In this document: one piece after another, positions 1 to 40,876 of the stretch
Numbering within the stretch: position 1 is the stretch's first letter
Layout of the letters: every line of letters begins with the position of its first letter
Assembly (NCBI GenBank): GCA_903851045.1
Contig: CAINNF010000016.1
Coordinates: forward strand, 1-40,876
Length of the DNA stretch: 40,876 nt
From: Candidatus Adlerbacteria bacterium
GTDB taxonomy: Bacteria; Patescibacteriota; Minisyncoccia; Phycocordibacterales; SBAW01
Reading direction: 5' to 3'
Notes under the pieces: model-generated
Told to the model about the DNA's origin: nothing
Seen by the model: the letters and a program-made list of their open reading frames with translations, nothing else
The model's database searches: none
Program-made: the position numbers and the translations under genes

Positions 1-40
1 CCCGACGCTGGTAGGGCAACAATTTGGTATTCTTGTGCAT

Positions 41-102
41 GACAAAGGCACTGAGCTGTTAATTTGGCGTTGAACAACCAAATGGTAGCCGGTGCCTTTG
101 TC
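41..102. repeat. Stem-loop at left edge
   Basis: An 11-bp perfect inverted repeat (GACAAAGGCAC / GTGCCTTTGTC) encloses a 40-nt loop that holds a second, nested 6-bp stem (ATTTGG / CCAAAT). A short T-containing stretch (GTTTC) follows on the plus strand. It may be the terminator of a gene lying left of the window, or a structured RNA. No coding region is visible in 1-249. Confidence 0.5.
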
Positions 103-157
103 GTTTCAAAGAACTGTCAACAACCCGATTTTAAATTACACGCACTCTTAGAAGGTA

Positions 158-186
158 TTGACGTATTCATATGAACATGTTTTATT
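158..186 (+). promoter_or_regulatory. Promoter of the HD hydrolase gene
   Basis: TTGACG, a 17-nt spacer and TTTATT lie upstream of the start at 250. This gives a leader of roughly 55-60 nt. The -35 is close to consensus; the -10 matches at four of six positions. Confidence 0.45.
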
Positions 187-249
187 TAGTGCAGTCGTTC
201 GGACCTGTCATGCGATAGGCCGTCATAATGTAATTGAAAGGATGACGCC

Positions 250-876
250 ATGCTCACAGCAGCGTATTCCCCCCAACGGCCGCCGCCGTACGAGGTGTTC
301 TTTATCCCCTTGGAGGTGATGCTCGATCCCAAACAGCTTGAGGAGGTTCGGTTCGCCTATCAGGTGTCGAAATACGGGCATGCCTCCCAAGTCCGAGAGG
401 GTGGCGGTCGGTACTTCGACCACCCGAAGTCTGCGGCTTGGATCTATATCGACGAGTTCGGTGGTAGGGACTACCGTATCATCATTGTCCTACTGCTGCA
501 CGACGTTCCTGAGGATTCGCACCTCATGACGCCGTATCGGCTTCAGCTGAACTTCGGGGTGGAGATCGCGCTTGATGTGCTCGCGGTCACCAAACTGCCC
601 GACGGCAAGGAGTCGACCGAGGACTATCTCGCCCGGGTGAAAGTGCGTGGTCCGCGTACGATCTTCGTCAAATTGATCGATCGTCTGCACAACCTGCGCA
701 CGCTTGGTGGTCGGACGAGGGAGAAGCAGCTCGAGCAGATCGTGGAGACGCGCCAGTACCATCTGCGTCTGCTGGTCCCGGCACTGCGCGCGCATGGCGG
801 CTGCTGGGCCGAGTACGCTGATTCGATCGAGGCAAAGATCAATGAAGCGATCCTCAAGCATGAGGTCGCCGACTAG
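250..876 (+). CDS. Stand-alone (p)ppGpp hydrolase-like HD-domain protein
   Basis: A 208-aa protein with the conserved pattern of the RelA/SpoT and MESH1 hydrolase domain: YGHASQVREGGGRYFDHP (residues 42-59), the metal-binding HD in LLLHDVPEDS (H84, D85) and KLIDRLHNLRTL (141-152). The protein ends soon after the HD domain, so there is no synthetase, TGS or ACT domain. By family it should remove the 3' pyrophosphate from (p)ppGpp in a Mn-dependent reaction, a cytosolic stringent-response function. AAAGGA lies before the ATG. The gene is monocistronic, with its own promoter and a strong terminator. The substrate is inferred from motifs; another HD phosphohydrolase activity is possible. Confidence 0.8.
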   Translation: MLTAAYSPQRPPPYEVFFIPLEVMLDPKQLEEVRFAYQVSKYGHASQVREGGGRYFDHPKSAAWIYIDEFGGRDYRIIIVLLLHDVPEDSHLMTPYRLQLNFGVEIALDVLAVTKLPDGKESTEDYLARVKVRGPRTIFVKLIDRLHNLRTLGGRTREKQLEQIVETRQYHLRLLVPALRAHGGCWAEYADSIEAKINEAILKHEVAD

Positions 877-886
877 CTCACCCAGG

Positions 887-920
887 AGACCACCGGTAGT
901 CATACCGGTGGTCTTTTATT
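887..920 (+). terminator. Rho-independent terminator
   Basis: A perfect 12-bp stem (AGACCACCGGTA / TACCGGTGGTCT) with loop GTCA is followed by TTTATT, ten nt after the stop codon of the HD hydrolase gene. Confidence 0.9.
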
Positions 921-1048
921 CGTCTGGGGATAGGTAGTGCAAGAGTATGATTAGTTCCTGCAGTGTCTTTATTTTTTGGTGAGCGGTTTCGATGGATGGG
1001 CGACTTGTTCTTCAGGTTCCTTCGATGTCGACGTTGACGGATATGTAT

Positions 1049-1054
1049 TATAAT
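1049..1054 (+). promoter_or_regulatory. Consensus -10 box (TATAAT)
   Basis: A perfect TATAAT lies 42 nt before the start at 1097. A TTGACG at 1034-1039 is too close (9-nt spacer) to be its -35, and a better -35 is not obvious. The TATAAT sits inside the longer ORF called from 992, which argues for the later start. Confidence 0.45.
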
Positions 1055-1096
1055 GCTACTTTATATGTCAGCTGCACTCGGGAAGTGGAGGTGTCA

Positions 1097-1318
1097 ATGG
1101 CTCAGGTATTGCTTGGCAACGTGCGCCGTGGGGCGATCGTTGAGATCGACGGAAAAACGTATCAGGTGACCAATCTTGAAGCGGGTATCGCTCGCACGCA
1201 ACTTTCGCCAGTTATACGGTACGGCTCTCGCTGGTTCGATGCTGAAGCGTTGACGCTGTCCGACCGTACCGACAATGGGATCCGCACCAACGATACGCCG
1301 GTGACCGTCATCGAATAG
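1097..1318 (+). CDS. Small protein of unknown function
   Basis: The track calls an ORF from 992. I prefer the ATG at 1097 because a TATAAT lies inside the longer version and TGGAGG stands 5-6 nt before this ATG. The product is 73 aa (MAQVLLGNVRRG...). The run RRGAIVEIDGKTYQVTNLEAG looks like a small beta-barrel (SH3/KOW-like) fold, but I cannot assign a family. It has no signal peptide, membrane segment or cysteine. The gene stands alone between two hairpin terminators. Confidence 0.65.
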   Translation: MAQVLLGNVRRGAIVEIDGKTYQVTNLEAGIARTQLSPVIRYGSRWFDAEALTLSDRTDNGIRTNDTPVTVIE

Positions 1319-1324
1319 GCTTAC

Positions 1325-1385
1325 CACCGCCGCTCGTGGGGATGAAGGCACAAGCCTCGTCCTGTCACGAAGCGGCGGTTTTATG
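1325..1385 (+). terminator. Branched terminator
   Basis: ACCGCCGCT pairs with AGCGGCGGT and is followed by TTTTAT. CGTG/CACG extends the stem with a bulge, and a nested GGATGAAGGC / GCCTCGTCC hairpin fills the loop. Confidence 0.8.
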
Positions 1386-1403
1386 TCTGGGCACACGTTC
1401 ACT

Positions 1404-1431
1404 TGTGTGACGTGAAAAGCAGTGGTACAGT
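1404..1431 (+). promoter_or_regulatory. Possible promoter of the 345-aa gene
   Basis: TTGTGT, 16-nt spacer, TACAGT, leaving a leader of about 64 nt before the ATG at 1502. The -35 is weak. Confidence 0.35.
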
Positions 1432-1501
1432 CCTCTCGGACCGCTTGGCTCTAGAGGCCAGGAACAGATTCACTAGCAACAGCAATGGGAGATCCTGTAT
1501 C

Positions 1502-2539
1502 ATGATCACGACCGTACAAGACGTTTTCGGTCAGAGCAATGCCGTCGTTGAACGCATGGACAAAAACTGGCATGGCGAGGGTGACCGCAAAAGCGGTATG
1601 GGCGCGCCCTACGACTGGGTTGGTGTGGAGTGCATCTCGCTCCTTCCTGACGACGTCGCGCTGCGCCTCGTCGAGGCGTTGTACATCAACAACACCCATT
1701 TCGTGCCGGGCCACTTGCCGGGCAACGCGATGGCGATCGGCGACATTGTCGACCATCAACGTGCGGAGTACATGACCGTCAACTTGGGTGTGATGAATTC
1801 CAACGTCACCATGCTCCACGCTGCGCGGGCCTTTGAAGCGCGGTGTATCGAAAAGGCGAATGCTGGTCGCGAGGCTGCCGAGTCCTTCCCAGAACTCGAT
1901 CAAGAGCTGCGTGAGCTGCGCCACAAACACGGCCACAAAGGTCACCCCTACGTCGATAATGGCATCTTCGCACTCAATGCGCCCGCAGCAAGCGGTGGTG
2001 CGAGTTGGCATAGTGTCATCTGTAACGACGATGTGATGACTGCAGTGCCACAGCACTCCACACTGTTCATCGTCGGCGCACAGGCTGGTCGGCTTGGGAT
2101 CCAACATATCGGCGCAGGTCATGTCGTCGGCAAGCACTTCGTGCTCGTGCTGCCGAAGGAGCCGTTGCTCGCAATCCAGGCTCGTATCAATGCCGATCCA
2201 GCGCTGGTCAAGCTGTGGCCGGAGGTGCAGGAGGTCGATGCTAAGCTCAATACTGTGCTGCAGTGGGACGAGGCGACTCGCGCCCACAAGCAGGACGTGG
2301 TGCGTGCGGTCGCTCGGCAGATCATCCGTGAGCGTGCGCTCGGCTTCCATATCGACCTCACCGTCGGTGCTCGCGGGGCTCGGTTGAGCCCAGTCTGTGC
2401 CGAGGCACACTGCGCCGAGCACATGAACGAGCTTGTTGATAAAGACTTTCGGTTCCACGCGTTCGATGACTTCCTTGCGGAGGTCAAGGACGGCTACGGT
2501 AGGATGTCTTCAGTGTTTGACCGATCGGCGGTCGCCTGA
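1502..2539 (+). CDS. Protein of unknown function (345 aa)
   Basis: The ORF is open from 1403, but the ATG at 1502 is the likely start: GGGAG lies 10 nt before it, and the upstream part looks like leader sequence. The soluble 345-aa product has a histidine-rich patch (RHKHGHKGHPYVDNG) near the middle and two cysteines in VCAEAHCAEH near the C-terminus, which could bind a metal. I recognise no family. The gene is a single transcription unit with its own promoter and terminator, like its neighbours. Confidence 0.75.
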   Translation: MITTVQDVFGQSNAVVERMDKNWHGEGDRKSGMGAPYDWVGVECISLLPDDVALRLVEALYINNTHFVPGHLPGNAMAIGDIVDHQRAEYMTVNLGVMNSNVTMLHAARAFEARCIEKANAGREAAESFPELDQELRELRHKHGHKGHPYVDNGIFALNAPAASGGASWHSVICNDDVMTAVPQHSTLFIVGAQAGRLGIQHIGAGHVVGKHFVLVLPKEPLLAIQARINADPALVKLWPEVQEVDAKLNTVLQWDEATRAHKQDVVRAVARQIIRERALGFHIDLTVGARGARLSPVCAEAHCAEHMNELVDKDFRFHAFDDFLAEVKDGYGRMSSVFDRSAVA

Positions 2540-2559
2540 AGAACGAACCAACCAAAACA

Positions 2560-2595
2560 AACCCGCTGCGGGTCAAACTGCGGCGGGTTCTTTTT
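2560..2595 (+). terminator. Rho-independent terminator
   Basis: AACCCGC / GCGGGTT stem followed by CTTTTT, 21 nt after the stop of the 345-aa gene. Confidence 0.85.
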
Positions 2596-2624
2596 ATACG
2601 ACCCGTTTTTCTTTATCGAGAGTC

Positions 2625-2655
2625 TATTTTGTTATTTTGCAAAAAACTAGAATAA
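2625..2655 (+). repeat. REP-like hairpin, copy 1
   Basis: TATTTTGTTATTTT, GC, then AAAAAACTAGAATA forms an imperfect hairpin. The same outer arms (TATTTTGTTATT... and ...AACTAGAATAA) recur at 4233-4279. The following AATAAACCACC...GTATTC is also shared with that copy. Confidence 0.6.
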
Positions 2656-2753
2656 ACCACCGTCTGTATTCGCAAGATTGGCCACTATACAAGAAGTGCA
2701 AAATTGGTAGTATGGTTTCGGAACTGAACACGTACAGAAGGAATACGTCCAAC

Positions 2754-3437
2754 ATGTCTAAAAATCTGACTCCCGCGATGGAGAGCCTGAGGGCGATGTT
2801 CGTAGCAAAGACTGCTGCAGATAGAGAGATGGAATACGCTCGGAGACATGCTGCAGAGGTTTCTAGGCTGTTGAAGGAGGGGGGAACAACGGGAAGCCCG
2901 GTCGATGACTTAGCGTTTCGCTTACACGAGATGGATTTCCTGCCATTCTCGATACTGTACAGCCGCATCAATGAGACGCTTATGGCACATATCGGGCAAC
3001 CGGTGATGGTGGTCTCGACCATCGAGGTTCGAACACGTTTTGGGGGTCCAGGAACTGACTGCGGCTACCAACACTTCGAAGTGTATGCGTTGGGCATCAT
3101 CAGCGGCGAACTTGTCCTTCGAGACGTTAGTGGGCAGGAAAAGCTCTGCATCAACACAGGCGGCTACTGCTTGGTTGAAGATGTCACTAGTCGGAGACGC
3201 ATACCAGCAGTGGAACAAACCGACCTTCCAACAAGACCAGATGACTACGAAGGTCACCGTGTCCCCTTGCTGGAGGGGATGGAACTTCCCCGTGAGCACA
3301 GGGGAAAGACGTCGACCATACTTATCGGCGAAGCGTCAATCACCGAATGGCTAACCACGCACCGGTTCGATAGACAACAACCCACCTTGCCAGAGCTGCT
3401 TGCACCACTACAATCTGCAGCCGCCCCACGCGAATAA
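2754..3437 (+). CDS. Protein of unknown function (227 aa)
   Basis: The track ORF starts at 2433, inside the previous gene. The ATG at 2754 (MSKNLTPAMES) is preceded by AGAAGGA and by an extended -10 (TGGTAGTAT at 2705-2713). The N-terminal 50 residues are helical and charged; the middle (MVVSTIEVRTRFGG, ...LGIISGELVLRDV) looks like beta strands. There are three cysteines and no membrane segment. No family recognised. It is a single-gene unit with its own terminator. Confidence 0.7.
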   Translation: MSKNLTPAMESLRAMFVAKTAADREMEYARRHAAEVSRLLKEGGTTGSPVDDLAFRLHEMDFLPFSILYSRINETLMAHIGQPVMVVSTIEVRTRFGGPGTDCGYQHFEVYALGIISGELVLRDVSGQEKLCINTGGYCLVEDVTSRRRIPAVEQTDLPTRPDDYEGHRVPLLEGMELPREHRGKTSTILIGEASITEWLTTHRFDRQQPTLPELLAPLQSAAAPRE

Positions 3438-3466
3438 CCAGGCGTATGGTAGCAGTACACAAGACA

Positions 3467-3503
3467 CACCCTCGACCTGCGCACCGCGGGTCGAGGGTGA
3501 TTT
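3467..3503 (+). terminator. Terminator
   Basis: A perfect 11-bp stem (CACCCTCGACC / GGTCGAGGGTG) is followed by ATTT, about 30 nt after the stop of the 227-aa gene. The T-run is short. Confidence 0.75.
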
Positions 3504-3561
3504 CATAGGATAGATGAACAGAGTAGACTGGGTCAGTCCCCATAACTCGAACTCTCCAAAC

Positions 3562-3655
3562 TATTTTGTTGTTTCCTGCTCGCCAGCAGTAAGGTGCAGA
3601 ATATTAGAAAAAAGAGGAAGGATGCTGCTGAGGAAAAGTTTCTGACACCTATTTC
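3562..3655 (+). repeat. REP-like hairpin, copy 2, with conserved tail
   Basis: Begins TATTTTGTTGTTTCCTGC and contains the hairpin CTGCTCGCCAGCAG, then GGTGCAGAATATTAGAA. The tail (...GAGGAAAAGTTTCTGACACCTATTTC) matches the tail of the copy at 4291-4393. A 66-codon ORF (3594-3794) crosses this repeat but has no convincing ribosome-binding site. The rest of 3504-3830 shows nothing else I can support. Confidence 0.6.
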
Positions 3656-3831
3656 ACTACCTGGATGCATGGTGGCAGTTCATGTAGGGACTCGTTTCGT
3701 CACCCACTCGATCCTCCTCGAATGGGTTTTTAATGTTGTTACCGTCGGTACCTCTTTTGAAACCACCAATCCCTTGATTGACGAACTCAAGTAGGGGGAG
3801 CGTGACGTGCTCCCATCCGGAGGCTCAAGCC

Positions 3832-4062
3832 TCAATGTTCCGCATCTTCGGCGTCCCAAGCTGCCGCGATGCGCTGGCCGAGTTCGCCGTGAGGCAAACT
3901 CATTCCCTGGACTCGTGTCAACCCGATGACCTCCCACACCACAAGCCACGTGGTATGGAATTGGGCCGCGAGCCGCACGCAGTGCTCGTATTTACCCGCG
4001 CGACGCGCTAGAATTTCAGACCCCTGAGCGTACCCCTCTGCTTGATTGAGACAAACGGTCAT
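3832..4062 (-). CDS. Small protein of unknown function (76 aa)
   Basis: ATG at 4062 with GGAG seven nt upstream and a very good promoter behind it, so this is a real gene despite its length. The product is soluble, with one tryptophan-rich stretch (TTWLVVWEVIGL) and an acidic end (AAAWDAEDAEH). No family recognised. It follows the accessory pattern of this window: own TTGACA promoter, Shine-Dalgarno site, short unknown product. Downstream on the minus strand the hairpin GGGAGC / GCTCCC (3794-3812) could be a terminator but lacks a T-run. Confidence 0.7.
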   Translation of the reverse strand: MTVCLNQAEGYAQGSEILARRAGKYEHCVRLAAQFHTTWLVVWEVIGLTRVQGMSLPHGELGQRIAAAWDAEDAEH

Positions 4063-4094
4063 TTGTACTCTCCAAATGCTTTTTACACAAGTAT

Positions 4095-4123
4095 ATTTTA
4101 TAGTATATTAAAATACTTGTCAA
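4095..4123 (-). promoter_or_regulatory. Strong promoter of the 76-aa gene
   Basis: On the minus strand: TTGACA, 17-nt spacer, TAAAAT. The -35 is perfect and the -10 matches five of six. Predicted transcription start is near 4088. Confidence 0.8.
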
Positions 4124-4232
4124 GTACTATACTGTTTTGGCAAGAGGGTCATGCTCAGCACCCCCTTAAGGGTTGATTGACGTCGCTGTGTACATGGTGC
4201 CTACCCTCATCTCTATCATATACCTATCTTCA

Positions 4233-4279
4233 TATTTTGTTATTTCCTGCCGGCAGGCGGGTGTAAAAAACTAGAATAA
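4233..4279 (+). repeat. REP-like hairpin, copy 3
   Basis: TATTTTGTTATTTCC, the perfect 12-bp palindrome CCTGCCGGCAGG, then ...GTAAAAAACTAGAATAA. It shares both outer arms with copy 1 and its core style with copy 4. Confidence 0.65.
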
Positions 4280-4290
4280 ACCACCACCGG

Positions 4291-4393
4291 TATTCTGGTA
4301 TTCCCCGCTAGCCAGTTGGGCAGGTGCAGAATATTGGAATAAGGAGAGAAAGAAGGCTACTACCGAGAAAAGGTTCCTGACACCTATTCCTAT
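4291..4393 (+). repeat. REP-like hairpin, copy 4, with conserved tail
   Basis: TATTCTGGTATTCCCC...GGTGCAGAATATTGGAATAA: two TATTC arms pair with two GAATA arms around a GC-rich core. It lies in tandem with copy 3. The tail GAGAAAAGGTTCCTGACACC resembles copy 2 at 3637-3649. Confidence 0.65.
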
Positions 4394-4405
4394 CCTCAAG
4401 ACTCA

Positions 4406-4433
4406 TTGACAACACATGCTAAGCGGGTATCCT
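4406..4433 (+). promoter_or_regulatory. Promoter of a putative small RNA
   Basis: TTGACA, 16-nt spacer, TATCCT. The predicted start (about 4440) falls directly at the base of the stem described in the next entry. No coding ORF follows on this strand. Confidence 0.6.
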
Positions 4434-4439
4434 TTTATA

Positions 4440-4533
4440 TAGGCACTTGTGAGGACTTAGTCCTCCCACGGTTACTACATAAACCGTAGCCAAGTGCCAA
4501 CGAAAGACCGCCACCATAGTGTGGCGGTTTATC
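4440..4533 (+). ncRNA. Putative small RNA with three-way junction and terminator
   Basis: GGCACTTG (4442-4449) pairs with CAAGTGCC (4491-4498). Between them are two perfect hairpins, GAGGAC/GTCCTC and ACGGTT/AACCGT, which gives a three-way junction of 57 nt. Eight nt later comes ACCGCCAC / GTGGCGGT (4507-4528) followed by TTATCGTTAT, a terminator-like hairpin. With the promoter at 4406-4433 this makes a complete transcription unit of about 90 nt and no ORF. It is not a tRNA: there is no T-arm and the length is wrong. The terminator hairpin also faces the convergent DUF167 gene and may serve both. Function unknown. Confidence 0.5.
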
Positions 4534-4542
4534 GTTATCCAG

Positions 4543-4761
4543 TTACAAAACCTCCAAAAGTTTCGATGGGCTATGATGCCCATTGATGATTTTTACTTTT
4601 TTGATGGGGACTTTGAGGTGGTCGGCTACAAGCTGGAGGACTCTTTTGTTGGCTTGGTTTTCTTTGGCTTTTTCTTTGACCGAGATTATCAACTTATCTG
4701 CGGACTCGACTTTGACTGTCTCTTTTTTGGCTCCGGCGGTGACTCTTACTTTTATGTACAT
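4543..4761 (-). CDS. DUF167 (YggU family) protein
   Basis: A 72-aa protein starting MYIKVRVTAGAKKETV, with ...KENQANKRVLQLVADHLKVP and VKIINGHHSPSK: the usual VRVTPGAKK, KANKALIELLA and SGHTSRHK landmarks of the family. The track start at 4779 is a TTG; the ATG at 4761 fits the family N-terminus. It lies 27 nt downstream of fmt on the same strand and is probably the third gene of a def-fmt operon. Family members are small cytosolic proteins of unknown function. Confidence 0.85.
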   Translation of the reverse strand: MYIKVRVTAGAKKETVKVESADKLIISVKEKAKENQANKRVLQLVADHLKVPIKKVKIINGHHSPSKLLEVL

Positions 4762-4788
4762 ATTTAAAGCGGAGATCAAATATGAGGG

Positions 4789-5700
4789 CTACTGTTGGCC
4801 GCGGAGGAAGTCTTGGTAGTCCATCTCTTTTTTGCCTTCGGGGGTGACGCGGGTGATGATGAGTTTTCCATCTTCCCATTTCGCGTCTTTTACCAAGACG
4901 CGTTTGCCGATTTTGGAAATGAAATAGGGCTTCGGACTAGCATCGAAGGCGCGAATTTTTAGAAAATTTTTTCGGCCGATTTCACCGGTAGTTGCCACGG
5001 GGGAAGCTTGCCCGCCTGTAGCCTCCTGGCGGAGGAGGGCGTCGGTGTCATCAAATTTTTTCGTGTACGTCGCGTACGTGTGATCCTGCTCCTCGGCGGG
5101 GATCTCGCCTTTGATCCACTGGGGGAGGACTTCGGCAAGGAGAGAGCCGCCTTCTTGGGCGAGCATTTTTTCGAATTCGCTGCCTTTGGGAGGCCAGCCG
5201 GACTCATGTGCCGTTTCTTCTTCGAGTTCGATGCTGGCTTGGGCGATGATAGGGCCTTCGTCCATCTTTTCGCTCAACTTCATGATGGTGACACCGGTCG
5301 CGCGCTCGTCGGCGAGGATGGCGGAGAGGACAGGGGAGGGGCCGCGGAACTTTGGTAGGAGCGATGGATGCACATTGAGGCAGCCGTGTTTCGGCATCTC
5401 CAGCACCGACCGGGGGATGATCTTGGCGTACATGGCGACGACGAACACGTCCCAGTCCGAATTGCCGAGTTCTGCAAGGAAGGTGGGGTCGCTCAGCTTT
5501 TCGGGTGTCGCGACGTCGATACCGCGCTCGAGTGCCCACTGTTTGACGGGTGATGGGGTGAGCGTGAGGCCGCGCCCGACCGGGCGGTCGGGTGCGGTCA
5601 CGATGAGCGCGGGTACCATGCCGCGTGCCTCGAGTTGGTCGAGCACGAGTGTGGCTATGTAGGGGGTACCGAAGAATGCGAACAGGGGTTTGTATGCCAT
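4789..5700 (-). CDS. fmt: Methionyl-tRNA formyltransferase
   Basis: Formylates initiator Met-tRNA from 10-formyl-tetrahydrofolate. The start is the ATG at 5700 (MAYKPLFAFFGTPYIA), 5 nt after the def stop; the longer track ORF overlaps def. The catalytic set is visible: N109 and H111 in LNVHPSLLPKFRG, and D147 in TGVTIMKLSEKMDEGPII. Length is 303 aa, near the usual 310. A Gly/Ala/Thr-rich insert (about residues 225-239, EATGGQASPVATTGE) sits between the catalytic and C-terminal domains. Its DNA resembles the repeat inside murA (see repeat entry). It works with the adjacent def, which removes the formyl group after synthesis. Confidence 0.95.
   Translation of the reverse strand: MAYKPLFAFFGTPYIATLVLDQLEARGMVPALIVTAPDRPVGRGLTLTPSPVKQWALERGIDVATPEKLSDPTFLAELGNSDWDVFVVAMYAKIIPRSVLEMPKHGCLNVHPSLLPKFRGPSPVLSAILADERATGVTIMKLSEKMDEGPIIAQASIELEEETAHESGWPPKGSEFEKMLAQEGGSLLAEVLPQWIKGEIPAEEQDHTYATYTKKFDDTDALLRQEATGGQASPVATTGEIGRKNFLKIRAFDASPKPYFISKIGKRVLVKDAKWEDGKLIITRVTPEGKKEMDYQDFLRGQQ
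4984..5030 (-). repeat. Palindromic repeat-like insert in fmt
   Basis: On the minus strand the segment reads ...GCCAGGAGGCTACAGGCGGGCAAGC..., close to GCTACGTCGGGCAAGC in murA and preceded by the CCTCC/GGAGG arms. It is in frame and encodes a low-complexity linker in fmt. Confidence 0.4.
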
Positions 5701-5705
5701 ATGAG

Positions 5706-6296
5706 TTATGTGGTCGCGCCTGTCTTTGGGGTCTCGGTTGGTTGTGGCTTCTTGACCTCGTCGCGCAGCCGCTCCGCTTTGTCTATGTAGAGCGTCCCGT
5801 CGAGGTGGTCGCACTCATGCTGGAAGATATGTGCCATGAGTCCCGACGCGTGGTAGGTGAACGATTTCCCGTCGATGTCTTGGGCGCGCACCGTCGCTTT
5901 TTCGTGACGGATGACGGTGCCGTACTTGCCGCGTACCGACAGGCAGCCTTCGGACATCTCCTTCTTCTTTCGCGAGAGCCGGATGATCTCTGGGTTGATG
6001 AAGACGAGGTCCGCGGGTCGCGGGCGATGTTCCTGCGCCTCCTTCTCCTTTTCTTCCTCGGCGTCCTTGTCCGTACTGTCTTCGAGTACGCGACCTGCGA
6101 CGACGAACAGGCGCAGTGACTCGCCGACCTGTGGGGCGGCCAGCGCCACACCGAACTCCTCCTTGGCGAGGACGCGGCTCATGTGGGTGATAAGTTTTCG
6201 TAATGCGGGTGAACCGAAGTCCTTTTTGGGTACTGGTGTAGCGGTCTTTCGTAGTACGGGTGCTTCCGCCTGCACGATCGGGTCTTTGGATGCCAT
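5706..6296 (-). CDS. def: Peptide deformylase
   Basis: Removes the N-formyl group from nascent proteins. The ATG at 6296 (MASKDPIVQ) gives 196 aa; the 411-aa track ORF upstream is spurious. All three metal and active-site motifs are present: GVALAAPQ (49-56, with Ala where Gly is typical), EGCLS (C118) and HECDH (H160, E161, H164). A charged insert (about residues 72-95, EDSTDKDAEEEKEKEAQEH) interrupts the region between motifs 1 and 2. CATAAT lies 9 nt before the ATG with no Shine-Dalgarno site, so the mRNA is probably leaderless. First gene of def-fmt-DUF167, divergent from the gene at 6363. Confidence 0.95.
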   Translation of the reverse strand: MASKDPIVQAEAPVLRKTATPVPKKDFGSPALRKLITHMSRVLAKEEFGVALAAPQVGESLRLFVVAGRVLEDSTDKDAEEEKEKEAQEHRPRPADLVFINPEIIRLSRKKKEMSEGCLSVRGKYGTVIRHEKATVRAQDIDGKSFTYHASGLMAHIFQHECDHLDGTLYIDKAERLRDEVKKPQPTETPKTGATT

Positions 6297-6362
6297 ATGA
6301 AGCGCATTATGACATTTTTTACAGAAAAGAAAAGCCTTTTTGAATCTGGTAGAATAGTGGAC

Positions 6363-6743
6363 ATGAAGCACATCGGCCAACACATGAGCAGTCTGCCGAC
6401 GAAGAAGGACCGTGCAACCGAACGGGGCGAACTCTTGTTGTACTTCATGCAGAAGCTCAACATGCCGCGCGGGCGTGACGGGATGCCACCCTTGACCATC
6501 GGGCGTATGGCGAAGACGCTTGAAGGGATCCCGACGCTCGACCTGTATTTTCTCAAGAGTATCTGCGATGATGCACAGCGGCGGGGCGACATCGACTCGT
6601 TCTCCAAGAAGTTCTGGTGGGAGATCAATCCGAAGAACCATACCGAAGAGGCGATCAAGAAGCGAAAGGACGAAGCGGCGAAAGGGGGAGGATACAAAAA
6701 ATTTACTCAAAAGAAAAAGACAGACGACTATTATGACGCGTGA
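6363..6743 (+). CDS. Conserved-looking protein of unknown function (126 aa)
   Basis: I prefer the ATG at 6363 to the track start at 6297 because an extended -10 (TGGTAGAAT, 6347-6355) ends 7 nt before it, consistent with a leaderless mRNA. The protein is basic and helical, with a Lys-rich tail (KKRKDEAAKGGGYKKFTQKKKTDDYY) that could contact nucleic acid. It overlaps murA by 11 nt, so the two are probably co-transcribed. I do not recognise the family. Confidence 0.75.
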   Translation: MKHIGQHMSSLPTKKDRATERGELLLYFMQKLNMPRGRDGMPPLTIGRMAKTLEGIPTLDLYFLKSICDDAQRRGDIDSFSKKFWWEINPKNHTEEAIKKRKDEAAKGGGYKKFTQKKKTDDYYDA

Positions 6744-8085
6744 AAAATTCGTGGTCGAAGGGCTGGGGGGCGCCAAGACGCTTCGTGGTGCGGTTGCCGT
6801 GCGCGGTGCGAAGAACGCAGCACTCAAATGTCTGGCCGCGAGCGTGTTGTTCGAAGATACGTTGGTGTGTACGAACGTGCCCGACATCGAGGATGTGCGA
6901 CGCATGGGCGAGTTGCTCCAAGTCGCGGGCGCTGAGGTCACGACAAAGGACGGTGTTGTTCGTGTGAGTCCTCCCGACTTCGCTCAAGCTACGTCGGGCA
7001 AGCCCAACTCTGCTGAGGCTACGTCGGGCAAGCCCTCAGCATGGAACACCTCGCTTGATCAGACTATTGCCAAGCGGATGCGCGCGTCGATCGTTATGAC
7101 CGGCCCGATGCTTGCGCGTATGGGCGAGGTGTCCTTCCCATACCCCGGTGGTTGCGTGCTTGGCGAGCGGCCGATCGACCTCTTTCTTGCGGGGTTCACC
7201 GCGCTTGGCGCAAAGATCGTCGAAGCAGATGACTTCTTTACGGTCCGTGCGCCGCAGGGGCTGCGTGGTGCGCACATCTTCCTTCCAATAGTATCGGTCG
7301 GCGCGACCGAGACGCTCATGTTCGCGGCGGCGCTCGCGCACGGCGAGACGATCCTCGAAAACGTCGCCATGGAGCCCGAGATCGTTGCCGAGGCAGAACT
7401 CCTCAATGCGTGTGGCGCACATATCGAGGGTGCAGGAAGTCCGACACTGCGCATCACTGGCACGGGCGGTGTACCGCTGAAGGCAAACGGCGCAGTATTC
7501 TCGATCATTCCCGACCGGCTTGAGGCGGGGAGCTTCCTTATTCTCGCGGCGCTCGCGGCCGAGGATGTGACCGTGACGAAGTGCGAGCCGAAACATCTCC
7601 AGGCGGTGACCTCGTCGCTTGCACGAGCGGGAGTGTCGCTGGAGATCGGTACCGACACTATCCGCGTGCGCGCGAGCGAGAAGCCCTACCAGAGCGTGTC
7701 GGTGCGCACCCACGAATACCCCGGCTTCCCGACCGACCTGCAGGCGCCGATGGCGGTGTTCCTCTCGCAGTGCGAAGGCGACGCGACCATCCTCGAGACG
7801 ATCTACGATGGCCGCTTTCGCTATGCTGAAGACCTGCGCCGGATGGATGCGGACATGACGGTCATGAACCCGCACCAAGTGCTTATCCGCGGCCCCCGAA
7901 AGCTGGAGCGAGCGAATCTCGAAAGCCCCGACATCCGCGCTGGCCTCGCGTACCTCATAGCCGCGATAATCGCCGAAGGCACGTCAAGTGTCGACAACGC
8001 CTACCTGATTGACCGTGGCTACGAACACATAGAAGACCGGCTCTCCAGCCTCGGGCTGCACATCAAACGCGAGAGTTCCAACTAG
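6733..8085 (+). CDS. murA: UDP-N-acetylglucosamine 1-carboxyvinyltransferase
   Basis: Transfers enolpyruvate from PEP to UDP-GlcNAc, the first committed step of peptidoglycan synthesis. The ATG at 6733 gives 450 aa. Landmarks: RGAKNAAL (24-31, with the substrate-binding K27 N28), the loop YPGGCVLGERPIDL with catalytic C141 (the Cys that fosfomycin modifies in most bacteria), FPTDLQAP, and IDRGYEHIEDRL near the end. A Cys-to-Asp change, which gives fosfomycin resistance in some phyla, is not present. About 20 residues (84-103) of repeated ATSGKP-type sequence are inserted before the catalytic loop; they come from an in-frame DNA repeat. Confidence 0.97.
   Translation: MTREKFVVEGLGGAKTLRGAVAVRGAKNAALKCLAASVLFEDTLVCTNVPDIEDVRRMGELLQVAGAEVTTKDGVVRVSPPDFAQATSGKPNSAEATSGKPSAWNTSLDQTIAKRMRASIVMTGPMLARMGEVSFPYPGGCVLGERPIDLFLAGFTALGAKIVEADDFFTVRAPQGLRGAHIFLPIVSVGATETLMFAAALAHGETILENVAMEPEIVAEAELLNACGAHIEGAGSPTLRITGTGGVPLKANGAVFSIIPDRLEAGSFLILAALAAEDVTVTKCEPKHLQAVTSSLARAGVSLEIGTDTIRVRASEKPYQSVSVRTHEYPGFPTDLQAPMAVFLSQCEGDATILETIYDGRFRYAEDLRRMDADMTVMNPHQVLIRGPRKLERANLESPDIRAGLAYLIAAIIAEGTSSVDNAYLIDRGYEHIEDRLSSLGLHIKRESSN
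6974..7035 (+). repeat. In-frame palindromic repeat inside murA
   Basis: The 18-mer GCTACGTCGGGCAAGCCC occurs at 6988-7005 and 7018-7035 with a 30-nt period, so the protein gains two 10-residue units. The preceding CCCGAC pairs with GTCGGG to form a hairpin. Typical MurA proteins lack this segment. Confidence 0.7.
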
Positions 8086-8118
8086 ATACGGTGAACAGTC
8101 GAATATGAGAAACAAGAA

Positions 8119-8140
8119 CCCCACCTATTGCTAGGTGGGG
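8119..8140. terminator. Hairpin between convergent genes
   Basis: A perfect 9-bp stem, CCCCACCTA / TAGGTGGGG, loop TTGC. On the minus strand it is followed by a T-rich tail (TTCTTGTTTC), so it best terminates the gene at 8158-8529; it may also end murA transcripts. Confidence 0.7.
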
Positions 8141-8157
8141 GTAGACGTGGGGCGCGG

Positions 8158-8529
8158 TTAGACGTCGAGGTTGGTTCGCACCAACCTGCCGGTCTTACTG
8201 CGCAACCACCGGGCGAACGGCTTCGGCTCCAAGTAGTCCAGGTTATCCCCGAAACTACTCACCTGTACATCGTACACATCCTCAAGCGGGACGTGTGACG
8301 TTGTCCAGTGCCATTTGCCGTCGACAAGCGTCCCTTGCTCCACCTGCACACATATCTCGCAGGATACGGTGGAGGCGGTGAGCACGAGGGTCGCTTGACA
8401 ATCGCCAAACACGCGGCCGACGCAGACTTGGCCTCTCTCACCACGACCGTACAGGTAGTGGATCATGACCTCGTCTTGCGACAGGTCTTGAGAGAGTACA
8501 GTCAGGGTCGGGTCGATCTCGGTGCGCAT
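8158..8529 (-). CDS. Protein of unknown function (123 aa)
   Basis: The track ORF starts at 8673, but AAAGGAGG stands 5 nt before the ATG at 8529 (MRTEIDPTLTVLSQ), which decides the start. The sequence alternates strands and turns, with two cysteines in SCEICVQVEQG; no membrane segment or signal peptide. No family recognised. A strong promoter 130 nt upstream leaves an unusually long leader, which contains a small hairpin (GTAGCGACGCTAC). It is divergent from mreB1. Confidence 0.75.
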   Translation of the reverse strand: MRTEIDPTLTVLSQDLSQDEVMIHYLYGRGERGQVCVGRVFGDCQATLVLTASTVSCEICVQVEQGTLVDGKWHWTTSHVPLEDVYDVQVSSFGDNLDYLEPKPFARWLRSKTGRLVRTNLDV

Positions 8530-8664
8530 GGGTTCCTCCTTTGCTGCCGAGTTGCGGGATAGGTCTGTAGCGTCGCTACATACATGAAGTAGTTGCAAGA
8601 CATACAGAGTATCCGACAGCCTCGTACAGCAGGGGTCGCCCACACACATAAAGAACTGACGGGC

Positions 8665-8692
8665 AGTATACACGAAACATGTGTTTTGTCAA
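8665..8692 (-). promoter_or_regulatory. Promoter of the 123-aa gene
   Basis: On the minus strand: TTGACA, 16-nt spacer, TATACT. The leader to the ATG at 8529 is about 128 nt. It lies within 30 nt of the mreB1 -10 box. Confidence 0.8.
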
Positions 8693-8734
8693 GTCCTTTG
8701 TTTACAACTCATACTCAGGTAGAATGTGCGGGCA

Positions 8735-9748
8735 ATGTCGTATTTCTCTCCTAAACTGGGTATCGACCTGGGTACTGCTAACACGCTCGTCTTCGTGCCG
8801 GGTCGTGGCGTCGTGCTCAACGAGCCGTCGGTCGTCGCTATCTCGGAGATCGACAAGCGTATTCTCGCTGTTGGTGCGGAGGCAAAGGAGATGATCGGTC
8901 GCACGCCAGGCGAGATCATCGCGTATCGACCCATGAAGGACGGCGTTATCGCCGACTACCGCGTGACGCAGGCGATGCTGCGCTACTTCATCCACAAGGC
9001 GATGGGCCGCTACCAACTCTTCAAGCCCGAGGTGATGGTGTCAGTGCCGACCGGTGTCACTTCGACCGAGCGCCGCGCGGTCGTCGAAGCTGCCATTCGT
9101 GCCGGTGCGAAGAGCGCGTACGTCGTGAAGGAGTCGGTGCTCGCCGCGATCGGCGCGGGTATCCCCATTCACGAGGCGCGTGGCCACATGGTGATCGACA
9201 TCGGTGGTGGCACCTCGGACGTCGCGGTGATATCGCTGGGTGGTATCGTCGCCTCCGTCTCGGTGAAGTGCGCGGGCGACCGGCTCGACCACACCATCGC
9301 GGACTATATCAAGAAGACCTACAACCTCGGCATCGGCGACAAGACGGCCGAAAATATCAAAATTCAGATCGGTTCGGCGGTGCCGCTGGAAGAAGAGTTG
9401 GTGATGACGGTGCGCGGTCGCGATTTTATCTCCGGCCTCCCGCGCTCGTTCGAGCTGAAGTCCAACGATGTCGTAAAGGCGATCGGCAAGGACCTGCGCG
9501 AGATCATCAAAGCGATCCGCGACGTGCTCCAAGAGACACCGCCGGAGTTGGCCGCGGACATCATCGACCAGGGCATCATCATGACCGGCGGCACCTCCCA
9601 GTTGCGCAACTTCCCCGAGCTCGTGTTGCGACGCACTGGCGTCAAGGCGGTCGTCGCGGACAATGCGCTCTTCTGTGTCGCACGCGGCACCGGTATCGCG
9701 CTTGACCACCTCGAATCCTACAAGAAGGCCGTCATCGCGAAGCGGTAG
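8735..9748 (+). CDS. mreB: MreB-type actin, paralog 1
   Basis: A 337-aa actin-like protein that should form membrane-bound filaments guiding side-wall synthesis. GIDLGTANTLVF is phosphate motif 1, VIDIGGGTSDVAVI is phosphate motif 2 and GIIMTGGTSQLRNF is the adenosine motif. The start is the ATG at 8735; the track begins at an upstream GTG. TAGAAT lies 9 nt before it and there is no ribosome-binding site. It is separate from the mreBCD operon at 17295. The adenosine motif (TGGTSQLRNF) differs from the canonical TGGGALLKGLD of paralog 2, so the two may not be interchangeable. Confidence 0.95.
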   Translation: MSYFSPKLGIDLGTANTLVFVPGRGVVLNEPSVVAISEIDKRILAVGAEAKEMIGRTPGEIIAYRPMKDGVIADYRVTQAMLRYFIHKAMGRYQLFKPEVMVSVPTGVTSTERRAVVEAAIRAGAKSAYVVKESVLAAIGAGIPIHEARGHMVIDIGGGTSDVAVISLGGIVASVSVKCAGDRLDHTIADYIKKTYNLGIGDKTAENIKIQIGSAVPLEEELVMTVRGRDFISGLPRSFELKSNDVVKAIGKDLREIIKAIRDVLQETPPELAADIIDQGIIMTGGTSQLRNFPELVLRRTGVKAVVADNALFCVARGTGIALDHLESYKKAVIAKR

Positions 9749-9757
9749 AATATATTT

Positions 9758-10408
9758 ATGCTCACGCATCACGCGTACTATATCGAGGGCTCGCTCACGC
9801 AGTTCGATGCCTATGTCGATGCTATTCGTACGAGCGAAGGCTACGAGGCGAGCGACCCGAACTTCGTCGCGCGCAAGTACGAGAAGTTCGGTATCGACGA
9901 GGCGCGCGCGCTCATCGAGCACGGTGCGCTCAAGAGTACCGGCTCGCGCGCCCTCTTCGTGGTCGCAACCTCCTCGATCACCTCGGAAGCGCAGCAAGCG
10001 CTTTTGAAGCTGCTTGAGGAACCACAGCAGGGGACGATCTTCGTGTTGCTCGTGCCTCACGGGATACTCCTGCCGACGCTGAGGTCGCGGTGTATGCAGC
10101 TTCCTCTGACCGTCGAGATGTCCGCTTCGACCGCGAACACCGCCCGAGAATTTTTATCATGGCCCTACAAGAAACGTAGTGACTGGATAGCGGTGACACT
10201 CAAAAAGGAAGAAGACGACTCGCGCGAATACGTGCGCGCCTTTTTGAACGATCTCGAAGCTGAACTCTATAAACGAATAGAGGACGGCAAGGATATTCGA
10301 GACGGTCTCCAAGAGATAGCCCACTTTCGCCAATACCTCGGCGACCGCTCCCCATCGCTAAAGATGATCCTCGAACACTTCGCCGCGACGTTGCCCCCGC
10401 TTCGCTAA
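9758..10408 (+). CDS. holB: DNA polymerase III delta-prime-like subunit
   Basis: A 216-aa protein carrying the clamp-loader signature EAQQALLKLLEEPQQGTIFVLLV...LLPTLRSRCM, typical of delta-prime (and DnaX). The N-terminal region where a Walker A loop would lie (YIEGSLTQFDAY) has none, so it should not bind ATP, as in other delta-prime subunits. It is short; the C-terminal collar domain is reduced. TAGAAT overlaps the mreB1 stop codon and ends 6 nt before the ATG, suggesting a leaderless start. The symbol is by similarity of role. Confidence 0.8.
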   Translation: MLTHHAYYIEGSLTQFDAYVDAIRTSEGYEASDPNFVARKYEKFGIDEARALIEHGALKSTGSRALFVVATSSITSEAQQALLKLLEEPQQGTIFVLLVPHGILLPTLRSRCMQLPLTVEMSASTANTAREFLSWPYKKRSDWIAVTLKKEEDDSREYVRAFLNDLEAELYKRIEDGKDIRDGLQEIAHFRQYLGDRSPSLKMILEHFAATLPPLR

Positions 10409-10430
10409 AGCTGTGCAGCGCAAGCCATCT

Positions 10431-11117
10431 ATGACCCCGAAGAAACTTACCGAGCGAAAAGAGCGGATACGGAAGCTTGACCGAGCGTTGCAGAAGCTTT
10501 TCCCGCGGGCGAAGATCGAGCTCAACTATTCGACGCCGTGGGAGTTGTTAGTGGCGGTCGAGTTAAGCGCACAATGCACCGACCGGATGGTGAACAAGAT
10601 CACGATGGAACTGTTCAAGACCTATCCAACACTCGATGACTATGTGAAGGCGGGCAAGACCGCCCCAGGAGTCGCGAAGTTCGAGCGGATGGTGAGGTCG
10701 AGCGGCTTCTATCACAACAAGACCAAGAACATTTTAGCAGCAGCAAAGATGGTCAAAGAGCGGTTTAGTGGCGAGGTGCCCAGGACGATCGAGGAGATGC
10801 TCATGATCCCTGGTGTGGCGCGCAAGACCGCGACCGTGGTGCTTGCCGAAGGCTTCGGTGTCATCGCTGGCGTTACGGTCGACACGCACGTCATCCGCTT
10901 CGTGCAACGCTTCGACCTCTCCGACCATAAGGACCCGATCCATATCGAGCGCGATTTAATGCAGCTCTTGCCGAAGAAGGAGTGGAAGCCGTTCGTGCAC
11001 CGTGTCATCTTCTATGGTCGCTACCTCGCACCAGCACGAGCATACGACACGTCGAAGGATCCGCTGATCAAAGTCTACCCACCCGCCGCGACGCACTTTC
11101 GGACACGTCCACAATGA
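10431..11117 (+). CDS. nth: Endonuclease III-like glycosylase/AP lyase without Fe-S cysteines
   Basis: A base-excision repair enzyme for oxidised pyrimidines. The helix-hairpin-helix MIPGVARKTATVVL holds the catalytic lysine (K132), and VTVDTHV supplies the aspartate (D151). The four cysteines that bind the [4Fe-4S] cluster are absent: where E. coli has HGRYTC...C..C.....C, this protein reads YGRYLAPARAYDTSKDPLIKVY. The only cysteine is C49. I use the ATG at 10431; a GTG at 10413 is also open. It follows the delta-prime gene closely and is probably co-transcribed. Confidence 0.92.
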   Translation: MTPKKLTERKERIRKLDRALQKLFPRAKIELNYSTPWELLVAVELSAQCTDRMVNKITMELFKTYPTLDDYVKAGKTAPGVAKFERMVRSSGFYHNKTKNILAAAKMVKERFSGEVPRTIEEMLMIPGVARKTATVVLAEGFGVIAGVTVDTHVIRFVQRFDLSDHKDPIHIERDLMQLLPKKEWKPFVHRVIFYGRYLAPARAYDTSKDPLIKVYPPAATHFRTRPQ

Positions 11118-11163
11118 ACGGACAGTAGCCACACCGCACCTTTTTTAATTTTTTTGTTTTTGA

Positions 11164-11192
11164 TATGCTAGTTTTTTGCAAAAACTAGCATA
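11164..11192. repeat. Perfect palindrome upstream of eno (REP-like, copy 5)
   Basis: TATGCTAGTTTTT / AAAAACTAGCATA, 13 bp, loop TGC, preceded by a T-rich stretch. The right arm (AAAACTAGCATAA) resembles AAAACTAGAATAA of the copies at 2625 and 4233. It may also end nth transcripts. Confidence 0.6.
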
Positions 11193-11227
11193 AGCATCGA
11201 AGAGTGGCGAAGGTTGCGGGAGGGCGA

Positions 11228-11233
11228 TACAAT
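11228..11233 (+). promoter_or_regulatory. -10 box of eno
   Basis: TACAAT ends 6 nt before the ATG at 11240, so the start codon lies at the expected transcription start. There is no Shine-Dalgarno site. This is the clearest example of the leaderless arrangement seen in many core genes here. Confidence 0.7.
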
Positions 11234-11239
11234 AGGCGC

Positions 11240-12490
11240 ATGTCTACGATAACAACGCTTACAGCGCGCGAGATTCTTGATTCACGGGGCAACCCTACGG
11301 TGGAAGTGACACTAGCGAGTGGCTCCAGCGTAGGAGTTGCAGCGGTGCCCTCTGGTGCGAGCACGGGGGTGCACGAAGCACTGGAGATGCGTGACGGCGA
11401 CGCGAGTCGATACAAAGGCCTCGGCGTGCTCAAGGCGGTCGAGCATGTGAATACCGAGATCGCGGCTGCGGTCGTCGGTACAGAATTCTCGCAGGAGTCG
11501 CTCGACGCAGCGCTCATCGCGCTCGATGGGACGCCAAACAAGTCGCGACTCGGTGCCAACGCCATCCTCGGCGTCTCGCTCGCGTTCGCGCGCGCCACGG
11601 CTCTGGAGCGCGGTCTCGAACTCTATCAACACCTTGGGAGTCTCGTTGGTGCCACCGAGTTCGCGCTGCCGCAGCCCATGCTCAACATCATCAATGGCGG
11701 CAAGCATGCGGACAGTGGGCTTGATGTGCAGGAGTTCATGCTCGCGCCGACGAAGTTCGAGACGTTCGAGCGAAAGATCCAGGCAGGAGCCGAGGTCATC
11801 GGTTCGCTCAAGAAACTACTCAGCACCAAGAGCTACGCGGTGAGCGTCGGCGACGAAGGCGGATTCGCGCCGAAACTGTCGTCCAACGAAGAAGCATTCG
11901 ACCTCATCATCCAAGCCGTCCGGGATGCAGGATACATGACCGAGCAGGTGCAGGTCGGCATGGATGCCGCAGCATCGAGTTTTTATACAGACGCAATGTA
12001 TACGCTCAAGATCGAAGGGGCCAAGCAGTCGCTCAACGGTGCGGGCATGATCAGTTGGTATCAAAGTCTCGTGCAAAAGTATCCGCTCATCCTTATCGAA
12101 GATGGACTCGCCGAGGACGACTGGGATGGCTTCACCGCTCTGACGCAGACACTGGGCGACACGGTGCGCGTGGTGGGGGACGACCTGCTCGTGACGAACA
12201 TCGCGCGCATCAAAACGGCGATCGAGAAGAAGGCGGTCAACTCGGTACTCATCAAACTCAACCAAATAGGCACGCTCACCGAGACTATTGCCGCGATACA
12301 ACTCACCAAGGCACAGGGGTGGGCGCCGTTCGTTTCGCACCGCTCGGGCGAGACGACCGACACCTTCATCGCGGACCTAGCGGTCGGGTTGTCGTGTCCG
12401 TTCATCAAATCGGGCTCCCTGGTGCGCGGCGAGCGCGTGTGCAAGTACAATCGCCTGGTGGAGATCGAGCGACATCTCGCGCGCGCCTAA
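11240..12490 (+). CDS. eno: Enolase
   Basis: Interconverts 2-phosphoglycerate and phosphoenolpyruvate, requiring Mg. The 416-aa protein starts MSTITTLTAREILDSRGNPTVEV. Visible family landmarks are PSGASTGVHEA, LNIINGGKHAD, VGDEGGFAPKL, IEDGLAEDDWDGF, KLNQIGTLTET and SHRSGETTDTFIADLAVG, which carry the metal ligands and catalytic Glu/Lys/His residues. Length is slightly below the usual 420-430. It is followed 23 nt later by frr, which has its own -10 box. Its product also feeds PEP to murA. Confidence 0.98.
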   Translation: MSTITTLTAREILDSRGNPTVEVTLASGSSVGVAAVPSGASTGVHEALEMRDGDASRYKGLGVLKAVEHVNTEIAAAVVGTEFSQESLDAALIALDGTPNKSRLGANAILGVSLAFARATALERGLELYQHLGSLVGATEFALPQPMLNIINGGKHADSGLDVQEFMLAPTKFETFERKIQAGAEVIGSLKKLLSTKSYAVSVGDEGGFAPKLSSNEEAFDLIIQAVRDAGYMTEQVQVGMDAAASSFYTDAMYTLKIEGAKQSLNGAGMISWYQSLVQKYPLILIEDGLAEDDWDGFTALTQTLGDTVRVVGDDLLVTNIARIKTAIEKKAVNSVLIKLNQIGTLTETIAAIQLTKAQGWAPFVSHRSGETTDTFIADLAVGLSCPFIKSGSLVRGERVCKYNRLVEIERHLARA

Positions 12491-12498
12491 GAGTTTGG

Positions 12499-12504
12499 TA
12501 TACT
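12499..12504 (+). promoter_or_regulatory. Extended -10 box of frr
   Basis: TTGGTATACT ends 9 nt before the frr ATG in the 23-nt eno-frr gap. It suggests that frr and rseP have a separate, nearly leaderless transcript. Confidence 0.6.
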
Positions 12505-12513
12505 ATCCCTTAT

Positions 12514-13065
12514 ATGGCATACGACTTTAAACCGTTCGAGAAGAAGATTACCGAGATAACGGAGCGATTGGGCCGTGAACTTTCAGGTATCCGCACAGGT
12601 CGCGCGACGCCACTGATCCTCGACGGCGTCCAGGTCGAAAGTTATGGCACCCGCATGAACCTTAACCAGGTCGCGAACATCTCGGTGGAGGACGCGCGGA
12701 CGCTGCGTGTGGCGCCGTGGGACGCATCCCAGGCGAAGGAGATCGAGAAGGCGATCACGGTCGCCAACCTCGGTGTCTCGGTCGGTGCGGACGAAAAGGG
12801 CGTGCGCGTGTTCTTTCCCGACCTTACCTCCGAGCGTCGTGTCGCTTTGGTCAAACTCGCAAAGGAGCGCATCGAAGAAGCGCGCACGTCACTTCGGCAT
12901 GAGCGCGACGAGGTCTGGTCGGACATCCAAAAGAAGGAACGCGACGGCGACATCCCCGAAGACGACAAATTTCGGTTCAAGGACGAGATGCAGAAACGTG
13001 TCGATGCGGCGAACGCATCCTTCGACGAAGCGCTCGAGCGAAAGGAGAAGGAGATCACCGGATAA
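12514..13065 (+). CDS. frr: Ribosome recycling factor
   Basis: Splits post-termination ribosomes together with EF-G. The 183-aa protein (MAYDFKPFEKKITEITERLGRELSGIRTGRATP) has the family signature IRTGRATP...VESYGTRMNLNQVANISVEDARTL and the C-terminal helical part VKLAKERIEEARTSLRHERDEV. Length is normal. The track ORF starts inside eno; the ATG at 12514 is the conserved start and follows a TATACT by 9 nt. It lies 3 nt before rseP. Confidence 0.97.
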   Translation: MAYDFKPFEKKITEITERLGRELSGIRTGRATPLILDGVQVESYGTRMNLNQVANISVEDARTLRVAPWDASQAKEIEKAITVANLGVSVGADEKGVRVFFPDLTSERRVALVKLAKERIEEARTSLRHERDEVWSDIQKKERDGDIPEDDKFRFKDEMQKRVDAANASFDEALERKEKEITG

Positions 13066-13068
13066 CCC

Positions 13069-14163
13069 ATGCTCAGCATCCTCCTCTTCATTCTGGTACT
13101 TATCGTCTTGATACTCGTGCACGAGTTCGGACATTTTATTGTGGCAAAGGCCTTTGGGATCCGTGTCGACGAGTTCGGTATCTTCTTCCCACCGCGCCTT
13201 TTTGGTATCAAGTGGGGCGAGACGACCTACACGTTCAACAGCATCCCCGTCGGTGGGTTCGTCAAGATCTTTGGTGAGACGGCCGAGGACGAGAAGAAGG
13301 AAGGTGTCGTAAAGAATCCTCGAAGCTTCGTCCACAAACCACGTTGGATACAGGCGGCGGTCATCGTCGCGGGCATCGTGTGCAACATCCTCTTCGCGTG
13401 GATAGTCCTCTCGGCCGGATATGTTATCGGTATGCAGTCGGCGGTCGACCATATCGGTATCGGCACCGTACGTGATGCGAAGGTGACGATTCTTGGGGTG
13501 CTCCCGCACTCTCCCGCTGAGCAGGCTGGGCTGCAGACGAACGACGTGCTCCAGTCGCTCCAGACCGGGACAGCCCAGTTGCCGCACGGGGCGTCGAGCG
13601 ACGAAACCCGCGCGTTTATCGCTGCGCACGACTCGGAAAGCATGATATTGGTCGTCGACCGGAGTGGCGAGACCAAGAACTTTTTGGCGAAGCCTGCGGA
13701 TGGTATCGTCGCAGGACATAAAGCGCTCGGTGTGGAACTCGACGATGTCGGCGTGCTGCAGCTCAATCCGGTGCTCGCGCTCGTCCAAGGAGCGATCGTG
13801 ACGAAAGAGATGACCGTTCAGACCGCGACCGGACTCGCGTCGTTCCTCTACACGATCCTTCACGGTACGGCGAACTTTGCGAGCGTCTCGGGACCTATCG
13901 GTATCGTTAAGATCGGTTCGGCGGCGGTACACAACGGCTTGGTCGACACCATCTTCCTTGCTGCGCTTATCTCCATCAATCTCGCCATCATCAACATTAT
14001 CCCCATCCCGGGGCTCGATGGGGGACGCCTCCTGTTCATCATCATCGAAGGCGTCCGAGGCAAGCCGATCTCCGAGAAGGTCGCGACCTGGGCGACCATC
14101 GCAGGCTTCGCGCTTCTGATCCTCCTCATGCTCGTCGTGTCGTATCACGACGTGGTGCATTAG
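13069..14163 (+). CDS. rseP: Site-2 zinc metalloprotease (RseP family)
   Basis: An intramembrane protease of 364 aa. The N-terminal membrane helix carries HEFGH (18-22), and INIIPIPGLDGG near the C-terminus supplies the third zinc ligand. Between them is a single PDZ domain (GVLPHSPAEQAGLQTNDVL). Further membrane segments are at about 100-125 and at the C-terminal end. In other bacteria it cuts anti-sigma factors or signal-peptide remnants; no anti-sigma gene is seen here. Only 3 nt separate it from frr. Confidence 0.95.
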   Translation: MLSILLFILVLIVLILVHEFGHFIVAKAFGIRVDEFGIFFPPRLFGIKWGETTYTFNSIPVGGFVKIFGETAEDEKKEGVVKNPRSFVHKPRWIQAAVIVAGIVCNILFAWIVLSAGYVIGMQSAVDHIGIGTVRDAKVTILGVLPHSPAEQAGLQTNDVLQSLQTGTAQLPHGASSDETRAFIAAHDSESMILVVDRSGETKNFLAKPADGIVAGHKALGVELDDVGVLQLNPVLALVQGAIVTKEMTVQTATGLASFLYTILHGTANFASVSGPIGIVKIGSAAVHNGLVDTIFLAALISINLAIINIIPIPGLDGGRLLFIIIEGVRGKPISEKVATWATIAGFALLILLMLVVSYHDVVH

Positions 14164-14180
14164 TTCTTGTGTTAGGTAAA

Positions 14181-14218
14181 AAAGTCCACACAATCGCCGA
14201 AACGATAGTGTGGACTTT
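14181..14218. terminator. Bidirectional terminator
   Basis: AAAGTCCACAC / GTGTGGACTTT, with an inner TCG/CGA pair, between the convergent rseP and the minus-strand gene at 14259. It has A-rich and T-rich flanks on both sides. Confidence 0.85.
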
Positions 14219-14258
14219 GAGTTTGGGAGGGAACGTTTCTGTTGTTAGTACGCGATGC

Positions 14259-15260
14259 CTAGTCGGTGTTCCAGGCAAAGCCTGTCAGTCGTGCGAGGAC
14301 AACTTCTCTGATTTTTCCGGGTGGCAACACTGTACGCTCAGCATCCGTTGGCGTGTGCGTCTTCGTGCCGCAGGCTACCAAGCCACCGGAATCATGACCG
14401 AACCATGCACCAACCTCTGCGATAGGCTGCATCTGGCGAAGGTCCAGGCCACGAACTGATACGCAACGTGCTTTTGCTTCGGCACGACGGAGTTCTTCCA
14501 AGACGGCCCAGAGGGAGAGTTTTGGAGAGTCACCCCGCATGTGTTTGCGGTTGACCTGTATGCCTGGGTGGAATTTGTTTTTGCCCACAGGCGCCATCCA
14601 AATCACAACATCCGCGCCTTTTGCGAAGGCTGCCCCACGCAACCTAGGCCGGAACCCAACGTCGCAGATCACCATCCCGTTTGGAAGTGTGATCATGGTT
14701 GCTTGGGTCTGGAGGTCCGTCTCGCTCTTCAGGCGGGCCTTCTCGCGGTCATACAAGACGTCGAGTGCGATAAAGACATAGCTGATGACCATCGACCAGT
14801 CCGTTTCGGGACTATTTTCTCGGTAGTAATGGGGAAGTCCCAGAAAGACCTGCTGGATTGAAGTCGGGCTCATTTCTTCCACGTTGTCAGTGGCTACCGT
14901 GAGCTCGATAATCGGCAGTAGTGCCGGGTCAACTTCGGGCTGGAACTTTTCGACCAGGAGCTTGAAGCTTGATGATCTCGTCAAGCTTTTGCCATGCTGG
15001 TCGGTGTCGCCACCACCCGTGTCTACGTAGATAACCTGGCTGTACCCAGCTTCCTCCGCTTCGCTCAACCTTTCACCCGCCCGCACGTATTGAATCTCGT
15101 AGTCAGCGTTCGGTCCCATCACAAATCGTATGATGAACCAAATACACGCGAGTGCGTCGGTGTCTGGTTTTTTATGCGTTACCAGCAACAGCTTTGGGCG
15201 ATCACGCAAGATCTCGTCCGGAACCACGACGGTCGCGTCCAGTAGTGCACCATCATGCAT
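14259..15260 (-). CDS. DHH-like phosphoesterase (tentative)
   Basis: A 333-aa soluble protein. THKKPDTDALACIWF (D33, D35) resembles motif I of the DHH/MYG1 phosphoesterases. VIYVDTGGGDTDQHG (D80, D87-Q88-H89) resembles motifs II-III with DQH in place of DHH, and TVATDNVEEM could give motif IV. These enzymes use two metals to cut phosphodiesters, often oligonucleotides or cyclic dinucleotides. The degenerate DHH makes the activity uncertain. AAGGAG stands 8 nt before the ATG at 15260, and a strong promoter lies upstream. It is a single-gene unit. Confidence 0.6.
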   Translation of the reverse strand: MHDGALLDATVVVPDEILRDRPKLLLVTHKKPDTDALACIWFIIRFVMGPNADYEIQYVRAGERLSEAEEAGYSQVIYVDTGGGDTDQHGKSLTRSSSFKLLVEKFQPEVDPALLPIIELTVATDNVEEMSPTSIQQVFLGLPHYYRENSPETDWSMVISYVFIALDVLYDREKARLKSETDLQTQATMITLPNGMVICDVGFRPRLRGAAFAKGADVVIWMAPVGKNKFHPGIQVNRKHMRGDSPKLSLWAVLEELRRAEAKARCVSVRGLDLRQMQPIAEVGAWFGHDSGGLVACGTKTHTPTDAERTVLPPGKIREVVLARLTGFAWNTD

Positions 15261-15318
15261 GGTGTGAGCTCCTTCATGTCAAGCGGCTTGGCTAGAACCG
15301 CGAACTAAAGCCGAACGC

Positions 15319-15347
15319 ATTTTATAATATATAAGTAGACATGTCAA
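15319..15347 (-). promoter_or_regulatory. Promoter of the DHH-like gene
   Basis: On the minus strand: TTGACA, 17-nt spacer, TAAAAT; leader about 50 nt. It is the same layout as the promoter at 4095-4123. Confidence 0.8.
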
Positions 15348-15351
15348 ACAG

Positions 15352-15391
15352 AAAAAGACCCCCCAAGCGCCTGTGGCTGCGTAGGGGGGTC
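15352..15391 (-). terminator. Rho-independent terminator
   Basis: GACCCCCC / GGGGGGTC stem followed on the minus strand by TTTTT, just after the stop of the gene at 15395-15877 and only 5 nt from the -35 of the next gene. Confidence 0.9.
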
Positions 15392-15394
15392 GTG

Positions 15395-15877
15395 TCATGT
15401 TTTGCTCTTGCGAAGCAGCGGGAACTGAATCAGAAAGAAAGCGGGTGGTGCGCCTGCGAACCCCGGTTCGGTAACCTCCATTCCATCGGGTTCGTCCTCG
15501 GGTGGCTTGGTCGTTTCGACCGCTCGGTGGTCCGTGGTCTCGAATGTGCTTCCAAGAAGAGGTATGATACCGCGAAGTACGAAAAGTCGTTCCTGTGCCC
15601 ATGCTCGATCAGCTTCGATCGGGCAATCGCGGACGAACCGTTGCAGTACCCCGGGTCGTAGACTGTTCGAATCTTCGAGAAATTTTTCACGAAACCATGC
15701 AGCGACAGCCGGCCAATAGCGCGCATGTTCTTGTGCGGCATCCATGAGCTGATGAAAGCCCTTATCCCGTTGGGTTATTTGTTTCCCGGACATTGAGAGC
15801 TGTGCCACTCCTCTAAGCTCGGGAGGCATTCGAAGGATGGTCATTGGTAGCGACTCCAGAGGAGTGTAAGCATCCAT
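15395..15877 (-). CDS. Protein of unknown function (160 aa)
   Basis: ATG at 15877 with AAGGCGG six nt upstream. The protein has a helical first half (KGFHQLMDAAQEHARYWPAVAAWFREKF), then a Pro/Glu-rich stretch (TTKPPEDEPDGMEVTEPG), and ends in a hydrophobic-basic tail (FFLIQFPLLRKSKT). There is no clear membrane span and no family I recognise. It is a single-gene unit with promoter and terminator, typical of the accessory genes here. Confidence 0.7.
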   Translation of the reverse strand: MDAYTPLESLPMTILRMPPELRGVAQLSMSGKQITQRDKGFHQLMDAAQEHARYWPAVAAWFREKFLEDSNSLRPGVLQRFVRDCPIEADRAWAQERLFVLRGIIPLLGSTFETTDHRAVETTKPPEDEPDGMEVTEPGFAGAPPAFFLIQFPLLRKSKT

Positions 15878-15938
15878 AATATACCGCCTTACAAGCGTTC
15901 ACAGTGTTAAGTTGTTTTGACTGAACGTTCCATAAAAG

Positions 15939-15966
15939 ACTATATATGAACTTTATGTGTTGTCAA
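15939..15966 (-). promoter_or_regulatory. Promoter of the 160-aa gene
   Basis: On the minus strand: TTGACA, 16-nt spacer, TATAGT; leader about 55 nt. Confidence 0.8.
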
Positions 15967-16023
15967 TAAAGGCGTCCACACCTTTGGCTTCTCGGCCTTT
16001 TTCACGTACAATAGCCTCTACTT

Positions 16024-17298
16024 ATGACCATACGCACGCATAGCATGAAACAATCACACTTGTTCACGAAGACGCGTCGAGAGGCGCCCAAGGACGAGGT
16101 TTCGAAGAACGCGCAGTTGCTAATCCGTGCCGGATACGTCCATAAAGAGATGGCGGGAGTGTACGCATATCTACCGCTCGGACTGCGGGTGCAGAACAAG
16201 ATCAAAGACATCGTACGCGAAGAGATGGACGCGATCGGCGGGGAGGAGATCATCATGACCAGTCTCCAGCGCAAGGAGTTGTGGGAAAAGACCAACCGCT
16301 GGGACGACGAGACGGTGGACGTATGGTTCAAGACCGAACTGAAGGCGGGCGGCGAGGTGGGGCTCGCCTGGTCGCACGAGGAGCCCATCGGCGAGATGAT
16401 GAAGAACTACGTATCGAGCTTCCGCGACCTGCCGATCTTCGTGTACCAGTTCCAGACCAAGTTGCGCAACGAACTGCGGGCCAAGTCCGGCATCATGCGT
16501 GGGCGCGAGTTCGTGATGAAGGACATGTACTCGTTCTGTCTTGGTGAAGAGGATCATACCCGTTTTTACAACAAGACCATCGATGCGTACCTGCGCGTGT
16601 ACGACCGGCTCGGTATCGGCGCGGACACGTTCGTGACGTTCGCCTCCGGTGGCGCGTTCACGCAGTTCAGCCATGAGTTCCAGACGATAGCCGAGACTGG
16701 CGAGGACGTCATCTACATCAATCGTGAGAAGAAGATCGCCATCAACGAAGAGGTGCTCAACGAGGAGACGCTCACGAAGCTCGGCATCACGCGCGTCGAC
16801 CTAGAAGAGGTGAAGACCGCCGAAGTAGGGAACATCTTCAATTTCGGTACACAAAAGGCAGAGGATCTCGGCCTCTTCTACAAGAACGAGAAAGGCGAGC
16901 AGGTGCCGGTGTGGATGGGTTCGTACGGCATCGGCATCACACGGGTGATGGGACTTCTCGCCGAGAAGTTCGCTGATGAGAAAGGTCTTGTGTGGCCGGA
17001 ACATATCGCGCCGTTTCGCGTACACCTCATCGAGCTTGGGAACGATAATGTCGATGTGCACAGCGAGGCGCAAGAGTTGTATCGCGAACTGAACGAGGCT
17101 AAGGTCGAGGTGTTGTGGGACGACCGCGACGTGCGCGCGGGAGAGAAGTTCGCCGATGCCGACCTGATCGGCATTCCGCTCCGGGTCGTCGTCTCGGAAA
17201 AGACGCTCGCGGCGGGTAAGTTCGAGTGTACCGAGCGTGCGACCGGTCACACGTCGCACAAGAGCATCTCCGAACTGATCGGGCATCTGACCGCATGA
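16024..17298 (+). CDS. proS: Prolyl-tRNA synthetase, short form
   Basis: Charges tRNA-Pro. The 424-aa class II synthetase has the motif 2 region FQTKLRNELRAKSGIMRGREFVMKDMYSF, motif 3 GSYGIGITRVMG, and a C-terminal anticodon-binding domain (FRVHLIELGND...EVLWDDRDVRAGEKFADADLIGIP). The roughly 180-residue editing insert found between motifs 2 and 3 in E. coli ProS is missing. It therefore cannot clear Ala-tRNA-Pro in cis. TACAAT ends 11 nt before the ATG at 16024; a second ATG at 16045 is possible. It overlaps mreB2 by 4 nt (ATGA). Confidence 0.97.
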   Translation: MTIRTHSMKQSHLFTKTRREAPKDEVSKNAQLLIRAGYVHKEMAGVYAYLPLGLRVQNKIKDIVREEMDAIGGEEIIMTSLQRKELWEKTNRWDDETVDVWFKTELKAGGEVGLAWSHEEPIGEMMKNYVSSFRDLPIFVYQFQTKLRNELRAKSGIMRGREFVMKDMYSFCLGEEDHTRFYNKTIDAYLRVYDRLGIGADTFVTFASGGAFTQFSHEFQTIAETGEDVIYINREKKIAINEEVLNEETLTKLGITRVDLEEVKTAEVGNIFNFGTQKAEDLGLFYKNEKGEQVPVWMGSYGIGITRVMGLLAEKFADEKGLVWPEHIAPFRVHLIELGNDNVDVHSEAQELYRELNEAKVEVLWDDRDVRAGEKFADADLIGIPLRVVVSEKTLAAGKFECTERATGHTSHKSISELIGHLTA

Positions 17299-18347
17299 AC
17301 AATCTTTTCGCTAACATATTTCCTCTTCTATCCAACGACGTTGGTATAGACCTTGGTACCGCGAACACGCTGGTGTACCTTCGTGGCAAGGGTATCGTGG
17401 TCAATGAACCGTCGGTGGTCGCGGTCAACCAGAAGACCTCGCAGGTGGTCGCGGTCGGTACCGCAGCGAAGGAGATGCTCGGTCGCACACCGGGGCACCT
17501 CGTCGCCGTGCGTCCGCTCGTCGACGGTGTCGTGTCGGACTTCGAGGCGACGGAGGAGATGCTCGCGTATCTCATCAAGCGCGCGCAAGGAGTGTCTCGG
17601 AAGATGCTCGGTCCCCGTGCTGTCATCGGCGTGCCCTCTGGTATCACTAACGTCGAGATGCGTGCGGTCAAAGATGCAGCCCAGAACGCCGGTGCCCGAG
17701 AGGTGTACATCGTCGAAGAACCCGTAGCCGCAGCGCTCGGGATCCGGCTTCCCATCCACGAAGCGATCGGCAGTATGGTGGTCGATATCGGTGGCGGCAC
17801 GACCGATATCGCGGTGCTGTCGCTGGGCGGTATCGTGCGCTCGAAGAATCTGCGTATCGCGGGCGACAAACTCAATGCGGACATCATCGGCTACATTCGC
17901 TCCGAGTTCAAGATACTGATAGGCGAGAAGACTTCCGAACAGGTGAAGATCGCTATCGGTTCGGTGATAGAGGACGGTGGACGCCTTGAAGCGGTCGTGC
18001 GCGGGCGGGACCTTATCACGGGACTGCCGCGCGAGATATTGCTTACGGATTCCGATATACGCGAAGCGATCTCGCAGTCGATAGACACTCTGGTCGAAAG
18101 TGTCCGCGAAGTGCTTGAAACGACGCCACCGGAGATCCTGTCCGACATCATGCACTCCGGCATCGTGCTCACGGGGGGTGGGGCGCTCCTGAAGGGCCTC
18201 GATGTCCTCCTGTCGCAGTGGCTGAAGGTGCCGGTCATCGTCGCGGACGATCCGCTGACGGCGGTCGCACGGGGGACCGGGGTGATACTCGAAAATCTCG
18301 AACTCCACCGGGATATTCTGCTCGAACATGAAGAGGACATCTCGTGA
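17295..18347 (+). CDS. mreB: MreB-type actin, paralog 2
   Basis: A 350-aa MreB with canonical motifs: VGIDLGTANTLVYLRGKGIVVNEPSVVA, the second phosphate motif VVDIGGGTTDIAVLSLGG, and GIVLTGGGALLKGLD. Its ATG overlaps the proS stop (ATGA), so translation is probably coupled. It is the first gene of an mreB-mreC-mreD-mrdA run that builds the elongation machinery. It differs from paralog 1 (8735) in the adenosine motif and C-terminus. An N-terminal hydrophobic stretch (NNLFANIFPLL) could be the membrane-binding helix. Confidence 0.97.
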   Translation: MNNLFANIFPLLSNDVGIDLGTANTLVYLRGKGIVVNEPSVVAVNQKTSQVVAVGTAAKEMLGRTPGHLVAVRPLVDGVVSDFEATEEMLAYLIKRAQGVSRKMLGPRAVIGVPSGITNVEMRAVKDAAQNAGAREVYIVEEPVAAALGIRLPIHEAIGSMVVDIGGGTTDIAVLSLGGIVRSKNLRIAGDKLNADIIGYIRSEFKILIGEKTSEQVKIAIGSVIEDGGRLEAVVRGRDLITGLPREILLTDSDIREAISQSIDTLVESVREVLETTPPEILSDIMHSGIVLTGGGALLKGLDVLLSQWLKVPVIVADDPLTAVARGTGVILENLELHRDILLEHEEDIS

Positions 18348-19107
18348 TCGTACGCGCAACGTGCGGTATGTTGTCGGTGTCGTGTGTGGCATCGTATTTC
18401 TCGTGGTAGCCGTGTCACTACGGTCGGCAGTCGCGGGGGTGCTGTGGCGCATATGGGTGCCGGTGCTTGCGCATGATCCTGTGGGCGCGCTTACGTCGCA
18501 GTTGACCAGTAAAACGGCGCTGGTGGACGAGAATGCCGTACTACGAGCACAGCTAGCTTCGACGACCGCGGCACTTGCGGACCGAAACCTCCTCTATCGA
18601 GAGAATCTGACACTCAAAAGTCTGATGAATCGCGATGCGAGCACTCGTTCAGTGCTTGCGGGTGTCATCATGCGTCCACCGGATGTTCCGTACGACACGT
18701 TGATGTTGGATGCGGGGAAGGTGCAAGGTATCGCGGTCGGTGACTATGTCTCCGCGGGTGGGACGACAATCATCGGCAGTGTCGACGCGGTATACCCAAC
18801 GACCGCACGTGTCGTGCTCTTTTCCGCTCCGACGGAGGTATACCAGGCCTTGCTGACCGAGACCGCCGCGCATGCCGCTGTTCCATTGACGGTCGAGGGG
18901 CAGGGTGGGGGGTCTATGATCGCCCAGGTGCCGGCACACACGGTTGTCACTGAGGGTGATGCAGTGGTATTCCCCGGTATCGCCGACGGTCTCACAGCGT
19001 TCGTATCACAGGTCGACAGTGAGGAGGGCTCATCGTTCGAGACCCTGTATCTGCGGTTGCCTACCAACCCACTGCAGCTTCGATTCGTCGAAGTGCTCAC
19101 CCGCTAA
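18328..19107 (+). CDS. mreC: Cell-shape protein MreC
   Basis: A 259-aa bitopic protein: one membrane helix (residues 12-38, VRYVVGVVCGIVFLVVAVSL), a coiled coil (about 55-95, ENAVLRAQLASTTAALADRN), then the beta-rich domain with MLDAGKVQGIAVGDYVSAGG and VVFPGIADGLTAFVSQV. It links MreB to the outer-face synthases. It overlaps mreB2 by 20 nt. Length is typical. Confidence 0.93.
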   Translation: MKRTSRDRTRNVRYVVGVVCGIVFLVVAVSLRSAVAGVLWRIWVPVLAHDPVGALTSQLTSKTALVDENAVLRAQLASTTAALADRNLLYRENLTLKSLMNRDASTRSVLAGVIMRPPDVPYDTLMLDAGKVQGIAVGDYVSAGGTTIIGSVDAVYPTTARVVLFSAPTEVYQALLTETAAHAAVPLTVEGQGGGSMIAQVPAHTVVTEGDAVVFPGIADGLTAFVSQVDSEEGSSFETLYLRLPTNPLQLRFVEVLTR

Positions 19108-19108
19108 T

Positions 19109-19381
19109 ATGACACTGTCTGTCGTGGCGATCGTCCTTGCACTGCTCGGGCTCCTGCTCCCGTTTTGGGGGTTCGTCGTGGTCGGTATCGCGGTGGCGGT
19201 CGTGCGTGGTGATGCGGTACTTGCGCTGCTGTGCGCGGGAGTGGCGGACCTCCTCTATGGGGTGCCGGTCGGCATGTTTCATGCACTCGTCATCCCGTTC
19301 ACGGGGTGCACCCTACTTGCGCTCGGTATTCGATACCTTGTGACGCGTGATATGCGAGACCGTATGTCGACGACGCTCTAG
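19109..19381 (+). CDS. mreD: MreD-like small membrane protein
   Basis: A 90-aa protein of about three membrane helices (VVAIVLALLGLLLPFWGFVVVGIAVAVV, LALLCAGVADLLYGVPVGMFHALVIPF, TGCTLLALGIRYLV), starting at the ATG one nt after the mreC stop. The GVADLLYG stretch matches the family's usual conserved middle. It is far shorter than the roughly 160-aa MreD of model bacteria. The assignment rests mainly on position between mreC and mrdA. Confidence 0.75.
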   Translation: MTLSVVAIVLALLGLLLPFWGFVVVGIAVAVVRGDAVLALLCAGVADLLYGVPVGMFHALVIPFTGCTLLALGIRYLVTRDMRDRMSTTL

Positions 19382-19384
19382 GTA

Positions 19385-19390
19385 TATACT
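19385..19390 (+). promoter_or_regulatory. -10 box of mrdA
   Basis: TATACT ends 8 nt before the mrdA ATG. mrdA may thus be transcribed on its own, leaderless, besides read-through from mreD. Confidence 0.5.
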
Positions 19391-19398
19391 ATCTTTCT

Positions 19399-21081
19399 AT
19401 GCTGCCGTTGCGACGACGAAAAAAGGTACACACCGAGATCCAGCCGGACGAGATACTCATCGACTCCTCGAACTCGATCGATTTTGATCGTGACCAGTTC
19501 GAGGGGCGCATGGAACGTCCGTTCAATCGTCGGTCGTTCCTTTTTTCTGGTGCGATGCTCACCATACTTTGCTTTCTTCTTTTATTGCGAGCGGGTGATC
19601 TCCAGATCGTGCATGGTGCGACCTATATGAAGCAGGCGCTTCAGAATCAGCTATCACAGAAGATTGTGTTCGCGGATCGAGGAGTGATCACCGACCGTAC
19701 CGGTATGCCGCTGGCGTACAACGAGCGTTCGTCCACGAACGACGATTTCGCGACACGAGTGTACGCCGACTTGCGTGGCCTCGCTCATATCGTTGGGTAC
19801 GCGAAGGCTCCCGCGAAAGATACTACCGGTGTGTACTACCGGGATGCGTTCGTCGGTGTTGACGGTGCCGAGAAGGCGTACGACCAAACGCTCGCGGGTA
19901 CGAACGGTATGCAGTTGACGGAGACCGATGCACACGGCAAGGTTATATCCGAAAGTGTCACTCAGGCACAACAGGTGGGCGGTCAGGTAACCTTGTCGAT
20001 CGATGCAAAGCTCACACAGGGTCTCTATGATGCTATCGCCGCACGAGCTGATGGGTCAGGATTCCAAGGTGGTGCCGGGGTCATTATCGATGTGAAGACC
20101 GGAGAGATCTTGGCACTGACGAGCTATCCAGAGGTTCCACTGAACGCACTTGAGCAAGGGGACTCTCAGGCACTTCAGGCGGGTACTATGGACAAGCGTC
20201 AGCCGTTCCTTGACCGTGCGACGAGCGGACTGTACGCCCCAGGCTCTATCGTGAAGCCAATCGTCGCTGCCGCAGCGCTCACTGAGGGAGTGATTAGCGA
20301 GAACAAGCAGATACTCTCGACCGGCTCCATCAGTATCCCGAATCCGTACGACCCGAAGCACCCGTCCGTATTCAAGGATTGGCGCGCACAAGGGTGGGTG
20401 GACGTACGACACGCGATAGCGGTGTCGTCCGACGTGTACTTCTACGAAGTGGGCGGTGGATTCGAGAATCAACCCGGACTGGGTATCGATCGGCTCGACA
20501 AATACTTCCGCATGTTCGGGCTTGGTTCCGACACGGGACTTGCTGGCTATCCGGAGCAGACGGGGAATATCCCCACTGCGATCTGGAAGGCTAAGAACTT
20601 TCCTAGTGACCCGACGTGGCGCATCGGTGACACGTACCACACCGCCATCGGACAATACGGTATGCAGGTCACGCCGCTCCAGGCTGCTCGATATGCCGCC
20701 GCGATAGCGAACGGTGGCACCTTACTGACGCCGACGCTGCTTGCAAGTTCGACCCCGAAAGGCACGACGCTTGCGGTCAGCGCACAGGCGCTGCAGGTGG
20801 TGCGCGAAGGGATGCGGCTGGGTGTGACCGAGGGCATATCCGGAGCAGTAAAGTTCGACTTCACGCATGTCGCCGCGAAGACCGGTACCGCGCAGGTCGG
20901 CCAGCACAACGAGTACATGAACTCATGGATGATCGGGTTCTTCCCGTACGAGGATCCGAAATATGCGTACGCCGTCGTACTTGAAAGAGGACCTGCCGGT
21001 ACAACGTCAGGCTCTCCCGCCGCGGTCGGTCAGTTCCTGGAATGGGCACATCAAAACACCCCGCAGTATTTCAACAACTGA
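19399..21081 (+). CDS. mrdA: Penicillin-binding protein 2 (elongation transpeptidase)
   Basis: A 560-aa class B PBP that cross-links side-wall peptidoglycan. It has a cytoplasmic basic N-terminus, one membrane helix (about 47-65), a dimerisation/pedestal region (FADRGVITDRTG) and the transpeptidase domain: SIVK (S283, K286), SSD (343-345) and KTGTA (494-498). It closes the mre cluster. A rodA gene, its usual glycosyltransferase partner, is not in this window. The linker region is shorter than in proteobacterial PBP2. Confidence 0.94.
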   Translation: MLPLRRRKKVHTEIQPDEILIDSSNSIDFDRDQFEGRMERPFNRRSFLFSGAMLTILCFLLLLRAGDLQIVHGATYMKQALQNQLSQKIVFADRGVITDRTGMPLAYNERSSTNDDFATRVYADLRGLAHIVGYAKAPAKDTTGVYYRDAFVGVDGAEKAYDQTLAGTNGMQLTETDAHGKVISESVTQAQQVGGQVTLSIDAKLTQGLYDAIAARADGSGFQGGAGVIIDVKTGEILALTSYPEVPLNALEQGDSQALQAGTMDKRQPFLDRATSGLYAPGSIVKPIVAAAALTEGVISENKQILSTGSISIPNPYDPKHPSVFKDWRAQGWVDVRHAIAVSSDVYFYEVGGGFENQPGLGIDRLDKYFRMFGLGSDTGLAGYPEQTGNIPTAIWKAKNFPSDPTWRIGDTYHTAIGQYGMQVTPLQAARYAAAIANGGTLLTPTLLASSTPKGTTLAVSAQALQVVREGMRLGVTEGISGAVKFDFTHVAAKTGTAQVGQHNEYMNSWMIGFFPYEDPKYAYAVVLERGPAGTTSGSPAAVGQFLEWAHQNTPQYFNN

Positions 21082-21099
21082 ATTCGCATCTTGTCCTCA

Positions 21100-21127
21100 T
21101 TGACTTACGCTCGATTTTTGCTAACCT
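21100..21127 (+). promoter_or_regulatory. Promoter of greA
   Basis: TTGACT, 16-nt spacer, TAACCT, 18 nt before the ATG at 21146. Confidence 0.5.
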
Positions 21128-21145
21128 AGTGTAACTACACACCCG

Positions 21146-21607
21146 ATGTCCGAAGAATTCATCTCACAAGAAAAGTTCGAAGAACTCACGAAAGAACTCG
21201 ATGAGCTGCGCACGACCCGTCGTCGCGAGGTGGCCGAGCAGCTTGAGTATGCTCGTTCGCTCGGGGACCTGTCCGAGAACGCCGAGTACCAAGAGGCGCG
21301 CGAGATGCAATCTTCGGTCGAAGAGCGTATCCAAAAATTGGAGGCCATACTCAAGAATGCCAAGATCGTTCGCACCACCAAGACCGATACGGTCGGTATG
21401 GGTTCGACCGTCACGGTCCAGAAGCTCGGTGCGGATGACAAGCACGTCTACGTCATCGTCGGTGCAGAGGAGGCGAATCTCTTTGAAGGCAAGATCTCCT
21501 ATCACTCGCCACTTGGCAACGCGCTTCTTGGGAAGAAGAAAGCCGATGAGTTCTCATTTCACACTCCGAAAGGAACCCAAAAATATAAGATCTTAAAGGT
21601 AGAGTAG
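21146..21607 (+). CDS. greA: Transcript cleavage factor GreA
   Basis: Rescues backtracked RNA polymerase by stimulating cleavage of the RNA 3' end. The 153-aa protein has the coiled-coil N-domain with the acidic tip (EYARSLGDLSENAEYQEAREMQ) and the C-terminal FKBP-like domain (GSTVTVQKL...SYHSPLGNALLGKKKADEFSF). Length and motifs are normal. Convergent with lysS; only 26 nt separate the two stops and I see no strong terminator between them. Confidence 0.97.
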   Translation: MSEEFISQEKFEELTKELDELRTTRRREVAEQLEYARSLGDLSENAEYQEAREMQSSVEERIQKLEAILKNAKIVRTTKTDTVGMGSTVTVQKLGADDKHVYVIVGAEEANLFEGKISYHSPLGNALLGKKKADEFSFHTPKGTQKYKILKVE

Positions 21608-21633
21608 GGCTCGTGCGTACTGCAACCGGGTAT

Positions 21634-23082
21634 CTACTGCTTCGGTCGCAGAAGAGGGAAGAGTTGAGTTTCGTGGATCGGCTTGTCTTCGAGGAAGGCG
21701 AAAAGGCGTTCGGAGACGCCGAAGCCGAACGCGGGCGGCATGCCGTACTCCATCGCACGTATGTAGTCCTCGTCGAGTCGCTGTGCTTCGTCGTCTCCCG
21801 CATCACGCAACGCTTGTTGCGCCTCGAAGCGCGCTCGTTGGTCTTGGGGGTCGTTGAGTTCGCTGAAGCCTTTACCCATTTCGCTACCAGCAAGCACTAT
21901 CTGGGCACGCTCGACCGTGTTCGGATTGTTCGGTGATCGTTTGGCGAGCGGCTCAAGAAAGACGGGGATACCGGTCAGGAAGACGGGACCGGATATCGTC
22001 TTGCGGATCTGTTTCCAGAGGAGATCTATCGCTCGTGCTTTGTTGGGTGTCTCGGTAAAGGAGATCCCCGCGTTCTGTGCCGTTGCGATCGCTTCCTCTT
22101 CGGTGACCGTGAGCGGATCGATGCCGAAGCGGTCTTTGATCACGGTCGAGTAATCGATAGTCTCCCATGCACGCGAAAAATCGACCTCGTGGCCGTTAAT
22201 GGTGAAGACCGAACGACCATACACCTCTGTAACGATGTAGCGGTACAGTTCCGTAAGGAGGGTCATGCCTTTCTCCATATCGCTGTACGCCTCATAAAAC
22301 TCCATAGCGGTATAGTCCTGTAGGTGTTCGCGCGACTGGCCTTCGTTGCGGAAGACACGACCGATCTCGAATACTTTCGGGAACCCTGCGACAAGCAGAC
22401 GCTTTTGCCACAACTCACCGGCAGAGATGCGCAGATATACGTCGATATCGAGCGCATGATGGTGGGTGATGAACGGTCGTGCGTCGGCTCCACCGGGAGA
22501 ATTCTCCAGTATGGGCGTCTCAATTTCGATAAAACCGCGCAAAAGAAGGAAAAAACGGATCGACTGCCAGAACTTCGAACGACGTTCGAACATGGCGCGC
22601 ACCTCGGGGTTAAGGAGGATGTCCAGGTAGCGCTCCCGAAGCTTCAGCTCCTCGTCTTTGACGCCATACCACTCGCTAGGGAGTGGTGCGAGCGATTTGG
22701 CTAGCATGTGCCAGCCATCCACCTTGAGCGACCGCTCGCCGCGTTTGGTGACGTATGGGGAGCCAGTACACTCGACGAAGTCACCCTGGTCGATCGTATC
22801 GCGAAAGAGCGTAAAAAGACCCTCGTCCATCTCGGTTTTCAGGAGTACGAGTTGTAGGCGAGCGGTGCCGTCAAAGAGCGTCGCGAAAATGATGCCACCC
22901 TGTGCACGGGTCGATAGGATACGTCCTGTGAGCGTCTGTGCGCCCGCCGTATCGAACGAATCGAGAAAAACGCTCGCGGTCATGGTCTGGTTCGACGTGA
23001 CCGGGTAGGACTCCATTCCTGCCGCTCGAAGCAGCTCGATCTTCTTTAGCCGCTCCTCGCGGAGCTCGTCATTACTGCTCAT
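21634..23082 (-). CDS. lysS: Lysyl-tRNA synthetase, class II
   Basis: Charges tRNA-Lys. The 482-aa protein has an N-terminal OB-fold anticodon-binding domain (LTGRILSTRAQGGIIFATLFDG), motif 2 (FPKVFEIGRVFRNEGQSREHLQDYTAMEFYEAY) and motif 3 (GFGVSERLFAFL...LFPLLRP). The start is the ATG at 23082 (MSSNDELREERLKKIELLRAAG); the track extends upstream into non-coding sequence. TATGAT ends 9 nt before the ATG with no Shine-Dalgarno site. Confidence 0.96.
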   Translation of the reverse strand: MSSNDELREERLKKIELLRAAGMESYPVTSNQTMTASVFLDSFDTAGAQTLTGRILSTRAQGGIIFATLFDGTARLQLVLLKTEMDEGLFTLFRDTIDQGDFVECTGSPYVTKRGERSLKVDGWHMLAKSLAPLPSEWYGVKDEELKLRERYLDILLNPEVRAMFERRSKFWQSIRFFLLLRGFIEIETPILENSPGGADARPFITHHHALDIDVYLRISAGELWQKRLLVAGFPKVFEIGRVFRNEGQSREHLQDYTAMEFYEAYSDMEKGMTLLTELYRYIVTEVYGRSVFTINGHEVDFSRAWETIDYSTVIKDRFGIDPLTVTEEEAIATAQNAGISFTETPNKARAIDLLWKQIRKTISGPVFLTGIPVFLEPLAKRSPNNPNTVERAQIVLAGSEMGKGFSELNDPQDQRARFEAQQALRDAGDDEAQRLDEDYIRAMEYGMPPAFGFGVSERLFAFLEDKPIHETQLFPLLRPKQ

Positions 23083-23119
23083 ATATCGTTCATCATAGCA
23101 GTCAAAGAGGCTCCTGCAA

Positions 23120-23644
23120 CTATTGTCCGCAGTTAACGCAATATCCGGGGTAATTGACGGGCTGGCTCGAATGTGACCGACAAGGGCCCGAAACGCAGTA
23201 GTACGCCGCGCTATAGTAGTCAAAATTGGTTGCCCACGGTTCGTTGGGTATAGTACAGACGTCTATCGCGGTACAGAACCGGACACTGATCTGGTATACC
23301 TGCAAAAAAGGAGGGTACGAAAGGTCGCCCGGAGCCCAATTTTCCCAGTCGTATACGCCACCAGGCCAGGGTGCGCTCGGCCACACACCATCCGGCAGGT
23401 AGGCTTCGATACCTGGGGGAAGGGCGCGGTTCACGTCTGCGGGGTAGGTGCCGTTATGGTCGCTTGCATACAGCTCGAGTGCGGTATCGATCTGGTGCAG
23501 CTCCTCTCGTGCTCGTGCGTTACGAGCTTTTTCGCGAGCGGTGGATATGGAGGTGAGCACGATCGAAGCAAGAAGACCTATGATCATGATGACCATAAGC
23601 AGCTCGATTAACGTAAAGCCTCGGGTAAAACTCTTTTTTATCAC
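23120..23644 (-). CDS. Type IV pilin-like protein
   Basis: A 174-aa prepilin: a short basic leader (MIKKSFTRG) is cleaved before FTLIELLMVIMIIGLLASIV, with the conserved Glu at position 5 of the mature protein. A long helix with a hydrophobic half and a C-terminal globular domain with several cysteines (CTAIDVC, CVSGPC, YCVNC) follow; these may form disulphides outside the cell. The start is a GTG with AGGGA upstream. It stands apart from any pilus assembly genes, which must lie elsewhere. In this phylum such pili are thought to serve host contact or DNA uptake (inference). Confidence 0.88.
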   Translation of the reverse strand: MIKKSFTRGFTLIELLMVIMIIGLLASIVLTSISTAREKARNARAREELHQIDTALELYASDHNGTYPADVNRALPPGIEAYLPDGVWPSAPWPGGVYDWENWAPGDLSYPPFLQVYQISVRFCTAIDVCTIPNEPWATNFDYYSAAYYCVSGPCRSHSSQPVNYPGYCVNCGQ

Positions 23645-23700
23645 GATATATCCCTAAGCATACGTTGTAATGCGGCTTTTTTTGTCCCAATTTTGTGTTT

Positions 23701-23709
23701 TGTGGATAA
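23701..23709 (-). promoter_or_regulatory. DnaA-box-like site upstream of mraZ
   Basis: The reverse strand reads TTATCCACA, a perfect 9-mer DnaA box, 30 nt upstream of the mraZ -10 box. A single box could be chance. Confidence 0.45.
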
Positions 23710-23723
23710 CTTCGTCCCGAAAG

Positions 23724-23769
23724 TGGGTGAAAGTGTCGTATACTGCTATATTAGTGGGATGAAGTGGGA
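23724..23769 (+). promoter_or_regulatory. mraZ promoter with MraZ-type operator repeats
   Basis: TATACT at 23739-23744 is the likely -10. TGGGA occurs at 23755-23759 and 23765-23769, ten nt apart, and TGGGT at 23724-23728. MraZ proteins are known to bind TGGG repeats spaced one helical turn apart upstream of their own gene. Two repeats lie downstream of the predicted start, so bound MraZ would block the polymerase. Confidence 0.6.
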
Positions 23770-23787
23770 TACTCACGAAAAACCTTT

Positions 23788-24222
23788 ATGTTGATCGGCG
23801 AATACTTACATACGCTCGACAATAAAAAGCGCCTTTCGCTCCCTGCTAAGTTCCGGAAGGAGGTTGGTGATAAGGTCGTGCTCACGCGCGGACTTGATGC
23901 TTGTCTCTTCATGTTCCCTGAAAATACGTGGAAACGAATAGCGGATAAGCTCGTCAACTTGCCGTTCGGCCAAGCGGACACGAGAGGTCTCTCACGATTC
24001 CTTTTGTCTGGTGCGGTCGAGAGCGAGGTGGATAGTGCGGGTCGCATCCTTGTCCCGGATTACCTCAAGGATTTCGCCGGTCTCCAGTCGAAGGTCGTGC
24101 TTGCTGGCGTTTCGGACCGCATTGAGGTGTGGAACGAGACGACATGGAACGAGTACAAGCACCATATCGAAAAAGGCGCTGACCAGATGGCGGAGAAGTT
24201 GGGTGAGCTCGGCATCCTATAA
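23788..24222 (+). CDS. mraZ: Transcriptional regulator MraZ
   Basis: A 144-aa double AbrB-like protein. Both halves carry the DxxxR motif: DNKKRLSLPAKFR near residue 11 and DSAGRILVPDYLKDF near residue 80. The start is the ATG at 23788 (MLIGEYLHTLD), not the GTG at 23764 in the track. It probably represses the division cluster that follows through the TGGGA repeats in its own leader. First gene of mraZ-rsmH-ftsL-ftsI-murF. Confidence 0.95.
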   Translation: MLIGEYLHTLDNKKRLSLPAKFRKEVGDKVVLTRGLDACLFMFPENTWKRIADKLVNLPFGQADTRGLSRFLLSGAVESEVDSAGRILVPDYLKDFAGLQSKVVLAGVSDRIEVWNETTWNEYKHHIEKGADQMAEKLGELGIL

Positions 24223-24228
24223 ACGGCC

Positions 24229-25245
24229 ATGAAAGCAAAAACGACACCAGTGGTTCGTGCAAAGAACAGCCTCCAACGAGAGGAGGGCAGTTCTCTCCAT
24301 GAACGACCTGTGGCGACCGATGCATCTGTCACTCCCACGCGACACACCAGCGTCTTCCTTGATGAGGTACAAAAGATGCTCGCGGTGCGACCCGACGAGG
24401 TCGTGCTCGATGCTACCGCGGGGCAGGGAGGACACTCTTTCGCTATTCTTTCGAACAACCCGCAGGCGCACCTGGTGGCGATCGACGCCGACCCAGACGC
24501 GGTCCTCTTTACTCGAGAGAAACTCGCGCCGTTCGGTGAACGAGCGACGGTCGTCGAATCGAACTTCAGTAATGTCGAGAAGGTACTGCGCAAGCAGGGC
24601 TTGAAAGAGATCGACAAGGCATTGTTCGACCTCGGGTGGAACTCCGGTCAGCTCGCCTCTGGACGTGGCTTCTCCTTCCAGCATGACGAGCCGCTTTCGA
24701 TGAGCTATGGCACAAAGCCGGCATCGGGCTTTAACGCGCACGAGATACTCAACGAGTGGGACGAAAAGACGCTCGCCGACGTCTTCTATGGCTATGGCGA
24801 AGAACAGTACGCGCGACCGATAGCGAAGGCGATCGTCGAGCGCCGAACGTTCAAGCCGATCGAGACGACCATCGAACTCGCCGAACTCGTACGAGACACC
24901 GTGCCAGCAGGGTACCGCCATGGCCGTATCCACCCGGCGACCAAGACCTTCCAAGCGTTGCGTATCGCGGTGAACGACGAACTCGGGGTCATCGAACGCG
25001 GTATCGAGGGGGTCTGGAAGCATCTCTCCTGCGGGCAGCCGGGAGCCGGCGGTCGTATCGCGGTCATCACCTTCCACAGTATCGAAGACAGGGTCGTGAA
25101 GCAGTTGTTCGCGAAATTCGTGAAAGAAGAAAACGGAACACTTATCAATAAAAAACCTCTGGTGCCTGGTAGAAGTGAGATTATCAATAACCCTCGTGCT
25201 CGCAGTGCGAAACTGCGCGTCATAGAAAAAATATGCACACCATAG
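24229..25245 (+). CDS. rsmH: 16S rRNA (cytosine-1402-N4) methyltransferase
   Basis: A SAM-dependent methyltransferase of 338 aa. VLDATAGQGGHS is the SAM-binding loop, RHTSVFLDEV matches the usual HxPVLLxE start, and HPATKTFQALRIAVNDEL and ITFHSIEDRVVKQ are strongly conserved family segments. It carries about 35 extra residues at the N-terminus. It lies 6 nt after mraZ and overlaps ftsL by 13 nt. Confidence 0.96.
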   Translation: MKAKTTPVVRAKNSLQREEGSSLHERPVATDASVTPTRHTSVFLDEVQKMLAVRPDEVVLDATAGQGGHSFAILSNNPQAHLVAIDADPDAVLFTREKLAPFGERATVVESNFSNVEKVLRKQGLKEIDKALFDLGWNSGQLASGRGFSFQHDEPLSMSYGTKPASGFNAHEILNEWDEKTLADVFYGYGEEQYARPIAKAIVERRTFKPIETTIELAELVRDTVPAGYRHGRIHPATKTFQALRIAVNDELGVIERGIEGVWKHLSCGQPGAGGRIAVITFHSIEDRVVKQLFAKFVKEENGTLINKKPLVPGRSEIINNPRARSAKLRVIEKICTP

Positions 25246-25550
25246 CTTTGTACAATACCTACCTCGCTCGCGCTGCAGCGGTTCTGACGATCCTGTGTAC
25301 GTTGTCGGTGTTCCTCTATGGTATATTCTTGCTTATGGCTGTCACGCATACTGCGGGTAGGACTGCGGCCGAGCGTCAGATCACCAACCTCTCCGCGCAT
25401 TTGGGCGACATGGAGATGTTGTATCTGACCGAGCAACGCTCGCTCACGCCGGAGCGTGCGGTCGCACTCGGGTTCGTCGCTCCTGCTCACGTGTCGACGG
25501 TATACGCGACAGGCGATGCACACACACTAACGCTCAATTCAAACCGGTGA
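25233..25550 (+). CDS. ftsL: FtsL-like division protein
   Basis: A 105-aa bitopic protein with one membrane helix (about 12-38, AAAVLTILCTLSVFLYGIFLLMAV) and a short extracytoplasmic helix (RTAAERQITNLSAHLGDMEML). FtsL is poorly conserved in sequence. The call rests on topology and on the position between rsmH and ftsI, where ftsL normally lies. It would bridge early and late divisome proteins. Stop overlaps the ftsI GTG. Confidence 0.75.
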   Translation: MHTIALYNTYLARAAAVLTILCTLSVFLYGIFLLMAVTHTAGRTAAERQITNLSAHLGDMEMLYLTEQRSLTPERAVALGFVAPAHVSTVYATGDAHTLTLNSNR

Positions 25551-27271
25551 ACAAAAGTGCGGCAACCATATTCATACGACGCATCAGAGTGTTGACCATT
25601 CTGTGCGTTTTGGCGGCGCTCACGATCGTCGGTCGTTTGTATATGCTGCAGATCGTACAGGGACATGCGTATGCGCAGCGGGCGAACGCGCAGTTCATCG
25701 AACCCGCGAGTCCTTTGATCGACCGCGGCAATATCTATTTTACCGACAAGAACGGTACGCACATCACCGCCGCGACCATCAAGGAAGGCTTCTCGCTTGC
25801 AGTGAATCCGACGAAAGTGAAGGACCCCGAGGCGCTGTTCGCGGCGATACAGAACGTGGTACCGATCAGTCACGACGACTTCATGGCGAAAGCGACGAAA
25901 CCTGGTAGTTCGTACCAGGTGGTCGCGCAGCACCTTGATGCGAACATCGGTCAAGCGCTCGAAAAAATGCAGCTTCCCGGACTGATCGTCGAGAACGATC
26001 GGTGGCGGTTGTACCCCGGGGGGTCGCTTGCGGCTCAGGAGATCGGGTTCGTCGCGTACAACGGTGATGCGCAAGAGGGGAGGTATGGACTCGAGCGTCT
26101 CTATAACCCGCTGCTCACTAAGGTTGATTCAGGGCTGTATAAGAACTTCTTCGTCGAACTTTTCGGGAGCGCACAATCGGCGCTCCAGGGTGACCCGCAA
26201 CAGGGGGATCTCATCACGACTATCGAACCAACAGTGCAGGCGGAGTTGGAGCGACAGCTTGCGATATATGACCAAACGTGGCACCCGAAACTGTCGGGAG
26301 GAATCATCATGAACCCGCAGACGGGCGAGATCATGGCGATGGCGGTGTATCCGACGTTCGACCTGAACGCCTTTAATGCCGAGCGCGACGCATCGATCTA
26401 CGCCAACCCATTGGTGCAGAACGTGTATGAGGTCGGGTCCATCATCAAGCCGCTCACGATGGCCGCGGGACTCGACTCGGGCGTGATCACTGCGACGTCG
26501 ACGTATACCGACACTGGGTGTATCACCGTCGACACCAAGAAGATCTGCAACTTCGATGGCAAGGCGCGCGGCGTCATCCCGATGCAGCAGATACTCAGTC
26601 AGTCGCTCAACGTGGGTGCGTCCTATATCGCGACGCAGATGAAACCGACCATCATGCGCGACTACTTTCTTAACCATTACGGTTTTGCGACGACGACGGG
26701 GATCGACCTGCCGGGTGAGGTGAAGGCGATCACTAATAATCTGAAAAGTTCGAGACAGGTGGAGTTCGATACGGCATCGTTCGGTCAGGGTATCGCACTG
26801 ACGCCGATCGAAACGGCCCGCGCTTTGTCCATTATCGCGAATGGTGGCCACTTGATAACGCCGCATTTGGTGAGTCAGGTCCATTATGACACCGGCATCA
26901 CACAGACCTTGCCGTGGAACACTACCCCCACACAGGTGCTCAAACCCCAGACGGCGCTCGAAGTGTCGCGTATGCTCACGACCGTCGTCGACCTGTCGTT
27001 GGCGAACGGGCAGGATAAGCTCGACCATTACAGCGTCGCGGCGAAGACGGGAACTGCGCAGATTGCGGACCCGGTGAACGGAGGGTACTATACCGACAAG
27101 TTCCTGCACAGTTTCTTCGGGTACTTCCCGTCATATGACGCGAAGTACATGATCTTCCTGTTCGCGCTGGAGCCGACCGGCGCACCGTATGCGTCCCAGA
27201 CCTTGGCACCGCCGTGGCACTCGCTCACCCAATTCCTCATTAATTACTACAACGTACCGCCAGACCGATGA
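25547..27271 (+). CDS. ftsI: Penicillin-binding protein 3 / FtsI (septal transpeptidase)
   Basis: A 574-aa class B PBP for septal cross-linking. One membrane helix (about 13-38), pedestal, then SIIK (about 297-300), SLN (about 351-353) and KTGTA (about 501-505). It begins with GTG overlapping the ftsL stop (GTGA) and ends overlapping the murF start (ATGA), so expression is tightly coupled. No PASTA domains are visible. Together with mrdA it gives one transpeptidase for septum and one for side wall. Confidence 0.94.
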   Translation: MNKSAATIFIRRIRVLTILCVLAALTIVGRLYMLQIVQGHAYAQRANAQFIEPASPLIDRGNIYFTDKNGTHITAATIKEGFSLAVNPTKVKDPEALFAAIQNVVPISHDDFMAKATKPGSSYQVVAQHLDANIGQALEKMQLPGLIVENDRWRLYPGGSLAAQEIGFVAYNGDAQEGRYGLERLYNPLLTKVDSGLYKNFFVELFGSAQSALQGDPQQGDLITTIEPTVQAELERQLAIYDQTWHPKLSGGIIMNPQTGEIMAMAVYPTFDLNAFNAERDASIYANPLVQNVYEVGSIIKPLTMAAGLDSGVITATSTYTDTGCITVDTKKICNFDGKARGVIPMQQILSQSLNVGASYIATQMKPTIMRDYFLNHYGFATTTGIDLPGEVKAITNNLKSSRQVEFDTASFGQGIALTPIETARALSIIANGGHLITPHLVSQVHYDTGITQTLPWNTTPTQVLKPQTALEVSRMLTTVVDLSLANGQDKLDHYSVAAKTGTAQIADPVNGGYYTDKFLHSFFGYFPSYDAKYMIFLFALEPTGAPYASQTLAPPWHSLTQFLINYYNVPPDR

Positions 27272-28713
27272 AAGACATTTTTAAAAGGATCATTGCTGCA
27301 ACACTTCGTTTCGAGGCGAAGCTGATACTCAAAAAGTACCGTCCGCGCATCATCGCGGTCACTGGGAGCGTGGGGAAGACATCGACCAAGGACGCTATCT
27401 TCGCGGTCCTCGCGGACGACAAGCATGTGCGCAAGAGCGATAAAAGTTTCAACAGCGAGATCGGGCTGCCGCTTACGATCATTGGTGTACCAAACGCCTG
27501 GAGCAACCCGTTGCGCTGGCTGCAGAACATCATGGATGGCCTGTTGCTCGTCCTCATTCGGACCGATTATCCGAAGTGGCTCGTGCTCGAAGTGGGCGCC
27601 GACCGACCGGGCGATATCAGTTCGCTTGCATCGTGGCTCTCGGTCGATGTGGCAGTGGTCACGCGACTACCCGAAGTACCGGTGCATGTCGAGTACTTCT
27701 CCTCGCCGGAGGAGGTAGCTGCGGAAAAAGCTTCGATCATCAACGCGTTGCATCCCGACGGTACACTGGTCGTGTATGCGGACGATGCTCGGGTCGATAT
27801 GTTACGCGAAAAAGCCCTCGCGAAAGGAGCACACGTTGTCACGTTCGGGTTATCGAGCACTGCCGATGTACAAGGCAGAGACTTCGCGCCATTTTCTCAA
27901 GAAGACACTGGCCCGTGGCCGGTTGGAATGCGGGCGACCATCATGATGGGCGAGGAGGGGTCGGTGTCGATCGCTGGCGTACTCGGATCGCCCGCCTTGT
28001 TGTCGGCCATTGCGGCTGCCGCGGTGGGGAAGGCGCTTGGAATGCGTGTCGACCAGATCACGCGGTCACTGGGTCGATACGAGCCACCCAACGGCCGTAT
28101 GCGCCTTTTGCCAGGGCTGAAGGGGTCGCTCATAATCGACGACACCTATAACTCGTCGCCTGCGGCTGTCGAGGCGGCGCTTGAGACGCTTCGTTCGATC
28201 AAGCGAAGCGCGTCTGGGAGCGCCATACCTGCGGATGGCATCACTCCCGTCCGGCGAATCGCGTCTGGGAGCGCCATACCTGCGGATGGCATCACTCCCG
28301 TCCGGCGGATTGCGTCTGGGAGCGCCATACCTGCGGATGGCATCACTCCCGTCCGGCGGATCGCCGTTCTGGGTGACATGCTTGAGCTTGGTCGGCATAG
28401 TGTCGATGAACATCGCAAGGTGGGTGCTTTGGTGGCGAAGTGTGCGGATATGCTCGTGACGGTCGGGTTTCGGGCGCGAGACATCGCTATTGGTGCGCTT
28501 GATGCCGGCATGGCAGATGGTGCTATCTTGCAGTATGAAGAAGCGTCGAAGGCGGGCGAAGAGTTGCAAGCGATGCTCGATGACCACGACTGCGTATTGG
28601 TGAAGGGTTCGCAAAGTATACGGACCGAGAAGATCGTCGAGCGTCTGATGCTCGAACCCGAAAAAGCCGAAGCCTTGTTGGTCCGACAAGAGGCGAATTG
28701 GCGACGACGCTAA
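27268..28713 (+). CDS. murF: MurF-type Mur ligase with in-frame repeat insert
   Basis: Adds D-Ala-D-Ala to UDP-MurNAc-tripeptide using ATP. VTGSVGKTSTKD (31-42) is the P-loop, and IIDDTYNSSPAAVEAAL and RIAVLGDMLELG are typical of MurF. Between RSIK and RIAVLGDM, which are normally nearly adjacent, lie three tandem copies of ASGSAIPADGITPVRRI (residues 315-365) encoded by a 51-nt DNA repeat. The frame is kept, so the protein is probably functional. The stop overlaps the peroxiredoxin stop on the other strand. Confidence 0.93.
   Translation: MKDIFKRIIAATLRFEAKLILKKYRPRIIAVTGSVGKTSTKDAIFAVLADDKHVRKSDKSFNSEIGLPLTIIGVPNAWSNPLRWLQNIMDGLLLVLIRTDYPKWLVLEVGADRPGDISSLASWLSVDVAVVTRLPEVPVHVEYFSSPEEVAAEKASIINALHPDGTLVVYADDARVDMLREKALAKGAHVVTFGLSSTADVQGRDFAPFSQEDTGPWPVGMRATIMMGEEGSVSIAGVLGSPALLSAIAAAAVGKALGMRVDQITRSLGRYEPPNGRMRLLPGLKGSLIIDDTYNSSPAAVEAALETLRSIKRSASGSAIPADGITPVRRIASGSAIPADGITPVRRIASGSAIPADGITPVRRIAVLGDMLELGRHSVDEHRKVGALVAKCADMLVTVGFRARDIAIGALDAGMADGAILQYEEASKAGEELQAMLDDHDCVLVKGSQSIRTEKIVERLMLEPEKAEALLVRQEANWRRR
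28210..28362 (+). repeat. Three tandem 51-nt palindromic repeats inside murF
   Basis: Units at 28210-28260, 28261-28311 and 28312-28362 are almost identical (differences only near the unit ends). Each contains the hairpin GGGAGCGCCAT ... ATGGCATCACTCCC. Because 51 is a multiple of three, each unit adds 17 residues without a frameshift. Confidence 0.95.
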
Positions 28714-29252
28714 CTCTGTAGATACACAAGCATCGTGTCCGCATCCGACACCTCGAACGGGTCGGTGGGGCAGTCGTCGGAGAATCCCGGCTCGCTGAAA
28801 AGTTTTTTGATGATGCCGTCTTCGACGAGCATCGAATACCGCCAACTGCGTTCGCCAAACCCGAGGTTCTCCTTCTTGACGAGCATGCCCATCCCACGGG
28901 TGAACGCCGCGTTGCCGTCGGGGAGCATCTTCACCTTCGTGATACCAAGTTTGTCGGCCCACTGCTTCATAACGAACGCATCGTTGACCGAGAGGCAGTA
29001 TACCTCGTCGACACCGAGCGCCTTGAACTCGTCGTATCGTTTCTCGAACCCGGGTGCATGGGTCGACGAACAGGTCGGCGTGAACGCGCCAGGGAGACCG
29101 AAAAGTACGACCTTCTTCCCCGTAAAGATCTCGCTCGTCGACACATCCTGCCAACGATACGGGTTCTCGCCCCCGACCGACTCATCACGAACACGTGTCT
29201 TAAACATAACGTCCGGCACAGGGGACCCTTCGCTGATTGGTTGTTGCGACAT
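28710..29252 (-). CDS. Peroxiredoxin (Prx5-type)
   Basis: Reduces peroxides with a peroxidatic cysteine: GLPGAFTPTCSSTHAPGFE with C61 matches the Prx5 pattern PGAFTPxCS. The protein is 180 aa. Start is the ATG at 29252 (MSQQPISEGSPVPDVMF); the track ORF runs 100 codons further upstream. TATACT ends 6 nt before the ATG, so the mRNA is probably leaderless. Another cysteine (DDCPTDP) near the C-terminus could be the resolving one. Convergent with murF; the two genes share 4 nt. Confidence 0.92.
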   Translation of the reverse strand: MSQQPISEGSPVPDVMFKTRVRDESVGGENPYRWQDVSTSEIFTGKKVVLFGLPGAFTPTCSSTHAPGFEKRYDEFKALGVDEVYCLSVNDAFVMKQWADKLGITKVKMLPDGNAAFTRGMGMLVKKENLGFGERSWRYSMLVEDGIIKKLFSEPGFSDDCPTDPFEVSDADTMLVYLQS

Positions 29253-29278
29253 ATGTTCAGTATAAAGTATTTTCAATG

Positions 29279-29304
29279 AAAAAGCCCCGACATGTGGTCG
29301 GGGC
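29279..29304 (-). terminator. Rho-independent terminator of the S49 gene
   Basis: GCCCCGAC / GTCGGGGC stem, loop CACAT, TTTTT on the minus strand, 28 nt after the stop codon of the S49 protease gene. Confidence 0.9.
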
Positions 29305-29331
29305 CAAAGGTTGTATGGACGATGCTTGTGT

Positions 29332-30459
29332 CTAGTGTCGCCACAGAGGGCTGATGACGAGCGCCAGGTGTCTGCGAAGCTGGGCTTGCACGAAATTCTT
29401 CGTGTGTACTTCTTGATGTTCGGACGTATCGCCGAACAGGAGGCTGACCTTGCGGGGAAGCGGTCCCAGTATGACCAGCTGGCAATCCTTCCAAGCGACC
29501 GTAAGTTGTGTCGCAAGACTGCGCTGAGCGGACTCCCGGTCGCCGATCTCGTCAATCAGACCAAGTTGGAGAGCTTTTTGGGCGCCAAAGACGACCGCTC
29601 CTAGTTCGCGAAGCGTCTCTGTCGTGATCGCCCTGCGTCCTGCGATGTGAGCGATAAAGGCTTCGTAGGTCTGATGGAGCACGTCTTGGAGGCTCCTTTC
29701 TGCGACCGGATCCGGTGTGGTAAAGGGGTCGCCAAGATCCTTGCCCCGCCCTTCATGCAAGGTGTGAGAGGTGATCCGAGCGGCTTCGACGCCGGTGCCG
29801 AGCAGTCCCGGCTTGAGCGCAGTCACATCCTCGAAATGCATCAGGCTTGGGCCGATCACCCCGACACTCCCAAGGATAGCTTGCGGGTCGGCGATGATCT
29901 TCGAAGCGCCCATCATGGCCCACATGCCGCCAGAGGCAGAAAGGCCACCAACGTAGCATACGACCGGCTTCTCCGCGTCCTTGCACGCCTGGAGTCCTTC
30001 GAAGAGAGCTCGTGAACCGATGATCGTGCCGCCCGGAGTGTTCATGTGTACGAACACGCCCGCGAGTTGCTTCACGGTACTCAGACGTTTCAGGGTGTTG
30101 CCCAGCTCGATACCGAAGACAGGATTGTCTTCCCACGGCTTCTGTTTGTGTTGTGCGTATCCTTCATCAAGGATCGGTCCGGAAACCGGGACGACCACGA
30201 CGACGGGATGCTTTTTGATTCGGCCAAGTCGTTCGACGAGACGTGGGGCAAGTTGATAGATGCATTGCGTGCCCTTGACACCGCCATCCCAGAATTGCAA
30301 CCACAAGCCCTTTTCGCGGCCCACGCGTCGCAGCAAGGCGAGCGCGACAAGTATCACGACGAACCAGAGAGATCCGACGTGGAACTGGAAATACGGGTGT
30401 ATGAACCCGATCCCGCCCCAGTCGACAGACAGATGAATACCGAAGAGTGTGAGGTCCAT
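29332..30459 (-). CDS. S49-family serine protease (SppA/SohB-like)
   Basis: A 375-aa protein with one N-terminal membrane helix (VGSLWFVVILVALALL) and a protease domain. FVHMNTPGGTIIGSRALFEGL and YVGGLSASGGMWAMMGASKIIADPQAILGSVGVIG carry the oxyanion Gly-Gly and the catalytic serine region of family S49. It should cut signal peptides or membrane proteins outside the membrane. I place the start at the ATG 30459 (MDLTLFGIHLSV) with AAGGTG upstream; the track starts at an upstream GTG. A 7-bp hairpin (30478-30511) sits in its leader. Confidence 0.85.
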   Translation of the reverse strand: MDLTLFGIHLSVDWGGIGFIHPYFQFHVGSLWFVVILVALALLRRVGREKGLWLQFWDGGVKGTQCIYQLAPRLVERLGRIKKHPVVVVVPVSGPILDEGYAQHKQKPWEDNPVFGIELGNTLKRLSTVKQLAGVFVHMNTPGGTIIGSRALFEGLQACKDAEKPVVCYVGGLSASGGMWAMMGASKIIADPQAILGSVGVIGPSLMHFEDVTALKPGLLGTGVEAARITSHTLHEGRGKDLGDPFTTPDPVAERSLQDVLHQTYEAFIAHIAGRRAITTETLRELGAVVFGAQKALQLGLIDEIGDRESAQRSLATQLTVAWKDCQLVILGPLPRKVSLLFGDTSEHQEVHTKNFVQAQLRRHLALVISPLWRH

Positions 30460-30517
30460 GTGGCACCTTGAGTAAGAGGGACGTCCATGCACAAGCTAAT
30501 TGATACGTCCCGGTAAG

Positions 30518-31471
30518 TCAATGAGGCGCACGGAGCCAGTGTTTTTGGAGGAGGAGTTTGAAGATGATGATCATGACGAACCATGGGATGATCGACACTG
30601 TTATGAGAATGACGTTCTCCGGCGACGGGAAATAGGTGGTGACGAGATAAAGCGCTAGGGTAAAGTTCATGTTCGAGATGCCCACAGTGAGCGTGATGCG
30701 GTCCTTGAAGGTCGTGTGTGCGGAGAATCCGAAGCCTGCGACGTAGAAGACGAGCATCATGCCGCTCGTGACGAGGAGGTACCACCCAAGCGTCAGGAGC
30801 GAGAAATGGGAGAGCGCGACCTGTGACTGTTTCGCCAGCACTCCCGTGGTGAGCAGACCGAGCATGAGTATCGATGCATGGCCCAAGTATGGTTCGCTGC
30901 GCTCGACCATGCGTGGCACGCTGTGTCGCACAACCCATGCGAACGAAAGCGGGACCACTATCACTTCGGCTATCGAGAGCGCCATGGGCCAAAACGGTAC
31001 ATGCACCGAGACCCCCGCGAGCGTCTTGATGACCAGAGGAATGGTGATCGGCGCCAGCAGCGACGACGTGAGTGTCGCGACCACGGCGAGTGAGGGGCGA
31101 CCGCCGATGATGTCGGCGAACAACGGTGAGGACATCGCGGACGGCACGGTCGCGAGCACGAGGAGGGGGAGCGCGAGCGGTGGGCAGAGCACGAGCGCCG
31201 GGATGTAGATGGCGATCGGCAAGAGAACGAGCTTCGCGATGTTGAACAGGATGATGGTTCGTGGATGTCGACCGACCGCCGTCACCTCTTTGAGCGGTAT
31301 CTTGAGCGCGCTAAAGAAGATGATCCCCGCGAGCGTCACGGTCGTGTAGTCGGACAAGAAAGCGAGTTGGAAGCGTCCGAACCAGCCGAACATGCCCGCG
31401 CACACAAGTACAAACAGATAAAAGTTAAGCGGTTCACGCAAGCGACGGATATATGCCCTGAACGTATGCAT
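30518..31471 (-). CDS. Bile acid:sodium symporter (BASS) family transporter
   Basis: A 317-aa integral membrane protein with about nine or ten helices. TVTLAGIIFFSALKIPLKEV, ATVPSAMSSPLFADIIGG and TVGISNMNFTLALYL resemble the two crossover regions of the BASS fold. Members move bile acids, organic anions, pyruvate or arsenite; the substrate cannot be read from sequence. An extended -10 (TGGTATACT) lies 20 nt before the ATG. Confidence 0.75.
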   Translation of the reverse strand: MHTFRAYIRRLREPLNFYLFVLVCAGMFGWFGRFQLAFLSDYTTVTLAGIIFFSALKIPLKEVTAVGRHPRTIILFNIAKLVLLPIAIYIPALVLCPPLALPLLVLATVPSAMSSPLFADIIGGRPSLAVVATLTSSLLAPITIPLVIKTLAGVSVHVPFWPMALSIAEVIVVPLSFAWVVRHSVPRMVERSEPYLGHASILMLGLLTTGVLAKQSQVALSHFSLLTLGWYLLVTSGMMLVFYVAGFGFSAHTTFKDRITLTVGISNMNFTLALYLVTTYFPSPENVILITVSIIPWFVMIIIFKLLLQKHWLRAPH

Positions 31472-31491
31472 AAGCGGTACGGTGTCTCAGT

Positions 31492-31500
31492 AGTATACCA
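31492..31500 (-). promoter_or_regulatory. Extended -10 of the BASS gene
   Basis: TGGTATACT on the minus strand, 20 nt upstream of the ATG at 31471. Confidence 0.55.
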
Positions 31501-31551
31501 GGAACCGTAGGTGGTGGGGTTTGTGTGGAGCTGGTCTGGTAAGGTGTGTGA

Positions 31552-31586
31552 GAAAAGACCCCAACGATCGAGTGATCGCTGGGGTC
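31552..31586 (-). terminator. Rho-independent terminator of recQ
   Basis: GACCCCAGCGATC / GATCGTTGGGGTC stem followed by TTTTC on the minus strand, 18 nt after the recQ stop. Confidence 0.9.
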
Positions 31587-31604
31587 GAGGTGTTCGGATG
31601 CTCG

Positions 31605-33164
31605 TTAGCCGAGCGTGTCCGTGGCGAGTATCTGCCACAGCAGTTGCTGGCTAAGCGGGAGCGTACCGAAGAACTTCTTCAGGCGCGCTTGTTCCCGGTT
31701 CAACATCCGCTCACGCGCTTGCGTGAGTTCGAGCAGTTTCAGGTGTCGCGGGCTCGCGGGTTCGATCTCGAAGATATGGAACCCATGCTCAGGGTGTTCG
31801 TGTACCAGACCTGCGGTGCGCAAGATCACGAGCGCGGCATTGACCCGTGACACGTACGCCTCGGAGTCTTTTATTTTTTCGGACTGCTCGGCACCTTGTC
31901 GGACCAGATGCATGAAGGTGCCGAGCTTGAAGGCGGTACGCTTGTCCGGTTCTTTCTTCAGGTACGCGCGCAGCAGGCGTGCGTGCACTGTTTCGACGAA
32001 TGGGTACGAGGGCGCGTTCCTTTCCAGCTGGAAGCGTTGCTGTGCGAACCCGTCTCCCAGGAGGCAGGTGGTGCACAAGGACGGCTTGCCGTCTCGACCC
32101 CCACGGCCGATCTGCTGCGCATAGTCGACCAAGGTCAGCGGAGGTTGCAGGTGTATCACCTGCCTGACATCCGGACGATCGATGCCCATCCCGAACGCCG
32201 ATGTGGCGAAGATGAGCGGACGACGGTCGTGCAAGAAACCATGCAGTGCCCGGCGTTTTACCTCATATGCCAGGTCAGCGTTGAAGGCGAAGGGTGTGTA
32301 CCCAAACTTATCACAGAGCCATCGTTGCGGTCCATCGTCGAAACGCTCGAAGTACCGGATGGTCCTGTCGACCGAGCCGCAGAACACGATCGTCGGTCCC
32401 GCGAACTCCTCGGTGCACAGCAGTCGTTCAAGCATCGCTATGCGCGCGGCACCGAGCGTCGGACCATGCGTGATCGGTGTGTTCGACGACTCCGCCGACA
32501 GAAGGAGGTTTTGCCGCAGAGGGTCGACCACGATCCGCACACACCCCTCGCGTAGCGGTAACCGCTGTCGGATATCGCTCTCGATCTTCGGGTCGATCGT
32601 CGCACTGAGCGCGAGACATTGGGGGATCTTCATCCGAGCGACGGCCAGCTTTATGCGCTGGTAGTCCGGACGAAAGCCGTCGCCCCAGGTGCTCACGCAG
32701 TGTGCCTCGTCCACCGCGACCATATCGAACTGTACGGTGCTGAACGTCTCCACGAACATCTTGCTTTGCAGCAGTTCCGGCGAGATGTACAGGAAACTCG
32801 GTTCGGTGCGTCTTGCTGTCTTGAAGTAGAACCGTACTGCCGTCTGTTGAGCCTCCGTCATGTGAGAGTGGAGTGCGAAGGCTTTGATCCCGCGCGCACG
32901 GAGCGCCTTGATCTGATCCTCCTGCAGCGCGATGAGTGGCGACACTACGAGCGTGCGGCAATTGCGGATGATCGTCGGGATCTGAAAGCAAGCCGACTTG
33001 CCTCCGCCCGTGGGCATGATGCACAGCACGTCATCGCCCCGCACGGCCGCCCTGATAGCGGCGTCCTGTGCCTCGAACAACCGTTCGAACCCAAAGACCG
33101 ACAGAGCAGCACGCATCCGGTCGGTGTCGACACCCCATCCAACGTCCTCTGACGTGATATCCAT
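31605..33164 (-). CDS. recQ: RecQ-like DNA helicase, minimal form
   Basis: A 3'-5' ATP-dependent DNA helicase of 519 aa. Walker A MPTGGGKSACFQ (50-61), DEAH (152-155) in the RecQ signature DEAHCVSTWGDGFRPDY, and LIFATSAFGMGIDRPDVRQVIH...QQIGRGGRDG (motifs V and VI). C-x2-C (CTTC) after motif VI may be part of a zinc site, but the full four-Cys RecQ zinc domain is not evident. There is no HRDC domain. ATG at 33164 with GGGAG upstream; TTGACA at 33213-33218. It has the accessory-type promoter rather than the leaderless type. Confidence 0.9.
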   Translation of the reverse strand: MDITSEDVGWGVDTDRMRAALSVFGFERLFEAQDAAIRAAVRGDDVLCIMPTGGGKSACFQIPTIIRNCRTLVVSPLIALQEDQIKALRARGIKAFALHSHMTEAQQTAVRFYFKTARRTEPSFLYISPELLQSKMFVETFSTVQFDMVAVDEAHCVSTWGDGFRPDYQRIKLAVARMKIPQCLALSATIDPKIESDIRQRLPLREGCVRIVVDPLRQNLLLSAESSNTPITHGPTLGAARIAMLERLLCTEEFAGPTIVFCGSVDRTIRYFERFDDGPQRWLCDKFGYTPFAFNADLAYEVKRRALHGFLHDRRPLIFATSAFGMGIDRPDVRQVIHLQPPLTLVDYAQQIGRGGRDGKPSLCTTCLLGDGFAQQRFQLERNAPSYPFVETVHARLLRAYLKKEPDKRTAFKLGTFMHLVRQGAEQSEKIKDSEAYVSRVNAALVILRTAGLVHEHPEHGFHIFEIEPASPRHLKLLELTQARERMLNREQARLKKFFGTLPLSQQLLWQILATDTLG

Positions 33165-33189
33165 GTATAGAACTCCCTAACCCAGTGAA

Positions 33190-33218
33190 AAAGTAATATA
33201 AACAAACAGGTTTGTCAA
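33190..33218 (-). promoter_or_regulatory. Promoter of recQ
   Basis: On the minus strand: TTGACA, 17-nt spacer, TACTTT (weak -10). Confidence 0.5.
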
Positions 33219-33259
33219 ATAAGCAGCAACAATCAGAGCGAAAGTTCACCACGTACGTA

Positions 33260-33287
33260 TTGACATATTATATATTGTAAGTATACT
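33260..33287 (+). promoter_or_regulatory. Promoter of the 95-aa gene
   Basis: TTGACA, 16-nt spacer, TATACT. The spacer (TATTATATATTGTAAG) is closely similar to that of the promoter at 39570. Confidence 0.85.
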
Positions 33288-33315
33288 ATTGCCAGTTTTC
33301 GAAGGAGACCGGGCG

Positions 33316-33603
33316 ATGAAAATTATCTATGCGGTACGATACACCGACGGTACGACCGGGGCGGTGGAGCTCGAGAAGCCTCCTGGAGCCCATCCCACAT
33401 CCATCGATGCTGCTGTGGCAGCGATTCTTGCTGCCGAGAAGACAGGAAAGCGCGTGGACCGGCTCGGCTGGGCAAATCCGCGAGGTTCTGTATCGGTGGG
33501 AATACTTTTTGAAGATATCACGAGGTCTCGAGCTGAAGTGCTGGAGACTTTCAAGAAGGGTGCCCCACAAAGGTTCCGCACACTGTTTGGGAGTGGGAAC
33601 TGA
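33316..33603 (+). CDS. Small protein of unknown function (95 aa)
   Basis: ATG at 33316 with AAGGAG nine nt upstream; the track start at 33289 lies in the leader. The sequence (MKIIYAVRYTDGTTGAVELEKPPGAHP...) suggests a small alpha/beta fold. No cysteine, membrane segment or known motif. It is a self-contained unit: strong promoter, Shine-Dalgarno site, terminator. Divergent from recQ. Confidence 0.75.
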   Translation: MKIIYAVRYTDGTTGAVELEKPPGAHPTSIDAAVAAILAAEKTGKRVDRLGWANPRGSVSVGILFEDITRSRAEVLETFKKGAPQRFRTLFGSGN

Positions 33604-33621
33604 TCTCACTTCGGGGTCGAG

Positions 33622-33664
33622 CCCGCCACAAAGAGCCCTCCGCGGTTTCCGTGGCGGGTTTTTT
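33622..33664 (+). terminator. Rho-independent terminator
   Basis: CCCGCCAC / GTGGCGGG stem followed by TTTTTT. The stretch 33665-33778 that follows holds only small hairpins (GTGCC/GGCAC, GGTGTA/TACACC) and no gene. Confidence 0.9.
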
Positions 33665-33778
33665 GTATGGTGCCTCTTGGCACACCCTCACTCTAAATGT
33701 CCTCAACAAACCTTTTGGTGTAGATGTGTTACACCCACTTATCCTGTTGAACACACAACATGCTTGAGGTTGTGTATG

Positions 33779-33807
33779 AAAAAGGGCTACCCTGAAGTGG
33801 GTAGCCC
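33779..33807 (-). terminator. Rho-independent terminator
   Basis: GGGCTACCC / GGGTAGCCC, 9 bp, loop ACTTCA, then TTTTT on the minus strand. Confidence 0.9.
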
Positions 33808-33831
33808 CGTGACGCTAAGCCCGGCAGATGT

Positions 33832-34251
33832 TCAGTTGGCCCTCGCCCTCGCCATCGCTGCCTGGAGCATCTCGCTGAGGTCGAAGCCTCCACAGTCACC
33901 GCCACACGCCATCTTGAGGCCGACGACCTGCCAGCCCTTGCAGATCTTGACGCCATCGTACTCGGTCGACGGCACGCGCGTCGCGAGCGCATCGAAGAAG
34001 ATGGCCCGAAGTGCGTCGCGACGCTGCTTCGCCTCGTTGGAACGCTGCTCGGCCGCGATCACTTCTTTAGTGATCTCGTCGAGCAGGTTGTGCAGGTGCT
34101 GCAGATGCACGGGGACCGTGCCTATGACGGTATCCTGCGCAGGATCGAACGTGCCGAGGGTGGCCGTTGCTGCCGGTTCACCCGTGCGAGCGAGTGCTTC
34201 GGCGATCCGCTGGGCGATGTCGAGGATGGGGTCGTTTTTCGTGTTGGTCAC
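33832..34251 (-). CDS. Protein of unknown function (139 aa)
   Basis: GTG start at 34251 with AAGGAG six nt upstream. The protein has a helical, probably coiled-coil middle (about 48-85, HLHNLLDEITKEVIAAEQRSNEAKQRRDAL) and a Cys/Gly-rich patch (KMACGGDCGGFD) near the end. No family recognised. It is a self-contained unit with its own promoter and terminator. Confidence 0.75.
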   Translation of the reverse strand: MTNTKNDPILDIAQRIAEALARTGEPAATATLGTFDPAQDTVIGTVPVHLQHLHNLLDEITKEVIAAEQRSNEAKQRRDALRAIFFDALATRVPSTEYDGVKICKGWQVVGLKMACGGDCGGFDLSEMLQAAMARARAN

Positions 34252-34317
34252 GACAGTCTCCTTGTGGATATTTGACTCTAGGAACTTCTGTAAGAACTGG
34301 GTACTCGAAGCCGCATA

Positions 34318-34345
34318 ATACTAGTAGGTTTCATATATTTGTCAA
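34318..34345 (-). promoter_or_regulatory. Promoter of the 139-aa gene
   Basis: On the minus strand: TTGACA, 16-nt spacer, TAGTAT. Confidence 0.7.
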
Positions 34346-34401
34346 ACATGCTCACCATACCTCACCCTTGTGCCACCCCACGACGTTCTGGGGGTGAGAA
34401 C

Positions 34402-34430
34402 TTTACAAAAAACTAACATTATTGTATCGT
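34402..34430 (+). promoter_or_regulatory. Promoter of the zinc-ribbon gene
   Basis: TTTACA, 17-nt spacer, TATCGT; leader about 48 nt. Confidence 0.55.
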
Positions 34431-34484
34431 GTTCTTTGGCTAATAAGGTGTTGGTTATGTGTACCACCGGGAAAGGAGAACGCT

Positions 34485-34757
34485 GTGGCAAAGGTCCTTC
34501 AAGAAGGCTGCATTGTGGTGTGTGGGTACTGCGGAACGAAGTTTTCTTTCGAACCTCATGAGGCTCACGCCTCGTTCAAGAACGTACCCGCAGGTTATTC
34601 CCCAGAGGAGGAGGCGTACGAAAGAGTCTCGTTCCAGACTCCGTGTCCGAAATGCCACCAGCCTGTCGATGCCGAAACGGCGCTTGGGCCGGCAGGTAAA
34701 CGGGCCGCGGAAGCCCGCGCACGAAGTGCGCGCGCAATAGGAAATCACGATCTGTAA
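34485..34757 (+). CDS. Small zinc-ribbon protein
   Basis: A 90-aa protein starting at GTG 34485 with AAAGGAG upstream; the track start at 34422 lies in the leader. Two CxxC pairs, CGYC and CPKC, about 42 residues apart, should hold one zinc ion. The C-terminus is Ala/Arg-rich and helical. Possibly a nucleic-acid or protein-binding adaptor; function unknown. Confidence 0.75.
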   Translation: MAKVLQEGCIVVCGYCGTKFSFEPHEAHASFKNVPAGYSPEEEAYERVSFQTPCPKCHQPVDAETALGPAGKRAAEARARSARAIGNHDL

Positions 34758-34769
34758 TACGTGCCGACC

Positions 34770-34809
34770 CTCGCTGAGACCGTCCGACCAGGATCAGGAT
34801 CTCAGCGAG
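34770..34809 (+). other. Long hairpin after the zinc-ribbon gene
   Basis: A perfect 10-bp inverted repeat, CTCGCTGAGA / TCTCAGCGAG, around a 20-nt loop, without a T-run. Confidence 0.4.
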
Positions 34810-34877
34810 ACAGGCATCGTGCGACAGCAGGAAGTCAGGCGACGCATCAACGCTCGTCCTCGCTAAACTAATTTCTG

Positions 34878-34915
34878 CCGCCATATGGAGAGTTATTCCT
34901 CCATACGGCGGTTTT
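34878..34915 (+). terminator. Rho-independent terminator
   Basis: CCGCCATATGGAG / CTCCATACGGCGG followed by TTTT, the likely end of the zinc-ribbon transcript. Confidence 0.85.
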
Positions 34916-34943
34916 CCATTTTTACCAAACATGTTTTGATCTG

Positions 34944-35015
34944 TGACCCTATGGGGAACCGAACCCCAATTTACGCTGTGAGAGGGCGCTGTCCTAACCG
35001 TTAGACGATAGGGTG
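34944..35015 (-). tRNA. tRNA-Glu-like gene, anticodon CTC, degenerate
   Basis: The minus strand folds as a cloverleaf of 72 nt. The D-arm is GTCT/GGAC with GG in the loop, the anticodon loop is CTCTCAC (anticodon CTC) and the T-arm is TGGGG/CCCCA. Odd features: position 1-72 is C-C, the last anticodon-stem pair is C-A, the T-loop reads TTCGGTT with G at position 58, and there is no encoded CCA. It is either a diverged tRNA-Glu or a decaying copy. Confidence 0.65.
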
Positions 35016-35084
35016 TAGTAGCAACAACACATCCTAACAGAAAAGAAAAGGGTAGGCAAAGCGCTTAACGGTTCTATTGACGTA

Positions 35085-35112
35085 TTGACAGTTGCGTGTT
35101 TGTGTGTATAAT
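35085..35112 (+). promoter_or_regulatory. Consensus promoter of the two-gene operon
   Basis: TTGACA, 16-nt spacer, TATAAT, both hexamers perfect. The leader is about 68 nt. Confidence 0.88.
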
Positions 35113-35186
35113 TTAGACGGAAAATGGTGGTATAAGGCCGCCATGCGTTCGGTTCCATAACAACACAGACAAGAGAAAGGTCTCAC

Positions 35187-36212
35187 ATGTCTCGGCTCAA
35201 GCTGTACGCTGTTGGCGAGCGCGAACTGTTCGTCATGGGTGGCGATCAAGTCGTCGCGACGGTCAAGCTTAACCATCAACGGTGCATGACCGAAGTTGTG
35301 CTCCGTGCTGACACCTCCGACGAGGTGCAGGTGGACACGCTTCGCCTCGTGGTGACGCGCGTGCACTGGTTCGTGCGCAGGCTCACTATCGATCAGATCA
35401 CCGCGCTCGATCGTGACGCTCTCACGACCGAACTGCGCGCCGTCGGCATCGATGTCACCGTCGCGCTCTACAGGAACGTGCGGGAGGCGATCGACGCTGC
35501 GGTCAAGAAGGTGGGTGTCCCGACCCTGCGCTACGAGCAGGTACCGACACACCTATATGCCGACGGTACACTCCGCTTGGAGTTCGCGGTGGATCAACCA
35601 GATCGCTTCGTCTTCTGGAGGTACGAGTCGCGCCCAAGAGGTGTTGATGAGCTGCATATCGTGCCGTTCTACCACCCTGCGATGAACGAGTGGAAGCAGG
35701 TCGGCATGGTCAACGGCGATACCGACTACCTCATTCGAGGCAGGGCTATCGGGCATTTCTACTGCCCGATGGACGCGCAGACGGGGAATGATCTTCCGTA
35801 CAAGGGCTCCACCTGGAGTCATGTGGATCACCCGTTTCGTGCCGCAGGTCAGACGATGCAGCTCGAGGTGGATATCACGAAGATGTGTTCCGCCGAAGGT
35901 GTCGACGAACTCGCGGAAGTGCTGCGCGCTTCGCTCTGTCTCGACGAGACGTACGTGGCGATCAGCGGCGGCTTTCAAGCTCCGCTAAAATACCCGGACA
36001 ATCGTCTGATCGAGACCAAGCGCAAGTCGCCATATCCGAATGCAGGTCGTGGTGGACATGCCGCTCGCGGCTCCGAAGCGCACTGTGTGTGGGCATATCG
36101 CACGCTCCAGGAAGAAGGAGTTCTTGACAGGTCATACGTCCCCGCGTGGTTCGTGCGGGAAGGATGGCTCGAGATCTACGCAGGTGCCGAAGTCAAACCC
36201 GGCATCTTCTGA
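35187..36212 (+). CDS. Protein of unknown function (341 aa), operon gene 1
   Basis: ATG at 35187 with AAAGG seven nt upstream. The soluble protein has a beta-rich N-terminal third (RELFVMGGDQVVATVKL), a helical linker (TALDRDALTTELRAVGIDVTVALYRNVREAIDAAVKK) and a C-terminal half with scattered His/Cys (HIVPFYHP, GHFYCPMDAQ, HCVWAYRTL). I do not recognise it. It has the strongest promoter in the window and is followed 38 nt later by a second unknown gene, so the two products probably work together. Confidence 0.75.
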   Translation: MSRLKLYAVGERELFVMGGDQVVATVKLNHQRCMTEVVLRADTSDEVQVDTLRLVVTRVHWFVRRLTIDQITALDRDALTTELRAVGIDVTVALYRNVREAIDAAVKKVGVPTLRYEQVPTHLYADGTLRLEFAVDQPDRFVFWRYESRPRGVDELHIVPFYHPAMNEWKQVGMVNGDTDYLIRGRAIGHFYCPMDAQTGNDLPYKGSTWSHVDHPFRAAGQTMQLEVDITKMCSAEGVDELAEVLRASLCLDETYVAISGGFQAPLKYPDNRLIETKRKSPYPNAGRGGHAARGSEAHCVWAYRTLQEEGVLDRSYVPAWFVREGWLEIYAGAEVKPGIF

Positions 36213-36250
36213 TCTTCGCCTGCAGTCAACAGAAGTAGGAGTACGAGATC

Positions 36251-37162
36251 ATGCAGATCGTGAATGTCTCTGTCGCCGAACGTCGTCGTTTCGTCCCCGT
36301 GCGGGGGTGGGACAGCGTCATCGCAGCACTCACGCTGTTCGGTAACGGCTACTCTCGTGCCGCGTGGAAGGCGGAGGACGACGTCTTGGAATCGATCGCA
36401 GAGAGTGCGGGCGACCTCGGCGCCCTTCTCTTCATACTCGGCTCACCCGAGGCGGGCAAGCGCAGCAATCTCGTCGACAAGCTGCTCCTTGAAGCTGGCC
36501 AGACGCTCGAATATCGTCCGAGGTTCTCGCGGAGTTATGACTACGATGGCGCGGGTACGCCATTCATGAAGACGACCGTCGACATCAACAATATTGGTGA
36601 CGACATGTACTGCATCGGCCTCAATGCCGCCTATGTGGGCGACGAGCCCGAAGCGGGACTCGCCGAGTATCTCGGCATCCCGCGCACACTGCTTTCGTGC
36701 ACCGTCGAAGTCGAGACCAACCCGGTGGCGGGCAACCGCTTCGAGTTCGACTTCGAGCCTATACTGCGCAGGCTCGAGTCGGTGCTCAATACCAGAAAGA
36801 TCACCGGCATGCAGGTCGCGAGAGCGATGATGCGCCATGGTGACGAAGTCGGAGTCTTAACGCTCGACGAGATTCGTGGCCTGTGCGTGCGGATCCAGCT
36901 GGGCCGCGTCGAGCGTCGCATGAAGTTCGATCGTCGCACTGGCACGGAGCGTGACACGTGGTCCATCGACGGCCGCCTGCTCTCCGGCGAGCTGAGGCGG
37001 GACTATGGCGCGGAGAATGAGGACGCGAAAGCGACCCCGACCCTCGAGATCGTCGTCTCGTCGGCTCAGCGATCCAACTGGGAGGCTGATCCAATCTGGA
37101 AGTTCGAGCAGCAGCAGGCTGCGATCCTGCTCGCGCAGCGGATCGCCAGAGTGCTGAAGTAA
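36251..37162 (+). CDS. Protein of unknown function (303 aa), operon gene 2
   Basis: ATG at 36251 with TAGGAG ten nt upstream. Soluble. GSPEAGKRSN looks a little like a P-loop but lacks GK[ST], so I do not call an ATPase. The rest (TTVDINNIGDDMYCIGLNAAYVGD, EVETNPVAGNRFEFDFEPILRRLESVL) suggests an alpha/beta protein. A strong terminator follows. No family recognised. Confidence 0.75.
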   Translation: MQIVNVSVAERRRFVPVRGWDSVIAALTLFGNGYSRAAWKAEDDVLESIAESAGDLGALLFILGSPEAGKRSNLVDKLLLEAGQTLEYRPRFSRSYDYDGAGTPFMKTTVDINNIGDDMYCIGLNAAYVGDEPEAGLAEYLGIPRTLLSCTVEVETNPVAGNRFEFDFEPILRRLESVLNTRKITGMQVARAMMRHGDEVGVLTLDEIRGLCVRIQLGRVERRMKFDRRTGTERDTWSIDGRLLSGELRRDYGAENEDAKATPTLEIVVSSAQRSNWEADPIWKFEQQQAAILLAQRIARVLK

Positions 37163-37185
37163 CACGGCTCTATTGTGCCCACGGG

Positions 37186-37224
37186 GCGCCCACGGTTTCA
37201 CCACCGCTGGGCGCTCTTTTTATT
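37186..37224 (+). terminator. Rho-independent terminator
   Basis: GCGCCCA / TGGGCGC with an inner CGG/CCG pair, followed by TCTTTTTATT. Confidence 0.9.
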
Positions 37225-37237
37225 ACATGTATCATGG

Positions 37238-37243
37238 TAAAAT
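37238..37243 (+). promoter_or_regulatory. Extended -10 of the MBL-fold gene
   Basis: TGGTAAAAT ends 6 nt before the ATG at 37250: a leaderless layout without Shine-Dalgarno site. Confidence 0.65.
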
Positions 37244-37249
37244 ATATCC

Positions 37250-37882
37250 ATGCATATCACCAAATTGGGTCACTGCTGCCTCCTTGTCGAGACCAAGGGC
37301 AAGCGCATCCTCACCGACCCGGGGAGCTACACCGTGGAGGCTCAGTCGCGCCTCATCAACATCGACTACATCCTCTTTACCCACGAGCATCAGGACCACT
37401 ATCACCTCGAGTCCCTGCGGACACTCCTCGCCAACAACCCCCAGGCCCTCGTGTACGCCAACAACTCGGTCAGCGCGCTCCTGTTGGCTGAGGGAATTGC
37501 GCATACACAAGTCAATCATGGCGACCGCATCTCGCTCGGCGAGGTCGTCGTGCGCGGCATCGGCGAGAAGCATGCGCAGATGCACAGCTCTATCCCACTA
37601 TCATCCAACATGGGCTATCTCATCGACGAGCGCCTGTGGTACCCCGGAGACGCCTTCACCGACCCCAAGCTCGCGGTCGAAATCCTGGCGCTCCCGGTCT
37701 CGGGCCCATGGATGAAGATAAGCGAAGTGATAGACTACGCGCTCCACCTCAACCCCAAAAAAGCCTTCCCCGTCCACGACGCCACCCGCTTCGGCAGCGC
37801 CCACACCCTCCCCACCAAGATCCTCGACCCGAGAGGCATAGAGTTCGTCGTGATGGTCGAAGGGGATACGAGGGAGTTCTAA
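37250..37882 (+). CDS. MBL-fold metal-dependent hydrolase (UlaG/UPF0173-like)
   Basis: A 210-aa metallo-beta-lactamase-fold protein. THEHQDHYH gives the HxHxDH metal site (H45, H47, D49, H50), with further ligands likely in GEKHAQMHSSIP, LWYPGDAF and PVHDA. This single-domain type is close to UlaG-like and UPF0173 hydrolases; the substrate is unknown. It is the only gene in the right-hand accessory region with the leaderless start typical of core genes. Confidence 0.88.
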   Translation: MHITKLGHCCLLVETKGKRILTDPGSYTVEAQSRLINIDYILFTHEHQDHYHLESLRTLLANNPQALVYANNSVSALLLAEGIAHTQVNHGDRISLGEVVVRGIGEKHAQMHSSIPLSSNMGYLIDERLWYPGDAFTDPKLAVEILALPVSGPWMKISEVIDYALHLNPKKAFPVHDATRFGSAHTLPTKILDPRGIEFVVMVEGDTREF

Positions 37883-37890
37883 AGACAAGG

Positions 37891-38346
37891 TCACCATATC
37901 CAATTCATCATAAAAGTAAACAGTGGCTCTGGTATGTTGTTGCCGGCTATGCCATGTCCTGTTTGGTATCGTAGAACGACGTTGAAGATTATTATGCCGA
38001 GAGAAAGAGATAATCTGAGTCCTGAGACGACGAAAGAACTTCTGATAAAACCAAATAGGTATAGTAGTAATGCAGAGACAAAGATTACCGGTCCAGCGAT
38101 AATAAGTGGCAATAGTTCAGTTAATATGTGAGTTGATTGGGGAGCGGGACCGTCACAAGCAAATAGTAAGATTGGTGTTAGAGGCGGTGTCCCAGAATTG
38201 CAAGAAAGTGACACCCCAACAACCATTGTGATAAGCAGGAGGTATGGGATAGTATCAAGACCCAACAAAATAAGACACCCACGAGCAAGTTTCTTTATTA
38301 GAGAGGCTTGTTTGTTTAACGTAACAACAGGAATCTGCGGCGGCAT
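37891..38346 (-). CDS. Membrane protein of unknown function (151 aa)
   Basis: Three or four membrane helices: CLILLGLDTIPYLLLITMVVGVSL, ILTELLPLIIAGPVIFVSALLLYLFGFI and VSGLRLSLSLGIIIFNVVL. I use the ATG at 38346; a GTG at 38352 is only 4 nt from the -10. TGGTATACT ends 10 nt before the ATG. The DNA is clearly more AT-rich than its surroundings, which hints at a different origin. No family recognised. Confidence 0.65.
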   Translation of the reverse strand: MPPQIPVVTLNKQASLIKKLARGCLILLGLDTIPYLLLITMVVGVSLSCNSGTPPLTPILLFACDGPAPQSTHILTELLPLIIAGPVIFVSALLLYLFGFIRSSFVVSGLRLSLSLGIIIFNVVLRYQTGHGIAGNNIPEPLFTFMMNWIW

Positions 38347-38356
38347 ACTCACCTCA

Positions 38357-38365
38357 AGTATACCA
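38357..38365 (-). promoter_or_regulatory. Extended -10 of the membrane-protein gene
   Basis: TGGTATACT on the minus strand, 10 nt upstream of the ATG. Confidence 0.6.
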
Positions 38366-38372
38366 TCAAGTT

Positions 38373-38394
38373 TGTGACCTTATGGGGAATCGGA
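38373..38394 (-). repeat. Partial copy of the tRNA-Glu 3' end
   Basis: TGTGACCTTATGGGGAATCGGA matches the tRNA-Glu 3' end at 34942-34963 (TGTGACCCTATGGGGAACCGAA) at 19 of 22 positions, in the same orientation. It resembles the far end of an integrated element, or a tRNA relic. Confidence 0.5.
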
Positions 38395-38410
38395 TAATTG
38401 ATAATTGTGA

Positions 38411-38422
38411 TAATTGGGGAGT
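38411..38422 (+). repeat. Direct repeat left of the IS30 relic
   Basis: TAATTGGGGAGT, repeated exactly at 38997-39008, where homology of the transposase relic ends. The upstream flank has three close copies of ATAATTG. Confidence 0.6.
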
Positions 38423-38514
38423 CTTAAATTCTAATCTGAAACGCACCACATAGAAACACACAATACCCGTCGGGATACACTGGATGTGCTTAGTAGCCAA
38501 TATATACGACAGGT

Positions 38515-38999
38515 ATGTGTATCACACAGCGTACTCGCAGTAGTCATCTCTCGCAAGAAGATCGTGCGGTTATTCAGGCTCTGCACGTGCGAGGAGAAAG
38601 TCTCCGCACGATCGCACAGAGTATCGCAAAACATCACTCGACCGTGAGTCGAGAGTTGCGACGCAACAAGGGTTCGTCAGGAGCGTACACTGCTCATCTG
38701 GCACATCAGAAGTATCTCCACAGACTGGTGACTGGTCACCCGCGGTCATTGCACACTTCTCCGGTCGTGTCTGCCACCAGACTATCTACACGTGGATCTG
38801 GCGGTCACGCCCCGCTCTACGCCAGCTGTTACCGCACTGTGGTAAGTATCGCAGACGTTACGGTACCAGCACAGCACCATCAAAACACTGGAATACGCGC
38901 ATACGCACCATCGCGACAAGACCGAAGCACATAGAGACGCGAGCTGAACTCGGCCACTACGAAGGTGACACTGTGTTGCTTAATCGCGCGACCGGGTAA
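38515..38999 (+). pseudogene. IS30-family transposase relic, frameshifted and truncated
   Basis: The first frame (MCITQRTRSSHLSQEDRAVIQALHVRGESLRTIAQSIAKHHSTVSRELRRNKG) is the N-terminal HTH of IS30 transposases. After about 38730 the homology continues in another frame: DWSPAVIAHFSGRVCHQTIYTWIWRS, then ...KYRRRYGT... and ELGHYEGDTVLLNRATG, which contains the first catalytic Asp. It then stops. The last two catalytic residues of the DDE set are missing and there is at least one frameshift near the doubled GACTGGT, so it is dead. Confidence 0.88.
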
Positions 39000-39008
39000 T
39001 TGGGGAGT
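38997..39008 (+). repeat. Direct repeat right of the IS30 relic
   Basis: TAATTGGGGAGT, identical to 38411-38422. Its first TAA is the stop that ends the relic's reading frame. Confidence 0.6.
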
Positions 39009-39084
39009 GGTCCGATTAATTTAGTTTTTTTGTGTTGTCATATTTAGCTGGGGGATGGAGGAAAGCGGGAAGAATAATATGTAA

Positions 39085-39118
39085 GAAAAAAGCACGACCC
39101 GGGGAGGGGTCGTGCTTT
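39085..39118 (-). terminator. Rho-independent terminator
   Basis: AAAGCACGACCC / GGGTCGTGCTTT followed by further Ts on the minus strand. Confidence 0.9.
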
Positions 39119-39143
39119 GGGGGTTGGGGAGTGGGAGTGGCGG

Positions 39144-39455
39144 TTAGTCGATCCGGCTTTCCCAGGTTACCTTGAGGACGCCGTTGGTGCTGTGGCGGAC
39201 TTCGCGGAAGCCGAGGAGGGGACCCAGGACCTCGCGCCACTGAGCGATCGTGCCCACGACGCCGTTGATCTCGAGCGTGTTGAACTGTGGGTCGTCCAGG
39301 TTCTCGTCGTGATAGATGTCGACCGTCTCCTTGCAGCAGCCGCACTTCACGCGGACCCGGGCGCTGGTGGAGCGTGTCGGGCTCAGGATGCGGCCCTTGC
39401 GCCGGGTTACCCGCAGCGGGTGCATGCCACCCGCGATCTTTTCGACCTTACCCAC
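39144..39455 (-). CDS. Small protein of unknown function (103 aa)
   Basis: GTG start at 39455 with AAGGAG six nt upstream. The N-terminal third is basic (RVTRRKGRILSPTRSTSARVRVKC); VKCGCCKETVDIYHDE holds three close cysteines that might bind a metal. The C-terminal part is a mixed alpha/beta sequence. No family recognised. Self-contained unit with promoter and terminator. Confidence 0.72.
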   Translation of the reverse strand: MGKVEKIAGGMHPLRVTRRKGRILSPTRSTSARVRVKCGCCKETVDIYHDENLDDPQFNTLEINGVVGTIAQWREVLGPLLGFREVRHSTNGVLKVTWESRID

Positions 39456-39525
39456 GGTATTCTCCTTGTGTTATTTTGTGTTTCGCGTCACGACATGGCA
39501 AAACGCCAGTGCCAATCTGGGACGC

Positions 39526-39554
39526 ATTAAATCATATGATATATAAAACGTCAA
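39526..39554 (-). promoter_or_regulatory. Promoter of the 103-aa gene
   Basis: On the minus strand: TTGACG, 17-nt spacer, TTTAAT. It is back to back with the promoter at 39570. Confidence 0.65.
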
Positions 39555-39569
39555 ACTCTTTAGTAAAAA

Positions 39570-39598
39570 TTGACATACTATCTATTGTATAGTACGCT
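39570..39598 (+). promoter_or_regulatory. Promoter of the 80-aa gene
   Basis: TTGACA, 17-nt spacer, TACGCT. A TATAGT lies closer (12-nt spacer). ATTGACATACTATCTATTGT here parallels ATTGACATATTATATATTGT at 33259. Confidence 0.6.
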
Positions 39599-39640
39599 AC
39601 TCAGCAGAAACAAAAGTAGCTCTAACCATGGAGATCAACA

Positions 39641-39883
39641 GTGACTCAAACGGACTCCACACACTTCTCTGCTGAAGAACAGGTAGCTGCTCTTCGACGA
39701 AGTGCGCTCAATTCAGTCGCCCTTGCGGAAGATGGCCTCGCTGAATTCAAGAGGTTCTGCGCTGCCGCTCCCGAACGCGAGTGGCTCGTCGCGTATCTCG
39801 AACGAAGCCAGGTGTGCATCGCTGCAGCCATCGAATCGCTCCGGCGTGCGCGGGAAGCTGCGAACCAAATCGCTACTACATGA
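39641..39883 (+). CDS. Small helical protein of unknown function (80 aa)
   Basis: GTG start with TGGAG eight nt upstream. The protein is almost entirely helical (EEQVAALRRSALNSVALAEDGLAEFKRF, ...YLERSQVCIAAAIESLRRAREAANQI) and would fit a helical hairpin or dimer. No family recognised. Self-contained unit with promoter and terminator. Confidence 0.7.
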   Translation: MTQTDSTHFSAEEQVAALRRSALNSVALAEDGLAEFKRFCAAAPEREWLVAYLERSQVCIAAAIESLRRAREAANQIATT

Positions 39884-39911
39884 TATCCTTGCGCTGCTCT
39901 TAGCAGAGGCA

Positions 39912-39960
39912 ACCGCCTCACTCAAAGATCACTTCGGTGGTCCGAGGGTGAGGCGGTATT
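39912..39960 (+). terminator. Branched terminator
   Basis: ACCGCCTCAC / GTGAGGCGGT, 10 bp, with an inner ATCAC/GTGGT hairpin closed by TTCG, followed by ATTT. Confidence 0.75.
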
Positions 39961-39998
39961 TGCTTACAAAATATTCGAAATAAAGGGAAAAAGAAAAA

Positions 39999-40089
39999 AA
40001 GGGGACAGTCACCATATCTACGGAGTGTGGCCCAAGATGCTAGGTAGCAACCATCGTGCTCGTTCATAAATATGGTGACTGGTCCCCTT
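39999..40089. mobile_element. MITE-like element with terminal inverted repeats
   Basis: AAGGGGACAGTCACCATAT at the left and ATATGGTGACTGGTCCCCTT at the right are inverted repeats, identical apart from a one-base gap, around a 52-nt centre. There is no ORF inside. The remainder of 40090-40299 shows only a small hairpin (CCTCGC/GCGAGG); a minus-strand ORF there has no ribosome-binding site and I do not call it. Confidence 0.6.
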
Positions 40090-40299
40090 ACTCCTACTCC
40101 GACTGATAGATATCAGGCGATTAACCGAACACATGTTCGTGGTCGAGGAACAGATATTTTTAGGTATCAAAAAAGTGGTCGTTGATATGATCTCGGATCG
40201 CTTTATTGAACATTCCTCCTCGCAGAAAGCGAGGTGAGCCTTTCGGCCATTTGTGCTCACATGGTAGCAAATCTGGGCTGCACCTCAATCATAGGGAAC

Positions 40300-40326
40300 T
40301 TGACAGGCTTGTTTATAGATTATATT
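40300..40326 (+). promoter_or_regulatory. Promoter of the 108-aa gene
   Basis: TTGACA followed after 15 nt by TATATT (or after 17 nt by TATTGT). Confidence 0.6.
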
Positions 40327-40360
40327 GTGCACGTAGCTTCACACAGACACGAGGTCTCCC

Positions 40361-40687
40361 ATGGATGTTCGCGCGGTTCCCTTTCACTACGGCTTCTTCT
40401 GGCACGCGATGATCGGGCTTCTCGGCCGTCAACCTGATACCAGTCATCGTCATGGCTGGGATGGCCTCTACATGTTCCGTTATAAGCCGAAAGATGAGAC
40501 CGAGAAGAGGACATTCTCTGAAGGCTCCGCGAAACTTCGGGAATGGCTCAGTATGTTCGAGCTCACGCCGTTTAGTTCGCGTTGCGAGTACGGCCGTCTC
40601 CTTCACCCGGAGGAAGGGGAGGAGGGCAAGGACTATCTCGACATCTGTATCGTCCATCCCGTCGAGAAAAAGGAAAAGGAACGCTGA
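40361..40687 (+). CDS. Protein of unknown function (108 aa)
   Basis: ATG at 40361 with GAGG about 6 nt upstream. Aromatic-rich N-terminus (VPFHYGFFWHAMIGLLG), then HGWDGLYMFRYKPKDETEKRTF and a highly charged tail (EEGEEGKDYLDICIVHPVEKKEKER). Not membrane-bound as far as I can tell. No family recognised. Self-contained unit with promoter and terminator. Confidence 0.7.
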   Translation: MDVRAVPFHYGFFWHAMIGLLGRQPDTSHRHGWDGLYMFRYKPKDETEKRTFSEGSAKLREWLSMFELTPFSSRCEYGRLLHPEEGEEGKDYLDICIVHPVEKKEKER

Positions 40688-40713
40688 CCGCCAGCATCCT
40701 TGCCCGACTTCAT

Positions 40714-40741
40714 GAACCCCGCGTTTGCGGGGTTCTTTTCA
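40714..40741 (+). terminator. Rho-independent terminator
   Basis: GAACCCCGC / GCGGGGTTC, loop GTTT, followed by TTTT. Confidence 0.9.
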
Positions 40742-40747
40742 TTACCA

Positions 40748-40876
40748 AAGAACCCCGGGCACGTGGACTGTCTCCAACCTTGAAGTAAGGCCTTCGTGCC
40801 CGGGGGTGAATGGAACCGCTACGTACACACGTCCCCTAGGACGTGGTACGCTCGTCCCATGAGGACTCGTCAGTTA
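40748..40876 (-). other. Structured RNA region at right edge
   Basis: On the minus strand three elements follow one another: CTGACGAG with a GTCC/GGAC hairpin, an 11-bp hairpin (GTAC-CACGTCC / GGACGTG-T-GTAC), and an 11-bp stem CCCCGGGCACG / CGTGCCCGGGG followed by TTCTTT, which could be a terminator for a transcript entering from the right. No ORF is visible. Confidence 0.4.

Follow-up and report, generated by a model that had tools for sequence, protein, structure and literature searches.

The murA gene of this Candidatus Adlerbacteria genome contains a segment in which, very probably, a 30-nt mobile palindromic element, non-autonomous and of the REP-like or RPE-like kind, stands twice in tandem. 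The gene occupies positions 6733-8085 (+ strand) of the window, i.e., of the whole 40,876-nt stretch of DNA that was analysed, and encodes a UDP-N-acetylglucosamine 1-carboxyvinyltransferase of 450 amino acids, as indicated by matches to TIGR01072 (449 bits versus a cut-off of 392.7), to the Pfam family EPSP_synthase and to MurA entries of the PDB. The first unit (CCCGACTTCGCTCAAGCTACGTCGGGCAAG, 6973-7002, + strand) is a complete palindromic element with all 12 core positions, the tail CAAG and all six pairs of an outer stem formed by CCCGAC (6973-6978) and GTCGGG (6993-6998), while the second (CCCAACTCTGCTGAGGCTACGTCGGGCAAG, 7003-7032, + strand) is a decayed copy that retains 9 of the 12 core positions, five of the six pairs and the same tail. 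Against a covariance model of the family, whose 43 training sequences include both murA units, they scored 47.4 bits (E 2e-9) and 35.1 bits (E 3e-6), respectively, and the match of the first lies far beyond chance. The two units are 83% identical, and GCTACGTCGGGCAAGCCC recurs in them with a period of 30 nt (6988-7005 and 7018-7035), so that both the period and the CCCGAC/GTCGGG pairing reported in the preliminary description hold. The string that it had singled out as the repeated part, CGTCGGGCAAGC, proved to be a poor marker: an exact search of the genome returned three hits, namely those in murA and one chance hit in another gene.

Comparison with other MurA proteins points to a recent event. 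The net coding insertion amounts to 60 nt on the + strand (residues DFAQATSGKPNSAEATSGKP), its edges being ambiguous through a repeated CCC and thus placed equally well at 6976-7035 or 6973-7032, and exactly 20 residues are missing opposite it in the closest of the aligned relatives. The earlier estimate of about 20 residues was therefore accurate, but their placement just before the catalytic loop was not, since the catalytic cysteine (residue 141) follows the insert by some 40 residues. In the DNA of the nearest congener (G030, with a MurA 81% identical), the empty site reads GTCACGCCG^CCCGAAACCTGG versus GTGAGTCCT^[60 nt]CCCTCAGCATGG in the present gene, the point of division having been placed by codon reading of the sequence. 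That the 20 residues are an old or functional feature of MurA, such as an adaptive loop of this lineage with the DNA repeat as a by-product, is highly improbable even though the insert leaves the frame open and the rest of murA is intact, because the insert is absent from all 29 aligned relatives (47-81% identical, the congener included), in none of which the sharing envisaged by the preliminary description as the opposing outcome was found, and because the same 30-nt DNA unit gives nearly the same peptide in the unrelated MetG of another family. As read from the sequences, a dispersed hairpin element has recently entered murA in frame, late enough that the nearest congener lacks it. No function is indicated for the added residues.

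The architecture of the unit was derived from its copies. The consensus YCCNNC-TTCGCT-NN-AGCTWC-GNNGGR-CARG comprises 6+14+6+4 nt, i.e., a 6-bp outer stem enclosing the fixed core TTCGCT-NN-AGCTWC, and a 3' CARG tail, and in the folded hairpin the outer stem is followed by a 3x3 internal loop (TTC/TWC) and a GC-NNNN-GC tip. Since pairing stops sharply past the sixth pair and the tail follows directly, the unit length was set at 30 nt. The stem sequence varies between copies while complementarity is kept: among 43 aligned units, 54 double-change cells were counted versus 14.8 +/- 2.8 after shuffling (reached in 0 of 500 shuffles), and a wider set fitted to the model, whose alignment leans to the structure, gave 129 versus 38. 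The outer stem apparently matters by its structure and not by its sequence. In several genera (G307, G468, G555, G649, G544) one unit was found inside the loop of another, always at CGCT^AAAGC and with an inner stem that differs from the outer one, and deletion of 30 nt restores the outer copy. Because copies nest at this one fixed loop point, 30 nt can be taken as the unit of movement, and because 30 is a multiple of three, coding insertions stay in frame. Outside nested sites target preference is weak (GCT 5 observed versus 1.1 expected); a general preference for GCT was considered and discarded, as it is weak once redundancy is removed. The usual core is free of stops in four of six frames, and the unit-encoded peptides PDFAKATSGK, LPDEALAKSG, PSLKLRRAGK and ARRSFSEVG recur across long frames of different genes.

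About 24 copies were recovered from the source genome with the covariance model, in agreement with the idea, already put forward in the preliminary description, of a dispersed in-frame hairpin element. Hosts verified by protein family are murA and rnr (two units each), metG, nusA, uvrC, gyrB, rsmI, msrB, rpmE and ung, with the unit at the N-terminus in gyrB and at the C-terminus in rpmE; the exact limits of the insert are less clear for ung and nusA. Clean insertions of 10 residues are seen in metG (GWPE----------DEKNFEKFW without and GWPSSAEASAGEPASEGLFEKFW with the unit), in uvrC (YFFKK----------ARKILYIGKA without, YFFLRPAKPRRSGVGGREILYIGKA with) and, relative to PDB 2k8d, in msrB. In a Taylorbacteria genome, too, MetG contains a unit, at the site that it occupies in the metG studied here. 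Furthermore, the NusA of several species of the genus bears units (L233, L246, L256, L098) at about the same site and apparently in both orientations, and this site is apparently a tolerated hot spot. Within the window, a weak third unit (CCCCGCTTCGCTAAAGCTGTGCAGCGCAAG, 10395-10424, + strand; 20 bits, E 0.019), which falls below threshold in the genome-wide search, spans the junction of the genes at 9758-10408 and 10413-11117 (endonuclease III-like), and the upstream gene stops at the TAA of this degenerate unit.

The family is not confined to this genome. With up to two mismatches allowed, CGACTTCGCTCAAGCTACGTCGGG had matches in 3 of the 396 other genomes searched in the order and none in a control, and the family became visible only once the stem was allowed to vary: the covariance model (E up to 0.05) found matches in 19 of the 37 genomes searched, and a simple core pattern occurred in 99 of 287 genomes of the phylum versus about 20 for the reversed control. 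Copies are present across Patescibacteria, including 20 units in a Kazan genome, and in Planctomycetota (73, 35 and 21 copies in three genomes), Bacteroidota (35, 11 and 3 in three genomes) and Verrucomicrobiota (3 copies in a Haloferula genome). They are nearly all intergenic in four genomes (G468, G528, G530, G555), whereas over half lie within long frames in the window's genus, a rough estimate of coding share that counts open frames from 150 amino acids upwards, some doubtful ones included. Regular arrays of units also occur, with a spacing of 37 nt in Planctomycetota and 39 nt in Bacteroidia (L316, L319, L331). A subfamily in G002, apparently with an inner stem GCC/GGC, reads ALLRQGYEGQ in several genes (L247, L249, L251, L254), which suggests a separate burst.

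This distribution bears on a second explanation, in which local tandem duplication by slippage produced the murA repeat and the hairpin arose by chance. The units are indeed adjacent and 83% identical, and a neighbouring gene does carry a local tandem repeat: an array at 28203-28391 with 3.3 copies of a 51-bp repeat, inside a MurF-like frame (27268-28713), adds 17-residue repeats (RRIASGSAIPADGITPV) ahead of VLGDMLELG. The core of this array has no second site elsewhere in the source genome, and we rejected the array as a member of the 30-nt family; with it falls the earlier argument that unrelated hairpin repeats in two enzymes of one pathway attest to active spread, as the murF array is an unrelated local repeat. 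Slippage remains an improbable origin of the murA segment, only marginally less so than an old MurA feature, because each unit on its own matches a genome-wide, multi-phylum family by conserved core, covarying stem and tail; it may account for the number of units, but not for where the unit came from. The second unit differs from the first at five positions, all within the 5' half, and by itself it now folds poorly, while the RNA of both units could form one longer hairpin with a predicted energy of -23 kcal/mol. The second unit may be an older, decayed copy beside which a newer, intact one landed, or, alternatively, a tandem duplication may have been followed by decay.

Rickettsia offers the best-known palindromes inside protein genes, and the ends of IS200/IS605 transposons contain subterminal hairpins that Y1 transposases recognise in single-stranded form. 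The unit is a hairpin too, but it is gene-free and only 30 nt long, and the typical IS200 hairpins in these genomes have other sequences. With the Rickettsia palindromic elements (RPE) it shares the in-frame position inside protein genes, here conserved ones such as murA, metG, uvrC and msrB; it differs from them, going by their description, in host phylum, in its tag and in its constant 30 nt, RPE-1 being described as a longer insertion. REP sequences are palindromes of 20-40 bp with complementary stem changes and a short unpaired tag at one end, found singly or in clusters, with occasional in-frame intragenic copies that encode 20-30 residues and, in some genomes, with a Y1 gene flanked by copies (PMC3733652). 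As a dispersed short palindrome with a common consensus and a covarying stem, the unit corresponds to REPs in the broad sense, and it resembles REP/RAYT systems in its complementary stem changes, its end tag, its in-frame genic copies and, in Planctomycetota, a Y1 gene flanked by its copies. Its terminal unpaired tag is, however, CARG (CYTG on the other strand) and neither GTAG nor CGTC, the repeats RPE-4 and RPE-6 being of the CGTC kind (PMC3733652), and GWAG occurs in the internal loop only; because its tag differs from both, it was filed in neither REP super-family. Further differences from REPs are copy numbers in the tens and not the hundreds, the high genic share in the window's genus and the occurrence in several phyla. 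An Rfam search of the window returned only a tRNA, the RepRanger survey (PMC12306157) is silent on Patescibacteria, and no description of palindromic elements in CPR/Patescibacteria was found in the open literature, which is weak evidence of novelty.

How the unit moves is a matter of graded likelihood, its mobility itself being something that we infer from comparison. It would move as a folded single strand, perhaps mobilised in trans by a RAYT-type transposase (Y1/HUH), and would insert without target duplication; genic copies would persist only where the 10 added residues land in a tolerant surface loop. In one Planctomycetota genome (G701), the Y1 gene L306 lies between inverted units of 33 bits each, and two others (L309, L297) have weaker flanking units (16 bits, not significant alone), all of these units sitting in larger hairpins of like style; in another genome (G695), a Y1 gene has a unit on one side. 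Within the window's genus, a Y1 gene is present in 14 of 15 genomes with units versus 3 of 8 without (Fisher p 0.009, uncorrected for kinship), and at the level of the phylum in 13 of 17 versus 7 of 15 (p 0.08, likewise uncorrected). None of the Y1 genes examined in Patescibacteria proved to lie between inverted units, the unit hits there being isolated single ones near L266 and, partial, in L132; the one near L266 was dismissed as an element end, as it lies 274 nt upstream and the apparent ends are other hairpins. The Y1 gene examined in the source genome is flanked by a different palindrome, AGCAAGGCGTCGCCTTGCT, which stands on both sides of the RAYT-like Y1 gene L122 (G000:C19:65736-69020) and probably represents a second REP family of the source genome. 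Because the genome's own Y1 gene has this other palindrome and because units occur in the Kazan genome in the absence of any Y1 gene, we regard RAYT mobilisation as a tentative proposal for which the case is nearly balanced.

Several points favour a third explanation, spread without any transposase, whether by strand switching primed at the hairpin, by gene conversion or by uptake of unit-bearing DNA: the Y1 genes examined in Patescibacteria lack flanking units save for the isolated hits, Kazan carries units without a Y1 gene, and the CGTC REPs are likewise without a known transposase (PMC3733652). The constant 30-nt length and the constant nested insertion point argue instead for a defined enzyme, and Y1 genes between inverted units do exist in Planctomycetota, so that transposase-free spread appears rather unlikely, though far less so than slippage.

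Taken at its widest, the reading would be that of an undescribed, cross-phylum, frame-preserving 30-nt hairpin family with a CARG tag, which targets its own loop, is mobilised by RAYT and repeatedly supplies essential proteins of Patescibacteria with 10-residue modules; we consider this conceivable in all its parts, with slightly more doubt than conviction. The lifestyle of coding palindromes of the Rickettsia type is encountered here in Patescibacteria, whose genomes are very small, and in other phyla, with a unit of exactly ten codons. Clean empty-site comparisons in essential enzymes make it testable how well random insertions of 10 residues are tolerated and which enzyme mobilises the unit. 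Gene callers and homology models applied to Patescibacteria should allow for inserts of this kind. The murA gene is an example of how a small mobile DNA rewrites essential proteins while leaving the reading frame unbroken.

Follow-up and report, generated by a model that had tools for sequence, protein, structure and literature searches.

A degenerate tRNA-Glu duplicate, a probable attachment-site relic and a serine-recombinase element at the intact tRNA gene of a Candidatus Adlerbacteria bacterium

Introduction

Genomic islands integrated at tRNA genes, as described for the Islander/TIGER type, are bordered by direct repeats of the tRNA 3′ end, and in such insertions the displaced copy of this end is expected downstream of the tRNA. 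SLP1-like elements contain a full tRNA in their attP, so that one of their borders would be marked by a second full tRNA, and they carry tyrosine integrases of their own. Integration into tRNA 3′ ends is usually attributed to tyrosine integrases, as stated for ICEs (PMC4701971). In streptococci, ICEs that encode a single serine integrase target the protein gene rumA; one direct repeat resides in the target and the other at the 3′ end of the integrase gene, whose tail is swapped upon integration (PMC4701971). Similarly, integration alters the C-terminus of mycobacteriophage repressors (PMC4557955). Our search for papers on serine recombinases and tRNA genes in Patescibacteria, the candidate phyla radiation or Saccharibacteria has retrieved nothing useful.

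Here we have investigated a stretch of 40,876 nucleotides (the window), which constitutes the entire contig C16 of a genome of 1.25 Mb in 25 contigs. Judging by size and gene content, this genome probably belongs to the Patescibacteria. A sequence-only reading had assigned a degenerate tRNA-Glu and a displaced copy of its 3′ end as brackets of 3.4 kb of DNA and had suspected integration at the tRNA. Like islands of the Islander/TIGER type, the window contains the tRNA 3′ end in direct repeat, but here the displaced copy precedes the tRNA at its 5′ side, and an integrase is absent. A full fit to this type is found in an element on a second contig of the same genome, C18, which was analyzed as locus L007 (C18:103000-121959).

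Results

The tRNA-Glu(CTC) of the window is called on the minus strand by both ARAGORN and Rfam (34943/34944-35015). Its score of 45 bits is the second lowest among the 50 tRNA matches of the genome, compared to 60.7 bits for the tRNA-Glu(CTC) of C18, which bears out its earlier description as degenerate and at the same time answers the question of whether another gene of this anticodon exists, since the C18 copy is intact. In a numbering of tRNA positions that was assigned by hand, the window tRNA contains CA at positions 1-2, A at position 39 and G at position 58, compared to GG, G and A in C18 and the congeners, which breaks one pair of the acceptor and one of the anticodon stem and alters a conserved contact of the T-loop (T54-A58). 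It thus resembles tRNA pseudogenes, as a duplicate whose conserved pairs are broken while an intact counterpart exists elsewhere in the genome, but it differs from them in still being recognized by both programs and is best considered a putative pseudogene. In a BLASTN comparison, 34942-35059 of the window is 94% identical to L007 6541-6424, a region that covers the tRNA and about 44 bases of its leader, and the similarity stops near both edges of this unit. A pattern of the leader has found no match in GTDB contigs. Since yqeY or mpg adjoins tRNA-Glu(CTC) in many congeners as it does on C18, the latter is by synteny the ancestral locus and the copy in the window a decaying duplicate. In some congener tRNA-Glu genes (L009, L011), the start of the tRNA (GGCCCTA) is repeated 60-70 bp upstream and followed by a hairpin-like sequence.

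The 22-mer TGTGACCCTATGGGGAACCGAA at the 3′ end of the window tRNA (34942-34963) recurs in the same orientation at 38373-38394 with 19 identical positions and three mismatches, which confirms a repeat that had been noticed at the outset, and no second copy was obtained in 100 shuffles of the window. Allowing for up to two mismatches, its 20-base core is found at four sites in the genome (a reversed control yields none), which are the two tRNA-Glu genes in the window and on C18 and one displaced copy on each of the two contigs. In a direct comparison, the copy at 38373 shares 20 of 22 positions with the intact C18 tRNA versus 19 of 22 with the window tRNA, and it is thus not derived from the latter in its present decayed form. 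Because the tRNA is encoded on the minus strand, with its 3′ end at 34943, the copy at 38373 lies on its 5′ side and the segment between the repeats includes the tRNA body and its leader. The pair therefore does not show the geometry of an insertion at a tRNA 3′ end.

The genes between the repeats (Table 1) provide little indication of mobility. Scans with Pfam, NCBIfam, PHROGs and PADLOC have recognized neither a recombinase nor another mobile-element protein among them, in line with the earlier remark that no integrase is seen. As proposed at that stage, the segment contains an operon with a consensus promoter, which is divergent from the tRNA and whose two orphan proteins belong to no family, and an AT-rich membrane gene. 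The first of the orphans (at 35187) has no relative in the 59 relatives searched or in GTDB contigs, neither it nor the second (at 36251) matches IMG/VR, and AlphaFold models of both, run from single sequences, are uninformative (mean pLDDT of 42 and 36). The GC content of both orphan genes and the MBL gene (0.60-0.62) resembles that of the core genes of the window (0.57-0.62). The composition along the segment is uneven, with the membrane gene next to the displaced copy being its sole AT-rich gene. No empty site could be identified in 34 congeners, where neither the orphans and the MBL gene nor SppA and RecQ, which neighbor the segment, share a common neighborhood. With the copy on the 5′ side of the tRNA, no recombinase inside and a mostly host-like GC content, the bracketed 3.4 kb is probably not a simple tRNA-integrated island. 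Outside of this segment, the window encodes a RecQ-family helicase (31605-33164) that resembles DpdF of defence systems and for which congeners offer only weaker helicase matches, except for partial ones in G027, and two MreB-like genes (8738-9748 and 17298-18347).

On the right side of the displaced copy, the relic of an IS30-like transposase ends where a repeat of 134 bp starts. This repeat exists in only two copies genome-wide, which are 90% identical (38994-39127 in the window and C18:120898-121027), and both are located within 0.8 kb of a displaced tRNA copy, which seems unlikely to be a coincidence. Repeat and displaced copy share the same strand relation at both loci, in opposite order. 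A pattern for the end of the repeat has matched the window copy alone. The sequence AATTGGGGAGT flanks the IS30 relic at 38411-38423 and 38997-39008, the second occurrence being at the start of the 134-bp repeat, and the pair is perhaps a target duplication or the end of a repeat.

The region surrounding the intact tRNA-Glu(CTC) on C18 displays the classic geometry, with the intact tRNA at one end and the displaced 3′ copy at the other. The tRNA is adjoined by a recombinase of 599 residues, whose reading frame ends within the tRNA in antisense direction. The long protein combines the domains of large serine recombinases, PF00239 (Resolvase) and PF07508 (Recombinase), both above cut-off, with a zinc ribbon just below its cut-off and a match to the phrog_95 integrase. 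Matches among the cargo include AIPR/AbiU, a C5 cytosine methylase, an MBL-fold protein of the candidate defence family PDC-M48B and a bPH-domain protein, and the GC content of the element is 0.48, compared to 0.57-0.62 in the core genes of the window. Judged from its sequence, it is a textbook tRNA-integrated element, for which excision is predicted. The predicted junction of the circle is GACCGATCCCCATAGGGTCACAAGTTGG. With the att halves joined in silico, the recombinase would end with ...TCDPMGIGHK in the circle, compared to ...TCDPMGNRTPIYAVRGRCPNR in the integrated form, and integration would thus swap its tail. In this respect the element resembles the streptococcal ICEs at rumA, as its direct repeats are likewise divided between the target and the 3′-terminal part of the serine integrase gene, but its target is a tRNA and no conjugation genes were recognized among the C18 proteins scanned. 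Neither the recombinase nor a pattern of the displaced core has found a match in viral contigs, and a third att-like site (L007 18762, 14/20) is at chance level. The genome thus contains a predicted integrase for tRNA-Glu(CTC), which is absent from the window.

The arrangement found on C18 recurs in the genus. Recombinases that are 52-54% identical to that of C18 reside at tRNA-Glu(TTC) in G020, G024 and G026. In a sample of about 43 distinct ORFs of at least 300 residues (merged by hand from 48 rows with duplicates), 21 run into a tRNA in antisense, 18 of them ending inside and three just past it, a fraction that is a biased estimate since the sample was drawn by similarity to a single recombinase. 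The tRNAs concerned span 15 anticodons, and ten of the respective recombinases that were tested contain the expected domains. Such a continuation of the frame implies that the tRNA supplies the tail of the recombinase in its integrated form. In G026, the final 81 bp of the recombinase are repeated 8.2 kb further on, where they are joined to other sequence that has only AGGTCAC in common with the tRNA end, which suggests a tandem insertion. A candidate for a distal attR in G024 (L118 10652, 14/20) was not accepted.

Table 1. Location of features in the window, on contig C18 and in congeners.
Feature	Location	Strand	Basis or remark
Degenerate tRNA-Glu(CTC), duplicate of intact C18 gene	34943..35015	-	C1:C72 and C31:A39 mismatches, A58G
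Promoter leader of window tRNA, duplicated along with it	35016..35059	-	BLASTN; similar to L007 6424-6467
Promoter-like site of orphan operon, TTGACA-16-TATAAT	35085..35112	+	direct sequence reading
Orphan protein, 341 aa, no family	35187..36212	+	family scans, relative searches
Orphan protein, 303 aa, no family	36251..37162	+	family scans, relative searches
MBL-fold metal-dependent hydrolase	37250..37882	+	family scan, congener search; congener homologues in other surroundings
AT-rich membrane-type protein, GC 0.42	37891..38352	-	composition; start adjoins displaced copy
Displaced copy of tRNA-Glu 3′ end, probable attachment-site relic	38373..38394	-	repeat comparison, genome-wide core count
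IS30-like transposase relic, frameshifted and truncated	38515..38995	+	HTH_38 match; weak below-cut-off IS30 match; sequence
Two-copy repeat, 134 bp	38994..39127	+	other copy 0.7 kb beyond C18 displaced tRNA copy
10.7-kb element at intact tRNA-Glu(CTC)	L007 6468-17230 = C18:109467-120229		large serine recombinase and defence-like cargo
Intact tRNA-Glu(CTC)	L007 6468-6540 = C18:109467-109539
Displaced tRNA 3′ copy, C18	L007 17215-17230		10.7 kb downstream of tRNA
Recombinase running into tRNA antisense	L007, L060-L063, L070, L071, L074, L075, L081, L083, L119, L120, L123, L130, L134, L139, L143, L145, L147, L149
attP-like junction via AGGTCAC	L119 reverse complement, position 8922		8.2 kb from tRNA-Glu(TTC)

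Discussion

The suspicion of a tRNA-targeted integration, which was initially raised for the window, has gained support from the serine-recombinase element of C18, where the intact tRNA-Glu(CTC) is accompanied by a displaced copy of the same sequence, but it is not supported for 34944-38394 itself, where the side of the copy, the missing recombinase and the mostly host-like GC content argue against an insert. Instead, we lean towards an explanation in which the window contains a decaying tRNA-Glu duplicate in proximity to the relic of an attachment site. The window tRNA, a duplicate comprising promoter leader and tRNA, would be redundant and decay because the intact copy on C18 does the work, and the route by which it may have reached the window is a conjectural part of this explanation. 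The copy at 38373 is most likely the leftover attachment site of a type of large-serine-recombinase element whose target is the 3′ end of this tRNA. When such an element is functional, as represented on C18, its recombinase would join the tRNA 3′ end (attB) to a similar core in the circle (attP), with the result that the intact tRNA adjoins the recombinase gene while the opposite end of the element carries a displaced 3′ copy. The window would have kept only the displaced half, located beside the AT-rich gene, the IS30 relic and the 134-bp repeat, whose second copy neighbors the displaced copy of C18.

The assignment of an attachment-site relic is favored by the restriction of the core to two tRNAs and two displaced copies and by the presence on C18 of a serine recombinase and a displaced copy in classic geometry. 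The explanation as a whole draws on the close similarity of the duplicated tRNA and leader, with changes that have no parallel in C18 and the congeners, on the neighborhood of yqeY and mpg, on the related recombinases at tRNA-Glu in three congeners, on the confinement of the 134-bp repeat to the vicinity of both displaced copies and on the AT-rich patch around the copy in the window. Conversely, no remnant of a recombinase is found near 38373, the arms to the left and right of this site do not clearly correspond to the arms of the C18 attP, the order of 134-bp repeat and displaced copy is reversed between the two loci, and the ancestral state of the region is found in no relative.

Among the alternatives, an origin of the duplicate tRNA and the 22-base copy in separate events that do not involve site-specific recombination, such as illegitimate or IS-driven duplications of short tracts, appears unlikely, yet is to be taken seriously. 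It would be compatible with the IS30 relic and the repeats close by and with a copy that encompasses just 22 bases with no adjoining recombinase, but it would not account for the coincidence of the copied stretch with precisely that tRNA 3′ end which serves as core of the C18 element, nor for the lack of further stray copies in the genome. We consider it improbable that 34943-38394 is an inserted non-autonomous cassette with its own full tRNA-Glu and leader in its attP, which would have entered an older bare core, now split into the outer halves of the two copies, and which would have been mobilized in trans, with the C18 recombinase as one candidate. Such a cassette would resemble SLP1-like elements in placing a further full tRNA at one border, and the flanking direct repeats, the presence in the genome of a recombinase for this tRNA that could act in trans, the lack of both orphan genes in the relatives searched and the freedom of a redundant tRNA to decay would all be in agreement with it. 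However, SLP1-like elements encode their own tyrosine integrase and none is found in the window, there is no known cargo, three of the four bracketed genes have a host-like GC content within a segment of uneven composition, and the outer half at 38394 is not part of a tRNA body, which would make the target an unusual bare core. Its specific version, where the tRNA-Glu is the attP of a cassette moved in trans by the C18 serine recombinase, and the duplicate thus a recycled attachment site instead of a working gene, we find slightly more doubtful still. It is very unlikely that C16 originates from another organism and was mis-binned with C18, which would turn the window tRNA into the sole tRNA-Glu(CTC) of its genome: the large size of the genome compared to the 34 congeners (0.5-0.9 Mb) would conform with such an error, but the listed contamination is 0.29% despite many housekeeping ORFs in the window, the GC content of its core agrees with that of the operon, and a broken terminal pair along with A58G would be surprising in the only tRNA-Glu(CTC) of an organism. 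Finally, a chance match, as conceivable for 22 bases with three mismatches, is hardly credible in light of the window shuffles and the genome-wide reversed control.

Direct repeats at tRNA genes are routinely taken as borders of islands, and the described case illustrates that strand geometry and the whole genome need to be checked first. Beyond this locus, the recombinases of the genus, if active, would constitute a set of serine integrases that differ in their tRNA targets.
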